NCBI RefSeq assembly: GCF_040362915.1 | Contig: NZ_AP029612.1 | Location: 868,001-932,000, forward strand | Length of the DNA: 64,000 nt | From: Sediminibacterium sp. KACHI17 | Lineage (GTDB): Bacteria > Bacteroidota > Bacteroidia > Chitinophagales > Chitinophagaceae | Direction: 5' to 3' | Part shown: positions 1 through 64,000 of the stretch, one piece after another | Position numbering within the stretch: position 1 is the first letter of the stretch | How the letters are laid out: the number at the start of each line of letters is the position of its first letter | Notes under the pieces: generated by a model | Told to the model about the DNA's origin: nothing | Database searches by the model: none | The model's input: the letters and a program-made list of their open reading frames with translations, nothing else | Program-made: the position numbers and the translations under genes

Positions 1-1265
1 AAACTTTCATACAATGCCAATCCATCTTTGTAATTGCTGGTATTGGCCAAAGTGCTCACTAATAATTCGCGCGCTTCCTGTAACATGGTGGAAGCAGGAT
101 ATGCCGAAGTAAATGACTGAAACCCTTTCAGCGCAGCATCCATGTAGCCCATATCATAAGAAAGCTTGGCGTAATTGAAGAGAGAAAATTCTTTTTGTAA
201 GGCATTACTGTTATTGTCCGCACAAAATTGAAAAGCATTTCTTGCATTTTGCTTATCGTTTGTTTTCAGGTAGGCATCTGCCAATAAGTACATACTGTTC
301 TGTGCCAAGGAATCTTCTCCTCCACCCAACTGTTTTAATCCTTCAATGGCTTTTGTCCAGTTCTTGGCTTCATAATAACAATACGCCAACTCGTACATGT
401 CTTCTCTTCTGACTTTAGGTGTACCCGCTACGTATTTTTCAATATATGGGAGCGCTTTTGCATACTGACGCTTTTCGAAATACAAATGACCAACCAACTG
501 TCTCAGTTGCAGATCATAATATTGTCCGCCTTTATTCAAAGCTGCTTCTCCATATTCAAGCGCTTTATTTCTTTCTCCTTTGAAATAATAGATCTCGGTC
601 AGATAAAAAGGAATGACATTTTGATAATCCTTCGATTGTTCTGCAATTTGAAAACTCACAATGGCATCATCATACTTTTTATCATTGAACGCGATAAATG
701 CATAGTAGTAATTGGCATCGATATAATTAGGGTCCTGAGGGATCTGACGTATGGCATTGAATAAAGGCCTGGCTTTATCGAACTGTAACATGGTGAAATA
801 GCCGTATGCCTGATGAAATTTCATATCAGCGATCTCACGGTTACTCAAATTGGCGATATTGGCTTTTTCATAGCAGGCAACAGCCTCAGGTAACATCTTT
901 CTGCGATAATAATATTCCCCTAAATGAAAACGCATCATTTGAACATGAGGCACATCATTCTCCAGTTCAACAAAATCAACCGCCATGGGAGCAGCAGTAG
1001 AATCATTGAGCTTCAATCCACATAGAATATAGTAATAGCGAGCCTCTAACTGTACTGTAAAAGACAAATTGGTGGTTGCGGCACCATGACTATATATTTT
1101 TTTGAACACAGGATATGCCAATCCGTATTGGTCATTTTGAAATAACTCCTTTGCCTGTTTGAATTCAGCATCCGGATCCTGTAACTGTTGGCTAAGCTGT
1201 GCATTCACTTGGGTACTAACCGCAAAACCTGCGGCAAGCAAGCATATAGAAAAGAATTTGTTCAT
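1..1265 (-). CDS. Secreted tetratricopeptide-repeat protein (3' end outside window)
   Basis: The reading frame is open from an ATG at 1265 to the left edge, so about 421 N-terminal codons are present and the C-terminus is missing. Residues 1-22 form a signal peptide (MNKFF start, hydrophobic core, cut near VNAQ), so the product is exported to the periplasm or outer membrane. The rest is a run of helical TPR-like repeats rich in paired Tyr and Ala/Gly positions, such as LGEYYYRR, ACYEKANIANLS, FDKARPLF and YAKALPYIEKYV. TPR arrays are protein-protein scaffolds; in Bacteroidota such long secreted TPR proteins are often linked to gliding or envelope complexes, but nothing here fixes a partner. 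It is divergent from the thioesterase at 1427 and shares its intergenic promoter region. Certain as a TPR protein, unknown in exact role. Confidence 0.85.
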   Translation of the reverse strand, partial: MNKFFSICLLAAGFAVSTQVNAQLSQQLQDPDAEFKQAKELFQNDQYGLAYPVFKKIYSHGAATTNLSFTVQLEARYYYILCGLKLNDSTAAPMAVDFVELENDVPHVQMMRFHLGEYYYRRKMLPEAVACYEKANIANLSNREIADMKFHQAYGYFTMLQFDKARPLFNAIRQIPQDPNYIDANYYYAFIAFNDKKYDDAIVSFQIAEQSKDYQNVIPFYLTEIYYFKGERNKALEYGEAALNKGGQYYDLQLRQLVGHLYFEKRQYAKALPYIEKYVAGTPKVRREDMYELAYCYYEAKNWTKAIEGLKQLGGGEDSLAQNSMYLLADAYLKTNDKQNARNAFQFCADNNSNALQKEFSLFNYAKLSYDMGYMDAALKGFQSFTSAYPASTMLQEARELLVSTLANTSNYKDGLALYES

Positions 1266-1374
1266 AATATTCGGTCTGCTTGGTAACAAAGATTTTTGTT
1301 TCTTTCTTAATGAAAAGCGAAAACCCTGTTTTAAAGGTAGTATTAGCGTTTTGTAAGGAAAGACTTAACATGCA

Positions 1375-1407
1375 TTTGTGGAAAAACAGATAGAGGGTGT
1401 AAGTTTG
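1375..1407 (+). promoter_or_regulatory. Bacteroidetes-type promoter for the thioesterase gene
   Basis: TTTG at 1375-1378 and a perfect TAnnTTTG box (TAAGTTTG) at 1400-1407 are separated by 21 nt, fitting the known Bacteroidota sigma-A pattern (-33 TTG/TTTG, -7 TAnnTTTG). The box lies 19 nt before the ATG at 1427, implying a very short leader. Confidence 0.5.
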
Positions 1408-1426
1408 TCAACAAATCAGGATAACT

Positions 1427-1840
1427 ATGTACACGCATGTGACAAACTTAAGAGTGAGGTATGCAGAAACGGATCAGATGGATATTGTGTACTATGGCAA
1501 CTATGCACAATACTTTGAGGTAGGTAGAACAGAATGTATCCGTGAATTGGGTTTTACTTATAAAACGATGGAAGAAATGGGCATTCGCATGCCGGTAGTA
1601 GAAATGGAAGTTCGTTACTTACGTCCTGCACATTATGATGACCTCATCACGATCAAAACGATCTTAAAAGAACTCCCGACAGACCATAGCATTTCGTTTT
1701 ACAATGAAGTATACAATGAGAAAGGAAAACTTCTGACGACAGGTAAGGTAACCTTGTTCTTCATTGATAGTGCGACAGGAAAAAGGGCTTCCATGCCGGA
1801 AACCCTTCGAGAAAAATTATTACCTTATTTTATGAATTAA
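1427..1840 (+). CDS. Acyl-CoA thioesterase, YbgC/FadM 4HBT hotdog family
   Basis: A 137-residue protein, the usual length of single-domain hotdog thioesterases that hydrolyse acyl-CoA to free acid and CoA in the cytoplasm. The N-terminal signature RYAETDQMDIVYYGNYAQYF (residues 11-30) contains the family catalytic Asp (TDQMDIVYYGNY) followed by the helix FEVGRTECIRELG. The central strand ITIKTILKELPT and the terminal TTGKVTLFFID are typical of YbgC. The start ATG lies 19 nt after a good promoter. Its stop overlaps the stop of the convergent DUF6526 gene within TTAA. The substrate (short-chain, aromatic or lipid-derived CoA) cannot be read from sequence. Confidence 0.9.
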   Translation: MYTHVTNLRVRYAETDQMDIVYYGNYAQYFEVGRTECIRELGFTYKTMEEMGIRMPVVEMEVRYLRPAHYDDLITIKTILKELPTDHSISFYNEVYNEKGKLLTTGKVTLFFIDSATGKRASMPETLREKLLPYFMN

Positions 1841-2265
1841 ACCCTGCTATAATCTGGTCGCCAATGTTTTATTGAAGCTTTGATCTCTTTGCTTCCCATC
1901 TTTTCGTTCGCAGCTTTTGCTGCCAGTGCCGGAAATTCTTCATCTGAAGCAAAACGCAGTGCAATGATCTGTCTTAACCTTAATTCTTTGGGCAGGGGCT
2001 TTCCCGTTAAGATAAAGTGGCGAAACTGTTCTTCAGCACGAATCGCCCGATCCTGGGCTTTCAATGCAAAAGCGCGGACATACCAAAAAACCAATACAAG
2101 TATCACGGCGATCAAACAGATCAAAGAGGCTGAATAGAGATTACTATCACTTGCATCTTTAAGATTGTAAAATGACCCGATCAGTAGACTGAATATGGCC
2201 GGAGCGGTCACATAATGCCATAATGGTACATAACGTGTGTGGTTGGTAAAGCTTTGTTGACTCAT
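1837..2265 (-). CDS. DUF6526 family membrane protein
   Basis: A 142-residue protein of a family conserved in Bacteroidota (DUF6526 by recognition). An N-terminal hydrophilic stretch is followed by two transmembrane helices (about residues 19-33 and 44-63, LYSASLICLIAVILVLVFWY), then a charged cytoplasmic-looking segment with FRHFILTGKPLPKELRLRQIIALRFASDEEFPAL. The conserved feature is this arginine-rich LRLRQIIALRFASD block and the closing IKASIKHWRPDYSRV. No enzymatic motif is visible. The gene is convergent with the thioesterase (4-nt overlap of stops) and is followed upstream by dacB on the same strand with a 51-nt gap. The function is unknown. Confidence 0.75.
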   Translation of the reverse strand: MSQQSFTNHTRYVPLWHYVTAPAIFSLLIGSFYNLKDASDSNLYSASLICLIAVILVLVFWYVRAFALKAQDRAIRAEEQFRHFILTGKPLPKELRLRQIIALRFASDEEFPALAAKAANEKMGSKEIKASIKHWRPDYSRV

Positions 2266-2316
2266 ATAGCTGTTTTTCTTTTTGATATTATCTCAATATC
2301 GAATGCATGAAATAGA

Positions 2317-3705
2317 TCATTTCAATTCATCCAATACCAAAAACATTTTTTTTACGATCTCGTTCGCAGAGCCATCATAATTATTTACAATGATGGCAAC
2401 CGTGTATGTAACACCATCACTGGAAGTATGATATCCTGCGAATCCTTTTGACCCGCCAATGGTTCCGCTCTTCAATTTCATTTTATTATACTCGGGGAAC
2501 GCAGACAGATACTGCGTAAACCAAGGTCTTGAACGGGCATACTGCAACACTTTCACCAACGATCCGGTGGTCACACGATTTTGTGGCGACAGTCCACTCC
2601 CATCGATCATACGCATCGACGCGGGCTCGATACCTTTATTTTTCCAGAACTCCTTCATGATCTCCAATCCATCTTCTGTTACGCCCTTGCCATTTTTTTC
2701 AAAAGCCAATGTTTTCACCAATGTTTCTCCATACAGGTTTACACTTTTACGCATGAACCAATAATTGATGCTGTCAAGCACAGGCGAATATTGTACATGG
2801 ATGGGCAGGATCACCGTTTTACCGGATTGTTCTCTAACACCGGGTTGTTTAGCGGAGCCATTTGTTAATGCGGCTGCAAGCGTGTAACCCAGTTCCATAG
2901 CAGGATTCGTCATAGAACCTGAAATAGTAAATGCTTTTTGGGCTGGCGGGATGGTTCCGCGAATAAAAACGCGATCATTATACGGGGCAGAGAAAATATA
3001 GGCATTATCACCACTTCCTTTTTTGCCTGCCTTGAGTTCATTGGTAAAGAACATATTGTGTAATACAGGAATCGTTTTGGAGATCATGACCTGATCACCA
3101 GGATTTTGCCCTGATTTCAATACAAGATCATATTGATTTTCTCTCCAGTTAAGTCCGTATGAACCGGCTCCGTAATAATTCCCCATATCATCCCAAGGCC
3201 AGCCGCCGGGTACAGATGCTGTCTCCCACTGATCGGCATGTACAAAAATTTGTCCCTCTATTTTTTTGATGTTTAGATCGCGGATCTTTTTGCGCCATTC
3301 TTGAATGATCATTGTATCGCTGGTGCCGGCATATCTCCAGCTACCCAATGTCGGATCCCCATATCCTGTGATATGTAGGTTGCCTGTTAATTTTCCATCA
3401 CGGATCACACCACTATACCCAAGCTCGGTTTTGTATCGATAATCAATGCCTAATAGATCCAAGGCTGTGGCACTGGTCACCAGTTTCTGACAACTCGCCG
3501 GGGCGAGTCCGACATTTCCATTGTATTCAAATAGCGTAGTTCCGGATTCGCTGTTCACAACCGTCATCCCCACTGTAGCATAACGCATCTGGGGATCATT
3601 GAGCAATTGTTGAAAAGCCTTATTCAACCTTTCTTTCACAGGCTGGGCTGCCAAAGAATTCATCAAACCCAAGAAACAAATACACGAGTAAACAAGTCTT
3701 CTCAT
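2317..3705 (-). CDS. dacB: D-alanyl-D-alanine carboxypeptidase/endopeptidase (PBP4, family S13)
   Basis: A 462-residue exported protein, matching the family length. Residues 1-20 are a signal peptide ending LAAQ. The penicillin-binding motifs of S13 peptidases are all visible: SxxK as SCQK (Ser71, Lys74), the DGSGLSPQNR block that carries the SxN motif, and a KSGT triad at 412-415. The long insertion between the first two motifs (residues ~95-330) is characteristic of PBP4. The enzyme cleaves D-Ala-D-Ala ends and cross-bridges of periplasmic peptidoglycan during remodelling. It is divergent from cinA, with only 42 nt between the start codons. The call is confident; the balance of carboxypeptidase and endopeptidase activity is not determinable here. 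Confidence 0.92.
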   Translation of the reverse strand: MRRLVYSCICFLGLMNSLAAQPVKERLNKAFQQLLNDPQMRYATVGMTVVNSESGTTLFEYNGNVGLAPASCQKLVTSATALDLLGIDYRYKTELGYSGVIRDGKLTGNLHITGYGDPTLGSWRYAGTSDTMIIQEWRKKIRDLNIKKIEGQIFVHADQWETASVPGGWPWDDMGNYYGAGSYGLNWRENQYDLVLKSGQNPGDQVMISKTIPVLHNMFFTNELKAGKKGSGDNAYIFSAPYNDRVFIRGTIPPAQKAFTISGSMTNPAMELGYTLAAALTNGSAKQPGVREQSGKTVILPIHVQYSPVLDSINYWFMRKSVNLYGETLVKTLAFEKNGKGVTEDGLEIMKEFWKNKGIEPASMRMIDGSGLSPQNRVTTGSLVKVLQYARSRPWFTQYLSAFPEYNKMKLKSGTIGGSKGFAGYHTSSDGVTYTVAIIVNNYDGSANEIVKKMFLVLDELK

Positions 3706-3747
3706 AAATGCGTTTTAACTTGCATTAAAATTAAGCGTCTGTAAAGT

Positions 3748-5004
3748 ATGGAAAAAGTTTTTGCCTCGATCATTACGATCGGTGATGAATTGTTGATCGG
3801 TCAGGTTATTGACACCAACAGCGCATGGATTGCACAGGAATTAAACAAAGCGGGCATTTTAGTTAAAAATCGGGTTGCCGTTGGAGATGTATGGGATGAT
3901 ATTTGGAATGCATTGGATACAGAAAGTAAAAAAGCATCGATAGTATTGATCACTGGCGGACTAGGTCCTACAGCAGATGATATTACCAAACCGCTATTGT
4001 GTCAATATTTTGGCGGCAAGATGATCATGGATGAAGCTACACTGGCACATGTGACCGATATTTTTGAAAGGATATTGAAGCGACCAATGATCGAACGCAA
4101 CAGAAAGCAAGCGGAAGTACCGGATGTATGTAAGGTTTTGAAAAATGAGCGAGGTACCGCACCTGGAATGTTGTTTGAAAAAGATGGGGTGATCTTTATC
4201 GCAATGCCGGGTGTACCGCATGAGATGAAATGGATCATGACCGCACATGTCATTCCTCTGATCGAAAAAAGATTCAGCACAGGTTTTATCAGACATCGGA
4301 CATTATTAACAGCCGGTATCGGGGAATCATTTTTGGCTGAAATGATACAGGATATCGAAACTGCTTTACCAAGTCATATCAAACTCGCCTATCTACCGAA
4401 TTATGGCATGGTAAGATTGCGACTGAGTGGTACAGGAACAGATGCGAGTGTGTTACAAAAGGAGATCGATATTTATTTTCAACAACTACTGCAACGCACT
4501 GAAAAATATTTAGTTACGGATGACGACATTCCGATGGAACTGGTTGTTGGAAAATTACTGAAAGAACGAAAACAAACGATGACAACCGCCGAAAGTTGTA
4601 CGGGTGGATATATTGCTCATCTCATCACTAAACATGATGGCTCTTCTGCTTACTATCAGGGAAGCATTATCAGTTATGCCAATGAAATAAAAGAGCGTTT
4701 ATTGTCTGTGCCACATGAAGTATTAGAGACCCAAGGAGCCGTGAGTGAAGAGACCGTAAAAGTGATGGCAGAAACAGCTCGTGCAACCATGCAAACAGAT
4801 TATGCGCTTGCAGTCAGCGGTATCATGGGACCTCGCGGCGGAACAGAACAAAAACCGGTAGGAATGGTATGGGTAGCTGCGGCATCGGCTGAAAAAACAG
4901 TCACGCAACTTTTTCAATTTCGATTTGACCGATCCAGAAATACAGAATTGACCGCTATTAATGCATTGAATTTGTTAAGGCAACTCATTCTTGGAAAACT
5001 GTAA
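3748..5004 (+). CDS. cinA: CinA: competence/damage-inducible protein with nicotinamide-nucleotide amidase domain
   Basis: A 418-residue two-domain protein of standard full length. The N-terminal MoCF-biosynthesis-like domain (residues ~5-170) shows ITIGDELLIGQVIDTNSAWI and the ITGGLGPTADD loop. The C-terminal CinA domain (residues ~265-415) shows the amidase signature TTAESCTGGYIAHLIT, then SIISYANEIKERLL and ALAVSGIMGPRGGTEQKPVG. The C-terminal domain deamidates NMN in the pyridine nucleotide salvage cycle; the N-terminal domain of full-length CinA acts as an ADP-ribose pyrophosphatase in characterised homologues. The start is 42 nt from the divergent dacB start. Confidence 0.95.
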   Translation: MEKVFASIITIGDELLIGQVIDTNSAWIAQELNKAGILVKNRVAVGDVWDDIWNALDTESKKASIVLITGGLGPTADDITKPLLCQYFGGKMIMDEATLAHVTDIFERILKRPMIERNRKQAEVPDVCKVLKNERGTAPGMLFEKDGVIFIAMPGVPHEMKWIMTAHVIPLIEKRFSTGFIRHRTLLTAGIGESFLAEMIQDIETALPSHIKLAYLPNYGMVRLRLSGTGTDASVLQKEIDIYFQQLLQRTEKYLVTDDDIPMELVVGKLLKERKQTMTTAESCTGGYIAHLITKHDGSSAYYQGSIISYANEIKERLLSVPHEVLETQGAVSEETVKVMAETARATMQTDYALAVSGIMGPRGGTEQKPVGMVWVAAASAEKTVTQLFQFRFDRSRNTELTAINALNLLRQLILGKL

Positions 5005-5108
5005 GTTTCGCTGAAAAGCCTATGGATATTGGGTTAGAAAATACTGTGTATAAAGAAGCCACAGATTTTTCGATTTTCAGCCTTAAATTGTCTATTTTCT
5101 CACTAATA

Positions 5109-5140
5109 TTGCCCCCTGAAAACAAACAGGCGTAAGTTTT
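5109..5140 (+). promoter_or_regulatory. Candidate promoter of the E2 gene
   Basis: TTG at 5109-5111 and TAAGTTTT at 5133-5140 (one mismatch to TAnnTTTG) are spaced by 21 nt. This leaves a leader of roughly 70 nt before the ATG at 5215, in which nothing else structured was noticed. Confidence 0.3.
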
Positions 5141-5214
5141 ACGGGGAGATACCATGGAGAGATTGTTAAGGGTTTTCTGATTTTTCGATCATTATTTTAA
5201 ACACTACGAACTGT

Positions 5215-6693
5215 ATGGCAATTGCTGAACTGGTGATGCCCAAATTGGGCGAAAGTATCATGGAAGCCACCATTCTGAAATGGAATAAAAAGGTGGGTGA
5301 TCATGTGAAACAGGATGAAACCGTATTGGATATCGCCACAGATAAGGTTGACAGTGAAGTACCTTCCACTGCGGAAGGCGTGATAACTGAAATTTTATTT
5401 AATGTAAATGATGTAGTGCCTATCGGTACGGTCATTGCCAGAATTAATACTGCGGCTAATGGATCAGCTGTTGTTGTTCCTGAAGCAGCTCCTCCCGCAA
5501 AAGAGGAAGTAATTGTTGAACAGGTTAGTGTTGCAAAAGAAGAAGTCGCTCCTCAACCCATCGCTACTCCGGTTGAAGCTCCGATTGAAGAACCTATTCC
5601 TTTTGTACCTGCAGCTGTCACCACAGAATTATTAGATAAGCCTGCGGTTAATCGCTTCTATTCTCCATTGGTATTGAATATTGCGAATAGTGAAGGCATT
5701 AGCCTGAGTGAATTGGAAAGAATTCCCGGTACAGGTATCGATGGAAGGGTTAGCAAGAAAGATATTCTACAATATGTAGCCAATAAGAAGTCGGGGATTA
5801 GCACTAAAGAAGTTACCCCTACTGCCCCCGTTGCTCCTGTTCAGGCTTCACCACGATTTGAAACGAGTGCTAAACCAACTGCTTCAGCATCTCCTGTTTC
5901 TGAAGTCAAAACGATTACTGTTGGTACCCCATCCGGTAAACTAAGTGATCCTGCAGCCGTTGTTGTGAATGGCAATACAGAGATCATCGAAATGGACAGA
6001 ATGCGTAAACTGATCGCCAAGCACATGGTTGACAGTAAGCATACCAGTCCACACGTAACCAGCTTTGCAGAAGCAGATGTAACTCATATGGTGCAGTGGC
6101 GCGAAAGAGTGAAGCATGAGTTTGAGAAGAGAGAAGGTACCAAGCTTACATTCACACCCATGTTCATTGAGTGTATTGCTCGTGTGATTGAAAGATATCC
6201 ATTGATCAATTGTTCAGTGGATGGAGACAAGATCATTGTTAGAAAAGATATCAATATTGGTATGGCCACTGCCCTACCTTCCGGTAACCTGATCGTTCCG
6301 GTCATCAAAGGTGCCAATCAGCTAAACATTGTAGGCTTAAGTAAAGCAGTAAATGGATTGGCTGATGCAGCAAGAAACAATAAACTCAAACCTGATGATA
6401 CCACCGGTGGTACTTTTACATTGACCAATGTAGGTACTTTCGGAAGTCTGATGGGAACCCCTATTATTTCACAACCACAGGTAGCTATCCTGGCCGTAGG
6501 TGCGATCAAAAAGCGCCCAATGGTCATAGAAACCAAAGAAGGCGACACAATTGGTATCCGACACATGATGTATCTCTCTTTAAGCTATGATCATCGCATC
6601 GTAGATGGCAGTATCGGTGCCAGCTTCCTCACAGAAGTTGCCAAAGAGTTCGAAAAGTGGGATCCAGAACGTCAGTGGTTTCAATATTTGTAG
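5215..6693 (+). CDS. 2-oxo acid dehydrogenase E2 component (dihydrolipoyl acyltransferase)
   Basis: A 492-residue protein with the complete E2 architecture. An N-terminal lipoyl domain (residues ~1-80) has the lipoylation lysine at K44 in DIATDKVDSEV. A Pro/Ala/Val-rich flexible linker follows, then a peripheral subunit-binding domain (~148-190; FYSPLVLNIA, GTGIDGRVSKKDIL), a second linker, and a catalytic acyltransferase domain (~255-492) ending with the HxxxDG motif (H460, D464 in SYDHRIVDGSI). It transfers the acyl group from E1 to CoA in a pyruvate, branched-chain or 2-oxoglutarate dehydrogenase complex. No E1 or E3 gene is next to it, so the substrate is open; the single lipoyl domain and sequence style suit a branched-chain or pyruvate type. 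A palindromic spacer begins at its stop codon. Confidence 0.92.
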   Translation: MAIAELVMPKLGESIMEATILKWNKKVGDHVKQDETVLDIATDKVDSEVPSTAEGVITEILFNVNDVVPIGTVIARINTAANGSAVVVPEAAPPAKEEVIVEQVSVAKEEVAPQPIATPVEAPIEEPIPFVPAAVTTELLDKPAVNRFYSPLVLNIANSEGISLSELERIPGTGIDGRVSKKDILQYVANKKSGISTKEVTPTAPVAPVQASPRFETSAKPTASASPVSEVKTITVGTPSGKLSDPAAVVVNGNTEIIEMDRMRKLIAKHMVDSKHTSPHVTSFAEADVTHMVQWRERVKHEFEKREGTKLTFTPMFIECIARVIERYPLINCSVDGDKIIVRKDINIGMATALPSGNLIVPVIKGANQLNIVGLSKAVNGLADAARNNKLKPDDTTGGTFTLTNVGTFGSLMGTPIISQPQVAILAVGAIKKRPMVIETKEGDTIGIRHMMYLSLSYDHRIVDGSIGASFLTEVAKEFEKWDPERQWFQYL

Positions 6694-6748
6694 ACCATAG
6701 TCCATAGACCATGGTCCATGGACTATGGACTATGGACCATGGTCTATT
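6691..6748. repeat. Palindromic CCATAG/CCATGG word repeat
   Basis: Starting at the stop codon of the E2 gene, the spacer is built of six- to seven-base words (GACCATA, GTCCATA, GGACTAT, GGTCTAT) arranged so that its reverse complement nearly matches itself over 56 nt. It can fold into a long imperfect hairpin and may terminate the E2 transcript, although it is not followed by a T run. Confidence 0.7.
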
Positions 6749-6836
6749 AACCACCTTCATTTTCACATCCTGTTAATAAACAACTCATACAAATCTGTTT
6801 TTGAATCAGTAAATTCAGAAAACAAAACGGATCAGT

Positions 6837-7556
6837 ATGAAGACCTTATCTCAAACATGGTTTGCGGATGGTTATATTGATTTTGAATTAAAAAAATATA
6901 CCCTCCTCGCCTATTTACAGGAAATCAATCGCTACTTCTGTCAGAACAAATTGTATCCGCAGTTGGCGGACATTATTTTCCATTATAACAATCTGATCGC
7001 ATTCAAAGAGAACAAACAATACTTACAGGAACAGTTTCCCAAAAGATTGACCGGTTTACAGATCGAAAAATTACAGCTCTTGTATGAATCCATGGTCGAA
7101 GATGATGAACTGATGCAGGAACTGGAAGAGATCATCAACTATGCTTCTTCCAACATGAAGAAAACCATTACCAGTGGAACAGAGATCTATGAATTCGTGG
7201 AAAATAAATTAACCATCGAGCCGATCGGTTTGATCCCATTGGATCATAATGAAGGCTATTTTCTTTTATGTGAAGGGGCTTGCAGAAATACATGGGTATA
7301 TCAATACCGTCTCAGCATCTTCGAAAAACACGATGAAAAATATAGAAGTATCAAAACAGAATTTGTAGATGTTTGGCAGAGAAGTATTGTAAACTCTTAT
7401 CAAAATATCAAAGCTGAGCTGATCAGGAACAGATCCGATCTCCCCAACCCTGCCGTATACTCTGTAGAAACAGAATTAACACTGCCTTTGGAAGAAACAT
7501 TATTACCCATCGCCAAAAGAAGCTTGGTGAGATATATTTCTACGCAGATGACTTAA
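6837..7556 (+). CDS. Conserved hypothetical protein, 239 aa, function unknown
   Basis: I do not recognise a named family. The protein has no signal peptide or membrane segment, so it is probably cytoplasmic. The N-terminal half (residues ~10-115) is mainly helical and acidic (IEKLQLLYESMVEDDELMQE, a possible coiled coil). The second half looks alpha/beta, with the segment LIPLDHNEGYFLLCEGA followed by WVYQYRLSIFEKHDEKYRSI. It stands alone between the E2 palindrome and a strong bidirectional terminator at 7587, so it is probably monocistronic. Clean codon use and a coherent fold support a real gene. Confidence 0.7.
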   Translation: MKTLSQTWFADGYIDFELKKYTLLAYLQEINRYFCQNKLYPQLADIIFHYNNLIAFKENKQYLQEQFPKRLTGLQIEKLQLLYESMVEDDELMQELEEIINYASSNMKKTITSGTEIYEFVENKLTIEPIGLIPLDHNEGYFLLCEGACRNTWVYQYRLSIFEKHDEKYRSIKTEFVDVWQRSIVNSYQNIKAELIRNRSDLPNPAVYSVETELTLPLEETLLPIAKRSLVRYISTQMT

Positions 7557-7586
7557 GTTGTCAGATGAAAGGAATGAAAATAAAAT

Positions 7587-7620
7587 GGCGAACACCATAA
7601 ACAGTGTTCGCCGCTTTATT
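7587..7620. terminator. Bidirectional intrinsic terminator
   Basis: A perfect 9-bp stem (7587-7595 with 7604-7612, GGCGAACAC/GTGTTCGCC) with an 8-nt loop is flanked by an A-rich left side and GCTTTATTTT on the right. It lies between the convergent ends of the 239-aa gene and the S9 peptidase gene and can serve both. Confidence 0.8.
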
Positions 7621-7654
7621 TTCAACGATGTCAAATCAGAGATCTGACATTCTC

Positions 7655-10573
7655 CTAATATCCCAATCCCATATCTTTTCCTTTCATCGTTGCAGGCACA
7701 CCTTCTGCAATCCATTTGGAAGGTTTTTCACCTTTGAGGAAATGATCGAAGAATTGTTGCTCGCGAACTTGAATATCTTTTCGATTCTTACGTTCTACCA
7801 GGTTATGTGCTTCATTATTATAATTCAGCATCCATACTTTTTTACCTAATCTGCGCATGGCAGTATAGTATTCAATTCCCTGATACCAAGGCACTGCATC
7901 ATCTGCATCATTGGCCATGATCACCAAAGGAGTCTTCACTTTTGGCAAATAGAACAATGGTGAATTTTCGATGTACAAGTTAGGCTTCTCCCATAAAGTT
8001 GCACCGATACGACTTTGAGATTGCTCATACTGAAACTGTCTGTTCAAACCGGTTCCCCATCTGATACCACCATAAGCACTCGTCATATTCACTACAGGAG
8101 CACCTGCCCATGCAGCAGCATATAAATTGGTTCTGGTGATCAAATGTGCGATTTGATATCCACCCCAGCTTTGTCCTTGCAATCCTAGTTTCGTACTATC
8201 AACATAACCTTGTTTTACCACAGCCCTGGTTCCACTCAGGATATAATCATAAGCTCCCTGACCCGGATATCCTTTTTTATACCAGATATCAGGTACAAAC
8301 ACCACATACCCGCGACTTACAAAGAATGAAATATTCAGTCGAGATGGTGTGGGTGATGGAGCTACATATCCATATAATCCCTGACTACTTCTCTCATAGA
8401 AATAAACGATCATCGGGTACTTCTTCTTCGGATCAAAATCTTCGGGTTTGTACACGATACCCTCTGCTTCTTTTCCGGTATATGCTTTCCATTTGAACAA
8501 CTCTGCAGTTCCCCAATTGTACTCCGCTTGTTGAGGGTTACTATTGGAGAGTTGTTTGGCTTGTGCACCCATTGTATGTACAAATACATTGGGAGATTGC
8601 TGGAAAGTTTCCTTTGTATAGCTTAATACATCCGCATTCTTAGCTTTTTGAATAGATATACCAAGACCTACTTTCTCTTTGAACAGCACATTGAAAGTTT
8701 TACCAGAGAGATCCAATGTTGCCAGTCCGGCACTTTTATCTTTTTCATCAAATAAACGTAACAGCAATCTTTGTGAAGCACTGATGAATCGCTCATCAGG
8801 ATCTGTATTGACATATCTGATGATGGTTTTATCCTTTCTGCCTGCTGTCAGACAAACAGAAGCAGCGATTCCTTCCGGATCTACTTGCCAGATATCATAA
8901 CGATCATAAATCAAAACAGATTTATCGCCCTCCATCCATTTTACAACTCCGTAAGCATTCGGATCATCCGGCACATCATTTTCTTCATCACCCAATGCTG
9001 TTTTAATGTCTTTGGCTATTTGATAGACCTGCGCAGTAACACTGTTATAGGCAAAATATTTCTGCTTACGCTCATCAAAGAACACCAGGTATTTACCTGT
9101 ATATGAAGGTTGTAAATTTCCTCCTTTCAGATCTTTGGTCACCAACTGCGTTTGTCCTGTCAATGGATTGATCCTGAATACATCATTGAAACTGAATCCT
9201 TGCCATTGTGTGGCGACTCTTTTACCAAAATCAGAAACTCCATAAAAAACAGATCCGTCCCCTTCTTGTGTAGGTATTACATTGCGTAGCTTTTCATTAC
9301 CGAGCTGAATGATCTCATTTTTATCCAGATCAAAATAAGCGAGGTAACTTCTTCTCAATTCTGTATTGAGATTTCTTAATTGTACCGGCTGTATATAATC
9401 ATCATTATAATGCCATACATCAACGCTGACTCTGTCCATTTCAGGAACAGTCGTATCACGTACCGGCCATATCGGTAACGTTCCAAGCATCAGACGATTT
9501 CCGGATTTACTGAAAACAATACTACCTACATTATCACTGATGGTCCAGTTCGCAGGTAACCCCTTGGTTTTATTGTCAGCCAGCAAACGCGCACTATCCA
9601 TTCCGTCTTTGTAATAATAAAGTTTGAAGAACTTCTGCAATGCCTTACTGCTACTGTCTCTTTCTGCTACAAACGCAACCTGCTTTCCATCCTCATCCAT
9701 CCTGAAACTTTTGGCTTCATTGAATTTAGTGAAGATGGTGCGTGTGCTATTATTATCCAGATTGACTTTGACAACGGTGGCCAGAGATCTATCATCGCTG
9801 TTTTTGCGAGTTGTCTCTATCAGTAATACATTGCCTTTACGATTGAAGAAATAATCTTTTACCAACTCAAACCTGCGCTCCTCACCGGTATGAAGGTTAC
9901 GTAAAACAAGTACCGTACCTTCTTCCACAGGTTCTGTATTAGCACGAACAGAATTCCTTCCATTTCTGTTTTGAAGAACAGACATGCCCGCGGTTTTTGC
10001 TTCATTGGCTTTATTACGAATGCTATCAGCAACACGCATCAAGCTATCCGCCATTTTCAGCATATTATTTAGTCTTGTTGCAGAATCGGGCTGTTGCGGT
10101 CTATTGGTTTCAGGCAGTGGCTTATCAAGTAAATAAGCTAACCAGATACCGGAGTCGTCAGGTATCTTATAACTTTTGATCCTGGGAACTTTGGTGATGT
10201 TTGTTGTACCCAATTCAATGAATGCCAAACTATCTTTCGGCATTTCATCCGGACGACGTTTTTTGATCCTGGCATCGCGGGTATCCTTATAGAATGGTCG
10301 GATCCTGCACACCAAAAAACGATTGTCTTCGCTAATGGAAATACTATACCCGCGGGGAATGGTCACTTTATAATCACCGGTTGTACTTTGCAGATATACA
10401 ACCCCATCGCCTTCCTGTGGGGTAACGGCATAGGCGACATATTTTCCATCGTTACTGATCACTCGCTCACCGATGGACTCCCAACTATCATACACAGAAT
10501 GATCCAGCGGTTTTTTTTGAGCAAGGACAGAGATACCCGGCAATAACAAAAATGCGAGTATTAGTTTTCTCAT
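7655..10573 (-). CDS. Secreted prolyl-oligopeptidase-family serine peptidase (S9)
   Basis: From the chosen ATG at 10573 the product has 972 residues and begins with a clear signal peptide (MRKLILAFLLLPGISVLAQ). An upstream in-frame start at 10648 would add 25 residues that spoil the signal, so it was rejected. The first ~650 residues form a beta-propeller-like region (repeated WD/YVTN-style strands). The C-terminal alpha/beta hydrolase has the nucleophile in GLQGQSWGGYQ (Ser about 802), an Asp in NDADDAVPW (about 891) and a His in NEAHNL (about 923), a full catalytic triad. Such enzymes cleave dipeptides or oligopeptides in the periplasm. It is divergent from the PAS protein across a 270-nt AT-rich spacer in which I see no further gene. 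Confidence 0.93.
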   Translation of the reverse strand: MRKLILAFLLLPGISVLAQKKPLDHSVYDSWESIGERVISNDGKYVAYAVTPQEGDGVVYLQSTTGDYKVTIPRGYSISISEDNRFLVCRIRPFYKDTRDARIKKRRPDEMPKDSLAFIELGTTNITKVPRIKSYKIPDDSGIWLAYLLDKPLPETNRPQQPDSATRLNNMLKMADSLMRVADSIRNKANEAKTAGMSVLQNRNGRNSVRANTEPVEEGTVLVLRNLHTGEERRFELVKDYFFNRKGNVLLIETTRKNSDDRSLATVVKVNLDNNSTRTIFTKFNEAKSFRMDEDGKQVAFVAERDSSSKALQKFFKLYYYKDGMDSARLLADNKTKGLPANWTISDNVGSIVFSKSGNRLMLGTLPIWPVRDTTVPEMDRVSVDVWHYNDDYIQPVQLRNLNTELRRSYLAYFDLDKNEIIQLGNEKLRNVIPTQEGDGSVFYGVSDFGKRVATQWQGFSFNDVFRINPLTGQTQLVTKDLKGGNLQPSYTGKYLVFFDERKQKYFAYNSVTAQVYQIAKDIKTALGDEENDVPDDPNAYGVVKWMEGDKSVLIYDRYDIWQVDPEGIAASVCLTAGRKDKTIIRYVNTDPDERFISASQRLLLRLFDEKDKSAGLATLDLSGKTFNVLFKEKVGLGISIQKAKNADVLSYTKETFQQSPNVFVHTMGAQAKQLSNSNPQQAEYNWGTAELFKWKAYTGKEAEGIVYKPEDFDPKKKYPMIVYFYERSSQGLYGYVAPSPTPSRLNISFFVSRGYVVFVPDIWYKKGYPGQGAYDYILSGTRAVVKQGYVDSTKLGLQGQSWGGYQIAHLITRTNLYAAAWAGAPVVNMTSAYGGIRWGTGLNRQFQYEQSQSRIGATLWEKPNLYIENSPLFYLPKVKTPLVIMANDADDAVPWYQGIEYYTAMRRLGKKVWMLNYNNEAHNLVERKNRKDIQVREQQFFDHFLKGEKPSKWIAEGVPATMKGKDMGLGY

Positions 10574-10843
10574 ATTGGTAATTTTAGTGGCTTCTAAGTT
10601 AATCAAACAATGTTGAGGTATTGAAAGAATACATAATAAAATGACCAATGGGTGAATAGTGATTATTTATGAATGTTTGCCCTACATTAGCAACGAAAAA
10701 TCGAAATATTCAGGTAACACCTCATATCCTGTGAATGCAAATCGCTCAAAAAACAATTAATTGCATTTTAATCACTTTCAGCGCGTTATATTGATAAAAA
10801 AAGTGATATTACTTCACTTATTATTGGTTGTTGTAAGGTTAGT

Positions 10844-12178
10844 ATGAATACACATTCTCCCATTGAACAAATGATCGCCATGCTTGAGCACTCACATGTG
10901 TTCATGTATATGATCATTGATCAAAAAGGGCACTACCGATATATCAATCAGAAGATGTCAACGATCACGGGTTGGGACAGATCGATGATCGGTTCCAGAA
11001 GATATGAAGAGCAGATACACTATGCAGATGTAGATTTCTTAAGGCAACAGGTACATCAGGCTCTTCAACACCCGGGCGAAAAATTTTCGGTTATTGCCCG
11101 TTATCTGATAGATGAGCACCAGCATACGATACAGTGGGAAGTTTGTAGTAGTAAAGATGAAGAGGGAGAAGAACAGATACAAGCCATGGGAGTATTATTG
11201 AGCGGAGATCCTTTGGACGATTTTTCTGCTTCAAGATATCTACATCAATTCAATGAATATCTGGATGGTGTTAGTGATGGCTTTTTTGCATTAGACCGTA
11301 ACTGGATTTTCTTAAAAGTGAATCGATTCTTTGAATCGGTTACTGGCTTATCCAGACAAGAGATGATCGGAAGAAGTTTCTGGGATTTTTTTCCCGATAC
11401 AGAAGATCAACCATATGCCGCAGCCATGCGTAAAGCCTTCGATCTGGAAGAAACGATCACATTTGAACAACCCTGGCCCCCGGATCATCATTTTGCTGTT
11501 TCTGCTACCCCATCTAAAGAAGGCATCATTTGTTATTTCATTGATATCTCTTTACAGAAAAAACAACAACTGGAATTACTCGCCAATGAGATCAAACTGA
11601 AAGCCATTCTTGACAGTACAACGGATATCAATATCTTGATCAGTGCAGATCTAAGAGTATTGAACTTTAACCGTACCGCCGATCTACTTTCTAAAGAGTA
11701 TTTTAATGCACAACTCTTTATTGGCGCTGATTTCAACAAGTATGTACCGAAAGAGCTTGGGCATTACTTCAGAGAACATTTTGAAAGAGCACTAGCCGGA
11801 GAAAAACTTACGACTGAGCGCCCCGTTGCACTTTTGAATGGAGATGTGATATGGTTTGAGTTCCTATACTATCCTGTTTATAGTGAAGCCGGTGATATGC
11901 TGGGAGTTGCGATGAATATCACCAATATCGATGCCCGGAAAAAAGCAGAAATGAAATTGTTACAGCAATATGATCGCATGCGTGAGATCGCTTATTTACA
12001 ATCACATGAAGCCCGTGCTCCATTAAGTAATATTCTTGGATTGATCAACGTCTTGATGTTGTACACTGAAAAAACAAATGACCCTGAAATTGTACAAGTA
12101 TTGGAATTATTGAATGTGAGTGCATCCCGATTGGATACCGTGATTCAAAAGATCGTATCCAATACCAGACATGAATAA
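10844..12178 (+). CDS. Multi-PAS protein ending in a HisKA-like dimerisation domain, no kinase ATPase domain
   Basis: A 444-residue cytoplasmic protein with no membrane segment. Three PAS/PAC modules can be read: residues ~10-125 (FMYMIIDQKGHYRYINQKMS), ~140-240 (GVSDGFFALDRNWIFLKVNR) and ~255-370 (ILISADLRVLNFNRTADLLS, then a PAC-like GVAMNITNIDARK). A HisKA-like helix pair follows, with the phosphoacceptor motif SHEARAPLSNILGL (His388). The chain then stops, with no N, G1 or G2 boxes of a HATPase_c domain. The stop codon lies 1 nt before the end of the convergent DMT gene and no kinase remnant follows, so this is a natural short form rather than an obvious frameshift. It could be phosphorylated in trans or act as a dimerising sensor. 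No response regulator is adjacent. Confidence 0.88.
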   Translation: MNTHSPIEQMIAMLEHSHVFMYMIIDQKGHYRYINQKMSTITGWDRSMIGSRRYEEQIHYADVDFLRQQVHQALQHPGEKFSVIARYLIDEHQHTIQWEVCSSKDEEGEEQIQAMGVLLSGDPLDDFSASRYLHQFNEYLDGVSDGFFALDRNWIFLKVNRFFESVTGLSRQEMIGRSFWDFFPDTEDQPYAAAMRKAFDLEETITFEQPWPPDHHFAVSATPSKEGIICYFIDISLQKKQQLELLANEIKLKAILDSTTDINILISADLRVLNFNRTADLLSKEYFNAQLFIGADFNKYVPKELGHYFREHFERALAGEKLTTERPVALLNGDVIWFEFLYYPVYSEAGDMLGVAMNITNIDARKKAEMKLLQQYDRMREIAYLQSHEARAPLSNILGLINVLMLYTEKTNDPEIVQVLELLNVSASRLDTVIQKIVSNTRHE

Positions 12179-12179
12179 A

Positions 12180-13064
12180 TCAAATGTTGCTCTTTTGCTG
12201 GTGTTTTCTTATCACCCTGATCATTTGAAATAACACGGATACTGTAATCAATGCCACCCCGGCATAAAAACTCGTATTGAGTTTTTCATTTTCCTGAAAT
12301 AAAATAAAGGCCAATAAAATTCCATATACAGGTTCCAGGTTGAGACTTAAATTCTGGGTGAATGCAGAAACTTTCTTGAGTGCCTGAAGCATCAGATCCA
12401 TGGCCAATACGGTACAGAGCCAGCTTAAGATCAGTAACCAAAACCAATCTGATAAAGAAGGAAAGATCGTTTCAACCGGATAATAATGAAGGTATATCGG
12501 CATCAACAAAGTGAGGATCAGTAATCCGCCACTTAACTCATAGATCATCATAGTTCTTGGTTCAACTTTTTGTACTTGTCGCTTATTCAATACAGAGAAT
12601 AATGCAGCTAAGATTGCAGAAACGATACCTGCGATGATCCCATCCCGATACCTTGTATCAAATTGAAAAATAAGAATGATCCCTAATAAACTCAGTAATC
12701 CCAAACCTACATCCGGCCAGCTGAATGGACGTTCATTGAATACAGGTTCCAATAATGCAGTAAACAATCCGGTCGACGCGAAACAAACAAGTCCGATAGA
12801 GACATTGGACATTTTAATACTTCCATAAAAGAATACCCAATGCAATGCGATCAGCGTTCCGATCCCTAATAGTTTCCATACCATGTGAGAAGAAACCTCT
12901 TGCAATTGGTTCTTCCATTTCAATAGTGCAAATAGTGTAACTACAGTGATCATGATGCGATACCACACCAATAATCCCTCATTCATATGAATCAGTACTC
13001 CCAATACCCCCGTAAATCCAGCTAAAAAAACAGAAATGTGTAGCTTGATGAGTGCATCTTTCAT
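12180..13064 (-). CDS. EamA/DMT-family transporter
   Basis: A 294-residue inner-membrane protein with about ten transmembrane helices in two EamA repeats, the normal length for the drug/metabolite transporter superfamily. Recognisable pieces are IALHWVFFYGSIKMSNVSIG at the end of the first repeat and AFTQNLSLNLEPVYGILLAF in the second. The substrate is unpredictable; family members export amino acids, purines or sugars. It is last in a minus-strand run behind a glycosyltransferase (57-nt gap) and converges with the PAS gene. Confidence 0.9.
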   Translation of the reverse strand: MKDALIKLHISVFLAGFTGVLGVLIHMNEGLLVWYRIMITVVTLFALLKWKNQLQEVSSHMVWKLLGIGTLIALHWVFFYGSIKMSNVSIGLVCFASTGLFTALLEPVFNERPFSWPDVGLGLLSLLGIILIFQFDTRYRDGIIAGIVSAILAALFSVLNKRQVQKVEPRTMMIYELSGGLLILTLLMPIYLHYYPVETIFPSLSDWFWLLILSWLCTVLAMDLMLQALKKVSAFTQNLSLNLEPVYGILLAFILFQENEKLNTSFYAGVALITVSVLFQMIRVIRKHQQKSNI

Positions 13065-13121
13065 GGCACTAAAGCTAATTCAAAGAAATGGAAAATAGTA
13101 TGCAGTGATGAAATGCGATTA

Positions 13122-13868
13122 TCAGGGTGCACTAGAAACGCGCTTTTTATAACTTTTGAAAAGACTGTGCCACTGTATTTTCAAAACACCCAGCACACCT
13201 TCTTTGATGATACCCTTACTCATTTTACTCACGCCTATCTTTCGATCTATAAATGTGATGGGCACTTCTTTGATACGAAAGCCCAGTTTCCAGGAAACGA
13301 ATTTCATTTCTATCTGGAAAGCATATCCAACAAACTCTATCTCGTCTAAATTGATCGCTTCAAGTACCTGACGTTTATAGCATACAAAGCCTGCTGTTGG
13401 ATCATTTACGGGCATCCAGGTGAGAATCTTGGTGTACAATGCACCACCCCGTGAATATAACTGACGATCCCATGGCCAGTTTTCAGTACGGCCTCCGGGT
13501 ACATATCTGCTACCAACAGCTAGATCTGCACCACCATTTTTACATGCATCATACAACCGTTCCAGATCTTTGGGGTTGTGAGAGAAATCTGCATCCATCT
13601 CAAAAATATATGCATACTTTCTGCTGATACCCCATTTAAATCCATGAATATAGGCTGTTCCCAATCCCAGCTTTCCTTTTCTTTCTTCCAAAAATAATTG
13701 ACCGGGATATTGCTGAATCAACTCTTTCACAATGGATGCGGTACCATCAGGAGAACCATCATCAATGACTAGGATATGATAATCTGCTCGTAAGTCAAAT
13801 ACAGCTGTGATGATCGACGCAATATTTTCCTTCTCGTTATAGGTTGGTATGATGACTAATTTTTCCAA
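13122..13868 (-). CDS. GT2 glycosyltransferase, polyprenol-phosphate mannosyltransferase-like
   Basis: A 248-residue GT-A enzyme of the DPM1 type. It starts with IIPTYNEKENI, has the nucleotide-binding VIDDGSPDGTASIV and the metal-binding MDADFSHNPKDL, and the later VGSRYVPGGRTENW and ADLAVGSRY blocks typical of polyprenol monophosphomannose synthases. No C-terminal membrane anchor is present, as in soluble DPM1. It would transfer a hexose from a nucleotide sugar to a lipid phosphate at the inner membrane for later O- or envelope glycosylation. It lies 101 nt downstream of the exonuclease gene on the same strand. Confidence 0.9.
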   Translation of the reverse strand: MEKLVIIPTYNEKENIASIITAVFDLRADYHILVIDDGSPDGTASIVKELIQQYPGQLFLEERKGKLGLGTAYIHGFKWGISRKYAYIFEMDADFSHNPKDLERLYDACKNGGADLAVGSRYVPGGRTENWPWDRQLYSRGGALYTKILTWMPVNDPTAGFVCYKRQVLEAINLDEIEFVGYAFQIEMKFVSWKLGFRIKEVPITFIDRKIGVSKMSKGIIKEGVLGVLKIQWHSLFKSYKKRVSSAP

Positions 13869-13969
13869 TCAATGGGGATATTCGGTTGCTCTGCTAAAAT
13901 ACAACTCATAACGATTAATCGTTATGCCGTCTGAATATTTGCGGAAAATACTCGAAAAAATACTGGGAG

Positions 13970-14740
13970 TTATCCTTTCTTTAACAAAGTTCGATTCAGG
14001 ATTTCCGTGAGTTTCTGCTTGGTATTCATAGGAAAATCTCCTTTCATCATCCAATCATAATACTGCGGTTCTTCCTTGAGGACCTGTGTTACAGGTTTTC
14101 CTTTATGTTTACCAAAATTGAATACTTCTACTCCATTTTCCCGAATAAATCGACGCGCAAAATCAACAATATCGTCTTCACCGGTGAATTTGACGATACT
14201 CTCCACCGTATTACCGATTTGTGGATAACGCTCTACCTGAGCTTCCAATACTTCCCAAGTTGCAGTTGCATCAACTTCTGCACTGTGAGCTCCTTCCAAG
14301 GTTTTTTGACAATAAAATTTATATGCAGCACTAAGGGTTCTTTGCTCCATCATGTGAAACACCTTCTGCACATCGACTAATTTTCTGCCATCAGTAGAGA
14401 AATCGATCCCTACACGTAAGAATTCTTCGATGAGCATGGGGATATCAAAACGATTGCTGTTATAGCCACCTATATCACAATGATCAATAAATTGTTTGAT
14501 CTCATTGGCTACCTGTTTAAAGGTAGGCGCGTCTTTGACCATATCATCGGTAATGCCATGCACATCACTTGCCCCTTTAGGAATCGGCATCATGGGGTTG
14601 ATGAGTTTTCTCTTGACTTGCTGAGTTCCATCAGGATTGATCTTCACAATAGCGATCTCAACAATACGATCCAGACTGATGTTAACACCGGTTGTTTCCA
14701 AATCAATAAAAGCAAGCGGGCGTGTGAGTTGCAATTTCAT
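13970..14740 (-). CDS. DnaQ-like DEDDh 3'-5' exonuclease with C-terminal DUF3820-like tail
   Basis: A 256-residue protein. The exonuclease domain (residues ~8-175) shows ExoI as AFIDLETTGVNI (Asp13, Glu15), ExoII around GYNSNRFDIPMLIEE and ExoIIIe as HSAEVDATATWEVLE. A C-terminal extension (~205-250) reads FNFGKHKGKPVTQVL and YYDWMMKGDFP, a motif found after many Bacteroidota exonucleases and resembling DUF3820. It probably removes 3' nucleotides from DNA or RNA. It is not the replicative proofreading subunit by context, since dnaE is 40 kb away. It lies 23 nt downstream of mpl and probably shares its transcript. Confidence 0.9.
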   Translation of the reverse strand: MKLQLTRPLAFIDLETTGVNISLDRIVEIAIVKINPDGTQQVKRKLINPMMPIPKGASDVHGITDDMVKDAPTFKQVANEIKQFIDHCDIGGYNSNRFDIPMLIEEFLRVGIDFSTDGRKLVDVQKVFHMMEQRTLSAAYKFYCQKTLEGAHSAEVDATATWEVLEAQVERYPQIGNTVESIVKFTGEDDIVDFARRFIRENGVEVFNFGKHKGKPVTQVLKEEPQYYDWMMKGDFPMNTKQKLTEILNRTLLKKG

Positions 14741-14763
14741 GGTACGAAGTAAATATAATAATT

Positions 14764-16140
14764 CTAATTATCGGTATCTGTCTTTTGAATGATCTCCTGT
14801 GCCAGTGCCACTACATCCATCCCATTATAATTCCCACTGCTCATCAATAAAAGATTGCTGTTATGATAATTGGCGGATAGTAACCATTCTTTTAATAAAG
14901 CGGCATCGGTAAAAACGAGTAAGCCCGATTTATTAAAGCCTTCTTGCACTGCTGTTTCAGGCAGATCAGGCAATCGTTTGATCGCCAGTGCATGTTTAGA
15001 ATAAAACACCACTGCTTGATCTGCAGGTTCCAAAGCACCATTGTATTCTTTCATGAATGCCTCATTCAAACTACTATAAGTATGCAACTCCAATACGCCG
15101 ATCAGTTTTCGATCAGGGAACTGTTCTTTCACAGCCTCGATCGTTGCTTTTACTTTGCTGGGGGCATGTGCAAAATCACGATAAACAGCTGCATCCTTGC
15201 TACTGGATAATAACTCTAATCGTTTAGCAGCACCTGTGAAAGATCCGATCGCTTGTACAAAATCCTGCGCTGTTAATCCCAATTCTTTACATGCATAAAA
15301 GGCCGCATGCAAATTGAGTAGGTTATGATTACCAAATACTTTCAAGCCACCTGATACACCTTCCAGTGTAACTGTTGTAGCACCTGCTGTAATCTTATGT
15401 GAAGGAATAGAATAAGGCTGATAGCGAATATCTGCTCTGCTGTGTTCAGTGACCAATTTATTTAATACCGGATCAGACTCATTGTAGATCAGCAATCCAC
15501 CCACCTCTATCTTATTGATAAAAATGATGAATTGCTCCAGGTAAAATTCAAACGTGGAAAACACATTGATATGATCCCAGGCTATGCCGGTCAGAATAGC
15601 AACATGTGGAAACAAAAAGTGAAACTTGGGCTTTCTCTCGATCGCGCTGGCAGGATATTCATCACCTTCACAAACGATCACCGGGGCGTTCGTGATATCT
15701 ACTGACTGATCAAAGCCTTCCACTTTTGCGCCTACGAGATAATCAAATTGCTGACGAGTATGTTTCAGCACATGCATGATCATACTGGTGGTGGTAGTCT
15801 TACCGTGACTGCCACCTACAACTACCCTTTTCTTTTGTTGGCTCTCATGATAGATGTATTCAGGAAAGGAGTAGATCTTCAATTTCAGATCGATCGCCTT
15901 TAGCAACTCAGGATTATCTGATTTCGCGTGCATTCCTAAGATCACGGCATCTAAATCAGCCGTTATCTTCCCTGGATCCCACCCAATCGTAACAGGAAGA
16001 AGCCCGTGTTGCTTCAAATTGGAGGCTGCAGGTTCAAATATTTCATCATCTGTTCCGGTAACCTGATAACCCTTTTTATGGAGTGCGATGGCCAGCTGGT
16101 GCATCACACTACCCCCTATCGAAATAAAGTGAACCTTCAT
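14764..16140 (-). CDS. mpl: UDP-N-acetylmuramate:L-Ala-gamma-D-Glu-meso-Dap ligase
   Basis: A 458-residue Mur-ligase-family enzyme of peptidoglycan recycling, joining recovered tripeptide to UDP-MurNAc in the cytoplasm. The N-terminal Rossmann region starts FISIGGSVMHQLAIAL. The ATP site is VVGGSHGKTTTTSMIMH, the central domain has VICEGDEYPAS (PVIVCEGDEYP is typical of Mpl rather than MurC) and the C-terminal domain has YRDFAHAPSKVKATI. MurC would show a GTHGKT loop with different neighbours. First gene of the minus-strand run mpl-exonuclease-GT2-DMT; divergent from the small lipoprotein gene. Confidence 0.95.
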   Translation of the reverse strand: MKVHFISIGGSVMHQLAIALHKKGYQVTGTDDEIFEPAASNLKQHGLLPVTIGWDPGKITADLDAVILGMHAKSDNPELLKAIDLKLKIYSFPEYIYHESQQKKRVVVGGSHGKTTTTSMIMHVLKHTRQQFDYLVGAKVEGFDQSVDITNAPVIVCEGDEYPASAIERKPKFHFLFPHVAILTGIAWDHINVFSTFEFYLEQFIIFINKIEVGGLLIYNESDPVLNKLVTEHSRADIRYQPYSIPSHKITAGATTVTLEGVSGGLKVFGNHNLLNLHAAFYACKELGLTAQDFVQAIGSFTGAAKRLELLSSSKDAAVYRDFAHAPSKVKATIEAVKEQFPDRKLIGVLELHTYSSLNEAFMKEYNGALEPADQAVVFYSKHALAIKRLPDLPETAVQEGFNKSGLLVFTDAALLKEWLLSANYHNSNLLLMSSGNYNGMDVVALAQEIIQKTDTDN

Positions 16141-16209
16141 AATAAATGTTTGATTTCAACCGTTTTATGCAAATTAACTGTCCGAAAGCAACAATTTCAG
16201 TCAAATCAG

Positions 16210-16217
16210 TATCTTTG
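16210..16217 (+). promoter_or_regulatory. -7 element upstream of the small lipoprotein gene
   Basis: A perfect TAnnTTTG box (TATCTTTG) lies 45 nt before the ATG at 16263. No TTG is seen at the expected -33 distance, so the assignment is moderate. Confidence 0.4.
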
Positions 16218-16262
16218 TTATAGCGCAAAATACAGTCAAAACGCTAACCTAAAACGTAACAC

Positions 16263-16382
16263 ATGAAAAAGATAACCGCTATTCTGTTCTTACTTGTATT
16301 GAGCGCAGTGTTTATCAGTTCCTGTACGTCATCCAAAAGCAGAGGCTGTCCTACTACCAATCCGCGCTATTTCAAGCCCTAA
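16263..16382 (+). CDS. Small lipoprotein, 39 aa
   Basis: A compact frame: ATG at 16263, Lys-Lys N-terminus, hydrophobic core (ITAILFLLVLSAVFIS) and a lipobox-like ISSC with the acceptor Cys at position 21. The mature peptide has only 19 residues: CTSSKSRGCPTTNPRYFKP. A second Cys (position 29) and the Pro/Asn-rich end suggest constraint. Its size and lipobox imply attachment to the inner or outer membrane. It lies 46 nt before ytxJ on the same strand and probably shares its transcript. The gene is short enough to be missed by automatic callers. The function is unknown. Confidence 0.75.
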   Translation: MKKITAILFLLVLSAVFISSCTSSKSRGCPTTNPRYFKP

Positions 16383-16428
16383 GGTTTGTGAACCTATTGA
16401 CTTTTGTATTGTTTTCTAAGAAAAAAAG

Positions 16429-16767
16429 ATGAACTGGAATCCTATTACTTCTATTGATCAGCTGGCGCAAATCAAAGAAGCATCGTTTCAATCACCGCAA
16501 GTTATATTCAAGCATAGTACCCGTTGTAGTATTAGCTCCATGGTATTAAATCGTTTGGAAAGAAGTGATGCTCCTGAGCAGGTGCAATTTCATTATCTCG
16601 ATCTACTGGCTTATCGTCCGATCTCCGATCAAATAGCTACCGATTTTGCGGTTTATCATGAATCTCCCCAGGTGTTACTGATCAAAAATGGCGAATGCGT
16701 ATATGATGAAAGCCATCATGGTATCAGTATGGATGAAATAGCAGAGCAAGCCGCTCAAACAGCATAG
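16429..16767 (+). CDS. ytxJ: YtxJ-type bacillithiol-system thioredoxin-like protein
   Basis: A 112-residue thioredoxin-fold protein. The family signature is visible as VIFKHSTRCSISSMVL with a single active-site Cys (C33) in the TxCxIS context instead of CxxC. It is followed by VQFHYLDLLAYRPISDQIA, ESPQVLLIKNGECVYDESH and HGISMDEI. YtxJ proteins are monothiol bacilliredoxin-like proteins proposed to remove bacillithiol from oxidised protein cysteines in the cytoplasm. A bacillithiol transferase homologue at 47897 supports use of this thiol in the organism. It is placed between the small lipoprotein and an SDR-like gene (41-nt gap). Confidence 0.9.
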   Translation: MNWNPITSIDQLAQIKEASFQSPQVIFKHSTRCSISSMVLNRLERSDAPEQVQFHYLDLLAYRPISDQIATDFAVYHESPQVLLIKNGECVYDESHHGISMDEIAEQAAQTA

Positions 16768-16808
16768 GAAAGCATGTCTGCTTTTTGTAAATTGCTGAAA
16801 AAAATCAC

Positions 16809-17453
16809 ATGATCATCACCGTTTTTGGTGCGACCGGACAGGTTGGACGTTTTGTTGTATCACAAGCATTAGCATTGGGATATAAGGTTCGTGCATTTGG
16901 AAGAAATGTCTCGGATTTGATCGATCATGATCTCAATCATGATGCACTAACCGCCATACAGGGTTATGTTTTTGATGCGAATGATGTAAGGAATGCCATT
17001 AGTGGTGCAGATGCTGTCATATCTGTATTGGGCGGCAATATGGATGGTAGTGATAAGACCAGAAGTCTCGGGATGAAGAACATCATCGCACAAATGGAAC
17101 TAACAGGTGTAAAACGAATTGTTACACTTGGAGGAATGGGTATCCTGAATGCGGATGAGCCTGAAGAAGGTTTATTGATTGAACAAACGGGCTATCCCGA
17201 AGCATACCTGGCTGTTGGCAAAGAGCATTTATTGGCTTATCAGTCATTGGCAGCATCTGCTCTCGACTGGACCTTTATCTGTTCTCCTGATATTCTGAAT
17301 AAAATGGGAACCGGACAATACATTACCGCCGCGAATTATGCACCCAAGCCGAATCATTATCAAATAGCGGCAGGAGATCTGGCGCACTGCATGATTGCCT
17401 GTATACGAGAACAGCAGTACTTGAAACAACGTGTAGGAATTAGCAGATTATAA
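16809..17453 (+). CDS. NAD(P)-binding SDR-like protein (NmrA/atypical SDR5 type)
   Basis: A 214-residue single-domain Rossmann protein. The dinucleotide-binding motif is ITVFGATGQVGRFVV at the very N-terminus (GxxGxxG), and a second conserved stretch is ADAVISVLGGNMDG followed by RIVTLGGMGILN. The active-site YxxxK of classical SDRs is not evident, which fits atypical SDRs related to biliverdin reductase B and NmrA-like proteins that bind NAD(P)H and reduce small molecules or sense redox state. It is the last gene of the ytxJ run and convergent with the GNAT gene. Confidence 0.85.
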   Translation: MIITVFGATGQVGRFVVSQALALGYKVRAFGRNVSDLIDHDLNHDALTAIQGYVFDANDVRNAISGADAVISVLGGNMDGSDKTRSLGMKNIIAQMELTGVKRIVTLGGMGILNADEPEEGLLIEQTGYPEAYLAVGKEHLLAYQSLAASALDWTFICSPDILNKMGTGQYITAANYAPKPNHYQIAAGDLAHCMIACIREQQYLKQRVGISRL

Positions 17454-17471
17454 TCCAGAGAATGTAACTGA

Positions 17472-17996
17472 TCAAGACTTCAATTCTTTCATCATCAACC
17501 AATCCCTTTGAAGGTCGGTGCCTAATAAGAAATCATGCTCTCCAAATTTTGAAAAGCCGAAAGATTGATAAAAAGCAATGGCACGATGATTTTTTTCCCA
17601 AACACCTAACCATACTTTCTTTTTACCTAATGATGCAGCATAAGATAAAGCATGCTGCATCATTGCTTTACCTATCCCCTTACCGATGCTGTTCTTGCGT
17701 GCATAAAACCGACATATTTCAATCGCTTCCGCTGAACCATCCATTTGTGAATGAGCTCCGGGTTTTATTTTACAATAACCCACCGGCTGATCATCCAAAA
17801 AAGCAATAAAATAAATATGAAGAGGATCGAGTACTTCAGCCATCAATTTTTCTGAAGCGAATTGAGTATTCAGAAACAATTGCATGTCTTCGGCAGTATT
17901 CTGGTCGGCAAAACTGTCGTAAAAAGTTTCACGGCTGATGGTTGCGATCAAGGATGCATCATCAGCCGTGGCAGTTTGAATTTCTAAGCGTTTCAA
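17472..17996 (-). CDS. GNAT-family N-acetyltransferase (TTG start likely)
   Basis: With a TTG start at 17996 the protein has 174 residues, normal for one GNAT domain, and begins 4 nt after the thiolase stop. The only longer option is a GTG at 18080 that would add 28 residues overlapping the thiolase and is less plausible. The fold markers are ADDASLIATISRETFYDSFA (beta1-alpha1), VGYCKIKPG, ICRFYARKNSIGKGIGKAMM (motif A, the acetyl-CoA pyrophosphate loop) and KKVWLGVWEKNHRAIAFYQS (motif B). It resembles the RimI/Bacillus PaiA-like group acting on small amines or protein N-termini. It is probably translationally coupled to the thiolase. Confidence 0.88.
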   Translation of the reverse strand: MKRLEIQTATADDASLIATISRETFYDSFADQNTAEDMQLFLNTQFASEKLMAEVLDPLHIYFIAFLDDQPVGYCKIKPGAHSQMDGSAEAIEICRFYARKNSIGKGIGKAMMQHALSYAASLGKKKVWLGVWEKNHRAIAFYQSFGFSKFGEHDFLLGTDLQRDWLMMKELKS

Positions 17997-18000
17997 TGTA

Positions 18001-19191
18001 TTAAGCAGGGATATTTTCAATGACCATGGCACTGGCACCACCACCCCCATTACAAATACCGGCAGCTCCGATCTTACCACCGTGCTGTTTCAATACATGC
18101 AATAAGGTAACGATGATCCTTGCGCCGCTACAACCCAATGGATGTCCAAGAGAAACCGCTCCACCATGTACATTCACTTTGGCAGGATCCAGTTTCATCT
18201 TCTGGATATTGGCGATTCCAACAACTGAGAATGCCTCGTTCAACTCTACATAATCAATTTGATTCATTTCCAATCCAGCCTTCGCCACTGCTTTGGGAAC
18301 TGCCATAGCAGGTGTTGTTGTGAACCATTCCGGTGCTTGCTCTGCATCTGCATAGCTGCGTATCACAGCCAATGGTTTAATACCCATTGCATCTGCTTTT
18401 TCTTTACTCATCAATACCACTGCTGCTGCTCCATCATTCATGGTAGAAGCATTGGCTGCAGTAACAGTACCGTCTTTTACAAAAGCAGGCTTTAATTCAG
18501 GGATCTTATCAAATTTCACATTGAATGCATCTTCATCCTTTGCAAACAAGATCGGATCACCTTTTCGCTGCGGAATGGGTACAGGAACTACTTCCGCATC
18601 AAAGCTGCCATTATTCCATGCGGCCTGACTGCGCTTGTAGCTCTCAATCGCAAAAGCATCTTGTTCTTCACGTGAGATATTACACTCTTTTGCACAAAGT
18701 TCAGCTGCATTCCCCATTGCATAATTATGATACACATCGGTTAATCCATCTTTCGCTAAACCATCTACTAATTGAACATTGCCATATTTGTTTCCCCAAC
18801 GAAGATTGGGAGAATAAAAGGGCACATTGCTCATACTCTCCATACCTCCTGCAACCACTACATCCGCATCACCCAATAAAATTGCCTGCGCACCTTGTGC
18901 AATTGCTTTCATGCCACTGGCACAAACCTTATTAACGGTGGTACAGATGACACTATCAGGTAGCCCTGCAAATTTTGCTGCCTGACGAGCAGGTGCTTGT
19001 CCGGTATTGGCTTGAATCACACAACCCATTAATACTTCCTGTACTTGATCCGGTTGAATACCGGCTCTTTCAACAGCAGCTTTGATGGCAATCGCACCCA
19101 ACTGAGGCGCAGAAAAATCTTTAAGACTACCACCAAATGAGCCCATTGGAGTTCTCACGGCTGATACGATATATACGGTTCTATTCGACAT
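18001..19191 (-). CDS. Acetyl-CoA C-acyltransferase (thiolase)
   Basis: A 396-residue thiolase with all three catalytic residues: the nucleophilic Cys90 in VNKVCASGMKAIA, His350 in GHPLGCSGAR and Cys380 in ICNGGGGASAM. It condenses two acetyl-CoA to acetoacetyl-CoA or cleaves 3-ketoacyl-CoA in beta-oxidation. The acetyl-CoA acetyltransferase (thiolase II) subgroup fits the length and the closing sequence, but no beta-oxidation partner is adjacent to decide. It is first in a two-gene unit with the GNAT gene and divergent from the gene at 19293. Confidence 0.95.
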   Translation of the reverse strand: MSNRTVYIVSAVRTPMGSFGGSLKDFSAPQLGAIAIKAAVERAGIQPDQVQEVLMGCVIQANTGQAPARQAAKFAGLPDSVICTTVNKVCASGMKAIAQGAQAILLGDADVVVAGGMESMSNVPFYSPNLRWGNKYGNVQLVDGLAKDGLTDVYHNYAMGNAAELCAKECNISREEQDAFAIESYKRSQAAWNNGSFDAEVVPVPIPQRKGDPILFAKDEDAFNVKFDKIPELKPAFVKDGTVTAANASTMNDGAAAVVLMSKEKADAMGIKPLAVIRSYADAEQAPEWFTTTPAMAVPKAVAKAGLEMNQIDYVELNEAFSVVGIANIQKMKLDPAKVNVHGGAVSLGHPLGCSGARIIVTLLHVLKQHGGKIGAAGICNGGGGASAMVIENIPA

Positions 19192-19292
19192 ATGATTGAA
19201 TTGAAGCGCAAATATAGGGCAATCATACTAACAATCGTTAGCTTCGGTTGTTAATTCTAAGCAGCAAACCGATGTATATTAGCAAAAAAGTT

Positions 19293-19712
19293 ATGCGCAA
19301 TCTCTTTTCTTTTTTGGTTGTATTCTCGCTTATACTAGTGCTGTTCTGTTCATTTATGGCCACTCCTCCTGATTGCAACGCTTTGAAGACAGGCCGATTC
19401 CATAGCTATACAAAGAAAGGCGATCATATACAGATCACCAGAATTGACGGCATTCAACAGGATGTAAATACGCAAACAAAAGACACGACTTACTGGAAAA
19501 TAGAGTGGCTTGGGAATTGCAGATTTGCGGCATCCTACTTATCGGGCGCCGGACCCAAAAATGAAGCAGAAAAAAGGCTCTATGAAAACACCATCCTGTA
19601 CTTTGACATCAAAGAGATTGCTGATGACTATTATATTGGCACAACCACGGTTAAAGCATCAAATGGCATGAGTGTATTTACAGATACTACCTGGCTGGTA
19701 GCCAGAAAATAA
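19293..19712 (+). CDS. Secreted small protein of unknown function
   Basis: A protein of 139 residues from ATG 19293; an ATG at 19272 (seven residues longer) is also possible. The N-terminus is a signal or membrane anchor (MRNLFSFLVVFSLILVLFCSF). The mature part starts DCNALKTGRFHSYTKKGDHI and contains WKIEWLGNCRFAASYLSG and a closing VFTDTTWLVARK. It belongs to a family of small secreted Bacteroidota proteins (a Cys-x-x-hydrophobic-Lys-x-G-x-F start and a central W-x-W-x-C strand), some of which I recall being mislabelled as topoisomerase. The beta-rich pattern suggests a lipocalin-like barrel, which is inference. It stands between divergent thiolase and convergent S1-protein genes. Confidence 0.75.
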   Translation: MRNLFSFLVVFSLILVLFCSFMATPPDCNALKTGRFHSYTKKGDHIQITRIDGIQQDVNTQTKDTTYWKIEWLGNCRFAASYLSGAGPKNEAEKRLYENTILYFDIKEIADDYYIGTTTVKASNGMSVFTDTTWLVARK

Positions 19713-19735
19713 TGGATGATTGCAAAGGATGTTAT

Positions 19736-20575
19736 TTATTCCGCAATGAGTTTAAAGCCTGTTTGTGTAAACTCTATTTTTCTTTGTTTATAAAGATTAC
19801 CGGTCGTCATTTTAAATGTTTTTTTACTCATGCCAAAGAATGCATAGATGGCTTCAGGATCAGACTTATCATGATATGGCAGATAACCATTGTTCTCCTG
19901 CAACAGGCGTAGAATCTTTTCTGATTCATCTTCTACTTTTTGAAATCCGGGTTTACCTAAGACCACATCAATTTTATTACCCGGAAGAATCGTCTTAATA
20001 AATCCTTTCAGCTTATCACCGATCTTCAGTTCTGTAAATATTTCGTTGGTATGAATGATACCAGTATGCAGGTTATTGATGATCACCACAAAACCCAGTT
20101 CCGATTGACGGTATACCAATAAATCTACCTGATCTAATTCCTTCACAGTAAGTTCATCATTACTCAGCAATTGTTCGATCTTCTCTGTGGCAGCTACCCT
20201 ACCAGTCATTTGATCGATATATAGTTTCACCAGGTACTCTCCTCCTACACGCATACCACCCAACTGCTTGGAAGCGGGAACGAACAGATCCTTCATCAAT
20301 CCCCAATCAAGAAAAGCGCCTTGTCTTGTAACTGCAACAGCTTTCATTTTAGCGATCTCACCCACACAGGCGTTGGCTTTTTGCGTGGTAGCGATCAATC
20401 TGTTATCTGAATCATGGTATACAAATACCGTTATTTCATCTCCAATACGAAGTCCTTTCGGAGCAAAACGGGTGGGTAACAAAATGCCATCACCTCCATC
20501 TTCGAGGTAAAATCCAAAATCTACTTTTCGTGATACTTTCAGGGTATTGTATTGCCCTACATTAACTTTTTCCAT
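19736..20575 (-). CDS. CvfB-like S1 RNA-binding protein
   Basis: A 279-residue protein starting at ATG 20575; an in-frame TTG at 20593 is less likely. The layout matches CvfB/YitL: two to three S1-type OB domains (residues ~5-65 VGQYNTLKVSRKVDFGFYLE; ~70-135 VTRQGAFLDWGLMKDLFVP; ~150-215 LGFVVIINNLHTGIIHTNEI) followed by a winged-helix C-terminus (~220-279, YLPYHDKSDPEAIYAFFGMS, KTFKMTTGNLYKQRKI). CvfB proteins bind RNA and affect virulence or translation in Firmicutes; the target here is unknown. The gene is monocistronic. Confidence 0.88.
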   Translation of the reverse strand: MEKVNVGQYNTLKVSRKVDFGFYLEDGGDGILLPTRFAPKGLRIGDEITVFVYHDSDNRLIATTQKANACVGEIAKMKAVAVTRQGAFLDWGLMKDLFVPASKQLGGMRVGGEYLVKLYIDQMTGRVAATEKIEQLLSNDELTVKELDQVDLLVYRQSELGFVVIINNLHTGIIHTNEIFTELKIGDKLKGFIKTILPGNKIDVVLGKPGFQKVEDESEKILRLLQENNGYLPYHDKSDPEAIYAFFGMSKKTFKMTTGNLYKQRKIEFTQTGFKLIAE

Positions 20576-20701
20576 AAAAATCCTAATCGGCAAAAATAGG
20601 TTAGTTTATCCGAATGCTTTAAAATAAGCAATTACCATGGGTATCCACTACTGTTAGCAACTTTAAAAGACTGATCCCTAAGGCTTTAATATTTTCATCG
20701 C

Positions 20702-21607
20702 ATGAAAGGGATTATAGGGATAGTTGTATTGTGTACACTCTCACTCCAGGCTTTTGCGCAAACAGTTTCTGGTCATTGGTATGGCATCGGTAAAGTGGCA
20801 GTTCCGGGGGAACATAGCTCCTATTTATCTGAATTGACCCTCAAACAAAAAGGGGCTGCTGTTGTCGGCGAATTACAGTATTATTTCAGGGATAGTTTAT
20901 TCAAGGTAAAAGTCACTGGTAGTTTTAATAGTAATACGAGACAACTGATTTTTAAGCCGATCCCATTCATCTACTATTTATCAACCAGCACTAAAACAGG
21001 TATTGATTGTATACTGACCGGGAATTTCACATTATTGGTCAATCGTACGGAATCTATATTGACCGGCGCTTTTGAAAGTGATGCAGCACATAGATATACA
21101 ACACCTGCTATTCAGTATCGTTTTAAGTCTTCAACAGATACAGTAGCGCAGAAGGCCGAACTGTATTCATCAGCGATAGATGTACCATCTGACACAATAG
21201 CTACACGCACGATCACTGACCGGAAAGAAATGCAAGCTGTAATGATCGATCCCGATTTTTTGAAAAGAGAAAAAAAGATCTTTAAAGAAATCGAGGTCAG
21301 TGAAACCGCATTAAGAATTGAATTGTATGATAATGGCACTATTGATCATGATACCATTTCGATTTTCAGTAATGACCGACTCTTATACAAAGATGTACCA
21401 CTCACACAAAGTGCATTCAGAAGAACCGTACTCCTCGATTCAACTATAGAAGTGAATGAGATCAGTATGTATGCTGAGAACTTAGGCAGCATCCCTCCCA
21501 ACACTGCGATCATGATCATCTATGATGGCAATAGAAGACATGAAATCATTTTAACCAGTGACCTGAAGAATACCGCGACAATCCGTTTAAGAAGAAAGAT
21601 CAAGTGA
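20702..21607 (+). CDS. Secreted hypothetical protein, 301 aa
   Basis: The signal peptide spans residues 1-19 (MKGIIGIVVLCTLSLQAFAQ). The mature N-terminal half (~20-140) starts VSGHWYGIGKV and looks like a beta-sandwich or lipocalin-type domain with YLSELTLKQKGAAVVGELQY. A polar linker follows. The C-terminal half (~195-300) has RIELYDNGTIDHDTISIFSN, a pattern seen in secreted Bacteroidota proteins with a terminal beta domain, closing with NTAIMIIYDGNRRHEI. I do not recognise a named family with certainty. It is probably periplasmic or surface-exposed and monocistronic, convergent with parC across a word-repeat spacer. Confidence 0.8.
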   Translation: MKGIIGIVVLCTLSLQAFAQTVSGHWYGIGKVAVPGEHSSYLSELTLKQKGAAVVGELQYYFRDSLFKVKVTGSFNSNTRQLIFKPIPFIYYLSTSTKTGIDCILTGNFTLLVNRTESILTGAFESDAAHRYTTPAIQYRFKSSTDTVAQKAELYSSAIDVPSDTIATRTITDRKEMQAVMIDPDFLKREKKIFKEIEVSETALRIELYDNGTIDHDTISIFSNDRLLYKDVPLTQSAFRRTVLLDSTIEVNEISMYAENLGSIPPNTAIMIIYDGNRRHEIILTSDLKNTATIRLRRKIK

Positions 21608-21611
21608 AGCA

Positions 21612-21700
21612 TAAGAGTAGCTGATGGCTAATCGATCATAGCTAATCGCGGCACAATCAATTAGGACTCACGATCTGGTATGACCGATCAGCGATCAGTT
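21612..21700. repeat. Low-complexity word repeat (GCTAATCG/GATCAG)
   Basis: The spacer between the convergent secreted-protein gene and parC repeats the words GGCTAATCGATCA, AGCTAATCG and CGATCAG. It is one of several such intergenic segments in the window. No T-run terminator was identified in it. Confidence 0.5.
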
Positions 21701-24212
21701 AAAACAATTCCGGCATTGGATTCTCATCTTTGGGTCTTTGCTCCCATTCCATTTCAATACTTTTATTGAAGTCTGTAAGTTTCGCACCAACTGCTTTCCA
21801 ACCCATGACTTCCACCATTTTTGCAACTTTGAATTTGGCTTTGCGTACTTGAGCTCCTCTGCCCGTTTGAACCACCAAGATCGGCTCTTCATCAGTTGTA
21901 ACCGCTTCTAATCGGTTCCCGTCTCCTTCTTTGATGAATAGGAACTGGGTTTTCAAAGTACTGGTTTCAATTTTGAAACGTTTGATATTGAATTGTCCTT
22001 TATCATTATCCAAGTAAACCGCAGTAATGATTTTATTCGCATCGAATTTTTCGATCAATGTCACTTTCTCCGGATCAAAACGCTGGGTCATTTCAGTATC
22101 AGTCAGCTCATAACTACCGTCATTGTAAATGACCAATAATTTTTCATCTTCAAAGCTTCCAAGGTATTGTCCTTTTTCTTCTGTATTCAGTCTACCGAAC
22201 TTATCATCGAACCAAAGTTTAACACCTGCTAAAGTACTCTTACCCGCTTCTTTTAATTTAACTGCCTTGATAGGGTATTTCGTTACCTGGTTACCCATAC
22301 TGCTCCTTCCTTTGATCTCTAATTCTTCAAAATAAAAATCAAACTCTTTATTACGGGCAGTACAATTAGGACTCAGCACTACTTTCACCACTTCAGCTTC
22401 GCCATTTGGGTTGGCAGTGAAATAATGCACTTTACTTTTATCAGACCCTTTGGTAAGATCATATTCCTTATCACGTGTTACCCCTGTTACATTGAATCGT
22501 TTGGCATAACTCGTTCCACTTGCCCCATCTAAATAGATCATATTGTAAGTGGTACGCTCATCATTTTTTCTGAAAACAGCAGCATGAATGATGTCTTTCC
22601 CTACAAAGATCTTATCCGCAACTTTCACCACTTTCATGGTGCCGGATTTAGTGAATGCAATGATGTCATCATAATCAGAACAGTCACATAAAAATTCATC
22701 TTTTTTCAAAGAGGTACCAATGAAACCTTCTGCTCGATTCAGGTACAATTTCGTATTCGCGATCGCTACCTGTTTTACCTGAATGGTATCAAATTCTTTG
22801 ATCTCGGTCTTTCTTTCCCGACCCTTTCCAAATTTTTTCAGCAAATTTTCAAAGTATGCAACCGCAAACTCTGTTAAATGCTCCAGATCAAATTTTACTT
22901 GTTTGATCTCGGCTTCAATTCCTTTGATCTGCTCATTGAGTTCATTGATGTCTAAGCGGTAAATCCTACGTACAGGTTTTTCAGTGAGCTTCAGGATATC
23001 CTCTCTTTCAATAGCGCGCTTCAACTTTTTTCTGAATGGCTCAAAGGCTTTACTGATCGCCTCGATCACCAGATCCCAGGTAGCATGTTTTTGCTCCAGC
23101 TCTTTGTATATCTTTTCTTCAAAGAATATTTTTTCCAATGAAGTATAATGCCATTTGTCTTCCAACTCTGCCAGTCTGATCTCCAATTCTCTTCCTAATA
23201 AAGTCTTGGTGTTATCAGCAGATACTTTTAATAATTCGTGTACCCCCAGGAACTGAGGTTTTTGATCCACCACTACACAAGCATTCGGAGAGATACTTAC
23301 TTCACAATCAGTGAAAGCATACAAAGCATCAATAGTAATATCTGTTGATATCCCCGCAGCAAGATCAATATGGATCTCCACTTCTTGTGCCGTTACATCA
23401 GTCACTTTCTTGATCTTGATCTTACCCTGGTCATTGGCTTTGGTAATGCTCTCCATCAATTGAGTTGTGGTCACGCCAAAAGGCACATCCCGAATAACCA
23501 ATGTCTTTTTATCCAATTCTTCAATATGTGCACGCACCCGAACCTTACCGCCTCTTTTCCCTTCATTGTAATTGGATACATCGATCATTCCTCCTGTTTG
23601 AAAATCAGGATAGATCTCAAATTTTTTCCCTTTCAGGTATTTGATCGAAGCATCGATCAGTTCACAGAAATTATGGGGAAGAATTTTAGTAGATAAACCT
23701 ACTGCAATACCATCAGCTCCTTGAGCCAGTAGTAATGGGAACTTCATAGGCAAAGTGATGGGTTCATTCTTTCTGCCATCATAACTTAATTGCCAATGTG
23801 TTGTCTTATGATTGAATGCAACTTCAAGTGCGAATTTCGATAAACGTGCTTCAATATATCTTGAAGCAGCCGCTTCATCACCTGTTCTTACATCTCCCCA
23901 GTTACCTTGTGTTTCAATTAACAGGTCTTTTTGACCAAGATTTACCAATGCATCTCCAATACTTGCATCTCCATGCGGATGGTACTGCATACTTTGCCCG
24001 ATAATGTTCGCTACTTTGTTAAAGCGACCATCATCCATTTCTTTCATTGCATGTAATATCCTGCGTTGTACAGGTTTCAAACCATCCTCAATAGCAGGAA
24101 TAGCTCTTTCCAATATTACATAGGAAGCATAATCCAGAAACCAGTTCCGGTATTGCCCTTGTACGCCTGATTGATTTTCAAAAACCCTATTGGGCTGTTT
24201 TTCCTTCGCCAT
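21699..24212 (-). CDS. parC: DNA topoisomerase IV subunit A
   Basis: An 837-residue type IIA topoisomerase breakage-reunion subunit. The winged-helix active site reads YHPHGDASIGDALV (residues 77-90) and DEAAASRYIEARL with the catalytic Tyr119. A long coiled-coil (~370-450, EQIKGIEAEIKQVKFDLEHL) precedes a C-terminal beta-pinwheel. No GyrA-box (QRRGGKG) is visible, which argues for topoisomerase IV rather than gyrase. Position 83 is Ala where E. coli GyrA has Ser83. It decatenates daughter chromosomes together with ParE. It is the last gene of the parE-DUF1835-cupin-parC run, all spaced by 22-44 nt. Confidence 0.93.
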   Translation of the reverse strand: MAKEKQPNRVFENQSGVQGQYRNWFLDYASYVILERAIPAIEDGLKPVQRRILHAMKEMDDGRFNKVANIIGQSMQYHPHGDASIGDALVNLGQKDLLIETQGNWGDVRTGDEAAASRYIEARLSKFALEVAFNHKTTHWQLSYDGRKNEPITLPMKFPLLLAQGADGIAVGLSTKILPHNFCELIDASIKYLKGKKFEIYPDFQTGGMIDVSNYNEGKRGGKVRVRAHIEELDKKTLVIRDVPFGVTTTQLMESITKANDQGKIKIKKVTDVTAQEVEIHIDLAAGISTDITIDALYAFTDCEVSISPNACVVVDQKPQFLGVHELLKVSADNTKTLLGRELEIRLAELEDKWHYTSLEKIFFEEKIYKELEQKHATWDLVIEAISKAFEPFRKKLKRAIEREDILKLTEKPVRRIYRLDINELNEQIKGIEAEIKQVKFDLEHLTEFAVAYFENLLKKFGKGRERKTEIKEFDTIQVKQVAIANTKLYLNRAEGFIGTSLKKDEFLCDCSDYDDIIAFTKSGTMKVVKVADKIFVGKDIIHAAVFRKNDERTTYNMIYLDGASGTSYAKRFNVTGVTRDKEYDLTKGSDKSKVHYFTANPNGEAEVVKVVLSPNCTARNKEFDFYFEELEIKGRSSMGNQVTKYPIKAVKLKEAGKSTLAGVKLWFDDKFGRLNTEEKGQYLGSFEDEKLLVIYNDGSYELTDTEMTQRFDPEKVTLIEKFDANKIITAVYLDNDKGQFNIKRFKIETSTLKTQFLFIKEGDGNRLEAVTTDEEPILVVQTGRGAQVRKAKFKVAKMVEVMGWKAVGAKLTDFNKSIEMEWEQRPKDENPMPELF

Positions 24213-24246
24213 CTTCTCGTCATTTGTTAATGGTGTCTATTACACC

Positions 24247-24618
24247 CTATTTCTCAATTCTGAATGTATCGTCTTTAGCATCTTCTAACCCATTCAACTC
24301 GAACATGATGATATCTGTATCTGCAATCACTTCATGCCAAGCCCATGGTTGAATGAATATTTTAGCCGGTGCTTTCACTTGAACAGATCCTTTCGCTGCT
24401 CCTTTTACATCAAACCAATTCACCGTTGCTTCTCCTTGCATCAATATCAATTGCTCTGGATTTTTCGTAGGAGCGGTACCCTTGTGGTAATGTCGGCCAC
24501 TGGCACTCCCTTTTTTCCTGTAAGCAATGATGAATTGTCCGGTTCTATCTGTATCAAAATAGTGCGTAGCCCCTCTTTCATCTTCTCCTATTTTAGCTAC
24601 TTGTATGATTTCAACCAT
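24247..24618 (-). CDS. Cupin-fold protein (FdtA/WxcM-like)
   Basis: A 123-residue single-domain beta-barrel. The cupin pattern is visible as GRHYHKGTAPTKNPEQLILM (an HxHx-like metal or ligand site: H43, H45 region) with a later QPWAWHEVIADTDIIMFELN, the second cupin motif with a conserved His. It resembles small sugar 3,4-ketoisomerase or phosphosugar-binding cupins but no nucleotide-sugar genes are near. It sits inside the parE-parC run, 34 nt upstream of parC and 44 nt downstream of the DUF1835 gene, so it is co-transcribed with the topoisomerase genes. Its role there is unknown. Confidence 0.8.
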   Translation of the reverse strand: MVEIIQVAKIGEDERGATHYFDTDRTGQFIIAYRKKGSASGRHYHKGTAPTKNPEQLILMQGEATVNWFDVKGAAKGSVQVKAPAKIFIQPWAWHEVIADTDIIMFELNGLEDAKDDTFRIEK

Positions 24619-24662
24619 AGGTGCTGTTTGAGCTGTCTTCTAAAATTTGCAATCCGCTTTTT

Positions 24663-25505
24663 TTATTCAGTCGCTTCAATACTTGCATCCTGACTCTTTC
24701 CTCCCTGGGTCTTGATACTCATATCTTTCCATGATTTATTCCAATCACCGATCGCTTCTAATTTTCCTTCATTGATCAATTCTCTGATTCTCCACACTAA
24801 AAAGACATCTCCTGTTTTCACTTTCATCTTACTTAAGGTATTGGTTAATATCTTACTCAGCTTTTGTGGTTCTGAATTGATATGCGCCAATATATCTTTA
24901 TCAAAAAAACTGACTTCCTTACCGATCAATTTTTTCCCACCTTCAAGAAAACGGACCATTGCAGACTCCTGACAATGTTTTTTCCACTCATCAGGATCTA
25001 CCTCAAATTCACTGAGAGTAATAGGTCTGGCCAGCCGCTTCGCTTTTAAAAATTCTTTGGGCTGGATTTCATGGAGATAAGAAGGATAGAAAATTTGTCC
25101 TTTCTCATTAATGAATGGAAGGTTATTCAGATACAAGACCTGTATTTTTCCTTGAAAATCTTTCAATTGACTCATCAACCAGTAATAACCACAAACATCA
25201 TGTGCATTTTGAGCCATCCATATCCATACTTCCGTATCAGGCTCTTCTGATAACTGTTTGATCAAATGATGTACGGTCAATTTATCATCGACCAGATCAA
25301 GTTGTTCGGTATAAGGAGAATAGGTCAGCAGGTCTTTCCACCAGTCACGACGTTGCTGGTATCCTTCTGCTTCGTAGATATCGCCCAATGGACCTACAGC
25401 ATAATCGTCTTTGATCTCAAGGATCGTTCCTTGAATGGTTTCATCCAACTCCATGGCTTGTTGCAGTACGGCGATATTCGCAGTTTCGAAAACAATATGA
25501 ATCAT
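24663..25505 (-). CDS. DUF1835 domain-containing protein
   Basis: A 280-residue cytoplasmic protein. The N-terminal DUF1835 domain (residues ~1-130) starts MIHIVFETANIAVLQQAMEL and continues with EIKDDYAVGPLGDIYEAEGY, the family's characteristic AVGPL motif. A DUF3658-like C-terminal region (~150-270) follows, including FLKAKRLARPITLSEFEVDP and VFLVWRIRELINEGKLEAIG. Function of the family is unknown. It lies 22 nt downstream of parE and 44 nt upstream of the cupin gene, so it is an embedded member of the topoisomerase IV unit. Confidence 0.88.
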   Translation of the reverse strand: MIHIVFETANIAVLQQAMELDETIQGTILEIKDDYAVGPLGDIYEAEGYQQRRDWWKDLLTYSPYTEQLDLVDDKLTVHHLIKQLSEEPDTEVWIWMAQNAHDVCGYYWLMSQLKDFQGKIQVLYLNNLPFINEKGQIFYPSYLHEIQPKEFLKAKRLARPITLSEFEVDPDEWKKHCQESAMVRFLEGGKKLIGKEVSFFDKDILAHINSEPQKLSKILTNTLSKMKVKTGDVFLVWRIRELINEGKLEAIGDWNKSWKDMSIKTQGGKSQDASIEATE

Positions 25506-25527
25506 CTTGTGCTATTTAATACTTAGA

Positions 25528-27417
25528 TCAGTTGGCTGCTACCTCCAGATCTAATTCTACTTTAAGATTATTAATAATAAAATCCTGTCTTTCCATGGTA
25601 TTCTTACCCATATAGTATTCCAGCAGTTGCTGAATATGATCACCTTGTTCTAATATCACAGGCTGAACACGCATTTCCGCACCGATAAATCTTCCAAATT
25701 CCTCAGGAGAAATCTCGCCTAATCCTTTGAATCGTGTAATCTCAGGTTTTCCACCCAGTTTCTGGATTGCAGCCTGCTTTTCTGATTCATCATAACAATA
25801 AATGGTTTCCTGTTTATTTCTTACACGGAAAAGTGGTGTTTCCAGAATGTATACATGTCCACGTTTTACCAGATCAGGGAAAAACTGCAGGAAGAAGGTC
25901 ATCATCAACAAACGAATATGCATACCATCCACATCGGCATCCGTTGCAATTACAATGTTGTTATAACGTAACCCTTCCATACCATCTTCAATATTCAATG
26001 CATGTTGCAGCAAGTTGAACTCTTCATTTTCATACACTACTTTCTTAGTGAGTCCAAACGCATTCAATGGCTTACCGCGCAAACTGAATACTGCCTGTGT
26101 ATCAACATTTCTAGATTTGGTAATACTACCACTGGCGCTATCACCTTCGGTGATGAAGATGGTTGAATTCTTTTGTAAGGCTATGAATTCTTCTTTGTTC
26201 TTTGCAGGCAGATCATCATTCAAATGCACCCTGCAATCTCTTAGCTTCTTATTATGCAGGTTGGCTTTTTTAGCCCTTTCATTTGCGAGTTTTTTAATGC
26301 CTGCCAACTCCTTTCTTTCACGCTCACTCTGCTCAATTCTTTTGCGAAGGGCTTCTGCTACTGTTGGATTTCTATGTAGATAATTATCCAGTTCTTTGGC
26401 CAGAAATTCCTCTACAAACTTTTTCATGGATGGACCGCCCTCTGATACATTCTGCGAGCCTAATTTGGTCTTGGTCTGGCTTTCAAACACAGGCTCTTGC
26501 ACACGCACAGAAATAGCCGCAACGATACTACCACGGATATCTGCAGCATCATAGTCTTTCTTGTAAAAATCCCGGATGACTTTGATATATGCTTCTCTGA
26601 ATGCTTGTTGGTGTGTTCCACCTTGTGTGGTATACTGACCATTTACAAAAGAGAAAATATCTTCTCCATAATCATTGTTATGAGAAACGGCTACTTCAAT
26701 ATCATCCCCTTTTAAGTGAATGATTGGATAACGGAGCTCATCAGCATTGGTCTTGCGTTCTAACAAATCCAATAATCCGTTCTTACTTACATATTTCTTC
26801 CCGTTGAAATGAATGGATAAGCCGGCATTGAGGTAACAATAGTTCCAAAGCTGGCTATCCAGGTACTCATGGATGAAATGAAAATTGCGGAATACGGTTT
26901 CATCAGGAATAAAAGATACCAATGTTCCATTGGGTTCATCGGTCTTTTGTTCTTTGTGATCTTTTACAAGAACCCCTCTTTCAAATTCAGCTGTTTTTTC
27001 TTTTCCATCACGATGAGAAGTTACTTTGAAATACTGACTCAAGGCGTTCACCGCTTTGGTACCCACACCGTTCAAACCCACACTTTTTTGAAACGCTTTA
27101 CTATCGTATTTGGCTCCGGTATTGATCTTACTTACTACATCTACCACCTTACCCAAAGGAATACCCCTACCATAATCACGTATACTTACCTGTTTGCCTT
27201 CGATCGTAATTTCCACTTGCTTACCAAAGCCCATGGTGTGTTCATCGATACAGTTATCGATCACTTCTTTGATCAGTACATAAATACCATCATCTGTTGC
27301 TGAACCATCACCCAATTTACCGATATACATCCCCGGCCTGAGACGTATATGCTCACGCCAGTCTAATGACCGTATCGATTCTTCATTGTACTCATTCAAA
27401 TTCTTCTGTTCTGCCAT
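25528..27417 (-). CDS. parE: DNA topoisomerase IV subunit B
   Basis: A 629-residue type IIA topoisomerase ATPase subunit. The GHKL ATP site shows [20 protein letters not shown] and [15 protein letters not shown]. The transducer domain follows. The TOPRIM domain shows [13 protein letters not shown] with the acidic Glu and, later, [14 protein letters not shown] (DxD). The lack of the ~165-residue insertion of E. coli GyrB and the pairing with an adjacent parC support topoisomerase IV. It is the first gene of a four-gene minus-strand unit; the upstream region (27418-27547) is the only plausible promoter site, shared with the divergent YkgJ-type gene. Confidence 0.94.
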
Positions 27418-27547
27418 AAATCTTCATTTTAATACACTGACTTCCACACATTAACATCCCTCCAACCCGCAAATCTAACCACCTGTACACCCGACACAAT
27501 TTTTCTTTTCTACAAATGCCGTTTTCATGTGGATAAAACATTAAAAA

Positions 27548-28117
27548 ATGTTGATTTTAGCAATTTTACCCCCTTCTGCCTACCTTTACCGCATCAACAC
27601 CCTTCAAAAACAACCCATTCTGGATCTGCAACAGATCGCTATTCTTGCCGCTGAGCGACTGGAGGAGAATGATCGATTTGCCCGACAAGTGAAAGCCAAT
27701 TCCGCTGACCAGATGGATGCAGTGGTTCACCGACTCAATAAAAATATCGAACGCCAAATAGATTGTACCCTTTGTGGTAATTGTTGCCGTAGTTTGATGA
27801 TCAATGTTTCGGAATTGGAAGCAGACAATCTGTCCTCACACCTTCAAGTATCCAGAGCCTCTTTTGATGACACTTATTTGGAAAAAGGAAGCAATGGTAT
27901 GATGTTGATGAATGCGATCCCCTGTACTTTTTTAGAAGCGAATCGTTGTAATGTGTATGAACATCGTTTTGAAGGATGCAGGGAATTTCCTGCCATGCAC
28001 TTACCGGGATTCTCTAAAAGATTATTCACAACCCTTATGCACTACGGACGTTGTCCCATCATTTTTAATATCGTGGAAGAAATGAAAGATGAAATGGGAT
28101 TTGAGAGAGAGGTGTGA
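27548..28117 (+). CDS. YkgJ-family cysteine-cluster (putative zinc/iron-binding) protein
   Basis: A 189-residue protein with the eight-Cys-type cluster of the YkgJ/CxxCxxCC family: CTLCGNCCRSLMIN (residues ~76-89), then PCTFLEANRCNVYEHRFEGC and a late Cys in GRCPIIFN. The cluster presumably binds zinc or an iron-sulfur centre; the molecular role is not established. The exact start is uncertain: ATG 27548 gives an unusual hydrophobic beginning (MLILAILPPSAYLYRI) and homologues usually begin near ILDLQQIAILA, so an internal start near 27600 is possible. The stop codon lies inside the first arm of a 19-bp perfect inverted repeat. Confidence 0.82.
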   Translation: MLILAILPPSAYLYRINTLQKQPILDLQQIAILAAERLEENDRFARQVKANSADQMDAVVHRLNKNIERQIDCTLCGNCCRSLMINVSELEADNLSSHLQVSRASFDDTYLEKGSNGMMLMNAIPCTFLEANRCNVYEHRFEGCREFPAMHLPGFSKRLFTTLMHYGRCPIIFNIVEEMKDEMGFEREV

Positions 28118-28164
28118 ATGGTGAATGGTGAATTATCAATTTTCTTTCACCATTCACCATTCAC
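28114..28164. repeat. Perfect 19-bp inverted repeat of GTGAATG words
   Basis: Arm 28114-28132 pairs perfectly with 28146-28164 (loop 13 nt). Each arm is itself a direct repeat of GTGAATG/GTGAATGG. The left arm contains the stop codon of the YkgJ gene. The right arm is followed by a T-rich CTTTTGACTTTTTAC, so it can act as a terminator. Confidence 0.85.
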
Positions 28165-28191
28165 TTTTGACTTTTTACTTTTAATTCTTCT

Positions 28192-29358
28192 ATGCTACAA
28201 TTCGGAATAGATCAAGTCCTTCAACAAAATCCAAACTGGAAGCAACTTCGCATTGGGATGATCACTAATGAAGCAGCCCAAACACGTGATGGAATAGCTT
28301 CAAGAAAAGCTCTGCTAGATAATGGATTTAACATTACCATCTTGTTTTCACCAGAGCATGGCTTAGATGTAACAGGTGCTGATGGACATGCCATGAGTGA
28401 CGGAACAGACACACTCACCGGCCTACCTGTCATAAGCCTCTACGGCGAAAGACTAGCGCCGGAAGCTGAACATGTAAAAGAGCTGGATATCTTATTGTTC
28501 GATGTACCGGATGTTGGAAGTCGCTTCTACACTTATTTGTGGACGCTTACACATGTGATGGAAGGTGCTACAAAATTTGAAAAAAAGTTGGTGGTGCTAG
28601 ATCGTCCCAATCCTATTTCGGGCATACTGGAATTGGCGGAAGGTCCATTTTTAGATGAAGTAAACAGTTCATTTATTGGAAGATGGGAAATGCCCATTCG
28701 ACATAGCTTAACATTAGGCGAGTTGGCATTGTATTTCAATGAGACCAAAAAGATAGCTGCGAACATAGACGTGATCCGTTGTAAAGGATGGAACAGAGAG
28801 TTGTTTCAACCGGATTGGAAACTAGCTTTTATTCCTACATCACCGGCCATTCAGTCATTTGAATCAATGTTATTGTATCCGGGTCTTTGTTTATTGGAAG
28901 CTACAAATCTTTCGGAAGGAAGAGGTACCCCTTATAGTTTTACTGCAATAGGCGCGCCATGGTTACAAGCTGAACGAGTTGCTGCCATGTTGAATGATAT
29001 TTCAGGAGGTGAATTCAGTGCGCATGCAATAACATTCACACCCGAGCATAGTAAATTCAACGGCCAACTTTGTAAGGCTGTTCGTTTGGAAATACATGAC
29101 AGGATCAGTTTTCGACCCGTATTAACGGGTATGATCTGTGTCAAGCTGATCAAAACATTACATCCGGAACAATTTGAATGGGATATCTATCCAACAAATG
29201 TCAATCCATCAGGAAAAAATCATTTGGATAAGTTAACGGGCATCTTAGGTAGTGAGCAATTGTTCGATCTCCCATTTGCCGCTTTCATTACAGCCATCAC
29301 AAAGCAAACCCACGCGAGGGCATGGAAAGAAATGGTACAGCAAGCGATCTTGTATTAA
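28192..29358 (+). CDS. DUF1343 protein, NamZ-type exo-beta-N-acetylmuramidase
   Basis: A 388-residue protein of the DUF1343 family, now known from Bacillus and Tannerella NamZ to release MurNAc from the non-reducing end of peptidoglycan fragments. Conserved blocks are IGMITNEAAQTRDG near the N-terminus, LFSPEHGLDVTGADGH, LLFDVPDVGSRFYTYLWTL, LDRPNPISG and EATNLSEGRGTPYSFTAIGA. No signal peptide is present (the protein starts MLQFGIDQVLQQ), so this copy appears cytoplasmic and would act on imported muropeptides. Its neighbours do not include other MurNAc-salvage genes. The spacer after it is an inverted word repeat. Confidence 0.92.
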   Translation: MLQFGIDQVLQQNPNWKQLRIGMITNEAAQTRDGIASRKALLDNGFNITILFSPEHGLDVTGADGHAMSDGTDTLTGLPVISLYGERLAPEAEHVKELDILLFDVPDVGSRFYTYLWTLTHVMEGATKFEKKLVVLDRPNPISGILELAEGPFLDEVNSSFIGRWEMPIRHSLTLGELALYFNETKKIAANIDVIRCKGWNRELFQPDWKLAFIPTSPAIQSFESMLLYPGLCLLEATNLSEGRGTPYSFTAIGAPWLQAERVAAMLNDISGGEFSAHAITFTPEHSKFNGQLCKAVRLEIHDRISFRPVLTGMICVKLIKTLHPEQFEWDIYPTNVNPSGKNHLDKLTGILGSEQLFDLPFAAFITAITKQTHARAWKEMVQQAILY

Positions 29359-29362
29359 TGTT

Positions 29363-29500
29363 TGATGTCAGATCGCAGATGTCAGATGTGTGGTATTAGA
29401 TTTTGTGTTTCAGGATAAATAGAGAGAAATAACTACATCCCAAATCATACATCAGATATCTGCGATCTGACATCATACATCTGACATTTGCGATCTCCCA
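29363..29500. repeat. TGACATC-word inverted repeat between namZ-like and tcdA genes
   Basis: Segment 29363-29380 and its exact reverse complement 29458-29475 (18 bp) flank a 77-nt AT-rich centre. Around both arms the words GATGTCAGAT, CATCTGACAT and GCGATCT recur. The right arm covers the stop codon of tcdA. The same words recur upstream of dnaE near 53900. Confidence 0.8.
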
Positions 29501-30219
29501 TCCCCATAAAGGTCTCTTATCACGACACTAGCTGCAACACATCCAAAAATAGCTGGCATATAACTGATAGTGCCAATGATGGATTTTTTTGGATAGGCTT
29601 TCTCGGTTTCAATGATACGACTTTGGTCAGCTCTTTCAGGACTGAACACAACCTTCAATCCTTTATAGATTCCAAATCCATGTAATTTTTTACGAACGTA
29701 TTTTGCGAGGTTACATTGGTGTGTTTTAGAGATATCTGTAACCATCACTTGCGATGGATCTACTTTACCTCCTGCACCCAAAGATGTAACAATGGGAATA
29801 CCACGGTCTATACAAGCTTTGATGAAATATACTTTCGGGGAAAGGGTATCAATACAATCAACTGCATAATCAAATTTGCCTTGATCTAAGATTTCATTGG
29901 TACGTTCATCACGTATAAATTCTGTGAGGACGGTCAGATCAAGATCAGGATTGATATCTTTTAGACGATCTGCCATAACCTCTGCTTTTAGCTTCCCTGC
30001 ATTAGAATGTAAAGCGGGGATCTGACGATTACAGTTGCTGAGATCCACTGTATCGGCATCAACGATCGTCATCTTACCCACTCCCGCACGAGCGATCATC
30101 TCCGCACAAATACCACCAACACCCCCCAGTCCAACCACCAGCACATTTTTTGTCATTAACTTTTCGATCGGCTCATCACCCAATAAAAGTTGGGTCCGAC
30201 TCATCCAGTAAGGTATCAT
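29473..30219 (-). CDS. tcdA: tRNA threonylcarbamoyladenosine dehydratase (TcdA/CsdL)
   Basis: A 248-residue E1-like enzyme that activates t6A in tRNA with ATP and closes it to cyclic ct6A. The adenylation motif is VVGLGGVGGICAEMIARAGV, followed by IVDADTVDLSNCNRQIPAL. The later DCIDTLSPKVYFIKACIDRG and SLGAGGKVDPSQVMVTDI blocks are typical of TcdA. The missing second adenylation domain and UFD separate it from MoeB/ThiF relatives, although ThiF-family specificity is judged by these blocks alone. The gene is single, flanked on one side by the inverted word repeat and on the other by a low-complexity T/C-rich spacer. Confidence 0.9.
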   Translation of the reverse strand: MIPYWMSRTQLLLGDEPIEKLMTKNVLVVGLGGVGGICAEMIARAGVGKMTIVDADTVDLSNCNRQIPALHSNAGKLKAEVMADRLKDINPDLDLTVLTEFIRDERTNEILDQGKFDYAVDCIDTLSPKVYFIKACIDRGIPIVTSLGAGGKVDPSQVMVTDISKTHQCNLAKYVRKKLHGFGIYKGLKVVFSPERADQSRIIETEKAYPKKSIIGTISYMPAIFGCVAASVVIRDLYGDGRSQMSDV

Positions 30220-30225
30220 TTGATG

Positions 30226-30312
30226 TTTGATTTTTTGAATTTTTGATTTCTTGATTCCTTTTCTTGTTCCTTGTTTCTTATTTCTTGTTTCTTATTTCTT
30301 GTTTCTTATTTC
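30226..30312. repeat. TTATTTC/TTGTTTC low-complexity tract
   Basis: Between tcdA and the BNR-protein gene the spacer is a run of related heptamers (TTGATTT, TTCTTGT, TTCTTAT, TTATTTC), with the last unit repeated three times. It could be transcribed into a pyrimidine-rich leader. Similar words return at 33655-33747. Confidence 0.6.
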
Positions 30313-30344
30313 CCCTATCTTCAAAGAGCAAAAATGAAGTACTC

Positions 30345-31391
30345 ATGCGGTTTTATAAAATAATTGTTGGCAGTTTATTCCTGTTATTTACTTATTCCGG
30401 TAAGACTCAACAGATTCAAGTATTGGAATCGGGTAAAAGAGTGAGCTTTCGTGGACTAAGTGTAGTGAGCGACCAAGTATTTTGGGCAAGCGGTAGTAAT
30501 GGATCCGTCGTAAGATCAACGGATGGAGGTAAAAACTTGCAGTGGATTTCTGTTCCGGGTTATGAAAAAAGGGATTTCCGAGACATAGAAGCTTTAAGTG
30601 CTGATACCGCTGTGATCATGGCCATCGCTGAGCCTGCTGTGATTTTGAAAACCACGGACGGTGGTAAAAATTGGAGGAAGGTTTTTGAAGATACGACCAA
30701 GGGCATGTTTTTGGATGCAATGGATCGATCCCCAAACGGATCAATGATCGTTGTAGGTGATCCCATTCAAGGGCATCTATTTACAGCGATGTCTATGGAT
30801 AATGGCAATAGTTGGCAAATCATGCCTGTTAAAGATGGAAAAAAAGATGTGCGCAAAGTCAAAGACACCGAAGCTATGTTTGCATCCAGTGGTACAAACA
30901 TCAAATTGATCCCTGAAAAAGATTTCGGCACTCCTACACTCTTAGTGACTGGTGGAAGTAAAGCAAGCATTAAAGATGTATACAACTATTCATTCAATGA
31001 CTCTCTACCGATGATCCAGGGTGGTACATCTACAGGAGCTAACTCTATCGATTATTGGAGTAAAACAAAATTCGCAGTGATAGTTGGAGGTGACTTTTCG
31101 AAAGATACCATTGCCATAGACAACTGTGTATTGGTTCAGTTCAAAAATGGTAAACCCATCTTTTCAAAACCTTCCGTTCCTCCTCATGGATATCGCTCTT
31201 GTGTGATCTATTTGAATGAAAATGAATTGGTCACTTGTGGTACATCCGGTATCGATGTTTCCAAAGATGGCGGACAAACATGGCAACTCATTTCGAAGGA
31301 AAGTTTCCATGTTGTACAAAAAGCAAGAAACGGCAAGGCCATTTTTCTTGCCGGCGGGAATGGAAGAATTGCTCAACTGATCTTACCTTAA
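30345..31391 (+). CDS. Secreted YCF48/BNR-repeat beta-propeller protein
   Basis: Taken from ATG 30345 the product has 348 residues and starts with a signal peptide (MRFYKIIVGSLFLLFTYSGK). An in-frame start at 30264 would lie inside the low-complexity tract and was rejected. The repeated motif is S/T-x-DGGKxW (VRSTDGGKNLQWISV, ILKTTDGGKNWRKVF, SMDNGNSWQIM, VSKDGGQTWQLI), a BNR/YCF48-like propeller with at least four blades. These propellers are exported and often assist assembly or bind glycans. The small membrane gene at 31396 follows by 4 nt and is probably co-transcribed. Confidence 0.85.
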   Translation: MRFYKIIVGSLFLLFTYSGKTQQIQVLESGKRVSFRGLSVVSDQVFWASGSNGSVVRSTDGGKNLQWISVPGYEKRDFRDIEALSADTAVIMAIAEPAVILKTTDGGKNWRKVFEDTTKGMFLDAMDRSPNGSMIVVGDPIQGHLFTAMSMDNGNSWQIMPVKDGKKDVRKVKDTEAMFASSGTNIKLIPEKDFGTPTLLVTGGSKASIKDVYNYSFNDSLPMIQGGTSTGANSIDYWSKTKFAVIVGGDFSKDTIAIDNCVLVQFKNGKPIFSKPSVPPHGYRSCVIYLNENELVTCGTSGIDVSKDGGQTWQLISKESFHVVQKARNGKAIFLAGGNGRIAQLILP

Positions 31392-31395
31392 TACT

Positions 31396-31605
31396 ATGAA
31401 TACACATCAAAAGAAATGGTTGTTCATGGCGCCGATCGGACTTGTATTGGTAGGCGCAGGATTATCGATGGCCATTGATGCTGGTGCTGTTAAAGCAAGT
31501 GGAGGTAATTGGTTCTGGTATGGTACTGCTTCGCTCATTGTTTTTAATAGCGGGCTCTGCATTTTTGGTACTGCCATCATAGAAAAAGTTAAAAGCCTGA
31601 AATAA
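31396..31605 (+). CDS. Small two-helix membrane protein, 69 aa
   Basis: A short protein with two predicted membrane segments (residues ~9-31, LFMAPIGLVLVGAGLSMAID, and ~40-60, WYGTASLIVFNSGLCIFGTA), joined by a loop AGAVKASGGNWF. The length, start 4 nt after the previous stop, and clean hydrophobic segments indicate a real gene. The family is unknown; it resembles small Bacteroidota inner-membrane proteins. It probably belongs to the transcript of the BNR-repeat protein. Confidence 0.7.
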   Translation: MNTHQKKWLFMAPIGLVLVGAGLSMAIDAGAVKASGGNWFWYGTASLIVFNSGLCIFGTAIIEKVKSLK

Positions 31606-31661
31606 TTTTTGATCGATTAAACTCCGAGGTATTGCTCATGTCTTATTAAAAACTTAAAGAC

Positions 31662-32045
31662 ATGAAAAAGACCTTTCTCATTGGTATGGCGGCTTTGTTT
31701 TGCATCGCCATTCAAACAAATACTGCTGTTGCACAGAATAGAGAAGAGATCAGAGAAAAAATTCGTCAACGTACAGACAGTCTTACCCCAGAGCAAAAAG
31801 AAAGATTACAGGAAAGAAGAAAACATGGCCGATATGAGCTATCTCCTGAAAGAAAAAAAGAAATGAGGGCTCGTTACGACAGTCTTTCTCCTGAGCAGAA
31901 AAAAACGATGCGTGAAAATATGCGCAAGCGTTATGAAGAATTAACACCCGAGCAAAAAGCAGCGCTCAAAGAAAAAGCCAAGAACAGAGCTGACAGTTTG
32001 AATCCCGGTCATAAAAGAATGTTGCGTAGAAGAATTGGATCATGA
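31662..32045 (+). CDS. Secreted repeat protein with LTPEQK-like motifs
   Basis: A 127-residue protein with a signal peptide (MKKTFLIGMAALFCIAIQ, cut near AVAQ). The mature region is a charged tandem repeat of about 20 residues whose core varies as SLTPEQKERL, ELSPERKKEM, SLSPEQKKTM, ELTPEQKAAL and SLNPGHKRML. The LTxxQ-like core recalls the periplasmic chaperones Spy and CpxP, but the similarity is only motif-level. Each repeat is likely a helix, giving an extended basic/acidic helical rod in the periplasm. The function is unknown. A strong bidirectional terminator follows. Confidence 0.8.
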   Translation: MKKTFLIGMAALFCIAIQTNTAVAQNREEIREKIRQRTDSLTPEQKERLQERRKHGRYELSPERKKEMRARYDSLSPEQKKTMRENMRKRYEELTPEQKAALKEKAKNRADSLNPGHKRMLRRRIGS

Positions 32046-32088
32046 CACCAACCCATTTAGTTCATTGTTGTTTTTTTTGAATACGGAA

Positions 32089-32125
32089 AAGGAGTACTGT
32101 GCGGATCAGTACTCCTTATTTTTTA
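32089..32125. terminator. Bidirectional intrinsic terminator
   Basis: A perfect 10-bp stem (32089-32098 with 32108-32117, AAGGAGTACT/AGTACTCCTT) is followed by ATTTTTT and preceded by A-rich sequence. It lies between the convergent repeat-protein and DUF486 genes; its right arm overlaps the stop codon of the latter. Confidence 0.85.
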
Positions 32126-32448
32126 AAAGCAAAATATACCGCTCCGAGGATAAATAAAAAGCTGATCAAATATTTGGTTTGAAACGGTTCTTTCAGATAA
32201 AAAACTGCGAATATGGTAAATACAAGCAGCGTTATGATTTCCTGGGTAATCTTTAATTGGAAGCCTGTGAAGCCATTTGCATAACCGGCACGGTTTGCAG
32301 GAACCATTAAACAATATTCGAAAAAAGCGATCCCCCAACTAATGGCTATCGCTTTCCATAATGGCATACCCTGTTGTTTGAGATGACCGTACCAGGCAAA
32401 AGTCATAAAGACATTGGATACTAAGAGTAATAAAATGGTTTTGATCAT
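32116..32448 (-). CDS. DUF486/DMT-family small membrane protein
   Basis: A 110-residue inner-membrane protein with four helices, the size of DUF486 proteins (half-size DMT-like). Conserved text: NVFMTFAWYGHLKQQGMPLW, AISWGIAFFEYCLMVPANRA and QLKITQEIITLLVFTIFAVF. DUF486 is conserved across proteobacteria and Bacteroidota; its function is unknown and possibly that of a dimeric small-molecule transporter. The gene's stop lies within the bidirectional terminator. It is divergent from the YciI-like gene. Confidence 0.88.
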   Translation of the reverse strand: MIKTILLLLVSNVFMTFAWYGHLKQQGMPLWKAIAISWGIAFFEYCLMVPANRAGYANGFTGFQLKITQEIITLLVFTIFAVFYLKEPFQTKYLISFLFILGAVYFAFKK

Positions 32449-32583
32449 ATAGATTCGATTTGAATGTGGCAGTAAATAACTGCAATATCAGCAGGAAAAC
32501 AACATCTAGGTTGCCAGATTGCCACGCTCGGAAAATCAGCATGGATATTGTATAGGTACTTCAATCAATTAAAACAGGCAAGT

Positions 32584-32874
32584 ATGAAAAAGTTTCAGGC
32601 GATCATTAAGTTTCAGATGGATGATGATTTCATGACGCTGGTCCCCCCCCATCGTACTTATGTCAATTTCTTATTGAACAAGGGCGTTTTCGACAGCTAT
32701 GCGGTGAGTATGGAAAGTCAAACCTGCTGGATCACCATGAATACAGAGAGCAAAGAAGCGGCAGACCAAGTTTTGGTCAAATCTCCTTTGTATAAATACT
32801 GGACCTATGAGATCGAGGAATTATTCGTGTATGATAGCCAGCATTATCGTTTACCCGCACTGCAACTCAACTAA
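32584..32874 (+). CDS. YciI/muconolactone-isomerase-like ferredoxin-fold protein
   Basis: The start is taken at ATG 32584 (96 residues); an in-frame ATG at 32548 is possible but would add a non-conserved tail. The chain begins MKKFQAIIKFQMDDDFMTLV and continues PHRTYVNFLLNKGVFDSYAV, then ITMNTESKEAADQVLVKSPL, a pattern of strands and helices like YciI and muconolactone isomerase (alpha/beta dimeric barrel). No catalytic residue can be assigned. An internal C8 tract at 32643-32650 encodes Val-Pro-Pro-His. tRNA-Val lies 69 nt downstream. Confidence 0.75.
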   Translation: MKKFQAIIKFQMDDDFMTLVPPHRTYVNFLLNKGVFDSYAVSMESQTCWITMNTESKEAADQVLVKSPLYKYWTYEIEELFVYDSQHYRLPALQLN

Positions 32875-32943
32875 TTTTAAAAAATCTCAAAACTTTTTTT
32901 GGCAGTAATGTTTCAGACCCTATTTTTGCACTCCCAACAAAAC

Positions 32944-33018
32944 GGGAGCATAGCTCAGTTGGTTTAGAGCATCTGCCTTACAAGCAGAGGGTCCGCGGTT
33001 CGAACCCGTGTGCTCCCA
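32944..33018 (+). tRNA. tRNA-Val (anticodon TAC)
   Basis: A complete cloverleaf is readable: acceptor stem GGGAGCA/TGCTCCC, D arm GCTC/GAGC, anticodon arm TCTGC-CTTACAA-GCAGA (anticodon TAC, valine), a 5-nt variable loop, and T arm CGCGG-TTCGAAC-CCGTG, with discriminator A at 33018. CCA is not encoded after this copy; the next bases are CAGAAT. Its 3' portion is repeated twice downstream. Confidence 0.97.
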
Positions 33019-33031
33019 CAGAATAAAAAAA

Positions 33032-33059
33032 CCATCCACTTCTTGTGGATGGTTTTTTT
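33032..33059 (+). terminator. Intrinsic terminator of tRNA-Val
   Basis: An 8-bp stem CCATCCAC/GTGGATGG with loop TTCTT (33032-33052) is followed by seven T residues. It is preceded by A7, so it may work on both strands. Confidence 0.9.
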
Positions 33060-33154
33060 ATGCCCAGCATAAACTCAGTTTCTTTAGTGCATCCCGACTT
33101 CAGTCGGGAGGGGCCGCGGTTCGAACCCGTGTGCTCCCACAGAATAAAAAAAAA

Positions 33155-33182
33155 CCATCCACTTCTTGTGGATGGTTTTTTT
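33155..33182 (+). terminator. Second copy of the tRNA-Val terminator
   Basis: The same stem-loop as at 33032 is carried on the second repeat unit with a T7 run (33155-33182). It lies 123 nt downstream of the first. Confidence 0.85.
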
Positions 33183-33336
33183 ATGCCCAGCATAAACTCA
33201 GTTTCTTTAGTGCATCCCGACTTCAGTCGGGAGGGGCCGCGGTTCGAACCCGTGTGCTCCCACCAAAAAAATATCTCCCTTTGACGGATGTTTTTTTATT
33301 CATCCATTTTTACGGTTTCATTATTGATTCGATCTA

Positions 33337-33344
33337 TAATTTTG
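33337..33344 (+). promoter_or_regulatory. -7-like element immediately before clpS
   Basis: TAATTTTG matches TAnnTTTG exactly but lies only 4 nt before the clpS ATG, so transcription from it would give a leaderless or near-leaderless mRNA. No TTG is seen at -33, so it may be chance. Confidence 0.25.
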
Positions 33345-33348
33345 CATT

Positions 33349-33654
33349 ATGACCGTAATTGTGAATACGACTTCCCCACGTCCATGGGAATCACAGGATG
33401 AAGATGTGATGGTTGAAACCACCACCCCTTATCAGTTGATCGTGTGGAATGACGAAGTGAATACTTTCGAATGGGTCATCGAAACTTTGATGGAAGTCTG
33501 CGGACATTCTCATGAACAAGCAGAACAAAGCGCGCTTATCATTCACTTTCAGGGTAAATACGCAGTCAAAAAAGGCGATTACGATACCCTCAAACCCATG
33601 TGTGATGCCATCACAGACCGCGGTATTGGTGCAACTATAGAAAACATAAAATAA
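33349..33654 (+). CDS. clpS: ATP-dependent Clp protease adaptor ClpS
   Basis: A 101-residue adaptor that delivers N-degron substrates to ClpAP in the cytoplasm. The flexible N-terminal tail precedes the ClpS core: PYQLIVWNDEVNTFEWVIET (the NDxxxT motif binding the N-terminal residue), then CGHSHEQAEQSALIIHFQGK and YAVKKGDYDTLKPMCDAITD. It is followed after 97 nt by aat, which adds Leu or Phe to protein N-termini; the pair makes a bacterial N-end-rule module. Its promoter may be the -7-like box at 33337. Confidence 0.96.
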   Translation: MTVIVNTTSPRPWESQDEDVMVETTTPYQLIVWNDEVNTFEWVIETLMEVCGHSHEQAEQSALIIHFQGKYAVKKGDYDTLKPMCDAITDRGIGATIENIK

Positions 33655-33747
33655 GAAATAAGAAACAGAGAAATGAGAAAGTATTTCAATTAATCAACTA
33701 ATATCATTTCATATTCCTTATTTCATATTCCTTATTTCTCATTTTGT
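33655..33747. repeat. Inverted TTATTTC/AAATGAGAAA word repeat between clpS and aat
   Basis: The clpS-aat spacer starts AATAAGAAATAAGAAACAGA and ends TATTCCTTATTTCTCATTTT. Arms 33671-33680 (AAATGAGAAA) and 33735-33744 pair perfectly around a 54-nt AT-rich loop. The pyrimidine-rich half repeats CATATTCCTTATTT twice. It is related in word content to 30226-30312. Confidence 0.65.
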
Positions 33748-33751
33748 ATTT

Positions 33752-34396
33752 ATGCCTTTACACGCTCTCACTTCCACTCTCTGGTTTCCTCCTGTCTCAG
33801 ATGCTTTGGAAGATGGATTATTGGCCATGGGTGGAGATGTTTCCGTTGAAAGATTGTTACTGGCCTATCGCAATGGTATCTTTCCATGGTATGATGATAC
33901 TCCCCCATTATGGTGGAGCCCCGATCCAAGATTTGTATTGATACCTGATGAATTGAAAGTAAGCAAAAGCATGCAACAGCTCATCAAGAAGAAAACATTT
34001 ACATTCAAAACCAATACTGCTTTTGGTGATGTCATTACGCATTGCCAATCACTCCCTAGAAAAGGCCAAGATGGGACATGGATCACTGAGGAATTAAAAG
34101 AGGCTTTCATTGAACTACATCAACTTGGACATGCACATTCTGCGGAAACATGGGTCAATGATGAATTAGTAGGCGGCTTGTATGGTATTAAAATGGGACC
34201 TTTCTTTTTCGGAGAAAGCATGTTCAGCAAAGTGAGTAATGCCAGCAAATTTGCTTTCATTCATTGGGTAAAACAATTACAGCAAGAAGGGATAATACTT
34301 ATCGATTGCCAGGTACATACCGACCACCTGGAAAGCCTTGGTGCAAAAATGATTCCGAGAGCGCATTTTATTCGGTTGCTTAAACAACATATCTAG
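33752..34396 (+). CDS. aat: Leucyl/phenylalanyl-tRNA--protein transferase
   Basis: A 214-residue L/F-transferase that attaches Leu or Phe from aminoacyl-tRNA to N-terminal Arg or Lys, making substrates for ClpS. Characteristic blocks: FPPVSDALEDGLLAMGGDVS, LLLAYRNGIFPWYDD, PLWWSPDPRFVL, HSAETWVNDELVGGLYGI and FFFGESMFSKVSNASKFAFI. The length is normal for Bacteroidota. It is the second gene of the clpS-aat pair. A CTCTGCGGT repeat lies in the convergent spacer to DUF4294. Confidence 0.95.
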   Translation: MPLHALTSTLWFPPVSDALEDGLLAMGGDVSVERLLLAYRNGIFPWYDDTPPLWWSPDPRFVLIPDELKVSKSMQQLIKKKTFTFKTNTAFGDVITHCQSLPRKGQDGTWITEELKEAFIELHQLGHAHSAETWVNDELVGGLYGIKMGPFFFGESMFSKVSNASKFAFIHWVKQLQQEGIILIDCQVHTDHLESLGAKMIPRAHFIRLLKQHI

Positions 34397-34407
34397 CATT
34401 CACTCAT

Positions 34408-34447
34408 GTTCTCTGCGGTACATATTCGAGTAGTTCGCCACAGAGAA
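34408..34447. repeat. CTCTGCGGT dispersed element, copy 1
   Basis: TTCTCTGCGGT at 34409 followed by ATATTCGA shares 21 of 24 positions with the element at 59052. TTCTCTG (34409-34415) pairs with CAGAGAA (34441-34447). It lies between convergent genes. Confidence 0.65.
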
Positions 34448-34469
34448 TACGAGAACGCTGAGAAGCTTT

Positions 34470-35087
34470 TTAGCTTTTGTAACCGTACATGACTTCTACA
34501 TCACGCACGATCGTTTCCATATCGCGATCCTTATTATAGGGATCATAATTCTGCTTCAGGTTACTGCCAAATATCACTGCTATGGTCTGCCAAAAAGCAG
34601 CATTGAATCCGCCCTTGTATTCCTGGATGATCTCATAACAATTATTCCCGGTCTGACGATAGATCAATTTCATCAACACTTTACCTTGATACACCGAAAG
34701 CTTCGTTAGTTGATCGGCAAATTCTCGTTTCAGTTCTTTTTCTCTTGATTTAATAATGGCTCTTCGCTTTTGTTTATCAGATACATTCACGAGTCTTGCG
34801 TTGATCTCATTCATCACTTTACTGGCTGCTATAGCATAGGGATAAGTAACGTATACTGCATTACGCAAACGTGTCCACTCAGCCCAATGACGTTTCCATT
34901 TGCCGGTCAACTTACCAATGACTTCTACGGGAGGCAAAATACTTTCAGGGATCGTATCTCCTTCGGGTGTGATATAAGCATATACACGTACGGTATCATA
35001 GGGCCCCCGTTCTTGTGCAGAAAGGCACAATGAGGTCAGCAAAATGAGCACAATGCTCAACATAATATTTTTGCCAGGGACACGCAT
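34470..35087 (-). CDS. DUF4294 domain-containing secreted protein
   Basis: A 205-residue protein with an N-terminal signal (MLSIVLILLTSLCLSAQ from an internal Met at position 9, or from ATG 35087). DUF4294 is recognised by VRVYAYITPEGDTIPESILP, then AEWTRLRNAVYVTYPYAIAA and VLMKLIYRQTGNNCYEIIQE. It is a Bacteroidota-specific periplasmic family of unknown role, often near envelope or ribosome-assembly genes. Here it lies between aat (convergent) and ccmF (same strand, 142-nt gap). Confidence 0.88.
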   Translation of the reverse strand: MRVPGKNIMLSIVLILLTSLCLSAQERGPYDTVRVYAYITPEGDTIPESILPPVEVIGKLTGKWKRHWAEWTRLRNAVYVTYPYAIAASKVMNEINARLVNVSDKQKRRAIIKSREKELKREFADQLTKLSVYQGKVLMKLIYRQTGNNCYEIIQEYKGGFNAAFWQTIAVIFGSNLKQNYDPYNKDRDMETIVRDVEVMYGYKS

Positions 35088-35229
35088 TACTTAAAAATAG
35101 AACTAGTTTTTCTAATTAATGCTGCCTGTGAAGAAAAGTAACCCGGGAGATGGAACAGTTTTAACAAATCGGTTGCTGCTTGATGCCAATCAAAATCAAC
35201 AGCAGGCAGCAACCGTATATGAGGACGAT

Positions 35230-37686
35230 TTAAGAAGCCACTTTTAAGGTGTTCTTCGATTGACGATTTCTTTGAATGATAGACATTACAAAACCGATCA
35301 CCATGATCACGATACCGAGCCATAGTACATTGATCATCGGGAATTCATACACTTTCAATGTGATCAGATCCGTAATAGCGCCGCTTTCTTTGATACCTAT
35401 CTCCAATAAGCCTTTCTTCTCATCCTTTACCTTATTGAATTTAAGGATCAGACTTTGTGCGGTAACCGTATCCGGAATAGCCCTGAACTCATTACCTGTG
35501 ACTGCAATTCCCGGAGTAGCTGTGTACCTGCGACCATCTTTAGACAATACGGCTATATCAAGGAACAACGCTGTTTCACCTTGCGCGTATAGTTGAGATT
35601 TCTCTGTAGGGTTAACAGATACTTTATTCAGAACGAGTAAGCCATTGCTGTAAAACAAAGTATCACCGACACTGATCTCTCGATTGGTAAAACTGGTTGT
35701 GTCTTCAGAACTGTTTTCCTGGAAAGAAGTGATGTAAGCGAAAATATCTTTATGCCAGTAATGTTTCGCAGCCGGATTGGCAGCAAAACCCTCCATTCCC
35801 TTGTTATTCTTGATAACATCGGGATAGAGATTAAAAGAATCATCCCCTTGCTTTGCTTTGAATGAGATCTCGTAATAACGTTTACGGTCTCTTTCATTTA
35901 AAGTATCTTTTACATAGGTCACCATATATCGACCCATATCTGTAGCCACTCCTTTGAAAAGCGTGATATTTTCAGCAGGATTCCCTGCAGGGTTACCACG
36001 TTCTTTTGCATCTTCTTGTCTTAACGGTGTTACCCCTGTTGTATTCCAACTCAGTACCGTTTTCTTAGCAGATGAGATCAATATTCCCACGAGCACCAAT
36101 CCAAATCCAATATGTGCTACTGAAGCTCCGGCAGCTTTTAGCTTCCCTTTCAATCCTAAGAAGATATAAGAGCTATTGGCTACAACCGCATACACAGCTG
36201 AAAAAATAGCCAAATGAATCGCGAATAAAAATCCTGGACCTTTTTTATCATATCCGATCTCACCAAAGAAGCTAATAGATAAACTAATGATCACAGTGAT
36301 CAGTGTAGGTATCCAAATATGTTTACCAAAAAAACGTTTAGGTGTGTCTTTGTATTTCAGGTATTGTGTTAAAGCAGTCAGTACCCCGATGATGATCGCA
36401 ACAAATATCTGTATCTGATTATGCGCGAATTCCGGGTCTTCCGGAGGCGCAATATTGGTTCCGAATAATTTGTTGAATACAGGTGTAGAGGTCTTTGCAA
36501 TGATCACCATACCTGATAAGAACAACACCAATGACCCGATGAACATCCAAAACTCACGACTATATGTGTTCTCCTCTTTTTGAATAGATGGAATTGATTT
36601 ATAGCTTTTGAAATACAATGCCAATGCAGGTACAAAGAACACCAATACAAACAATAGTAATTGAGTATTCATACCCAGATCTGTAAAAGCATGTACTGAA
36701 GTATCACCAAGCACTCCACTTCTGGTCAAAAAAGTTGAATATAAAATGAGTGAGAACGTAATGATATAAAAAAAGTAAGTAGGTCTGAGCGAATAACCGC
36801 TATGACGATAAATAAGATTGGTATGCAAACCGGCCACCAAAGTTAACCATGGCACCAATGAAGCATTCTCTACCGGATCCCAGGCCCAGTAACCACCAAA
36901 GGATAAACTTTCATATGCCCATGCAGCCCCCATCATGATCCCTGTTCCCAATACGGCTGCAGAGAAAGAAGCCCAAGGTAGTGATGGCTTTACCCACTCA
37001 TGTTTCTTACTCATCAAACCGGCAATTGCATAAGCAAAGGGAACGATAGTAGATGCAAAACCTAAGAACAGAATCGGCGGATGGATCACCATCCAATAGT
37101 TCTGCAATAATGTATTCAGTCCCGTACCATCTTTGATCAAACTGAGATAATCAGGTCTTTCGAGTATCGGCCAATCAAACTCATTGCGCAATAACACAAA
37201 AGGACTACTTCCGATCTTCACGCCAAAAATGTATACACCCAATAACATGGTGGCAAGAGCAAACTGTGCAAAGCTCATCACCGTCATCACCCCTGCTTCC
37301 CAGGCTTTGGCACGCCAGATCAATACCCAGCCCAATACACAATGCCAAAAACTCCACAACATGAAACTCCCCTCTTGTCCTTCCCAGAAACAACTCAACA
37401 GATATTCCATCTGCAGACTTCTGTCGCTATGGTTGTATGCATACTTATATTCGAAAAGATGATTGGAGATGATATAATACAAAATACCAAACATGGCAAG
37501 AACACTGATCGTCTCTACCAGAAATGCCACACGTGCCATTCTGATCCAACCAACTCTCTCACTATCCAGACTGATACGACTTGCCTTAAAATAAGCAATG
37601 GTAGCGATCAGTGATGCTACCAATGATAAAACTGCAAAAAAATGACCTGCCTGTCCGGGTAGTAAATGTTCTCCTAAATATTGCAT
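35230..37686 (-). CDS. ccmF: Cytochrome c maturation heme-lyase subunit CcmF/CcsA-like
   Basis: An 818-residue inner-membrane protein with about 13-15 helices. The WWD-type heme-handling motif is visible as GGYWAWDPVENASLVPWLTL, with flanking VIHPPILFLGFAS and SLILYSTFLTRSGVLGDTSV. A large periplasmic segment (~residues 560-770) precedes a final helix. CcmF receives heme from CcmE and joins it to apocytochrome c. ccmE lies upstream at 37734 with a 47-nt gap, so the order ccmE-ccmF is operonic. Other Ccm genes are outside the window. A 10-bp hairpin (35170-35179 with 35206-35215) lies downstream. Confidence 0.9.
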   Translation of the reverse strand: MQYLGEHLLPGQAGHFFAVLSLVASLIATIAYFKASRISLDSERVGWIRMARVAFLVETISVLAMFGILYYIISNHLFEYKYAYNHSDRSLQMEYLLSCFWEGQEGSFMLWSFWHCVLGWVLIWRAKAWEAGVMTVMSFAQFALATMLLGVYIFGVKIGSSPFVLLRNEFDWPILERPDYLSLIKDGTGLNTLLQNYWMVIHPPILFLGFASTIVPFAYAIAGLMSKKHEWVKPSLPWASFSAAVLGTGIMMGAAWAYESLSFGGYWAWDPVENASLVPWLTLVAGLHTNLIYRHSGYSLRPTYFFYIITFSLILYSTFLTRSGVLGDTSVHAFTDLGMNTQLLLFVLVFFVPALALYFKSYKSIPSIQKEENTYSREFWMFIGSLVLFLSGMVIIAKTSTPVFNKLFGTNIAPPEDPEFAHNQIQIFVAIIIGVLTALTQYLKYKDTPKRFFGKHIWIPTLITVIISLSISFFGEIGYDKKGPGFLFAIHLAIFSAVYAVVANSSYIFLGLKGKLKAAGASVAHIGFGLVLVGILISSAKKTVLSWNTTGVTPLRQEDAKERGNPAGNPAENITLFKGVATDMGRYMVTYVKDTLNERDRKRYYEISFKAKQGDDSFNLYPDVIKNNKGMEGFAANPAAKHYWHKDIFAYITSFQENSSEDTTSFTNREISVGDTLFYSNGLLVLNKVSVNPTEKSQLYAQGETALFLDIAVLSKDGRRYTATPGIAVTGNEFRAIPDTVTAQSLILKFNKVKDEKKGLLEIGIKESGAITDLITLKVYEFPMINVLWLGIVIMVIGFVMSIIQRNRQSKNTLKVAS

Positions 37687-37733
37687 GATTAATTGAATTC
37701 TGTCAGGGAATAAAAATCAGGAACCTTCATAAC

Positions 37734-38153
37734 TTAATTGGTCACTTCTTTGTTCATCTCAGGCTGTTGTTGCATGGCTTTTGGATCATCCTTGTATTTC
37801 GAAGGACATTTCAACAGGATATCCTTGCATTCAAAATGATCGCCCTGCATTTTTCCTTTTAAAACAAGACGTTCACTTTTCTCCATATCGGTGGGTTTAT
37901 TATTATGGTACACCACTTTAATGCTATTACCCAAGGTATCCACAGCTGTAAAAGTCAAATAATTCGGATTTTTCACTGCATCATATTCCAAAGGCTGTGT
38001 TTTATCCAACTTAGCGATCAGGTTCACAAACTTTCCTTCTTTCTGCTTGGCAGATGCAATGGTTTCATACGTGGTCAAATCGCCTGTATAACTGATCAAT
38101 ACTACAATAGCAGCTGCAATGAGAACCAATATGATGATATGTGTTTTTTTCAT
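37734..38153 (-). CDS. ccmE: Periplasmic heme chaperone CcmE, CxxxY type
   Basis: From ATG 38153 the protein has 139 residues: one membrane anchor (MKKTHIIILVLIAAAIVVLI) and an OB-fold periplasmic domain. The start 66 nt upstream is rejected because it adds a non-conserved tail and would overlap the promoter box. The heme-binding position reads LLKCPSKYKDD, so the canonical His of HxxxY is Cys116 with Tyr120 kept: a CxxxY type. It carries heme covalently from the CcmABCD side to CcmF. A TACTTTTG box 19 nt upstream probably drives ccmE-ccmF. Confidence 0.9.
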   Translation of the reverse strand: MKKTHIIILVLIAAAIVVLISYTGDLTTYETIASAKQKEGKFVNLIAKLDKTQPLEYDAVKNPNYLTFTAVDTLGNSIKVVYHNNKPTDMEKSERLVLKGKMQGDHFECKDILLKCPSKYKDDPKAMQQQPEMNKEVTN

Positions 38154-38171
38154 GTCGACCTTTTTACGCTG

Positions 38172-38198
38172 CAAAAGTAGCCCAAAATGAACAAGCAA
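38172..38198 (-). promoter_or_regulatory. Promoter of ccmE-ccmF
   Basis: On the minus strand TTG (38198-38196) and a perfect TAnnTTTG box, TACTTTTG (38179-38172), are separated by 16 nt. The box ends 19 nt before the ccmE start at 38153. Confidence 0.45.
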
Positions 38199-38256
38199 CG
38201 CCTGATGTTTGTCTGGCAATCTTGTTAAAACAGATTTCTTTCCACAATTTTAGGAC

Positions 38257-38793
38257 ATGGAGCAGGAGAACCCTTCAGAAACAAACACATTACAGGAATA
38301 TAAAAAATTCATGGCCAGGATCATTGCCGGTTGGTTATTCCTGATCTTTTTATGTCTTTGGATGTCCAATGCCCTCCCCTTTGATCATGTAGATTTTCCC
38401 GGATTCATAGACCCAAGTTATTTCCAAGTAGATGTCTGGAAATGGATCTTTACTTCCACCTTTCTACTCATTTTTCTGATCCTCCCCGGGCGTTATACCG
38501 CCATTATACTTGCTTTTTTAATGGGATTTTTCATTTATACCTATTTATACACCGGACGTGCCCTTTTTAATCCGGCTTTTGTATGGGTCTTAATCCCTTT
38601 TGCACTACCCGACCGCTGGTTTTTGGAAGGATGGCTGGGACTCAAATGGATCTTATTGATCAGTCTATTACTTCATGCCTGGTGGCTACCACTATCTGTA
38701 AAAGCCATTCCGGGTTATACCTTGTACCTGATACCCTTTATCGCATGGGAATACCTGTTCAAGTCATTCATGGAGAAATATGAGCCGAAATAA
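38257..38793 (+). CDS. Membrane protein of unknown function, 178 aa
   Basis: A 178-residue inner-membrane protein with five predicted helices: ~25-45 (IAGWLFLIFLCLWMSNALP), ~65-85 (FTSTFLLIFLILPG), ~88-107, ~117-150 and ~155-170. The N-terminus is short and charged; the end is a basic tail (MEKYEPK). I see no family motif. It is divergent from ccmE, with about 100 nt between the starts, and precedes the ureohydrolase gene. Hydrophobic organisation and a clean start support a real gene, the function unknown. Confidence 0.72.
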   Translation: MEQENPSETNTLQEYKKFMARIIAGWLFLIFLCLWMSNALPFDHVDFPGFIDPSYFQVDVWKWIFTSTFLLIFLILPGRYTAIILAFLMGFFIYTYLYTGRALFNPAFVWVLIPFALPDRWFLEGWLGLKWILLISLLLHAWWLPLSVKAIPGYTLYLIPFIAWEYLFKSFMEKYEPK

Positions 38794-38902
38794 CCCTGAA
38801 TGGTATACGCAATGCTCAAATTATCCATGCTGAGCGGCACAAACAGTCATAATTCCGAAAAATGCGCCTAACTTGCGCCCTGTTTGCAATCTAAGAAATA
38901 TC

Positions 38903-39937
38903 ATGACCGATCTATCACAGTTTGACCCCAACACGGTTGGTAATCCCAACAACAACATTTTCGGACTCCCTTTTTCTGAAGAAGATGCACGCCTCGTGAT
39001 CCTTCCTGTTCCCTGGGAAGTAACCGTGAGTTATGGTGCCGGCACAGCACGCGCAGCAGAGCATGTGTTAAAAGCCAGTATTCAAGTGGATCTCTTTGAC
39101 GCTGATGTTCCAGGTGGATGGAAACAGGGTTATTACATGAAAGAGACCAACAAAAAGATCTTGTTGAAAAGTGATTACCTGCGTAAAGAGGCTGAATTAT
39201 ACATCGACTATATCTCTCACGGCGATGAAGTGGAAAAGAATAAGTTCATGTGCAAAAGCCTTAAAGAGATCAATGAAGGCAGTGTAATGATGAACCAGTG
39301 GGTATATGAAGAAACAAAAGCTTTGTTGGACAAAGGCAAATTGGTTGGATTATTAGGCGGTGATCACAGCACCCCTCTTGGTTTCATGAAAGCTCTCGCT
39401 GAAAAACATGGCGACTTTGGTATTCTTCAAATAGATGCACACTGCGATCTTAGAAAAGCATATGAGAATTTCGTTTATTCCCATGCGTCAGTGATGTACA
39501 ATGCATTGAATGAAATTCCACAGATTACCAAATTGGTGCAAGCAGGCATTCGTGATTTCTGTGAAGAAGAATGGGATTATATCTGCAACAGCAACTTTAG
39601 AGTTATTACTTACTTCGATAAGAACATTCAAGAAAGAAAATTTGAAGGTGATACCTGGAAACATATCGCAGATGAGATCGTAAATCAACTCCCTGAAAAA
39701 GTATACATCAGTTTCGATATCGATGGACTGGATCGCAAATACTGTCCAAATACTGGTACGCCGGTACAAGGTGGATTTGAAACAGAAGAAGTATTGTATC
39801 TTTTCAAAAAGGTGAAAGAGAGTGGCAGACAATTGATCGGATTTGATCTGGTTGAGATCGGAGTCGGACAAACAGATTGGGATAGCAACGTAGGAGCTCG
39901 TTTATTGTGGAGACTCTGTAACCTGATGATCAAATAA
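38903..39937 (+). CDS. Ureohydrolase (agmatinase/arginase family)
   Basis: From ATG 38903 the product has 344 residues; an ATG at 38873 is also in frame. The binuclear Mn2+ ligands are present: GGDHSTPLG, DAHCDLR and SFDIDGLDRKYCPNTGTP. The last motif contains the DxD pair and TGTP block of the family. It hydrolyses agmatine, arginine, formimidoylglutamate or a related guanidino compound, releasing urea or a related product; in Bacteroidota this clade is usually annotated as agmatinase. It stands at the head of the plus-strand run ureohydrolase-membrane protein-radical SAM-DMT-MFS-TauE. Confidence 0.9.
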   Translation: MTDLSQFDPNTVGNPNNNIFGLPFSEEDARLVILPVPWEVTVSYGAGTARAAEHVLKASIQVDLFDADVPGGWKQGYYMKETNKKILLKSDYLRKEAELYIDYISHGDEVEKNKFMCKSLKEINEGSVMMNQWVYEETKALLDKGKLVGLLGGDHSTPLGFMKALAEKHGDFGILQIDAHCDLRKAYENFVYSHASVMYNALNEIPQITKLVQAGIRDFCEEEWDYICNSNFRVITYFDKNIQERKFEGDTWKHIADEIVNQLPEKVYISFDIDGLDRKYCPNTGTPVQGGFETEEVLYLFKKVKESGRQLIGFDLVEIGVGQTDWDSNVGARLLWRLCNLMIK

Positions 39938-39941
39938 TAAG

Positions 39942-40514
39942 ATGGCGGCAAAGACCTTTGATTATATTGTTGTATTAAAACAACGCAGTTTTAAATTGGT
40001 AGACAATATCAGCATCATGATGTTGTTATTGGCCGTGATCGTTCTTTTAGAAGATGCCTTGACCCCTTTTTCCAATGCATCTGTGATGCCATTCACGATC
40101 GCAACACTGATACTGGGCTGGATCATTTTCACTTATGCAAGAAAAAGTAATGACAAGGTTGGATATTACAGGATCGGGCTTTTATTTGCCGCATGGGGTT
40201 TGTTCATTACACTGAAGTCTCCTTATGTATGGATATTCGCCGTGTATGTTATTGCTGCTGTAATGGAGAAACAAGTAAAATTTCCAAGAGAGATCGCTTT
40301 TGATGAGCATGAAGTAGTATTCAATACTTTTCCTCGTAAACATTACAAGTGGAATGAGCTGAGCAATGTTGTTTTGAAAGATGGTTTATTGACCCTTGAT
40401 TTCAAAAACAACAAATTACTACAGAAAGAAATTGATTCGCAAACTACCCCTCAGTTAGAGAAAGAATTCAATGAGTTCTGCAGATCGATAATATCTAAAG
40501 TAGAAGTGAAATAG
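39942..40514 (+). CDS. Membrane protein with C-terminal bPH-like domain, function unknown
   Basis: A 190-residue protein 4 nt after the ureohydrolase stop. Residues ~15-105 contain four short hydrophobic segments (ISIMMLLLAVIVLLED, TIATLILGWIIFTY and two following). A soluble C-terminus (~110-190) has EIAFDEHEVVFNTFPRKHYK and LKDGLLTLDFKNNKLLQKEI, which looks like a bacterial PH-like (bPH) domain. Close spacing implies co-transcription with the ureohydrolase. No direct function can be assigned. Confidence 0.75.
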   Translation: MAAKTFDYIVVLKQRSFKLVDNISIMMLLLAVIVLLEDALTPFSNASVMPFTIATLILGWIIFTYARKSNDKVGYYRIGLLFAAWGLFITLKSPYVWIFAVYVIAAVMEKQVKFPREIAFDEHEVVFNTFPRKHYKWNELSNVVLKDGLLTLDFKNNKLLQKEIDSQTTPQLEKEFNEFCRSIISKVEVK

Positions 40515-40595
40515 AATAGCGGGGCTTGACCTGTACTTACCGGATGCTTTCATAAATGTTCTTTAATATTGGGGGCTATCATAAATCAAATAATC

Positions 40596-41909
40596 ATGGC
40601 AATGACACAATCTCCATACATACTTTACTCTGATGGTAATGGGAATATCTTTGAAGATACCAGCCTGTATGCCACTGGAAGAGCAGGTTGGGATGCATTC
40701 CCGGTTCCTTCAGATGAATGGATCGAATTGCCTGATGGTGGAAACTTATACGAACTCCCCGGCCGAAGAGGTATTGGCATTGATGTGGTCACAGGTGAAA
40801 TGCGTTTATGTGAAAAAGGTTGGGCAGTAGCGGCATTCATCCCGCCTGCGCATACAGGCTTATACATTGCAGCCTATGAAACCTTACCCGATGCACCCAC
40901 ACTTCCATTGTTTTGTTACACTGCTGCAGGATGGTACAATGAAAAGATCTATGTACCGGCAGTAAGAATTGAAAAAGACATCAGACAAGAATGCGCAGGT
41001 TATGATGCAAAGAAGATCGAAACCGGTACGCATCAATTACTTAATAATTATCCTGATAACCGCTTAGTAAAACACCTGATGGAGAACTGCTGTATGACAT
41101 ACAATTGTCCGGCAGCCAGGAACTTCTCTCTTTCCAGATGGGAATGTCCTGTACCTACCTCTCCTGCTTGTAATGCCAATTGTGTTGGTTGTATCTCTTT
41201 TCAACCTGAAGAAGAAACGATCGTATCTACACAAGATCGTCTCACTTTTAAACCCATGGCGGAAGAGATCGTTGAGTTTACAGTCCCCCATTTAATGAAT
41301 GCTCCATTTCCGATCGTAAGCTTTGGTCAGGGTTGTGAAGGCGAACCTTTATTGATGTGGGAGACCATTCGTGAAGCGATTCTACAAATCAGAAAACATA
41401 CAGACCGAGGCAGTATCAATATCAATACCAACGGCTCTAAACCGGATGCCGTGAAAGCCTTATGTGAAGCAGGATTGAACAGTATTCGTGTGAGTACCAA
41501 CTCTGCACGCAAACATATTTATGAACCCTATTACCGTCCTAATAACTATCGCTTTGAAGATATCATTGAAAGTCTGAAAGTCGTACGCAGTTATGGAGGA
41601 TGGGCAAGTATCAACTACTTCGTATTTCCTGGAATGACTGATAGTGTAGAAGAATATGAAGCATTGCGTCAATTGATCATTGATACGGATCTCTCAATGA
41701 TCCAGTGGCGTAATTTTAATATTGACCCAGATTGGTACATGGGTAAAATAGGCGTTCATGAGACCGGTGAAATGTTAGGTGTAAAACAATTGATGTCATT
41801 GATCTCAGAAGAATTCCCCAAAGTGAAATTCGGATATTTCAATCCACCGATGGAGCGAATCAAAGGAAACTATGATCAGCATTTTGCTGGTGCTGAATTA
41901 TACCAATAG
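40596..41909 (+). CDS. Radical SAM protein with an N-terminal accessory domain
   Basis: Started at ATG 40596 (437 residues); a TTG at 40569 is less likely. A ~170-residue N-terminal region (ILYSDGNGNIFEDTSLY, then GNLYELPGRRGIGIDVV) precedes the radical SAM core with CNANCVGC, a CxxxCxxC motif that binds [4Fe-4S]. The core continues with NTNGSKPDAVKALCEAGLNS and WRNFNIDPDWYM. A further Cys cluster in LMENCCMTYNCPAARN before the core may hold an auxiliary cluster. The substrate is unknown. It is an internal gene of the ureohydrolase-to-TauE run. Confidence 0.88.
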   Translation: MAMTQSPYILYSDGNGNIFEDTSLYATGRAGWDAFPVPSDEWIELPDGGNLYELPGRRGIGIDVVTGEMRLCEKGWAVAAFIPPAHTGLYIAAYETLPDAPTLPLFCYTAAGWYNEKIYVPAVRIEKDIRQECAGYDAKKIETGTHQLLNNYPDNRLVKHLMENCCMTYNCPAARNFSLSRWECPVPTSPACNANCVGCISFQPEEETIVSTQDRLTFKPMAEEIVEFTVPHLMNAPFPIVSFGQGCEGEPLLMWETIREAILQIRKHTDRGSININTNGSKPDAVKALCEAGLNSIRVSTNSARKHIYEPYYRPNNYRFEDIIESLKVVRSYGGWASINYFVFPGMTDSVEEYEALRQLIIDTDLSMIQWRNFNIDPDWYMGKIGVHETGEMLGVKQLMSLISEEFPKVKFGYFNPPMERIKGNYDQHFAGAELYQ

Positions 41910-41932
41910 CATTTTACAGAACCAATAACAGA

Positions 41933-42850
41933 ATGGTTGCAAAAAAAGATTATTACACCGGTATTGCATTGGCAGTATTAGCTACGTTGATCTGGTCAGG
42001 TAATTTTGTGATCTCCAGAGGCGTAAGTCAGCAAATCCCTCCGGTCAGTCTTGCCTTTTACAGATGGACACTGGCAACACTTCTGATCGCACCGTTGGCT
42101 TATCATCAATTCAAAAAAGAAAAAGAAGTCATTCGCAGTCACTGGAAATACCTGTTCTGGGTAGCACTGACAGGCATCACATTGTTCAATACGTTTGTAT
42201 ATGTTGCCGGACATTATACTTCTGCCATCAATATGGCATTGATAGGCACCACATCCTCTCCCATTTTTGCCACCATTATGGCGGTTGCTTTTTTGAAAGA
42301 AAAATTAAATGCATTCAGAATCATTGGCATTCTTTTATGCATTTCAGGTATCATCTTACTCTTGTCAAAAGGAAGTTGGGCTAATCTTGCATCATTCACT
42401 TTTGCGGTAGGTGATCTTTGGGTCCTTGCAGGTGCATTGGCATTTGCGATCTACAATATACTTGTCAGAAAAAAACCTGCCAGTATTTCCGCCGTTAATT
42501 TCTTATTCGTCATTTTTTTATTCGGATCAATCTTATTGCTACCTGCATATTTAGTGGAGTTCAATATTACAGGTCCTGTTCAATGGAATGGATATCTATT
42601 TGGGTCCATCATTTATTTAGGGCTTGGCACTTCTGTTATTTCCTTTCTTTGCTGGAATGCTGCATTACACAAGTTAGGTGCAAGTACCACGGTTCTATTT
42701 GGGAATCTCATCCCTATTTTCAGCACACTGGAAGCTGTTTGGTTATTGGGTGAAAAAATCAACTCCATTCATTTCATGAGTGGGTTATTGGTCATTGGCG
42801 GACTCATTATCGCCAATACTATGCAAAACCGTCATCGCATAAAACAGTAA
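41933..42850 (+). CDS. EamA/DMT-family transporter
   Basis: A 305-residue inner-membrane protein with ten helices in two EamA halves, starting IALAVLATLIWSGNFVISRG and continuing VALTGITLFNTFVYVAGHYT and SIIYLGLGTSVISFLCWNAA. Substrate specificity cannot be read. It lies 23 nt after the radical SAM gene and 8 nt before the MFS gene, so it is part of the same run. Confidence 0.9.
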   Translation: MVAKKDYYTGIALAVLATLIWSGNFVISRGVSQQIPPVSLAFYRWTLATLLIAPLAYHQFKKEKEVIRSHWKYLFWVALTGITLFNTFVYVAGHYTSAINMALIGTTSSPIFATIMAVAFLKEKLNAFRIIGILLCISGIILLLSKGSWANLASFTFAVGDLWVLAGALAFAIYNILVRKKPASISAVNFLFVIFLFGSILLLPAYLVEFNITGPVQWNGYLFGSIIYLGLGTSVISFLCWNAALHKLGASTTVLFGNLIPIFSTLEAVWLLGEKINSIHFMSGLLVIGGLIIANTMQNRHRIKQ

Positions 42851-42858
42851 TTTACGGT

Positions 42859-44061
42859 ATGAAGCAACCTGCATCATCCACTATTCCACCATATGTTCTT
42901 CCGTTGATCGTTATTTCACAATTTGCGGGAACATCCGTTTGGTTTGCAGGTAATGCAATTTTACCGGCATTACAATTGCAATATCATTTACCAGACAGTT
43001 TGCTCGGAAATATTACGACTGCTGTTCAATCAGGATTTATCATTGGTACATTGGTATTTGCTTTACTAAGTATCGCAGATCGATTCTCCCCCGTAAAAGT
43101 TTTCATGTGGTGTGCATTAATGGCTGCTTTGTTCAACATACTCGTTATACCGGTCAGCGATAACATGTATTTGCTATTAACATTAAGATTACTTACCGGA
43201 TTTTTTCTCGCAGGTGTCTATCCGGTTGGTATGAAGATCGCTGCTGATTGGTATGCAAAGGGATTAGGTAAAGCCTTAGGATTTTTGGTAGGGGCATTGG
43301 TGGCAGGTAAAGCTTTACCACACCTGATCAAAAGCACGATAGCAATTTCCAATTGGTCGGAAGTTATGATCCTTACTTCTTGCTTCGCAGCTGCTGGCGG
43401 AATAGTTGTTGGGTTATTTTTAAAAGATGGTCCGAATCGTAGTAAGGCCTCCGGTCTTAAACGCATGAACATATTGGCATTGTTTCACAACAAACCTTTC
43501 AAAGCTGCGTCATTCGGGTATTTCGGACATATGTGGGAACTGTACACGTTCTGGGCATTTGTTCCACTGATGATCACATGGTATAATCATTTACATGCTA
43601 CAACAATACCAGTTTCATTCTTTTCATTCGTGATCATAGGAATAGGTTGTATCAGCTGTGTGATCGGCGGTGCTGTTTCAAATAAAATTGGCAGCGCTAA
43701 AGTGGCCTGGGCATCTTTAATGATTTCAGGTATGTGTTGTCTGCTATCCCCTCTATTTTTCTATGCCTCTCCTGTTGTTTTTATTACAGGCTTATTGGTA
43801 TGGGGATGTTTTGTGATCGCTGACTCACCGCAATTTTCTGCATTGGTATCTCAGACCGCAGCTCCGGAGACCAAAGGAACAGCACTTACACTTGTGACAT
43901 CTATAGGCTTCGCGATCACCATTGTTAGTATTGAAACATTGAATCTGATATGGGATAATTGGACATCAGCAACGATCGATAAGTATTGGCTTTTGCCACT
44001 ATTAGCAGCAGGCCCCATTTTTGGATTGACTAAAATGAAGACACTTCTGAAAAAAAACTAA
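42859..44061 (+). CDS. MFS transporter
   Basis: A 400-residue inner-membrane protein with about 12 helices. The N-terminal motif is FAGTSVWFAGNAILPAL, and the A-loop-like DRFSPVKVF follows helix 2. The second half has FGYFGHMWELYTFWAFVPLM and VSQTAAPETKGTALTLVTSI. It resembles the CynX/NarK-like or organic anion MFS groups, but the substrate is unknown. It lies 8 nt after the DMT gene and 25 nt before tauE-like, consistent with co-transcription. Confidence 0.9.
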   Translation: MKQPASSTIPPYVLPLIVISQFAGTSVWFAGNAILPALQLQYHLPDSLLGNITTAVQSGFIIGTLVFALLSIADRFSPVKVFMWCALMAALFNILVIPVSDNMYLLLTLRLLTGFFLAGVYPVGMKIAADWYAKGLGKALGFLVGALVAGKALPHLIKSTIAISNWSEVMILTSCFAAAGGIVVGLFLKDGPNRSKASGLKRMNILALFHNKPFKAASFGYFGHMWELYTFWAFVPLMITWYNHLHATTIPVSFFSFVIIGIGCISCVIGGAVSNKIGSAKVAWASLMISGMCCLLSPLFFYASPVVFITGLLVWGCFVIADSPQFSALVSQTAAPETKGTALTLVTSIGFAITIVSIETLNLIWDNWTSATIDKYWLLPLLAAGPIFGLTKMKTLLKKN

Positions 44062-44086
44062 CCTACAATCATATCTTCACCCTAGC

Positions 44087-44854
44087 ATGGATACTTTTAC
44101 TTTGATCCTATTATGTGTTGCCGCTTTCTCTGCAGGATTCGTAGATGCGATCGTGGGTGGAGGTGGATTGATACAAACACCGGCTGCATTGGTGCTGTTG
44201 CCTGATCTTCCTGTCTCAACAGTGATCGGCTCTATTAAAATACCTTCTTTTAGCGGCACTTTTTTCGCTGCCAGACAATATCTCAAAAAAGTACAACTCA
44301 ATTGGAAACTCACATTTGTCATGTGTATGACCGCTTTTGTCGCAGCATTTGCAGGATCAGAATTATTGACATTGGTGAGCAACAAGTACATGAAACCGGT
44401 TATTTTTATAGTACTGATCCTTGTAGCGATTTATACGTATACCAAAAAAGATTTTGGTCAGCAAGTACATAAAAAACACTCCGATAAGAAAGTGATCAGG
44501 CTTAGCATATTGATCAGTCTTGTCATTGGATTTTATGACGGATTCATTGGTCCGGGTGCAGGTAGTTTTCTTGTAGTGGCCTTTATTGCAATACTCGGAT
44601 TCGATTTTTTACAGGCGAGTGCAAATGCAAAAATTGTGAACCTGTCCACCAACTTGGGATCGATCGTTTTGTTTTTGTTAAAAGGAAGCATTCTCTGGAC
44701 AGTGGCCATCCCCATGGCCATTAGTAATGCCGTCGGCGGAATGATCGGAGCTTCCTTAGCCATTAAGAAAGGGAATCAGTTCATTCGAATCTTCTTTCTC
44801 ATTATTGTGATCGCAACGCTGCTGAGATTTGGCTATGATGTGTTTGTGGGCTAA
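44087..44854 (+). CDS. Sulfite exporter TauE/SafE family protein
   Basis: A 255-residue protein with eight helices in two halves, the size of TauE/SafE (DUF81) transporters. The family motif GFVDAIVGGGGLIQTPAAL is at the N-terminus and GFYDGFIGPGAGSFLVVAFI in the second half. Members export sulfite, sulfoacetate or other small anions. It is the last gene of the ureohydrolase run; the next 187 nt contain no gene. Confidence 0.93.
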   Translation: MDTFTLILLCVAAFSAGFVDAIVGGGGLIQTPAALVLLPDLPVSTVIGSIKIPSFSGTFFAARQYLKKVQLNWKLTFVMCMTAFVAAFAGSELLTLVSNKYMKPVIFIVLILVAIYTYTKKDFGQQVHKKHSDKKVIRLSILISLVIGFYDGFIGPGAGSFLVVAFIAILGFDFLQASANAKIVNLSTNLGSIVLFLLKGSILWTVAIPMAISNAVGGMIGASLAIKKGNQFIRIFFLIIVIATLLRFGYDVFVG

Positions 44855-45041
44855 TGGCCAATGGAACAAATATTTTTAATTTATCACTAGTCGCCCCTAC
44901 CATATCCCCTGAACCATTAGTCATGAGACCTCTTCTACCATACAATTAACCTTTCTTTATACCCCAAAAGTGGATTACTGCATGGTTATGGCTGTAATTT
45001 TCAACATTCTTCAATGACTGAAAGCATAGCTGTATTTTTAT

Positions 45042-45941
45042 ATGAATAACCATGCAAGCATGACAATTGATTTTGAGAAAGAAAAAAATATCAAAGCATC
45101 ATTGATCACATTGGTGATTTGCGCTGCTTTGTTTTTACTATTCTTCATGCTGCAATGGAGTTTACCGCAGATTCCACAACCGGATTTTGGCGAAGGAATT
45201 GAAGTCAATCTAGGTAACAGTGAAACAGGATTGGGCGATATAGCTCCACAAATACCCGGCGCCCCCTCTGAAACGCAGGATGCCAATACTCCATCCAAAT
45301 CTACCCCTACTACTGATCAACCCAATATTACCGGCGATGAAAATGAAGCAGACGATGCTCCGGTAGTCAATAAAACGATCAACAAACCTGTTACAAAACC
45401 ACTGAGTGAGAATAAACCTGCGATAACGAAGCCAACGAATAACACGGTTAGTAACCCCACTCCACCAGCTCCAAAACCCAAAGCTGTATTTCAGGGTGGT
45501 ACGAGCACTACTACGAGTGGCAATAATGCAGACAGCTATAATGGTGTAAAAAATCAAGGAATTGCAGGAGGAAAGGGAGATCAAGGCAATCCAAATGGCA
45601 ATCCGAACTCTGATAGCTACAAAGGCAATGCCGCGAGTGGCAATGGTGGTTCAGGAGGATCCGGAGGGGTCAGTATCCGTAGTGGATTAACCGGAAGAAG
45701 TTTCAGAAGTATCCCTTCTTTTGAGGACGACTTTAATGAAAATGCAAAAGTAGCGGTTGATATCACTGTCGATAAATCAGGTAATGTAACCATGGCCGTT
45801 GTCAATCCAAGAGGCACTACCACTACCAATCAAAATATCAGAAACATTGCCTTGCGTAAGGCCAGATCGCTCAAATTAAATGCAGGCAATGCAGATGAGC
45901 AAACAGGTACATTGGTCTTTAGTTTCAAATTAAAAGGTTAA
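45042..45941 (+). CDS. TonB-like energy transducer with low-complexity linker
   Basis: A 299-residue protein. A short cytoplasmic tail precedes one membrane helix (residues ~20-38, LITLVICAALFLLFFMLQW), then a long Pro/Thr/Asn/Gly-rich linker (~55-205) with KPVTKPLSENKPAITKPTNN and GGSGGSGGVSIRSG. A C-terminal TonB-like domain ends with KVAVDITVDKSGNVTMAVVN and TGTLVFSFKLKG. It probably couples proton-motive force at the inner membrane to an outer-membrane partner. No exbB or exbD gene is next to it in this window. folC follows 87 nt downstream. Confidence 0.85.
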   Translation: MNNHASMTIDFEKEKNIKASLITLVICAALFLLFFMLQWSLPQIPQPDFGEGIEVNLGNSETGLGDIAPQIPGAPSETQDANTPSKSTPTTDQPNITGDENEADDAPVVNKTINKPVTKPLSENKPAITKPTNNTVSNPTPPAPKPKAVFQGGTSTTTSGNNADSYNGVKNQGIAGGKGDQGNPNGNPNSDSYKGNAASGNGGSGGSGGVSIRSGLTGRSFRSIPSFEDDFNENAKVAVDITVDKSGNVTMAVVNPRGTTTTNQNIRNIALRKARSLKLNAGNADEQTGTLVFSFKLKG

Positions 45942-45997
45942 TCATTTTGGCAAATAAGTCGAATCGACGGCTTCAGTATCTCAATCATATAGTTTCA

Positions 45998-46005
45998 TAC
46001 ATTTG
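45998..46005 (+). promoter_or_regulatory. -7 element of folC
   Basis: A perfect TAnnTTTG box (TACATTTG) lies 23 nt before the folC ATG. A TTG at the -33 distance is not evident. A short palindrome GTCGAATCGAC lies upstream at about 45959. Confidence 0.4.
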
Positions 46006-46028
46006 TCGCCAACAGTTTTGAGTCTACA

Positions 46029-47324
46029 ATGACCTACGCCGAAACGATCGATTATCTCTTTACCCGATTGCCCATGTTCAGCCGTATTGGGGCTGCTGCT
46101 TACAAAAAAGACCTTACCAACACGATACGTTTATGTGAAGCATTGGGAAACCCGCATCATCAGTTCAAATCCATTCATATAGCAGGTACCAATGGAAAAG
46201 GATCTGTGAGTCATATGATGGCTGCTATCTTACAGACAGGCGGTTATAAAACAGGATTGTACACTTCGCCACATTTAAAAGATTTCAGGGAACGTATCAA
46301 GATCAATGGAGAAATGTGTTCTGAGGAATTTGTGATTCGTTTTACGAAGAAAATTCAACCACTGATCGAAGAAATTGAGCCCTCTTTTTTTGAGATCACT
46401 GTTGCAATGGCATTCAGCTGGTTTGCTGAACAACAGGTAGACATTGCAGTCATTGAAGTAGGACTGGGCGGAAGATTAGACAGTACCAATATCATTCAAC
46501 CCGAGCTAAGTGTTATTACAAATATCGGCATGGATCATATGAACATGCTTGGTAATACACTGACCGCTATCGCAGGGGAAAAAGCAGGTATCATGAAAGC
46601 TGGAATTCCTTGTGTCATAGGAGAAGTACTCCCTGAAACACAACAGGTCTTTGAGAATACTTCAGGTAAGGTATCTTCGCCTTTAATCTATGCACAAAGA
46701 GAAAGATCGATCCTTGATTGGAATTATGCGCATCATCAGCTACAAGTAACAACGTTACATCAGACAACAAAAGAAAGCGATACATTTAGCATCGACCTTC
46801 CCGGCATGTATCAATTGAAGAATATCCTAACGGTGCTGGAAGCCGCTGATCAATTGGCACATAGCGGATGGAATACCGGAATAGCGATCATTCAAAAAGC
46901 TTTATCGCAAGTAAAAAAACTTACAGGACTGCACGGCAGATGGGAGATCATTCGAACAAATCCTGCTGTGATACTTGATGTTGGACACAATGAAGATGGA
47001 ATCAAAGCCATCAATCAACAATTATCACATGTTACTTATAAAAACTTACACATCATTATTGGAATGGTCAAAGACAAAGACATTGATGCCGTCTTAGCCA
47101 TTTTACCGAAGCATGCGATCTATCATTTTACACAAGCTCAAATTCCCAGGGCGCTGGATGCAAGCAGTCTACAAGAACAAGCTGCTCAATTTGGTTTGAT
47201 CGGAGATCGATTTGATGATGTGAATACCGCACTGAAAGCAACCATCAAGAATGCTGATCCTGAAGACCTGATCCTTGTTTGTGGAAGTGTATTTCTGGTA
47301 GGAGAAGTGAATACATCTTTCTAG
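46029..47324 (+). CDS. folC: Bifunctional folylpolyglutamate synthase/dihydrofolate synthase
   Basis: A 431-residue Mur-ligase-related enzyme, usual length for FolC. The ATP site is SIHIAGTNGKGSVSHMM, followed by TGLYTSPHLKDFRERIKING, and the C-terminal domain shows LHGRWEIIRTNPAVILDVGH and DKDIDAVLAIL. It adds glutamate to dihydropteroate and folates in the cytoplasm. It is downstream of the TonB-like gene but has its own candidate promoter. Convergent with the NUDIX gene (15-nt gap). Confidence 0.95.
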   Translation: MTYAETIDYLFTRLPMFSRIGAAAYKKDLTNTIRLCEALGNPHHQFKSIHIAGTNGKGSVSHMMAAILQTGGYKTGLYTSPHLKDFRERIKINGEMCSEEFVIRFTKKIQPLIEEIEPSFFEITVAMAFSWFAEQQVDIAVIEVGLGGRLDSTNIIQPELSVITNIGMDHMNMLGNTLTAIAGEKAGIMKAGIPCVIGEVLPETQQVFENTSGKVSSPLIYAQRERSILDWNYAHHQLQVTTLHQTTKESDTFSIDLPGMYQLKNILTVLEAADQLAHSGWNTGIAIIQKALSQVKKLTGLHGRWEIIRTNPAVILDVGHNEDGIKAINQQLSHVTYKNLHIIIGMVKDKDIDAVLAILPKHAIYHFTQAQIPRALDASSLQEQAAQFGLIGDRFDDVNTALKATIKNADPEDLILVCGSVFLVGEVNTSF

Positions 47325-47339
47325 TATCTCAATCATCTC

Positions 47340-47897
47340 TTATCGTGCAGCTATCCAATTGAGTCTGAGTAGTGCTTCATAGATTGGGCCTAACTGCACC
47401 CCATGTTGTATTTTATTTTCGCGGAGTAATTGCAGAAATTCTTCTTTTGTAAACAGACAAATTTCAATGTCTTCAAATGCATCAAAACTTTTCTTCTCTC
47501 CCAGTATTGCATTTTTAGCAAGATAGAAATAGGCCGTATTGTTATTGATGGCAGGATTCGGACACAACTGACAAAGAAATTCAACTTCATCTGAATGATA
47601 TCCTGTCTCCTCTTGCATCTCACGAATAGCAGCTGTCTTATGATCTTCGCCCAAATCAATCACACCTCCGGGCAATTCATAGGTCACCTGATCCACAGGA
47701 TATCGGTACTGCTGAACCAGTACCACTTTTTCATCACTTGTTACCACAAAAATATTGGCCCAATCCGGGAGCTCCACTACATAATAAGGTTCGATGATTC
47801 TGCCATCGGGAAACTCACACTTATCTGCACGAGCCTGGAACCAGCGATCGCTGTATACTTTTTGGGATGCCAGTTTCTTCCACCTCAATTCTCGCAT
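47340..47897 (-). CDS. NUDIX hydrolase (ADP-ribose pyrophosphatase-like)
   Basis: A 185-residue protein started at ATG 47897. The ATG overlaps the TAA of the upstream BstA-like gene by one base (TAATG), a classic coupled start. The NUDIX box is complete (GGVIDLGEDHKTAAIREMQE, then ETGY: GX5EX7REXXEEXG). The N-terminal region YSDRWFQARADKCEFPDGRI and the VVLVQQYRYPVDQVTYELPG strand resemble ADP-ribose/nucleoside-diphosphate sugar pyrophosphatases. It hydrolyses X-linked nucleoside diphosphates in the cytoplasm. Confidence 0.92.
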   Translation of the reverse strand: MRELRWKKLASQKVYSDRWFQARADKCEFPDGRIIEPYYVVELPDWANIFVVTSDEKVVLVQQYRYPVDQVTYELPGGVIDLGEDHKTAAIREMQEETGYHSDEVEFLCQLCPNPAINNNTAYFYLAKNAILGEKKSFDAFEDIEICLFTKEEFLQLLRENKIQHGVQLGPIYEALLRLNWIAAR

Positions 47898-48424
47898 TAC
47901 CAACCTTTGTTTTCACGTAATGTTGTAATATGAGCTGTATGATGTTTACCGTGCCAAGCATACAGTCCCAGTAAAAACCACATAGACATTTCTCTACCAT
48001 GCTCAGGGTGTGTAACTTTTCTCTCCCATTGTTCTGGAGTTAAATCTTTGATCGTTGCTAACAAACGTTGATGTACCCCATGCAAAATGGTTAATGAAAC
48101 ATTGATGGGCACTTTCTCAATATCAGCCAATTGAACCCAGGCATTTTCATCATAGGGTTTGATCACCGGATTATCTTCTGTTAAGCCAAGACGAAAACGG
48201 ATATACGCATTCATGTGGCTATCCGCAATATGATGTACCAACTGTTGAACGGTCCAGCCACCGTCACGATAAGGTGTCTGTATTTGCGCTGCATCTAAAT
48301 TCAAAACAGCACGTTCGACTTCTTCCGGAAGAAACTGAATATCCGCCAACCATTCTTTTTTTTGTTGCTCACTAAAAGGCTTAGGTTCAAATTTCCCGAT
48401 CGGATAACGTGGATCTTTAGTCAT
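47897..48424 (-). CDS. DinB-fold bacillithiol transferase (YfiT/BstA-type)
   Basis: A 175-residue DinB-superfamily four-helix protein. The start region MTKDPRYPIGKFEPKPFSEQ and the blocks GGWTVQQLVHHIADSHMNAY and LLGLYAWHGKHHTAHI (metal-binding His residues) match the YfiT/BstA group, which conjugates bacillithiol to electrophiles or drugs. The YtxJ protein at 16429 supports bacillithiol chemistry in this genome. Translationally coupled to the NUDIX gene. The gene name bstA is likely but not certain. Confidence 0.88.
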   Translation of the reverse strand: MTKDPRYPIGKFEPKPFSEQQKKEWLADIQFLPEEVERAVLNLDAAQIQTPYRDGGWTVQQLVHHIADSHMNAYIRFRLGLTEDNPVIKPYDENAWVQLADIEKVPINVSLTILHGVHQRLLATIKDLTPEQWERKVTHPEHGREMSMWFLLGLYAWHGKHHTAHITTLRENKGW

Positions 48425-48427
48425 AGA

Positions 48428-48470
48428 AATAGATTATAGATTATGGCTTATGGGTTATAGTAAAGGGTTT
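48428..48470. repeat. TTATAG/TTATGG word repeat
   Basis: Between the BstA-type gene and the ABC ATPase gene the spacer reads AGATTATAGATTATGG, CTTATGGGTTATAG. It repeats the six-base word TTATRG four times. Related in style to the other word repeats. Confidence 0.5.
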
Positions 48471-48480
48471 TTCTTGTTTC

Positions 48481-49245
48481 TTATGCTCCTTCGCGCAAAG
48501 CATGTCCGGTAAGATGGATGAATACATCTTCGAGATTGGCCTGCTTCACTTCTTTGGGTTTTTCAAAACCGGTAGCGACCAATTCATCGATCAACTTATC
48601 CGGCGAATTCAATGCAATGATCTTTCCTTTATCAACAATGGCAACGCGATCACATAATATCTCTGCTTCATCCATATAGTGTGTAGTAATGATCACCGTG
48701 GTGCCTTTATCTCTGATTTGTCGGATCAGATCCCATAAATTTCTCCTCGCCTGCGGATCAAGACCGGTGGTCGGTTCATCAAGGAATATAATATGTGGTT
48801 CATTGATCAGTGTTGTTGCAATGGAAAAACGTTGTTTTTGTCCACCACTCAGGTCTTTGAATTTCGCTTTGGCTTTATCACGGAGATTCACCATATCAAG
48901 TAAAGACAAAGGATCAATTGCGCGATTGTATAAGCCACCAAATAGCTGTAATAACTCTACCAGATTCAGACCCGGATAATACCCGGATGTTTGTAATTGA
49001 ACTCCAATGATTTTTTTGATTTCATTGGGTTGTTTATCCAGGTCAAATCCATCTACCCATACATTACCGCTTGTTTTTTCGCGAAGTGTCTCAATGATCT
49101 CAAGCGTGGTTGATTTGCCCGCTCCATTAGGACCCAGTAAACCAAAGATCTCGCCTTGTAATACCTCAAAGCTTAACCCTTTTACCGCTTCAAAATCTCC
49201 ATACTTTTTATGCAGGTTGGTAACCTTAATGATTGGCTGACTCAT
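48481..49245 (-). CDS. ABC transporter ATP-binding protein
   Basis: A 254-residue ATPase of the CcmA/NatA/DrrA-like ABC group. Walker A is LLGPNGAGKSTTLEII, the Q loop is within IIGVQLQTSG, the signature is DLSGGQKQRFSIA and Walker B is HIIFLDEPTTGLDPQ, with the H loop in VIITTHYMDEAE. It would energise export through a separate membrane permease; none is adjacent, since the neighbours are a small secreted protein (2-nt gap) and the BstA gene. The closing EDVFIHLTGHALREGA is typical of type-2 exporter ATPases. Confidence 0.92.
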   Translation of the reverse strand: MSQPIIKVTNLHKKYGDFEAVKGLSFEVLQGEIFGLLGPNGAGKSTTLEIIETLREKTSGNVWVDGFDLDKQPNEIKKIIGVQLQTSGYYPGLNLVELLQLFGGLYNRAIDPLSLLDMVNLRDKAKAKFKDLSGGQKQRFSIATTLINEPHIIFLDEPTTGLDPQARRNLWDLIRQIRDKGTTVIITTHYMDEAEILCDRVAIVDKGKIIALNSPDKLIDELVATGFEKPKEVKQANLEDVFIHLTGHALREGA

Positions 49246-49247
49246 GG

Positions 49248-49733
49248 TTAAAATTTATACACAAACCCGGCTTGTTGTTGAGAAACACCAACACCCAAAA
49301 CCGCTTTGTTATGACGTTGATTGAATAAAGTTACAGCTAAAGCCAGATTTCTTTGTCCTTGTAAGGATAAATACCCTCCTGTCATCAGTGATGCAAAACC
49401 ACCTCCGATCAATGCCCAACCTGAACCTTTTCTATTTTCATCAGATAGATTTCCAACGCCGAATATGATCGCAAAACTTCCTGCCAAGCCTAAGATTTGT
49501 CCTGCCACTTTATTCGACTGGTGCTTCTGGTATAAGCCGATGATTTGTTGATCATGTGTACGGTAAAACAAATGCATGAATTGTTTGCTTCCTCTGTACA
49601 GCGTATCCCGGTATAAAATATTATTAGGTTTGGGATTGATGATGTACTGCATCTGCCCCGGATCAAGACGTTGCTGAGACTGTGCGAAAGAACAAATCAG
49701 TAAAAAGGAACTAATAAAAAGGAGGCGGTACAT
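49248..49733 (-). CDS. Secreted or membrane hypothetical protein, 161 aa
   Basis: The start is taken at ATG 49733 (161 residues), which gives a proper signal peptide (MYRLLFISSFLLICSFAQS); a longer start at 49760 is less good. The mature part has LDPGQMQYIINPKPNNILYR, then a glycine-rich hydrophobic region (QILGLAGSFAIIFGVGNLSD and GWALIGGGFASLMTGGYLSL) that may be two membrane helices or a beta-hairpin. It ends GVGVSQQQAGFVYKF, resembling outer-membrane ends with a terminal Phe. Its stop lies 2 nt before the ABC ATPase start, so the two are likely co-transcribed. Function unknown. Confidence 0.75.
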   Translation of the reverse strand: MYRLLFISSFLLICSFAQSQQRLDPGQMQYIINPKPNNILYRDTLYRGSKQFMHLFYRTHDQQIIGLYQKHQSNKVAGQILGLAGSFAIIFGVGNLSDENRKGSGWALIGGGFASLMTGGYLSLQGQRNLALAVTLFNQRHNKAVLGVGVSQQQAGFVYKF

Positions 49734-49781
49734 TTTTTTGCACAAAATAAGCAAAAACAAAGACCTAATCTCACCGATGAA

Positions 49782-49817
49782 CAGAGAAATATCAACTGCT
49801 GAATTGATATTTCTCTG
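49782..49817. terminator. 14-bp hairpin between fbp and the 161-aa gene
   Basis: CAGAGAAATATCAA (49782-49795) pairs perfectly with 49804-49817 around an 8-nt loop, directly after the fbp stop on the minus strand. No T run follows, so it is a candidate transcript 3'-end hairpin rather than a clear intrinsic terminator. Confidence 0.5.
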
Positions 49818-49825
49818 CTGATGTA

Positions 49826-50830
49826 TTACAAGTAGCTTTCGAGTTCATCCATCATTTCCCTGCTACCAATGAAGAGTGGTGTTCGTTGATGTAACTCAGT
49901 TGGTTGTATATCAAGAATACGCTGCTTTCCATCTGTAGCGCGTCCACCAGCCACTTCCAGAATAAAGGCAAACGGATTGGATTCATACAATAACCTCAAC
50001 TTACCCTTTGGTTTCTCAGTAGTGCCGGGATACATGAAAATGCCCCCCTTGATGAGGTTTCGGTGAACATCTGCCACCATACTTCCAATATATCGTTGTG
50101 TGTATGGACCACCGGTCTCTTTTGTCTTTCGCTGACAAGCATCAATGTATTTTCTGACACCTTCATCGTATTGAAAGAAATTACCGTGATTCACAGAATA
50201 GAATTTGCCGGTAGGTGGACATTTAATATCAGGATGACTCAAACAAAATTCTCCGATAGACGGATCCAGAGTAAATCCATTTACACCTCTTCTGGTAGCA
50301 TATACGAACATGGTACTCGAACCATAAATAACATATCCCGCAGCTACTTGTCGATTACCGGGCTGTAAAAAATCTTCTTTGGTACAAGGCTTACCTCGCT
50401 CACTTACCCTGCGATATACACTAAAGATGGTTCCGATAGAAACATTCACATCAATATTACCACTACCATCCAGTGGATCGAACATGACAACATACTTACT
50501 CTGATTACTTACTTCATCATCAAACACAACAAAATCATCTAACTCTTCACTGCCAATACCTGCGCAGCTGATACCATGCTGCAGAACACCCATGAATTGA
50601 TTATTGGCATAGATATCCAGTTTCTTTACATCTTCACCCTGCACATTGATGGTGCCGGCGTCTCCAAGAATATCCACCAGTCCGGCTTTATTTACTTCAA
50701 CATTCACACGTTTAGCGGCTAGACCGATATCTCTTAATAAACTACTTAATTCACCAGTTGCGGTAGGAAATTGTCTCAATTGTTGCAGCGTAAATTCATC
50801 CAGTGTAAGGATTCTTCTGTTTACTGTCAT
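49826..50830 (-). CDS. fbp: Class I fructose-1,6-bisphosphatase
   Basis: A 334-residue gluconeogenic phosphatase converting fructose-1,6-bisphosphate to fructose-6-phosphate. Conserved class I blocks: [40 protein letters not shown] (Mg2+-binding DPLDGSSN-like site, here DPLDGSGN), [19 protein letters not shown] (substrate site) and [19 protein letters not shown]. Its length and motifs match class I. A TTG-N22-TACCTTCG promoter-like arrangement lies upstream near 50850-50890. Followed by a hairpin. Confidence 0.95.
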
Positions 50831-51004
50831 GGCTTAAGGGCAATCGTTTGCACGAAGGTATTTAATTTGAAAATGGTTCTCACAAAATTTATAAAGTCGT
50901 GTAAGAATTACACTATCAAATTCCTTATACAGATGGTTCTTCGTAAAGAACAGAACTTATCTATCCCTTTAAGATTGCTGGCATGAATGGCACGGTCTGT
51001 TCAA

Positions 51005-51508
51005 TTATTGACGGATGAATAACTGCGTAAAGAAAATCACACCTTTTGCATCCTGGTAAACACCAATACCCGTCTGGGTATAATTGCCTTCAATATTTTT
51101 TCGATGACCCGGACTATTAATCCATCCTTTCACCACTTCTTCAGCTGACAACTTTCCATAAGCTACATTTTCAGCCGCTGCCATTATAGTTCCTGTTGAT
51201 TTTGTGATTCGTTGAATACGGTTTTCAAATCCATCATGCCCAAAAGCGGTTCGTTTGAGTGCCATATTTTTACTGTGTAATGCTGCTTGCTCATCGGCAG
51301 CAGCGATCCCTTTAAGCATTCCTAGCCCCTTCTTTTTACGATATTCATTCACATGATAAAGAATATCGTTGGACATGGTAAATGCATTAACAATAACAGG
51401 ATCGGATTTGGATCTTTCGATCGCAGATAAATTACGATTGCAGGAGAGCAATAATAAAGGCAGCAGGAATATACCCAGCACAGTAAATAAAATACGAATC
51501 ATTCGCAT
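51005..51508 (-). CDS. CAP/SCP-domain lipoprotein
   Basis: A 167-residue protein with a lipobox ending LLLSC (acceptor Cys23), so membrane-anchored. The CAP (cysteine-rich secretory, antigen 5, PR-1) domain follows: ILYHVNEYRKKKGLGMLKGI, AALHSKNMALKRTAFGHDGF (metal His) and AENVAYGKLSAEEVVKGWIN, then SPGHRKNIEGNYTQTGIGVY. It may bind sterols, peptides or metal; bacterial CAP proteins are mostly uncharacterised. The AAAGGAG sequence sits ~11 nt before the start, an unusually strong RBS for this window. Confidence 0.9.
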   Translation of the reverse strand: MRMIRILFTVLGIFLLPLLLLSCNRNLSAIERSKSDPVIVNAFTMSNDILYHVNEYRKKKGLGMLKGIAAADEQAALHSKNMALKRTAFGHDGFENRIQRITKSTGTIMAAAENVAYGKLSAEEVVKGWINSPGHRKNIEGNYTQTGIGVYQDAKGVIFFTQLFIRQ

Positions 51509-51637
51509 ATATTTTTTCTCCTTTAAAACAACAACTATACCAAATTACAATCATCAGATTACAAAATCTCCCAAGAAAAGTATAAACCTATGGAAACAAA
51601 TACTATGCACTTGTTATACACCCTTTGATTTTGACCG

Positions 51638-51667
51638 TTGTTTACACCGGTCTTACCCTTAGTTTTG
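51638..51667 (+). promoter_or_regulatory. Promoter of aspartokinase gene
   Basis: TTG (51638-51640) and a perfect TAnnTTTG box, TAGTTTTG (51660-51667), are spaced 19 nt apart. The box ends 19 nt before the ATG at 51687. This is the best promoter seen in the window. Confidence 0.55.
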
Positions 51668-51686
51668 CTTTAGAACATCTATTTCA

Positions 51687-52952
51687 ATGAAAGTATTCAA
51701 ATTCGGCGGAGCCAGTGTCAATAGTGTAGATCGCATCAAAAATCTGGCATCTATTGTTCAACAATATCGTCAGTCCCCACTTGTCATCATCATTTCTGCG
51801 ATGGGCAAAACCACCAATGCACTTGAAAAAGTGGTGGAAGCTTTTTATGCAGGAAAAAAAGAGGAAGCGCTTCAACTATTTGAAGTGATCAAAAACCAGC
51901 ACCTTACAACTGCTAAATATTTGCTGGTAAAAGAATACAATAGTTGTGCATCCAAACTCAATGATTTTTTTACAGAAGTGGAATGGCTTTTACACGATAA
52001 ACCGGTCAGAGAGTTTGATTATTACTATGATCAGGTTGTATGTGTGGGAGAGCTCTTAAGTACTTCGATCATTAGCCATTTTCTGAATGAGGAACATATC
52101 GCAAATGAATGGGTCGATGTTCGTGACATCCTTCGTACAGATGATAATTTCAGAGACGCAGGCGTAGATATTGCTTTCACAGAAAAGAAAATAGCAGAGA
52201 GCTGGCAACTGACAGTTGGTGAAGGAAAGAACATTATTGTAACACAAGGTTTCATCGGATCTACTGATGAAAATGAAAGCACCACACTCGGACGTGAGGG
52301 AAGTGATTATACTGCTGCATTGTTTGCCAATATGCTCAATGCTGAAAGTTTGACCATATGGAAAGATGTTGAGGGAGTCATGAATGCAGACCCCAAACAA
52401 TTTCCGGAAGCGCAATTGATCCAGGAATTGAATTTCAATGAAGTGATCGAAATGGCTTTTTATGGAGCACAGGTCATCCATCCAAAAACGATTAAGCCCC
52501 TACAGAATAAGGGCATCCCAATGTATGTGAAATGCTTTCTGGATCCTTCTTTACCGGGCACTATCATCCACAAAAAAAATATCAAAGGGCTCCCTCCAAT
52601 TTTTGTGATCAAAGACAAACAGATATTGATCCATTTGAAAAGTCGTGACTTCTCATTTATGGGAGAAGAACCTATGCGACAACTATATGGCATCTTCGGA
52701 CAAACCCGCATCAGGCCGAATCTGATTCAAACAGGCGCTATTGGTGTTCAGATCTGTATGGATGATAAACAGGATAAAACAGATCAGTTCGCAGCTCAGT
52801 CAGGAATGTTATTTGATGTACAGGTAGAAAAAAATCTTCAATTACTTACCATCAGACATTATGAGGAATCTTTACTCAATAAAATGCTGGAGGGAAAGGA
52901 CGTAGTACTCTTACAAAAGACCAAAGAAACAGTACAAGCTTTGTTCAGGTAA
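51687..52952 (+). CDS. Aspartate kinase
   Basis: A 421-residue monofunctional aspartokinase, first step of lysine, threonine and methionine biosynthesis. The N-terminal motif is MKVFKFGGASVNSVDRIKNL, where the common KFGGTS reads KFGGAS as in many Bacteroidota. Further markers: SAMGKTTNALEKVVEAFYAG, TLGREGSDYTAALFANMLNA (the substrate site), DVEGVMNADPKQFPEAQLIQ and EMAFYGAQVIHPKTI. The ACT-like C-terminus (about 300-421) starts PPIFVIKDKQILIHLKSRDF. No homoserine dehydrogenase domain is fused. It has its own promoter and is convergent with the NlpC/P60 gene. Confidence 0.94.
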   Translation: MKVFKFGGASVNSVDRIKNLASIVQQYRQSPLVIIISAMGKTTNALEKVVEAFYAGKKEEALQLFEVIKNQHLTTAKYLLVKEYNSCASKLNDFFTEVEWLLHDKPVREFDYYYDQVVCVGELLSTSIISHFLNEEHIANEWVDVRDILRTDDNFRDAGVDIAFTEKKIAESWQLTVGEGKNIIVTQGFIGSTDENESTTLGREGSDYTAALFANMLNAESLTIWKDVEGVMNADPKQFPEAQLIQELNFNEVIEMAFYGAQVIHPKTIKPLQNKGIPMYVKCFLDPSLPGTIIHKKNIKGLPPIFVIKDKQILIHLKSRDFSFMGEEPMRQLYGIFGQTRIRPNLIQTGAIGVQICMDDKQDKTDQFAAQSGMLFDVQVEKNLQLLTIRHYEESLLNKMLEGKDVVLLQKTKETVQALFR

Positions 52953-52984
52953 TATTTTCATGATTGTTGTTGATCCATCAACCA

Positions 52985-53710
52985 TCATTTTACTACCCTA
53001 CCGGCGCCTCTGAACCTCGGTTGCCAGTATTTTTCATTCAGATCGCTGATCATTACACCACCACTGGTGGCAGCATGAACGAATTTATTATTGAGCAGAT
53101 AAACGCCTACATGGGTGATATCACGGTTACGACCCGTTGTGTGAAAGAAAACCAGATCCCCTTCCTGCAGGTCTGCCAATTCGATCTTCTCGCTATTGTC
53201 AAATTGCTCTTGAGCTGTTCTTGGCAAGGTAGTATTAAATACATCCCGCATGATCACCTGCGTGAATGCAGAACAATCGATACAATCTTCTGTACTTCCT
53301 CCCAAACAATATTTCGTTCCCCACCATTTATCGATGGTTTCGAGCAGGGCTATATTCGTTAATTTTTCGACAGTAGCGTCAATGATCACAGCGTATTTTA
53401 ATTGCAGATAACCTGCTCTTTCAATATTGAACGCATTCATATCAGATGATCCGGTGTTATTTCGCTTGCCGGTATTACTGGCTGATGACATATTTGCGTT
53501 GGTAGTGCTGGCCTTATGTCCTGTTGTAACCACAGAGCCCGGTGTTACTTCGATCTGGTCAAGAAAAGTGCGTTCTTTTGATCCGGTTGTTTTGGCAGCT
53601 GTTGTTTTAGCCGTAGAATTATCCCTTGAAGTCAGCTTACTCAATGATTTACAACTCGTGAAGCTCAATAAGCTGATCATTCCTATCATCCAAACAGATC
53701 TGTTCATCAT
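52985..53710 (-). CDS. NlpC/P60 (C40) peptidase, lipoprotein
   Basis: A 241-residue protein with a lipobox ending FTSC (acceptor Cys20), so envelope-anchored. A Thr/Ser/Lys-rich linker (~25-90) precedes the C40 domain (~110-241). The catalytic residues are visible: Cys in CIDCSAFTQVIMRDVF, His in DITHVGVYLLNNKFVHAATS and the final polar residue in that region. It cleaves D-Glu-Dap bonds in peptidoglycan stem peptides. It is convergent with aspartokinase and divergent from dnaE, separated by a large word-repeat region. Confidence 0.92.
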   Translation of the reverse strand: MMNRSVWMIGMISLLSFTSCKSLSKLTSRDNSTAKTTAAKTTGSKERTFLDQIEVTPGSVVTTGHKASTTNANMSSASNTGKRNNTGSSDMNAFNIERAGYLQLKYAVIIDATVEKLTNIALLETIDKWWGTKYCLGGSTEDCIDCSAFTQVIMRDVFNTTLPRTAQEQFDNSEKIELADLQEGDLVFFHTTGRNRDITHVGVYLLNNKFVHAATSGGVMISDLNEKYWQPRFRGAGRVVK

Positions 53711-53764
53711 ACCTGCAATATACCCTGCTGCGGTTTTTATGCCAAGCGATGTGGAAAAGATCTC

Positions 53765-53990
53765 GGATGGTCAATAGTTCATAGCAAATGGCTGATAGTA
53801 AGTAGCCAATGTGGATAATTGGTAGTAAAGAGAACCCCTCCAAAATTGGATATTTGGAGTTCGGAATATGGAAGCCTGACCCAATAAAATCAGACATCTG
53901 ATATCAGACATCAGAGATTATACATCTGACATCTGCGATCTGATATCTGCCATCCCAAATCAGGCTTCCGACATCAGACTTCCGAACTGT
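53765..53990. repeat. Nested inverted word repeat upstream of dnaE
   Basis: The spacer between the NlpC/P60 gene and dnaE holds CAATAGTTCATAGCAAATGG-type words, then a nested inverted repeat: GTTCGGAA (53859-53866) pairs with 53980-53987, and GGAAGCCTGA (53870-53879) pairs with 53960-53969. Between these arms are TGACATC/ATCAGAT words like those at 29363-29500. The outer arm ends 8 nt before the dnaE ATG, so the ribosome site may be occluded by the stem. Confidence 0.75.
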
Positions 53991-53994
53991 TTCT

Positions 53995-56900
53995 ATGGCA
54001 TTCTCTCATCTCCACGTTCATACACAATATTCACTGCTCGATGGTGCTGCAGCGATCGATAGTTTGTATAAAAAAGCAGCAAAAGATAATATGCCTGCCC
54101 TGGCCATTACAGATCATGGCAACATGTTTGGTGCTTTTGAATTTGTAAGTCAGGCCTGGAAGAATACCAAGGTGATCGGAAAAGATGCCAATGGAAAAGA
54201 TATCACTGCCCCTGTGATAAAACCGATCGTGGGTTGTGAGTTTTATGTAGTGAAAGACAGACATATAAAAACTTTCACAAAAGAGGTAAAAGATGAACGA
54301 TACCATCAGGTTCTGCTAGCCAAAAACAAAAAAGGATACGAGAATCTAGTCAAACTTACATCCCTTGGATTCATTGAAGGCATGTATAGTAAATATCCAC
54401 GTATCGATAAAGAACTGATCGAGCAATATCATGAAGGACTGATCGCAACAACTTGTTGTATTGGTGCCTATGTGCCGCAGACCATCTTACATGATGGTGA
54501 AGCAAAGGCGGAACAGGAATTCAAATGGTGGCTGGACCTGTTTGGTGAAGATTATTATATCGAGATACAGCGTCATAATATCAAAGAACAGGAACTCATC
54601 AATCAAACTCTATTGAAGTTTGCCAAGAAATACAACGTCCCTGTTATTGCAACGAATGACAGTCACTATGTAGATCAAGATGATGCCAATGCACACGATA
54701 TTCTTTTATGCATCAATACCGGAGAAAAACAAAGCACACCGGGTTTTGATGACTTCGTAAACGATGATGCACAGATCAAAAACAGACGATTCAAATTTCC
54801 TAACGATCAGTTTTATTTCAAGACGACACAGGAAATGGAAAAACTGTTCAGTGATATTCCCGAGTCACTGGATAATACCAATCAGATCGTAGATAAGGTG
54901 GAAGTATTGAATCTTAAAAAGGATATCCTGCTTCCTGCATTTCCAATTCCAAAAGAGTTTCAGATACATACCGACGCCAACCTGAATCAGTGGGAATACC
55001 TGCGTCATATTACCATGGAGGGCGCTAAAATGCGCTATTCAGACCTTACACCGGAGATACAGGAACGTATCGATTTTGAATTGTTCACGATCAAGACCAT
55101 GGGTTTTGCCGGATACTTTTTGATCGTGAGTGATTTTATCAAAGCAGGAAGAGAATTAGGTGTATTCGTAGGTCCGGGTCGTGGTTCTGCTGCCGGAAGT
55201 GTGGTGGCTTATTGTATCGGTATCACGAATATTGATCCGATCAAATACAATTTGCTGTTCGAGCGTTTCCTCAATCCTGACCGTAAGAGCATGCCCGATA
55301 TCGATACGGACTTCGATGATGAAGGCCGTCAGAAAGTGATCGATTATGTGGTTGACAAATACGGGAAACAACAGGTGGCACAGATCATCACATACGGTAC
55401 CATGGCCGCCAAGATGAGTATTAAAGATGTGGCCCGTGTATTGGATCTCCCGCTTGCCGAAAGCAATATGTTGGCCAAGCTGGTTCCGGATAAGCCCGGA
55501 ACTGAACTGGGACGCGTATTACATGCACCATTAACTGTAAAAGATGGTGAAAAATCACTGGAAGAAAAAGAAGCTTATCAGCAAGAAGATATTGAGAATG
55601 TAAAAAAACTACGAGAGATCTATCAGGGCAATGATATCCGTGCACAAGTATTAAAAGAAGCGGAAAGACTAGAAGGGTCTGTTCGTAATACAGGCATTCA
55701 TGCTGCGGGAATCATCATCGCTCCGAAAGATCTTACGGAATTGATCCCTGTTGCCACGGCCAAAGATTCAGATCTATGGGTAACACAGATCGAGGGAAGT
55801 ATTATTGAAGATGCCGGTGTTATCAAGATGGACTTTCTGGGTCTGAAGACCCTTTCCATTTTGAAAACAGCATTGGAACTCATTCAGCAAAACCATGGAG
55901 TCACCATTGATCTGGATAATATTCCGTTGGATGATGAAAAAACATTTCACTTATACCAGCGTGGAGAAACCAATGCCACTTTTCAGTTTGAAAGTGTAGG
56001 CATGCAGAAATATCTCCGCGATCTCAAGCCGGATAAGTTCGATGACCTCATTGCGATGAACGCCCTGTATCGTCCCGGGCCGATTGCCTACATTCCAAAA
56101 TTCATTGATAGAAAACATGGTCGTGAACCTGTGACCTATGATATTCCTGAAATGGAGGAATACCTGGCAGAGACCTATGGTATCACTGTATATCAAGAGC
56201 AGGTGATGTTGCTGAGTCAGAGTTTAGGTGGTTTTACCAAAGGTGATGCAGATGTGCTGCGTAAAGCCATGGGTAAAAAACAAAAATCAGTTCTTGACAA
56301 AATGAAAACTCAATTTATTGAAGGGGCTACTGCGAAGGGGCATCCTGCGGATAAATTGGAAAAGATATGGACAGACTGGGAAGCCTTTGCACAATACGCT
56401 TTCAATAAATCACATTCCACCTGTTATGCTTTTGTAGCATATCAAACCGCTTACTTAAAAGCACATTATCCGGGTGAATACATGTCTGCCGTGCTGAATC
56501 ATGCAGGCAGCATTGAGAAGATCACCTTCTTTATGGAAGAATGTAAGAGGATGGGGATTAAAGTGCTGGGACCGGATATCAATGAATCCTTAAAAGGCTT
56601 TGCCGTAAACAAAAATGGCGAGATCCGTTTTGGATTAGGGGGCTTAAAAGGCGTGGGTGAAGCTGCAGTCGAAAACATTATTGCCGAGAGAGAAAAAAAT
56701 GGATGGTACCAAAACATTTTTGATTTTATCAAACGTGTGATCCAAAGAAGTGTCAATAAGAAATCCTTAGAAAGTTTGGCATATTCAGGTGCATTTGATT
56801 GTTTCAAGGAATTTCATCGTGCTCAATATTTTCATGTTGCAGATGGTGAAAAAATATCAGGATTAGAGAAGATCATCAACTATGGTCAAGCCAATCAATC

Positions 56901-57666
56901 TGCAGCAGCCGCGAGTACCAATACATTGTTTGGAGATATGTCTTCAGCCATGCAGGTACCGATACCCAAGATCGCCAATGTAGAACCATGGACACTCACA
57001 GAGCTACTGGATCATGAAAAAGATGTAACGGGAATGTTCATGAGCGGACACCCACTGGATCATTTTAAGTTTGAGTTGAAGTATTATGGCATCACCAGTA
57101 TCAATGATTTTAATGAGATCAAACAAACGCTGCATTTACAGCCTAATCCCGGAAAACAGATCCGTGTAGCCGGTTTGGTGATCGATGTTCAGCATCGGGT
57201 AACAAAAACGGGGAAGAATTTTGGCTCTTTTGTCATTGAGGATTTTAGCGGTAAAACTGATTTCATTTTGTGGAGTGAAGATTATATCAAGTTCCAGAAT
57301 TATTTAGAGAAGGGGCAAAACATTTTACTTACCGGCTTCTTTCGTTCGCGCTTCAATCAACCTAATAATTTTGAATTTAAGGTGAATGTGATGTCTTTAC
57401 TGGAAACAGTAAAACAAAACTTGACACGCAGTATTGAGATCAACATGCATCCGGCTTCAGTAACTCCTGATTTTGTATCCTTCATTGATAAAAATGTGAG
57501 AGAGCATCCCGGAAAATCTTCTTTGCGTTTCAATATTTATGAACCTAGGGAACAACTCAAAGTGAGTATGTATTCGTTGGAGAAAGGATTCATGATGAAT
57601 GAAGAAATGGCTAGCTTCTTATTAGAGAACCCGGATTTGGATGTGACTGTGGGAGTTGTAGGATAA
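53995..57666 (+). CDS. dnaE: DNA polymerase III alpha subunit
   Basis: A 1223-residue replicative polymerase. The N-terminal PHP domain keeps a metal-binding HLHVHTQYSLLDG and the later NDSHYVDQDDANAHDI. The palm carries the catalytic Asp motif MPDIDTDFDDEGRQKVIDYV and GPGRGSAAGSVVAYCIGI. The finger and beta-binding regions follow, then an HhH region near residues 830-900 and a C-terminal OB fold (~1030-1110, IRVAGLVIDVQHRVTKTG). The length fits DnaE1 and not PolC. It forms the core of the holoenzyme. It has no operon partner here and a repeat-laden leader. Confidence 0.96.
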   Translation: MAFSHLHVHTQYSLLDGAAAIDSLYKKAAKDNMPALAITDHGNMFGAFEFVSQAWKNTKVIGKDANGKDITAPVIKPIVGCEFYVVKDRHIKTFTKEVKDERYHQVLLAKNKKGYENLVKLTSLGFIEGMYSKYPRIDKELIEQYHEGLIATTCCIGAYVPQTILHDGEAKAEQEFKWWLDLFGEDYYIEIQRHNIKEQELINQTLLKFAKKYNVPVIATNDSHYVDQDDANAHDILLCINTGEKQSTPGFDDFVNDDAQIKNRRFKFPNDQFYFKTTQEMEKLFSDIPESLDNTNQIVDKVEVLNLKKDILLPAFPIPKEFQIHTDANLNQWEYLRHITMEGAKMRYSDLTPEIQERIDFELFTIKTMGFAGYFLIVSDFIKAGRELGVFVGPGRGSAAGSVVAYCIGITNIDPIKYNLLFERFLNPDRKSMPDIDTDFDDEGRQKVIDYVVDKYGKQQVAQIITYGTMAAKMSIKDVARVLDLPLAESNMLAKLVPDKPGTELGRVLHAPLTVKDGEKSLEEKEAYQQEDIENVKKLREIYQGNDIRAQVLKEAERLEGSVRNTGIHAAGIIIAPKDLTELIPVATAKDSDLWVTQIEGSIIEDAGVIKMDFLGLKTLSILKTALELIQQNHGVTIDLDNIPLDDEKTFHLYQRGETNATFQFESVGMQKYLRDLKPDKFDDLIAMNALYRPGPIAYIPKFIDRKHGREPVTYDIPEMEEYLAETYGITVYQEQVMLLSQSLGGFTKGDADVLRKAMGKKQKSVLDKMKTQFIEGATAKGHPADKLEKIWTDWEAFAQYAFNKSHSTCYAFVAYQTAYLKAHYPGEYMSAVLNHAGSIEKITFFMEECKRMGIKVLGPDINESLKGFAVNKNGEIRFGLGGLKGVGEAAVENIIAEREKNGWYQNIFDFIKRVIQRSVNKKSLESLAYSGAFDCFKEFHRAQYFHVADGEKISGLEKIINYGQANQSAAAASTNTLFGDMSSAMQVPIPKIANVEPWTLTELLDHEKDVTGMFMSGHPLDHFKFELKYYGITSINDFNEIKQTLHLQPNPGKQIRVAGLVIDVQHRVTKTGKNFGSFVIEDFSGKTDFILWSEDYIKFQNYLEKGQNILLTGFFRSRFNQPNNFEFKVNVMSLLETVKQNLTRSIEINMHPASVTPDFVSFIDKNVREHPGKSSLRFNIYEPREQLKVSMYSLEKGFMMNEEMASFLLENPDLDVTVGVVG

Positions 57667-57787
57667 TGACAGGGAGTTGATCAATTAGTGAGTCTTAATC
57701 GCCATTTATCTTTCAAAAACGCTGCTTATCCTTTTTTGTCTGTTTTTTACCAAGAAAAAATAGCTTCTTGTTGCCAAAACAGACCTT

Positions 57788-59035
57788 ATGTCATCTGAAA
57801 CCCTGAAGCAACGTATTATAACAGTAGACGCACTACGTGGATTTGCCTTATTAGGTATCCTTCTGGCGCACATGATCTATTGGTACAATGCCGGACCTTT
57901 ACCCGGATCTATTTTCGAGAAACACAATGATACTGCAAGTGGTATTATTGGTATCGTGAATGAAATATTGATCTCCGGTAAATTCTTCGCCTTCTTTTCA
58001 TTTTTATTTGGATTGAGTTTTTTCCTCCAGATGAACAGTATGGAAGAAAGCGGCAGACCCTTTGTTTGGAGATATGCTTGGCGTATCACGATCATGGGAA
58101 TAATTGGTTTGATACATCATGCATTTTGGAGAGGAGATATTCTTTCCATTTATGCTCCCCTGGGTTTTATTCTTTTACCCATGCGCAAACTCAGCAACCG
58201 CGCTGTATTGATCATAGGTGTTCTATTAGCGATCAATTTACCCAGCTTACTCATGCAGTTGCCAGGACTCATTGAACAATTGACCTCTACTACGCCACCA
58301 CCACCTCCTCCATCTGGTCCGCCTCCGGGACCTGATCCTTCACAAGCATTTTTCAAAACAGTCTATAAAAGCGATATCTGGAGTATGATGAAGAATAACA
58401 TCATCAGCATTGGAGAAAAATTTGATTTCCAATTTGGCAGTGGTCGTATTTATGTTACACTCGGATTTTTCTTATTGGGAATGTATAGTGGCAGAAAGGG
58501 ATGGTTTGCTATGAGTTCGGAAGCACTAAAACCCATTTTTAAAAAAATAAAAAATAAGTCCGGTTGGGTTGTGTTGGTAACACTCTTAGGTGGGGTTGGC
58601 ATCTATGGATTGAATGAAGGTTTTAAACTCGGCTGGGAAAGCAGTCCATTGGTAGGCTTCATTTTTGGCACATTGTATAATCTCAATAATGCAGCCCTCG
58701 TGGTTTTCTATGTTACAGGAATTACTTTATTAATGAACCGAAAATTTTGGCAAAACTTATTATACCCATTAGCACCTATCGGAAAAATGGCTTTGACCAG
58801 TTACTTACTGCAAACAGCACTTGGTCTTGTTTTGTTTTTTGGATTTGGATTTGGTTTAGTGGGCGTAACAGCTCCCTGGCTCAACTGGCTGATCGCACTT
58901 GCATTTTTCATACTCCAGGCAATAGCATGCAAATGGTGGTTTAAAAAATTCTACTTCGGCCCGGTAGAGTGGCTGTGGAGATCGTTGACATATTTTAAAA
59001 TACAACCTTTCCGAAAAAAGCAAGCCTCCGCGTAA
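57788..59035 (+). CDS. DUF418 family membrane protein
   Basis: A 415-residue inner-membrane protein with about ten helices. The DUF418 family opening is seen as IITVDALRGFALLGILLAHM, then FFAFFSFLFGLSFFLQMNSM and a loop of poly-proline (~residues 165-185, PPPPPPSGPPPGPDPSQAFF). The C-terminal DUF418 domain includes FKLGWESSPLVGFIFGTLYN and GKMALTSYLLQTALGLVLFF. The family is thought to be transport- or polysaccharide-related but is uncharacterised; the proline loop is unusual. It lies 121 nt after dnaE, followed by a perfect 15-bp hairpin. Confidence 0.9.
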   Translation: MSSETLKQRIITVDALRGFALLGILLAHMIYWYNAGPLPGSIFEKHNDTASGIIGIVNEILISGKFFAFFSFLFGLSFFLQMNSMEESGRPFVWRYAWRITIMGIIGLIHHAFWRGDILSIYAPLGFILLPMRKLSNRAVLIIGVLLAINLPSLLMQLPGLIEQLTSTTPPPPPPSGPPPGPDPSQAFFKTVYKSDIWSMMKNNIISIGEKFDFQFGSGRIYVTLGFFLLGMYSGRKGWFAMSSEALKPIFKKIKNKSGWVVLVTLLGGVGIYGLNEGFKLGWESSPLVGFIFGTLYNLNNAALVVFYVTGITLLMNRKFWQNLLYPLAPIGKMALTSYLLQTALGLVLFFGFGFGLVGVTAPWLNWLIALAFFILQAIACKWWFKKFYFGPVEWLWRSLTYFKIQPFRKKQASA

Positions 59036-59047
59036 AATACCACGCTC

Positions 59048-59093
59048 TTTTTCTCTGCGGTGAATATTCGAATAAATGCACCGCAGAGAAAAA
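59048..59093. repeat. CTCTGCGGT dispersed element, copy 2, 15-bp perfect hairpin
   Basis: TTTTTCTCTGCGGTG (59048-59062) pairs perfectly with 59079-59093 around a 16-nt loop. The left arm and loop match the element at 34409 (21 of 24 positions). It lies after the DUF418 stop and before the convergent VOC gene, with A and T flanks, so it may terminate both. Confidence 0.85.
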
Positions 59094-59115
59094 CAGAACA
59101 GAGATTACACTGAGA

Positions 59116-59466
59116 TTAAATTGACTGTCCGAAAGTGAGCAGATTATGATCAGGATCTAGGAGTGCAAATTCTTTTTGCCCCCAAGGTTTTTCAGTCAAA
59201 GGAGCATTGGGATGAATCGCTACTTTTCTGTCTAGTAATGACTGATAAAAAGTTTCAATCTCATCTAGCCTGATATACACCTGTCCATAATTCTCCAAAG
59301 GATTCAATGTTGGAAAGCTAAAGAAATGAATTTCGATAGTATCTTTTTGAAGGATCAAGTAATCACCATAATCACTTATTTCACGAAACTGCAATTGGTC
59401 AACATAATAGGATTTGGTCGTTGCTTTATCCCGCATGGGTAATTTGGGATGGATCTGTGTCAGCAT
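59116..59466 (-). CDS. VOC-fold protein (bleomycin-resistance/glyoxalase type)
   Basis: A 116-residue protein with a single vicinal oxygen chelate domain of two babbab-like modules. Visible marks: PKLPMRDKATTKSYYVDQLQ, DYGDYLILQKDTIEIHFFSF, QVYIRLDEIETFYQSLLDRK and ALLDPDHNLLTFGQ. The final H/E metal positions are partly recognisable. It resembles bleomycin-resistance and dioxygenase-like proteins; the substrate is unknown. It is convergent with DUF418. Confidence 0.88.
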   Translation of the reverse strand: MLTQIHPKLPMRDKATTKSYYVDQLQFREISDYGDYLILQKDTIEIHFFSFPTLNPLENYGQVYIRLDEIETFYQSLLDRKVAIHPNAPLTEKPWGQKEFALLDPDHNLLTFGQSI

Positions 59467-59622
59467 TTAGATGAATTTGATTGCAAACTCGGGATTTACT
59501 AGAACAGGTGCAACTAAAATCAACCGTTACTCATATTTTTTCAATATTTCCTCTACACAACTTCTTGTTTAAACACTGCGTTATACTGTGTTGATTATTT
59601 TACCACAACGTTTCACGATATT

Positions 59623-60291
59623 TTATTTGGATTGTCTTTTGACCATTTCGTTGATCCATATGGGTGCGAATGGAGAAGTGCAACCTTTTGAAACAGGATA
59701 ATCACGATAGATTCCCAGCTCCTCTCCTATGTCCAATGCTTGTTTTCTATAAGCAGGATGATGAATACCAATATATGCAAGCGCAAAATTCATGGTCCAC
59801 TGAACTTCAGGTGCTGCTTGAGGCAGTTCTTTGTGTAATTGTTTTAATAGCGCCGCTAAATCAATATCATCAGCATTTCTGGCGATCTTACCAGCCATCA
59901 AACTCCATCCTGCTCTCAATGCCCACTTGTTGTTTGACTTAAGCCATTTTATCCTAAGCGTTTCTTTTGCCGGATGATCTTTCAAAATATAATTGCTAAA
60001 CCAATCTGCTACATGGGTAAAATCAATTTGTTCTACCATTTGGTCTAACTGCTCAACCGATAATTGATCAGGCTTCATAATAAGAATGGCTAAAAACTGA
60101 GCTTCAATATTTCCGGCATTCCATAGTTCCAACCCCAGTGTATGATTGGTTTTTAGCTTCTTGGCAATATTTCGAATATCACCCATTTTTACCCCGAACT
60201 GATTTTCCCCAGCACCGGCTTTGGTGTTGATCGCCATCATTTTTTCGTTGCCGAGTGATTGTAATACAGAAAGAATGTCTTCGAGGGTCAT
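59623..60291 (-). CDS. DNA alkylation repair (AlkD-like) HEAT-repeat protein
   Basis: A 222-residue all-helical protein of the AlkD family. Markers: NQFGVKMGDIRNIAKKLKTN, NAGNIEAQFLAILIMKPDQL, HVADWFSNYILKDHPAKETL, SNNKWALRAGWSLMAGKIAR and WTMNFALAYIGIHHPAYRKQ. AlkD excises bulky or charged N7/N3-alkylated bases without base flipping. The length and helix repeats fit; the substrate is not established here. It is preceded upstream by a terminator that isolates it from the DUF4242 gene. Confidence 0.9.
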   Translation of the reverse strand: MTLEDILSVLQSLGNEKMMAINTKAGAGENQFGVKMGDIRNIAKKLKTNHTLGLELWNAGNIEAQFLAILIMKPDQLSVEQLDQMVEQIDFTHVADWFSNYILKDHPAKETLRIKWLKSNNKWALRAGWSLMAGKIARNADDIDLAALLKQLHKELPQAAPEVQWTMNFALAYIGIHHPAYRKQALDIGEELGIYRDYPVSKGCTSPFAPIWINEMVKRQSK

Positions 60292-60340
60292 ATCATTAGT
60301 TAAAAGGAATACAAGATAATTATTTTACACCCAATATTTC

Positions 60341-60374
60341 ATCACTAAAAAAGCCTGGCAATAAATGCCAAGCT
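60341..60374 (-). terminator. Intrinsic terminator of the DUF4242 protein gene
   Basis: On the minus strand AGCTTGGCA (60374-60366) pairs with TGCCAGGCT (60360-60352) with one G-T pair and a 5-nt loop, followed by TTTTTTAGTG. It ends the transcript of the gene at 60401. Confidence 0.8.
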
Positions 60375-60400
60375 TTAATTTTTTATCAAATAAAACGCAT

Positions 60401-60805
60401 TTATTGTTCAGCGGTGGCAGGACTAATCGTAGAACTGATCTGCGTAATTTTAGTGATCGGGAACCCACCTTTCTGTGCATGTTCTTTGATCAATTTCTCA
60501 TCTTCAGCTTGGTACACACAAAATATCTTATTACCCGTAACATAACTCTGGACCCATTTTATCTTTGGCCCCATGGATGTGAGTACCGTACAAGATTTTT
60601 GCGAGATCCCTTTTAACTCTACAGGTGTCAATGTACCCGCACCGGGAATATCTCTTTCAATTAGGAATAATTTCATACTACTTTGACTGCTCTCTTTTGT
60701 TGCATCGGTAGAAGACTTTTGTTGAGCCTTTGCCTCTTGTTGAAGCATAAATAAACACACAATAAGTAGTGATTTGAAAAGGATTTTAACTTGTTTCATA
60801 ACCAT
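60401..60805 (-). CDS. Secreted DUF4242 protein (nickel-binding-like fold)
   Basis: A 134-residue protein with a signal peptide (ILFKSLLIVCLFMLQQEAKA) and a short polar linker. The DUF4242 domain is visible as MKLFLIERDIPGAGTLTPVE, then CTVLTSMGPKIKWVQSYVTG and KIFCVYQAEDEKLIKEHAQK, with GGFPITKITQISSTI at the end. The family includes the SCO4226 nickel-binding protein; the metal is not provable here. It lies 96 nt downstream of an AraC-type regulator that carries the same DUF4242 domain at its own N-terminus, so the two probably belong to one system. Confidence 0.85.
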   Translation of the reverse strand: MVMKQVKILFKSLLIVCLFMLQQEAKAQQKSSTDATKESSQSSMKLFLIERDIPGAGTLTPVELKGISQKSCTVLTSMGPKIKWVQSYVTGNKIFCVYQAEDEKLIKEHAQKGGFPITKITQISSTISPATAEQ

Positions 60806-60901
60806 AGATTTTGGATGATTGAATAATCCAAAATTAGATAGCGCATAAGCCCTTTATTATCTCATTTCTTTCAAAAATTGGTAAATTTCTTGCAATAGGA
60901 C

Positions 60902-61978
60902 TTATTGTAAGCCAGCATATTCATGAGGAGTTATTCCAAAACTTTCTCTAAAACATTTTGTAAAATAAGATGGGCTATTGAATCCATTTTCAAAAGCAAT
61001 TTCTGTGATATTCTTCCCTCCTTTTTGCAAAGACTTTCTAGCTTTCTCTAATCTGAAAGATCGCAATAGATCATTGGGAGAATATCCTGTAAGTGCTACT
61101 ATTTTTCTGTAGAGTTGCGAATGGCTCAATGCAAGCGTTCTTGACATATCTTCAACTTGAAGCGTAGGGTCATTATATCTTTCTTCTAACAATATGATTA
61201 TACTATTGATAAGCAGATCATCCGAAGCAGATAAAATCAATATTGACCGGTCTTGTTTCGTAAGCTGTTTATGAATCATCATCTCCCGTAACGCATTACT
61301 TATGCGTATCGGACTTTGATGAGCAAAGAAACATAGATATTTAAGCAGGCTAATTGTATCCCCGAAAAATTTCTCATGTTTAGTTACAGGTTCTCCCCCA
61401 TGCAACCCAATGGTTATGCTAAAGTCTTTTTCCGCTAAGGTCATAATGTGCATCGCCGCTTCTATCGCTTCTTCTACCTGAACAAAAGACCCAATAATGC
61501 CTTCTGAATGAAGCAATGCGACTCTCCCTCCTCCTGTAATGACTTTTTCCTTAATAGCAGCTATTTTTTGCTGTATTAAACTCCCATTTTGATGTTTATA
61601 CTGATACAAGATTGGATCAGGAAGTTGGATTAGCATCATTATCCGATAAGAACTTTCTTTCACTAGTAATAAACCGTCTTCTGTTTTTTCGTCTACTTCA
61701 GGATCGGTAATACGGCCTAAAAAAGACTGTACCAGACCAGGTTCTACTTCTATAATCTTATGTGGCACCAATCCATGAGATCTACTATGAAGTTCATACA
61801 CAACTTCTTTGGATGGCGCATCGATCAAGCAAAACACATGCCCTTTCTGTTCATCAACCCAGTAGGTGAGGCATTTACAATTGTGGTCCTTTTCAAGATA
61901 AACATCTTGGCTATGAGCTATTGCAACATCTTTTGCATTAACTCCAGGAACGATATGCAAATCCATGTAAATAGGCAT
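60902..61978 (-). CDS. AraC-family regulator with N-terminal DUF4242 and degenerate cyclase-like domain
   Basis: A 358-residue protein with three parts. Residues ~1-80 are a DUF4242 domain (MDLHIVPGVNAKDVAIAHSQ, then HVFCLIDAPSKEVVYELHSR and GLVPHKIIEVEPG). Residues ~110-240 look like a class III nucleotidyl cyclase fold (IMMLIQLPDPILYQYKHQNG, then HIMTLAEKDFSITIGLHGGE), but I do not see the paired catalytic Asp residues, so it may be a regulatory or inactive domain. The end (~260-358) is an AraC HTH pair: ALSHSQLYRKIVALTGYSPN and AFENGFNSPSYFTKCFRESF. It likely senses a ligand through DUF4242 and controls the adjacent secreted DUF4242 gene. Confidence 0.85.
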   Translation of the reverse strand: MPIYMDLHIVPGVNAKDVAIAHSQDVYLEKDHNCKCLTYWVDEQKGHVFCLIDAPSKEVVYELHSRSHGLVPHKIIEVEPGLVQSFLGRITDPEVDEKTEDGLLLVKESSYRIMMLIQLPDPILYQYKHQNGSLIQQKIAAIKEKVITGGGRVALLHSEGIIGSFVQVEEAIEAAMHIMTLAEKDFSITIGLHGGEPVTKHEKFFGDTISLLKYLCFFAHQSPIRISNALREMMIHKQLTKQDRSILILSASDDLLINSIIILLEERYNDPTLQVEDMSRTLALSHSQLYRKIVALTGYSPNDLLRSFRLEKARKSLQKGGKNITEIAFENGFNSPSYFTKCFRESFGITPHEYAGLQ

Positions 61979-62139
61979 TGTGAAATGTATCTCGTACTAA
62001 CAAATTACAAATATTCCGGATATAAACAATACAATAATGCCCCACTGTCAGGTTTCCCCTGCCCTTACGTCATTAATAACAACGGTGGAAAAGTCAAAGG
62101 GGCAGAGAAAGCGGATTGGGCTTAAATTTGATTCTTGGC

Positions 62140-62215
62140 TAGTAGGTTATAGCTTATGGTTCATAGCACATGGCTCTACCATTAGCCATGAACTATACGC
62201 TATCATCAAAGCTTT
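62140..62215. repeat. GGTTATAGCTTATGG/CATAGC word inverted repeat
   Basis: Between the AraC-type gene and trxA the spacer contains GTTATAGCTTATGGTTCATA and a stem ATGGCT/AGCCAT with flanking TTCAT and ATGAA. It is one of the dispersed word repeats; it precedes trxA by ~30 nt. Confidence 0.6.
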
Positions 62216-62247
62216 TCAAACAATAAACATCTAAAAATAAAATCAAA

Positions 62248-62565
62248 ATGGCTTTAGAATTAACAGACGCGAATTTCCAGACGACGGTGCTGGATAGTGA
62301 TAAACTGACAGTAGTGGATTTTTGGGCTGAGTGGTGCGGACCTTGTCGCGCTATCGGACCCGTTATTGAAGAACTGGCCAAGGAATACGATGGTAAAGTA
62401 AATGTGGGCAAAGTAAATGTTGACCATAATCCAAACCTGAGTGTGAATTATGGTATCACTTCTATCCCTGCGATCCTTTTCATTAAAGGCGGACAAATTG
62501 TAGACAAACAAATTGGTGCAGTTCCTAAATCTGTATTGGATAAAAAGATTCAGGCGCATATTTAA
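62248..62565 (+). CDS. trxA: Thioredoxin
   Basis: A 105-residue classical thioredoxin reducing protein disulfides in the cytoplasm. The active site is FWAEWCGPCRAIGPV with CGPC. It continues with VGKVNVDHNPNLSVNYGITS, IPAILFIKGGQIV (cis-Pro in SIPAI) and the terminal helix. Length, motif order and charge match canonical TrxA. The A-rich start (AAAATCAAAATG) is usual here. A strong terminator follows. Confidence 0.97.
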   Translation: MALELTDANFQTTVLDSDKLTVVDFWAEWCGPCRAIGPVIEELAKEYDGKVNVGKVNVDHNPNLSVNYGITSIPAILFIKGGQIVDKQIGAVPKSVLDKKIQAHI

Positions 62566-62602
62566 GCTGCAGCTATAAGCTTCAAGTTGATAGCTTATCA
62601 AA

Positions 62603-62637
62603 TAAAAAAGCAACTGATCAAATTCAGTTGCTTTTTT
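62603..62637. terminator. Bidirectional intrinsic terminator after trxA
   Basis: A 9-bp stem AGCAACTGA/TCAGTTGCT (62609-62617 with 62624-62632) with loop TCAAAT is flanked by A6 on the left and T6 on the right. It serves trxA and the convergent MFS gene. Confidence 0.9.
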
Positions 62638-62667
62638 ATTATTCAATATATCTATTAGTTATACCTA

Positions 62668-63987
62668 TTAGTGTGACATATTCTTGACTTCCGCAGGATT
62701 GTGTTTATGTCGGAAGAGTAACCCAAAGAAGATGGCGATGAATAATGCATAGATGGCAAAGACCATCCAGATGCCGGACCAATCTTTGCTACCATCAGGT
62801 AGCAGGTAATATCCGTCGATCATCCAGCCGCTCAGTACACTTCCCATGATAGCACCAAAACCATTGGTCATCATCATGAACAATCCTTGAGCTGAAGAAC
62901 GTATTTCCGGATCGATCGAAGTTTCTACGAATAAAGAACCAGAAATATTGAAGAAGTCAAATGCCATACCATACACAATATTCGACAGGATGATCATCCA
63001 GAAGAATCCTTCCGGATTACCGAAAGAGAAAAGTCCAAATCTCAATACCCATGCAAACATGGAGATCAACATCACTTTTTTGATCCCGAATCTTTTCATA
63101 AAGAATGGGATCGCCAGAATAAAGAGTGTTTCAGATATCTGAGAGATCGAGATGATGATCGTTGAATATTCCACTACGAAAGAATCTTTATACTGCTCGA
63201 TCTTTTCAAAATCCTTCAAATAAGTATCCCCATACATATTGGTCAGCTGTAAAGCAGCTCCCAGAAACATGGAGAACAAAAAGAAAATGGCCATCTTGTA
63301 ATTACCCAGCAATTTGAAAGCTTTTAGGCCTAAGTTGTCCATCCAAGAACCAGCACCTCTTCCTTTGTTTTCAGGAGGGCATTTTGGCAAGAAGAAAGAA
63401 TAGATACCCAGTACCACAGCGAATACCCCGGCGATATAAAATTGATTCGCATTAATAGCATGACCTGTAAAAGCCGCAATCTGTTCCCCAACAGCTTTAC
63501 CGGCTTCCCATGGCGATTGTGGGTCACTGAGCAGATTGGTGGTCCACATAGCTGCAATAAAACCAATCGTCCCCCACACACGAATGGGAGGGAATACTTT
63601 TACGACATCCATTTGATTATCGATCAAAATTCTGTACGAAAGCGAGTTGGACAGTGAAATGGTTGGCATATAAAAACACATGCTCACCAAGAGTACCCAA
63701 AAGAATGTATTGGGCTCATCAATAAAAGGTAGTACAAACAATGTCAATCCATAAAGAATATGCAACAAAGCGTACAGCTTTTCAGCATTCATCCAACGGT
63801 CAGCTATGATACCAATCAGCGCCGGCATGATCAGGGAACCGAGTCCGAGGGTTGAAAAAACAGCACCAAATTGGGCACCTGTCCAGTTTTTAAACCCGAA
63901 TCCATAAGACCCCAAAGTTGTGAGCCAGGCTCCCCAAACAAAAAACTGAAAAAAACTTAAAAAAGTCAGCCTGAGTTTAATTGACAT
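62668..63987 (-). CDS. MFS nucleoside permease (NupG-like)
   Basis: A 439-residue inner-membrane protein with 12 helices, starting MSIKLRLTFLSFFQFFVWGA, the N-terminal signature of nucleoside:H+ symporters. Further markers: WTGAQFGAVFSTLGLGSLIM, GIIADRWMNAEKLYALLHIL and VFPPIRVWGTIGFIAAMWTT, then SLFVETSIDPEIRSSAQGLF. It imports nucleosides with protons. The last bases of the window (63988-64000) are upstream sequence. Monocistronic as far as visible. Confidence 0.92.
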   Translation of the reverse strand: MSIKLRLTFLSFFQFFVWGAWLTTLGSYGFGFKNWTGAQFGAVFSTLGLGSLIMPALIGIIADRWMNAEKLYALLHILYGLTLFVLPFIDEPNTFFWVLLVSMCFYMPTISLSNSLSYRILIDNQMDVVKVFPPIRVWGTIGFIAAMWTTNLLSDPQSPWEAGKAVGEQIAAFTGHAINANQFYIAGVFAVVLGIYSFFLPKCPPENKGRGAGSWMDNLGLKAFKLLGNYKMAIFFLFSMFLGAALQLTNMYGDTYLKDFEKIEQYKDSFVVEYSTIIISISQISETLFILAIPFFMKRFGIKKVMLISMFAWVLRFGLFSFGNPEGFFWMIILSNIVYGMAFDFFNISGSLFVETSIDPEIRSSAQGLFMMMTNGFGAIMGSVLSGWMIDGYYLLPDGSKDWSGIWMVFAIYALFIAIFFGLLFRHKHNPAEVKNMSH

Positions 63988-64000
63988 AGATTATACAATT

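Follow-up and report, generated by a model that had tools for sequence, protein, structure and literature searches.

Hairpin-bearing tRNA-Val copies in Sediminibacterium sp. KACHI17 as probable ORF-less relatives of GIY-YIG homing elements that swap tRNA halves

Group I introns sit in the anticodon loops of tRNA genes together with homing endonucleases, and REP palindromes are short GC-rich sequences spread by RAYT transposases, which are HuH enzymes. Integrative elements reportedly use tRNA genes as attachment sites, where, as Williams is said to have set out in 2002, a tRNA fragment carried by the element restores the gene. The units described here, found at a tRNA-Val gene and further tRNA genes of Sediminibacterium sp. 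KACHI17, recall each of these. With group I introns they share insertion in the anticodon loop and a homing logic, but the tRNA would here be rebuilt by a carried half and not by splicing, and no intron was found or, on this reasoning, is expected. A carried tRNA fragment that restores the gene is likewise a trait of the tRNA-attachment elements, yet here a GIY-YIG ORF takes the place of the integrase, a hairpin takes that of the anticodon arm in the displaced copy, and either half of the tRNA can be the one carried. REP/RAYT systems also pair short GC palindromes with a nuclease-type partner, although in our case the partner is GIY-YIG instead of HuH and the palindrome lies inside tRNA copies.

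Among T-even phages, SegB is a free-standing GIY-YIG homing endonuclease whose gene lies beside and between phage tRNA genes with no preference for a tRNA isotype, and which cleaves DNA that contains tRNAs and causes a tRNA segment to be amplified in tandem through homologous recombination, according to the portions of the reports at hand (PMC13096335, PMC2988022). To judge by this description, the elements considered here likewise place a GIY-YIG gene beside tRNA genes, but they are chromosomal, sit inside the tRNA gene and have nuclease lineages that track the tRNA; furthermore, a swapped tRNA half, a hairpin junction and ORF-less units are not part of SegB as described there. Fungal mitochondria harbour the mORF elements, at atp6 of Allomyces and at atp6, atp9, cox2 and nad3 of Glomus, in which an endonuclease ORF brings along a substitute for the 3' part of its host gene while the native 3' part is displaced downstream and matches close relatives; their hosts are protein-coding mitochondrial genes, and the endonucleases are of the LAGLIDADG type except for a GIY-YIG enzyme at atp9, as far as the consulted part of that account extends (PMC3630166). 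The same three traits, namely a carried replacement 3' part, a displaced native part and the match of the latter to close relatives, recur in our elements, whereas the junction hairpin, the mirror-image 5' type and the multi-copy ORF-less units find no counterpart in the mORFs as described there. Within those portions, the mORF gene swap (PMC3630166) offers a precedent for the half-gene swap proposed below, and the SegB-driven amplification of tRNA segments (PMC13096335) one for the proposed formation of tandem and ORF-less units. In the open-licence PMC literature, searched by title and abstract start, we found no description of GIY-YIG elements with tRNA halves in bacteria, which is not proof of their absence.

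The window, that is the whole 64,000-nt stretch of KACHI17 DNA that was analysed, contains a functional tRNA-Val(TAC) gene on the forward strand at 32944..33019 (ARAGORN; Rfam RF00005, 70.8 bits); a scan of the window with Rfam returned no family except tRNA above the gathering score. Downstream of the gene follow, on the same strand, a computed terminator-like stem with 17-nt arms (33023..33061) and two tandem units that are 93% identical over 123 nt. In the first unit, an eroded copy of tRNA-Val positions 4-30, the acceptor/D-arm side (33066..33093), runs into the hairpin TCCCGACTTCAGTCGGGA (33092..33109, genome 901092-901109, located by pattern scan), which occupies the position of the anticodon arm and leads into a displaced tRNA-Val 3' half composed of the T arm and the acceptor 3' strand (tRNA positions 44-76; 33108..33140), then AG. 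A second computed terminator-like stem (33148..33182) precedes the second unit, in which the copy of positions 4-30 (33189..33216) is identical to the first in its letters, the hairpin TCCCGACTTCAGTCGGGA recurs (33215..33232, genome 901215-901232, again by pattern scan), and the last 3' half, recognised as a repeat match (33231..33263), is followed by CA, giving a CCA end. By eye, an ATG after the first stem is common to the start region of the ORF-bearing elements treated below.

An earlier note, written from the letters of this stretch, had reported that the tRNA tail recurs twice downstream, that each unit carries an 18-nt palindrome and that CCA follows only the last tail. All three observations stand: the tails start in register at 32987, 33108 and 33231, with a spacing of 121 and 123 nt, over 41 nt the second copy shares 98% and the third 90% identity with the first, and CAG follows the first two. 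The terminator that the note ascribed to each repeat unit is present as a stem behind the first two tails; the third tail has a different and, by eye, imperfect terminator-like stem. The note's further claim, that the repeats leave out the 5' half of the tRNA, turned out to be wrong, as the supposed linker at 33066-33093 matches tRNA-Val positions 4-30 in 23 of 28 columns with a score of 17, while none of 20,000 shuffles scored as high (maximum 16). Because this linker aligns to the tRNA, each 123-nt unit is, judged from its sequence, a copy of tRNA-Val in which the outer 3' half is intact, the inner 5' half is eroded and a hairpin replaces the anticodon arm. We consider it probable, at roughly 0.7, that the two units are decayed or non-autonomous copies, devoid of the ORF, of free-standing GIY-YIG homing elements that are each specific for one tRNA and replace one of its halves.

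Both units fold stably as RNA (z of -2.8 and -2.7) and would lie downstream of the tRNA promoter if the terminators leak, which would suit their retention as functional tRNA-like RNAs, be it as decoys, as RNase sponges or as regulators of the downstream clpS-like gene; directly beyond the units (33349-34396) lie two ORFs that we take to be clpS-like and aat-like. This function appears very improbable to us, given that the units are patchy among close species, their inner halves are eroded, copies occur at unrelated tRNAs, and tRNA-Val and clpS lie on opposite strands in relatives having both at one locus. A conserved clpS regulatory element was also considered and rejected, as relatives lack the units and the orientation differs.

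Within the KACHI17 genome, a single 3.1-Mb contig whose DNA matches a Sediminibacterium MAG at 85.5% over 1300 nt, the unit sequence matches only its own locus; the idea of a feature unique to the window was rejected, the same architecture being present at nine other tRNA genes. Scanning 1000 nt on either side of the 34 KACHI17 tRNA genes revealed hairpin-bearing partial tRNA copies at 10 of them; of two complete relatives, G010 has such copies at one tRNA gene among 35 and G017 at none among 34. The KACHI17 sites are Asn, Lys, Arg-TCT, Val (2 units), Thr-TGT (4 units), Thr-GGT, fMet, Arg-CCT, Arg-CCG and Leu-GAG, altogether 14 units, which score 16-30 (shuffled flanks reach at most 12) and of which 13 were judged ORF-less by their short spacing. 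The 3' half is kept downstream at Lys, Val, fMet and Leu, the 5' half is kept upstream as a mirror image at Thr, Arg-CCT and Arg-CCG, and the upstream copies at Arg-TCT and Asn keep other parts. Integration at the tRNA 3' end with an untouched 5' half, as formerly suggested, does not agree with this picture, as the junction lies in the anticodon arm and the mirror units duplicate the 5' half upstream. Moreover, 14 of the 15 partial tRNA copies beside KACHI17 tRNA genes adjoin a hairpin of the TCC/CCC type, the exception lying at another tRNA-Met.

Hairpins of the form TCCC(G/C)A..T(G/C)GGGA occur at 26 KACHI17 sites, as opposed to one for a reversed-pattern control; 13 of the sites lie within tRNA copies, one of which is Asp-like and without a tRNA. 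The same two hairpin types (TCCCGA..TCGGGA and TCCCCAC..GTGGGGA) are thus alike across different tRNAs of one genome, which is unexpected from tRNA-specific homing alone and favours another reading, in which the mobile part is a REP/MITE-like palindrome that enters anticodon arms, duplicates part of the tRNA as it does so, and owes its movement to an unrelated enzyme or to the GIY-YIG protein as a palindrome transposition factor, the tRNA halves being by-products. We regard this as unlikely, for the remaining 13 sites fall outside tRNA copies, several of them resembling terminators or structured RNAs by eye, and, as detailed below, the hairpin stem varies with the tRNA family and the nuclease lineage tracks the tRNA. 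By eye, the TCCCGA..TCGGGA hairpin is seen in what are presumably a TPP-riboswitch-like (L155, ~1132530) and an RNase-P-RNA-like (L149, ~773127) locus on G000:C1.

At tRNA-fMet, upstream of an era-like gene, 2 of 29 loci with a visible tRNA (KACHI17 and G066) bear an ORF-containing element, and the KACHI17 locus was compared with those of relatives. The flank of the KACHI17 orphan tail scores 41, 41, 45 and 60 against the empty loci of G013, G069, G033 and G070 (null maxima 19-23), whereas that of the functional tail reaches 17-26 against these near empty loci (null maxima 20-24), at which no extra tail copy or hairpin was found. Four further loci (L273, L274, L283, L296) lean the same way, less strongly, and five relatives (L279, L284-L287) show the opposite, with 29-32 for the functional versus 18-23 for the orphan flank, a difference that we tentatively attribute to terminator-like similarity. 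G066 shares the flank of the element (score 57), and most remaining loci are at null for both flanks; the comparison covered 25 of the 28 other loci with a visible tRNA, three on short contigs being set aside. Since the orphan-tail flank matches the near empty loci, the functional 3' half at fMet was most likely delivered by the element, and the orphan tail is the native one that it pushed aside. By analogy with fMet, the last tRNA-Val tail, in unit 2, is presumed to be the native one; a search for the native tail at Val itself by comparing terminators with relatives met flanks that could not be aligned by eye. The earlier proposal that every insertion adds a tail of its own and shifts the previous one downstream gains from the fMet comparison as to direction; two separate insertions at Val are not shown, as one insertion followed by tandem duplication fits equally well given the 93% identity of the units.

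At the Thr operon, 1 of 30 Thr-TGT loci and 2 of 28 Thr-GGT loci carry units, and the two at Thr-GGT are of opposite type (5' in KACHI17, 3' in G060). A second match to the Val tail occurs in only two of the 28 same-genus genomes with a Val match, namely KACHI17 and G010. Hence occupied and empty alleles of one conserved tRNA gene both exist for fMet, Thr-TGT, Thr-GGT and Val, and from their sequence distribution the units look like recent, lineage-specific gains. These data also bear on the possibility that an old tandem duplication of tRNA and terminator, by slippage or unequal recombination, left extra copies that decayed and in which the hairpin is incidental. The tandem order, the near identity of the units and the terminators duplicated along with the tail would all fit, and the earlier note had named the same two units in all relatives as the sign of such an origin; most relatives lack units, with nearly all of those examined having none at Val, Thr or fMet. 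Decay confined to the inner half is also unlike the outcome of random decay, the hairpin adjoins nearly every partial copy in KACHI17, and ORF-bearing versions with the same junction exist in several phyla, so that we hold a decayed duplication to be quite improbable.

An ORF-bearing version is found at KACHI17 tRNA-fMet, where the gene is followed by a terminator, an 81-aa GIY-YIG ORF, the hairpin TCCGCCTGAGGCGGA and a second tail, and the tRNA-Val element of G010 comprises an 83-aa GIY-YIG ORF, an eroded D arm, the hairpin TCCCGCCTTCGGCGGGA and a tail copy. Their ORFs match Pfam PF01541 with 61.8 and 49.3 bits, respectively (curated cut-off 22.6). This membership holds for the ORF-bearing relatives; the window units contain no such ORF, and since no GIY-YIG remnant was recognised in ORF-less units, their descent from ORF-bearing elements is argued from the shared architecture. 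The earlier guess that the units are remnants or minimal forms of a tRNA-inserting element with a GIY-YIG partner is supported by these two elements and others like them.

Across the genus, 20 of 25 short GIY-YIG loci lie at most 400 nt from a tRNA (L135 on the opposite strand, L136 at 316 nt), and 12 of these 20 show a copy of a tRNA half under the scan filter; the set comprises the short-frame matches except one of 227 aa and except G023:C120 and G076:C98, which lie at contig ends, and a 26th locus without tRNA, L098, was viewed separately. Among the five without a near tRNA, L112 has Ala-like and L097 Asp-like tRNA parts by eye, with no intact tRNA call. None of 17 UvrC-type GIY-YIG loci is near a tRNA. 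In the named genomes, 53 of 74 relatives of the fMet ORF have a tRNA close by, always on their own strand, and 39 of these show an orphan tRNA part past the ORF; the other 21 have no tRNA within 400 nt, some being cut by contig ends, and Met is over-represented in the set, the query having been a Met element. In a phylum sample not selected for tRNAs (29 loci plus 20 hand-picked, among the best matches listed), 15 of 49 loci had a tRNA close by and 12 of these an orphan part; the tRNAs represented, again among the best matches listed, are Lys, Val, Asp, Pro, Gln, Arg, Leu, Asn and Ser. Within the same matches, 34 of the 49 genes lie away from tRNAs, which counts against a tRNA-specific reading. 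Two Patescibacteria loci (L219, L221) are of the 5' type, and the architecture with a small GIY-YIG gene was found at tRNAs in Bacteroidota, Balneolota, Chlorobiota and Patescibacteria.

Of 34 GIY-YIG loci without a near tRNA, 17 are flanked on both sides by direct repeats of at least 16 nt, a count made without a chance control, and this would favour the palindrome as the mobile part; the scan took in 33 of the 34 tRNA-free phylum loci plus L130 and L112. By eye, the repeats flanking such loci (L242-L320 and L130, in various Bacteroidota) are often palindrome-like.

Fragments of tRNA genes left by integrating elements are widespread (PMC9897764), and the units might accordingly be what is left of integrase-dependent islands for which the tRNA served as attachment site. 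KACHI17 has a locus of this aspect at tRNA-Met(CAT) (G000:C1:2913921, L080, forward strand), which is followed by an insert of ~1.3 kb with, by eye, a histidine-kinase-like ORF; the insert ends in a copy reaching from the anticodon loop to the 3' end of tRNA-Met, more partial copies lie near both ends, and a hairpin of the TCC/CCC type was not found in it. As an account of the units themselves we deem island remnants extremely improbable: the ORF inside the elements is GIY-YIG, and no integrase was noticed on reading the loci, where the space between tRNA and orphan half held only the GIY-YIG ORF or too little room for an ORF; furthermore, 5' and 3' mirror types both occur, and a hairpin replaces the anticodon arm. 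Carriage by phages or plasmids was rejected as well, the fMet ORF matching only five phage records, all weak and four of them from Listeria phage, and two weak plasmid records.

Returning to the homing reading, the nucleases themselves appear to follow their tRNAs. A protein tree was built from 70 ORFs (17 genus, 38 named and 15 phylum rows) that bear 11 different tRNA labels. On this tree the label changes 15 times, compared with a shuffled mean of 35.3, and 0 of 200 shuffles were as low. Met, Pro, Asp and Val labels cluster (0 of 500 shuffles each for Pro, Asp and Val); Arg does not. The tree is a quick one from few columns, with many unresolved forks and long branches that meet, and its Met rows are over-sampled owing to the Met query; 15 of the 53 named tRNA-near loci (truncated matches and near-copies) were left off by hand, as were L105 and L127 (broken ORFs), L135 (tRNA on the opposite strand) and L138 (contig end), and the labels of L097 (Asp) and L134 (Ala) were assigned by hand. 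On sequence grounds, the GIY-YIG lineages track tRNA identity across hosts. The catalytic residues of GIY-YIG enzymes are tyrosines, an arginine and a glutamate, and Y5, Y16, G18, R26, H30 and E63 are invariant in 18 of 18 aligned ORFs. Pairwise dN/dS amounts to 0.06-0.10 for five pairs, a sixth pair gives 0.29, and seven more are saturated; by these ratios the ORFs are under purifying selection, and DNA cleavage is predicted. Among solved structures, profile comparison places the ORFs nearest to UPF0213 proteins, SLX1 and, weakly, I-TevI, and no NCBIfam cut-off was reached for five ORFs tried.

The hairpin follows the tRNA family in a comparable manner, with TCCGCC..GGCGGA at Met in Bacteroidota, Balneolota and Chlorobiota and TCACGC..GCGTGA at Pro (L225, L234, L240). 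At Met, TCCGCC(n)GGCGGA is present in 33 of 43 loci (three of the ten misses are at contig ends, seven are not), and of these 33, 24 have CATA (the anticodon and an A) before the hairpin, 7 a one-base variant of it and 2 another sequence.

In our reading, the element sits inside the tRNA gene at the anticodon arm. In the 3' type, the native 5' half is followed by an element-borne 3' half, a terminator, the GIY-YIG ORF, an eroded 5'-half copy, the GC hairpin and the displaced native 3' half, and the native 5' half and the element-borne 3' half together form the working tRNA; in the mirror-image 5' type, a displaced 5' half with its hairpin and the ORF precede the working tRNA. The sequences show this architecture, its return at many tRNAs in both orientations, nuclease lineages that follow the tRNA, recent gain and, at fMet, a displaced native tail, whereas the mechanism proposed next is inferred. 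The nuclease may cut an intact tRNA gene near the anticodon arm, and repair of the break by recombination with an element-bearing copy would copy the element in, the carried half keeping the tRNA functional. The hairpin, in turn, would deprive the displaced copy of its target in the anticodon arm and of its ability to fold as a tRNA. Recombination between direct repeats could yield tandem units, such as the two at Val and the four at Thr-TGT, deletion could produce ORF-less units, and these might be mobilised in trans. One point speaks against homing: the displaced copy has lost its anticodon arm to the hairpin, the rebuilt tRNA has an intact one, and if the nuclease cuts the tRNA gene, the rebuilt functional tRNA should stay a target.

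More tentatively, and as a possibility that we would not yet call probable, these elements may constitute a distinct class: GIY-YIG homing units, each specific for its tRNA, that enter essential tRNA genes at the anticodon arm, carry a 5' or 3' half, place a family-specific hairpin on the displaced copy, give rise to ORF-less units that amplify themselves and are mobilised in trans, occur from Bacteroidota to Patescibacteria and have undergone a recent burst in KACHI17. If true, bacterial chromosomes would contain a natural gene-drive-like element that targets essential tRNA genes and is made harmless by the half-tRNA swap, and the small GIY-YIG ORFs and half tRNAs beside tRNA genes of these bacteria would be explained. 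It would also call for caution among tRNA annotators over hairpin-bearing pseudo-tRNAs, and nucleases of ~80 aa whose lineages track tRNAs could serve in tests of cleavage specificity and tandem amplification.

Some arrangements are more complex. Several tRNAs are flanked by units on either side or have an ORF-bearing unit with ORF-less ones next to it (L129, L127, L134, L423), and L423, in G082, has two tandem units at a contig end. L097 (G000:C1:1203400-1204400) combines a GIY-YIG gene with its Asp-like tRNA parts and a duplicated terminator, and seems to be an element that lost or left its own tRNA. At L098 (G000:C1:1043800-1044800), a 95-aa GIY-YIG gene lies, away from any tRNA, in an array of palindrome-containing units of ~120 nt.
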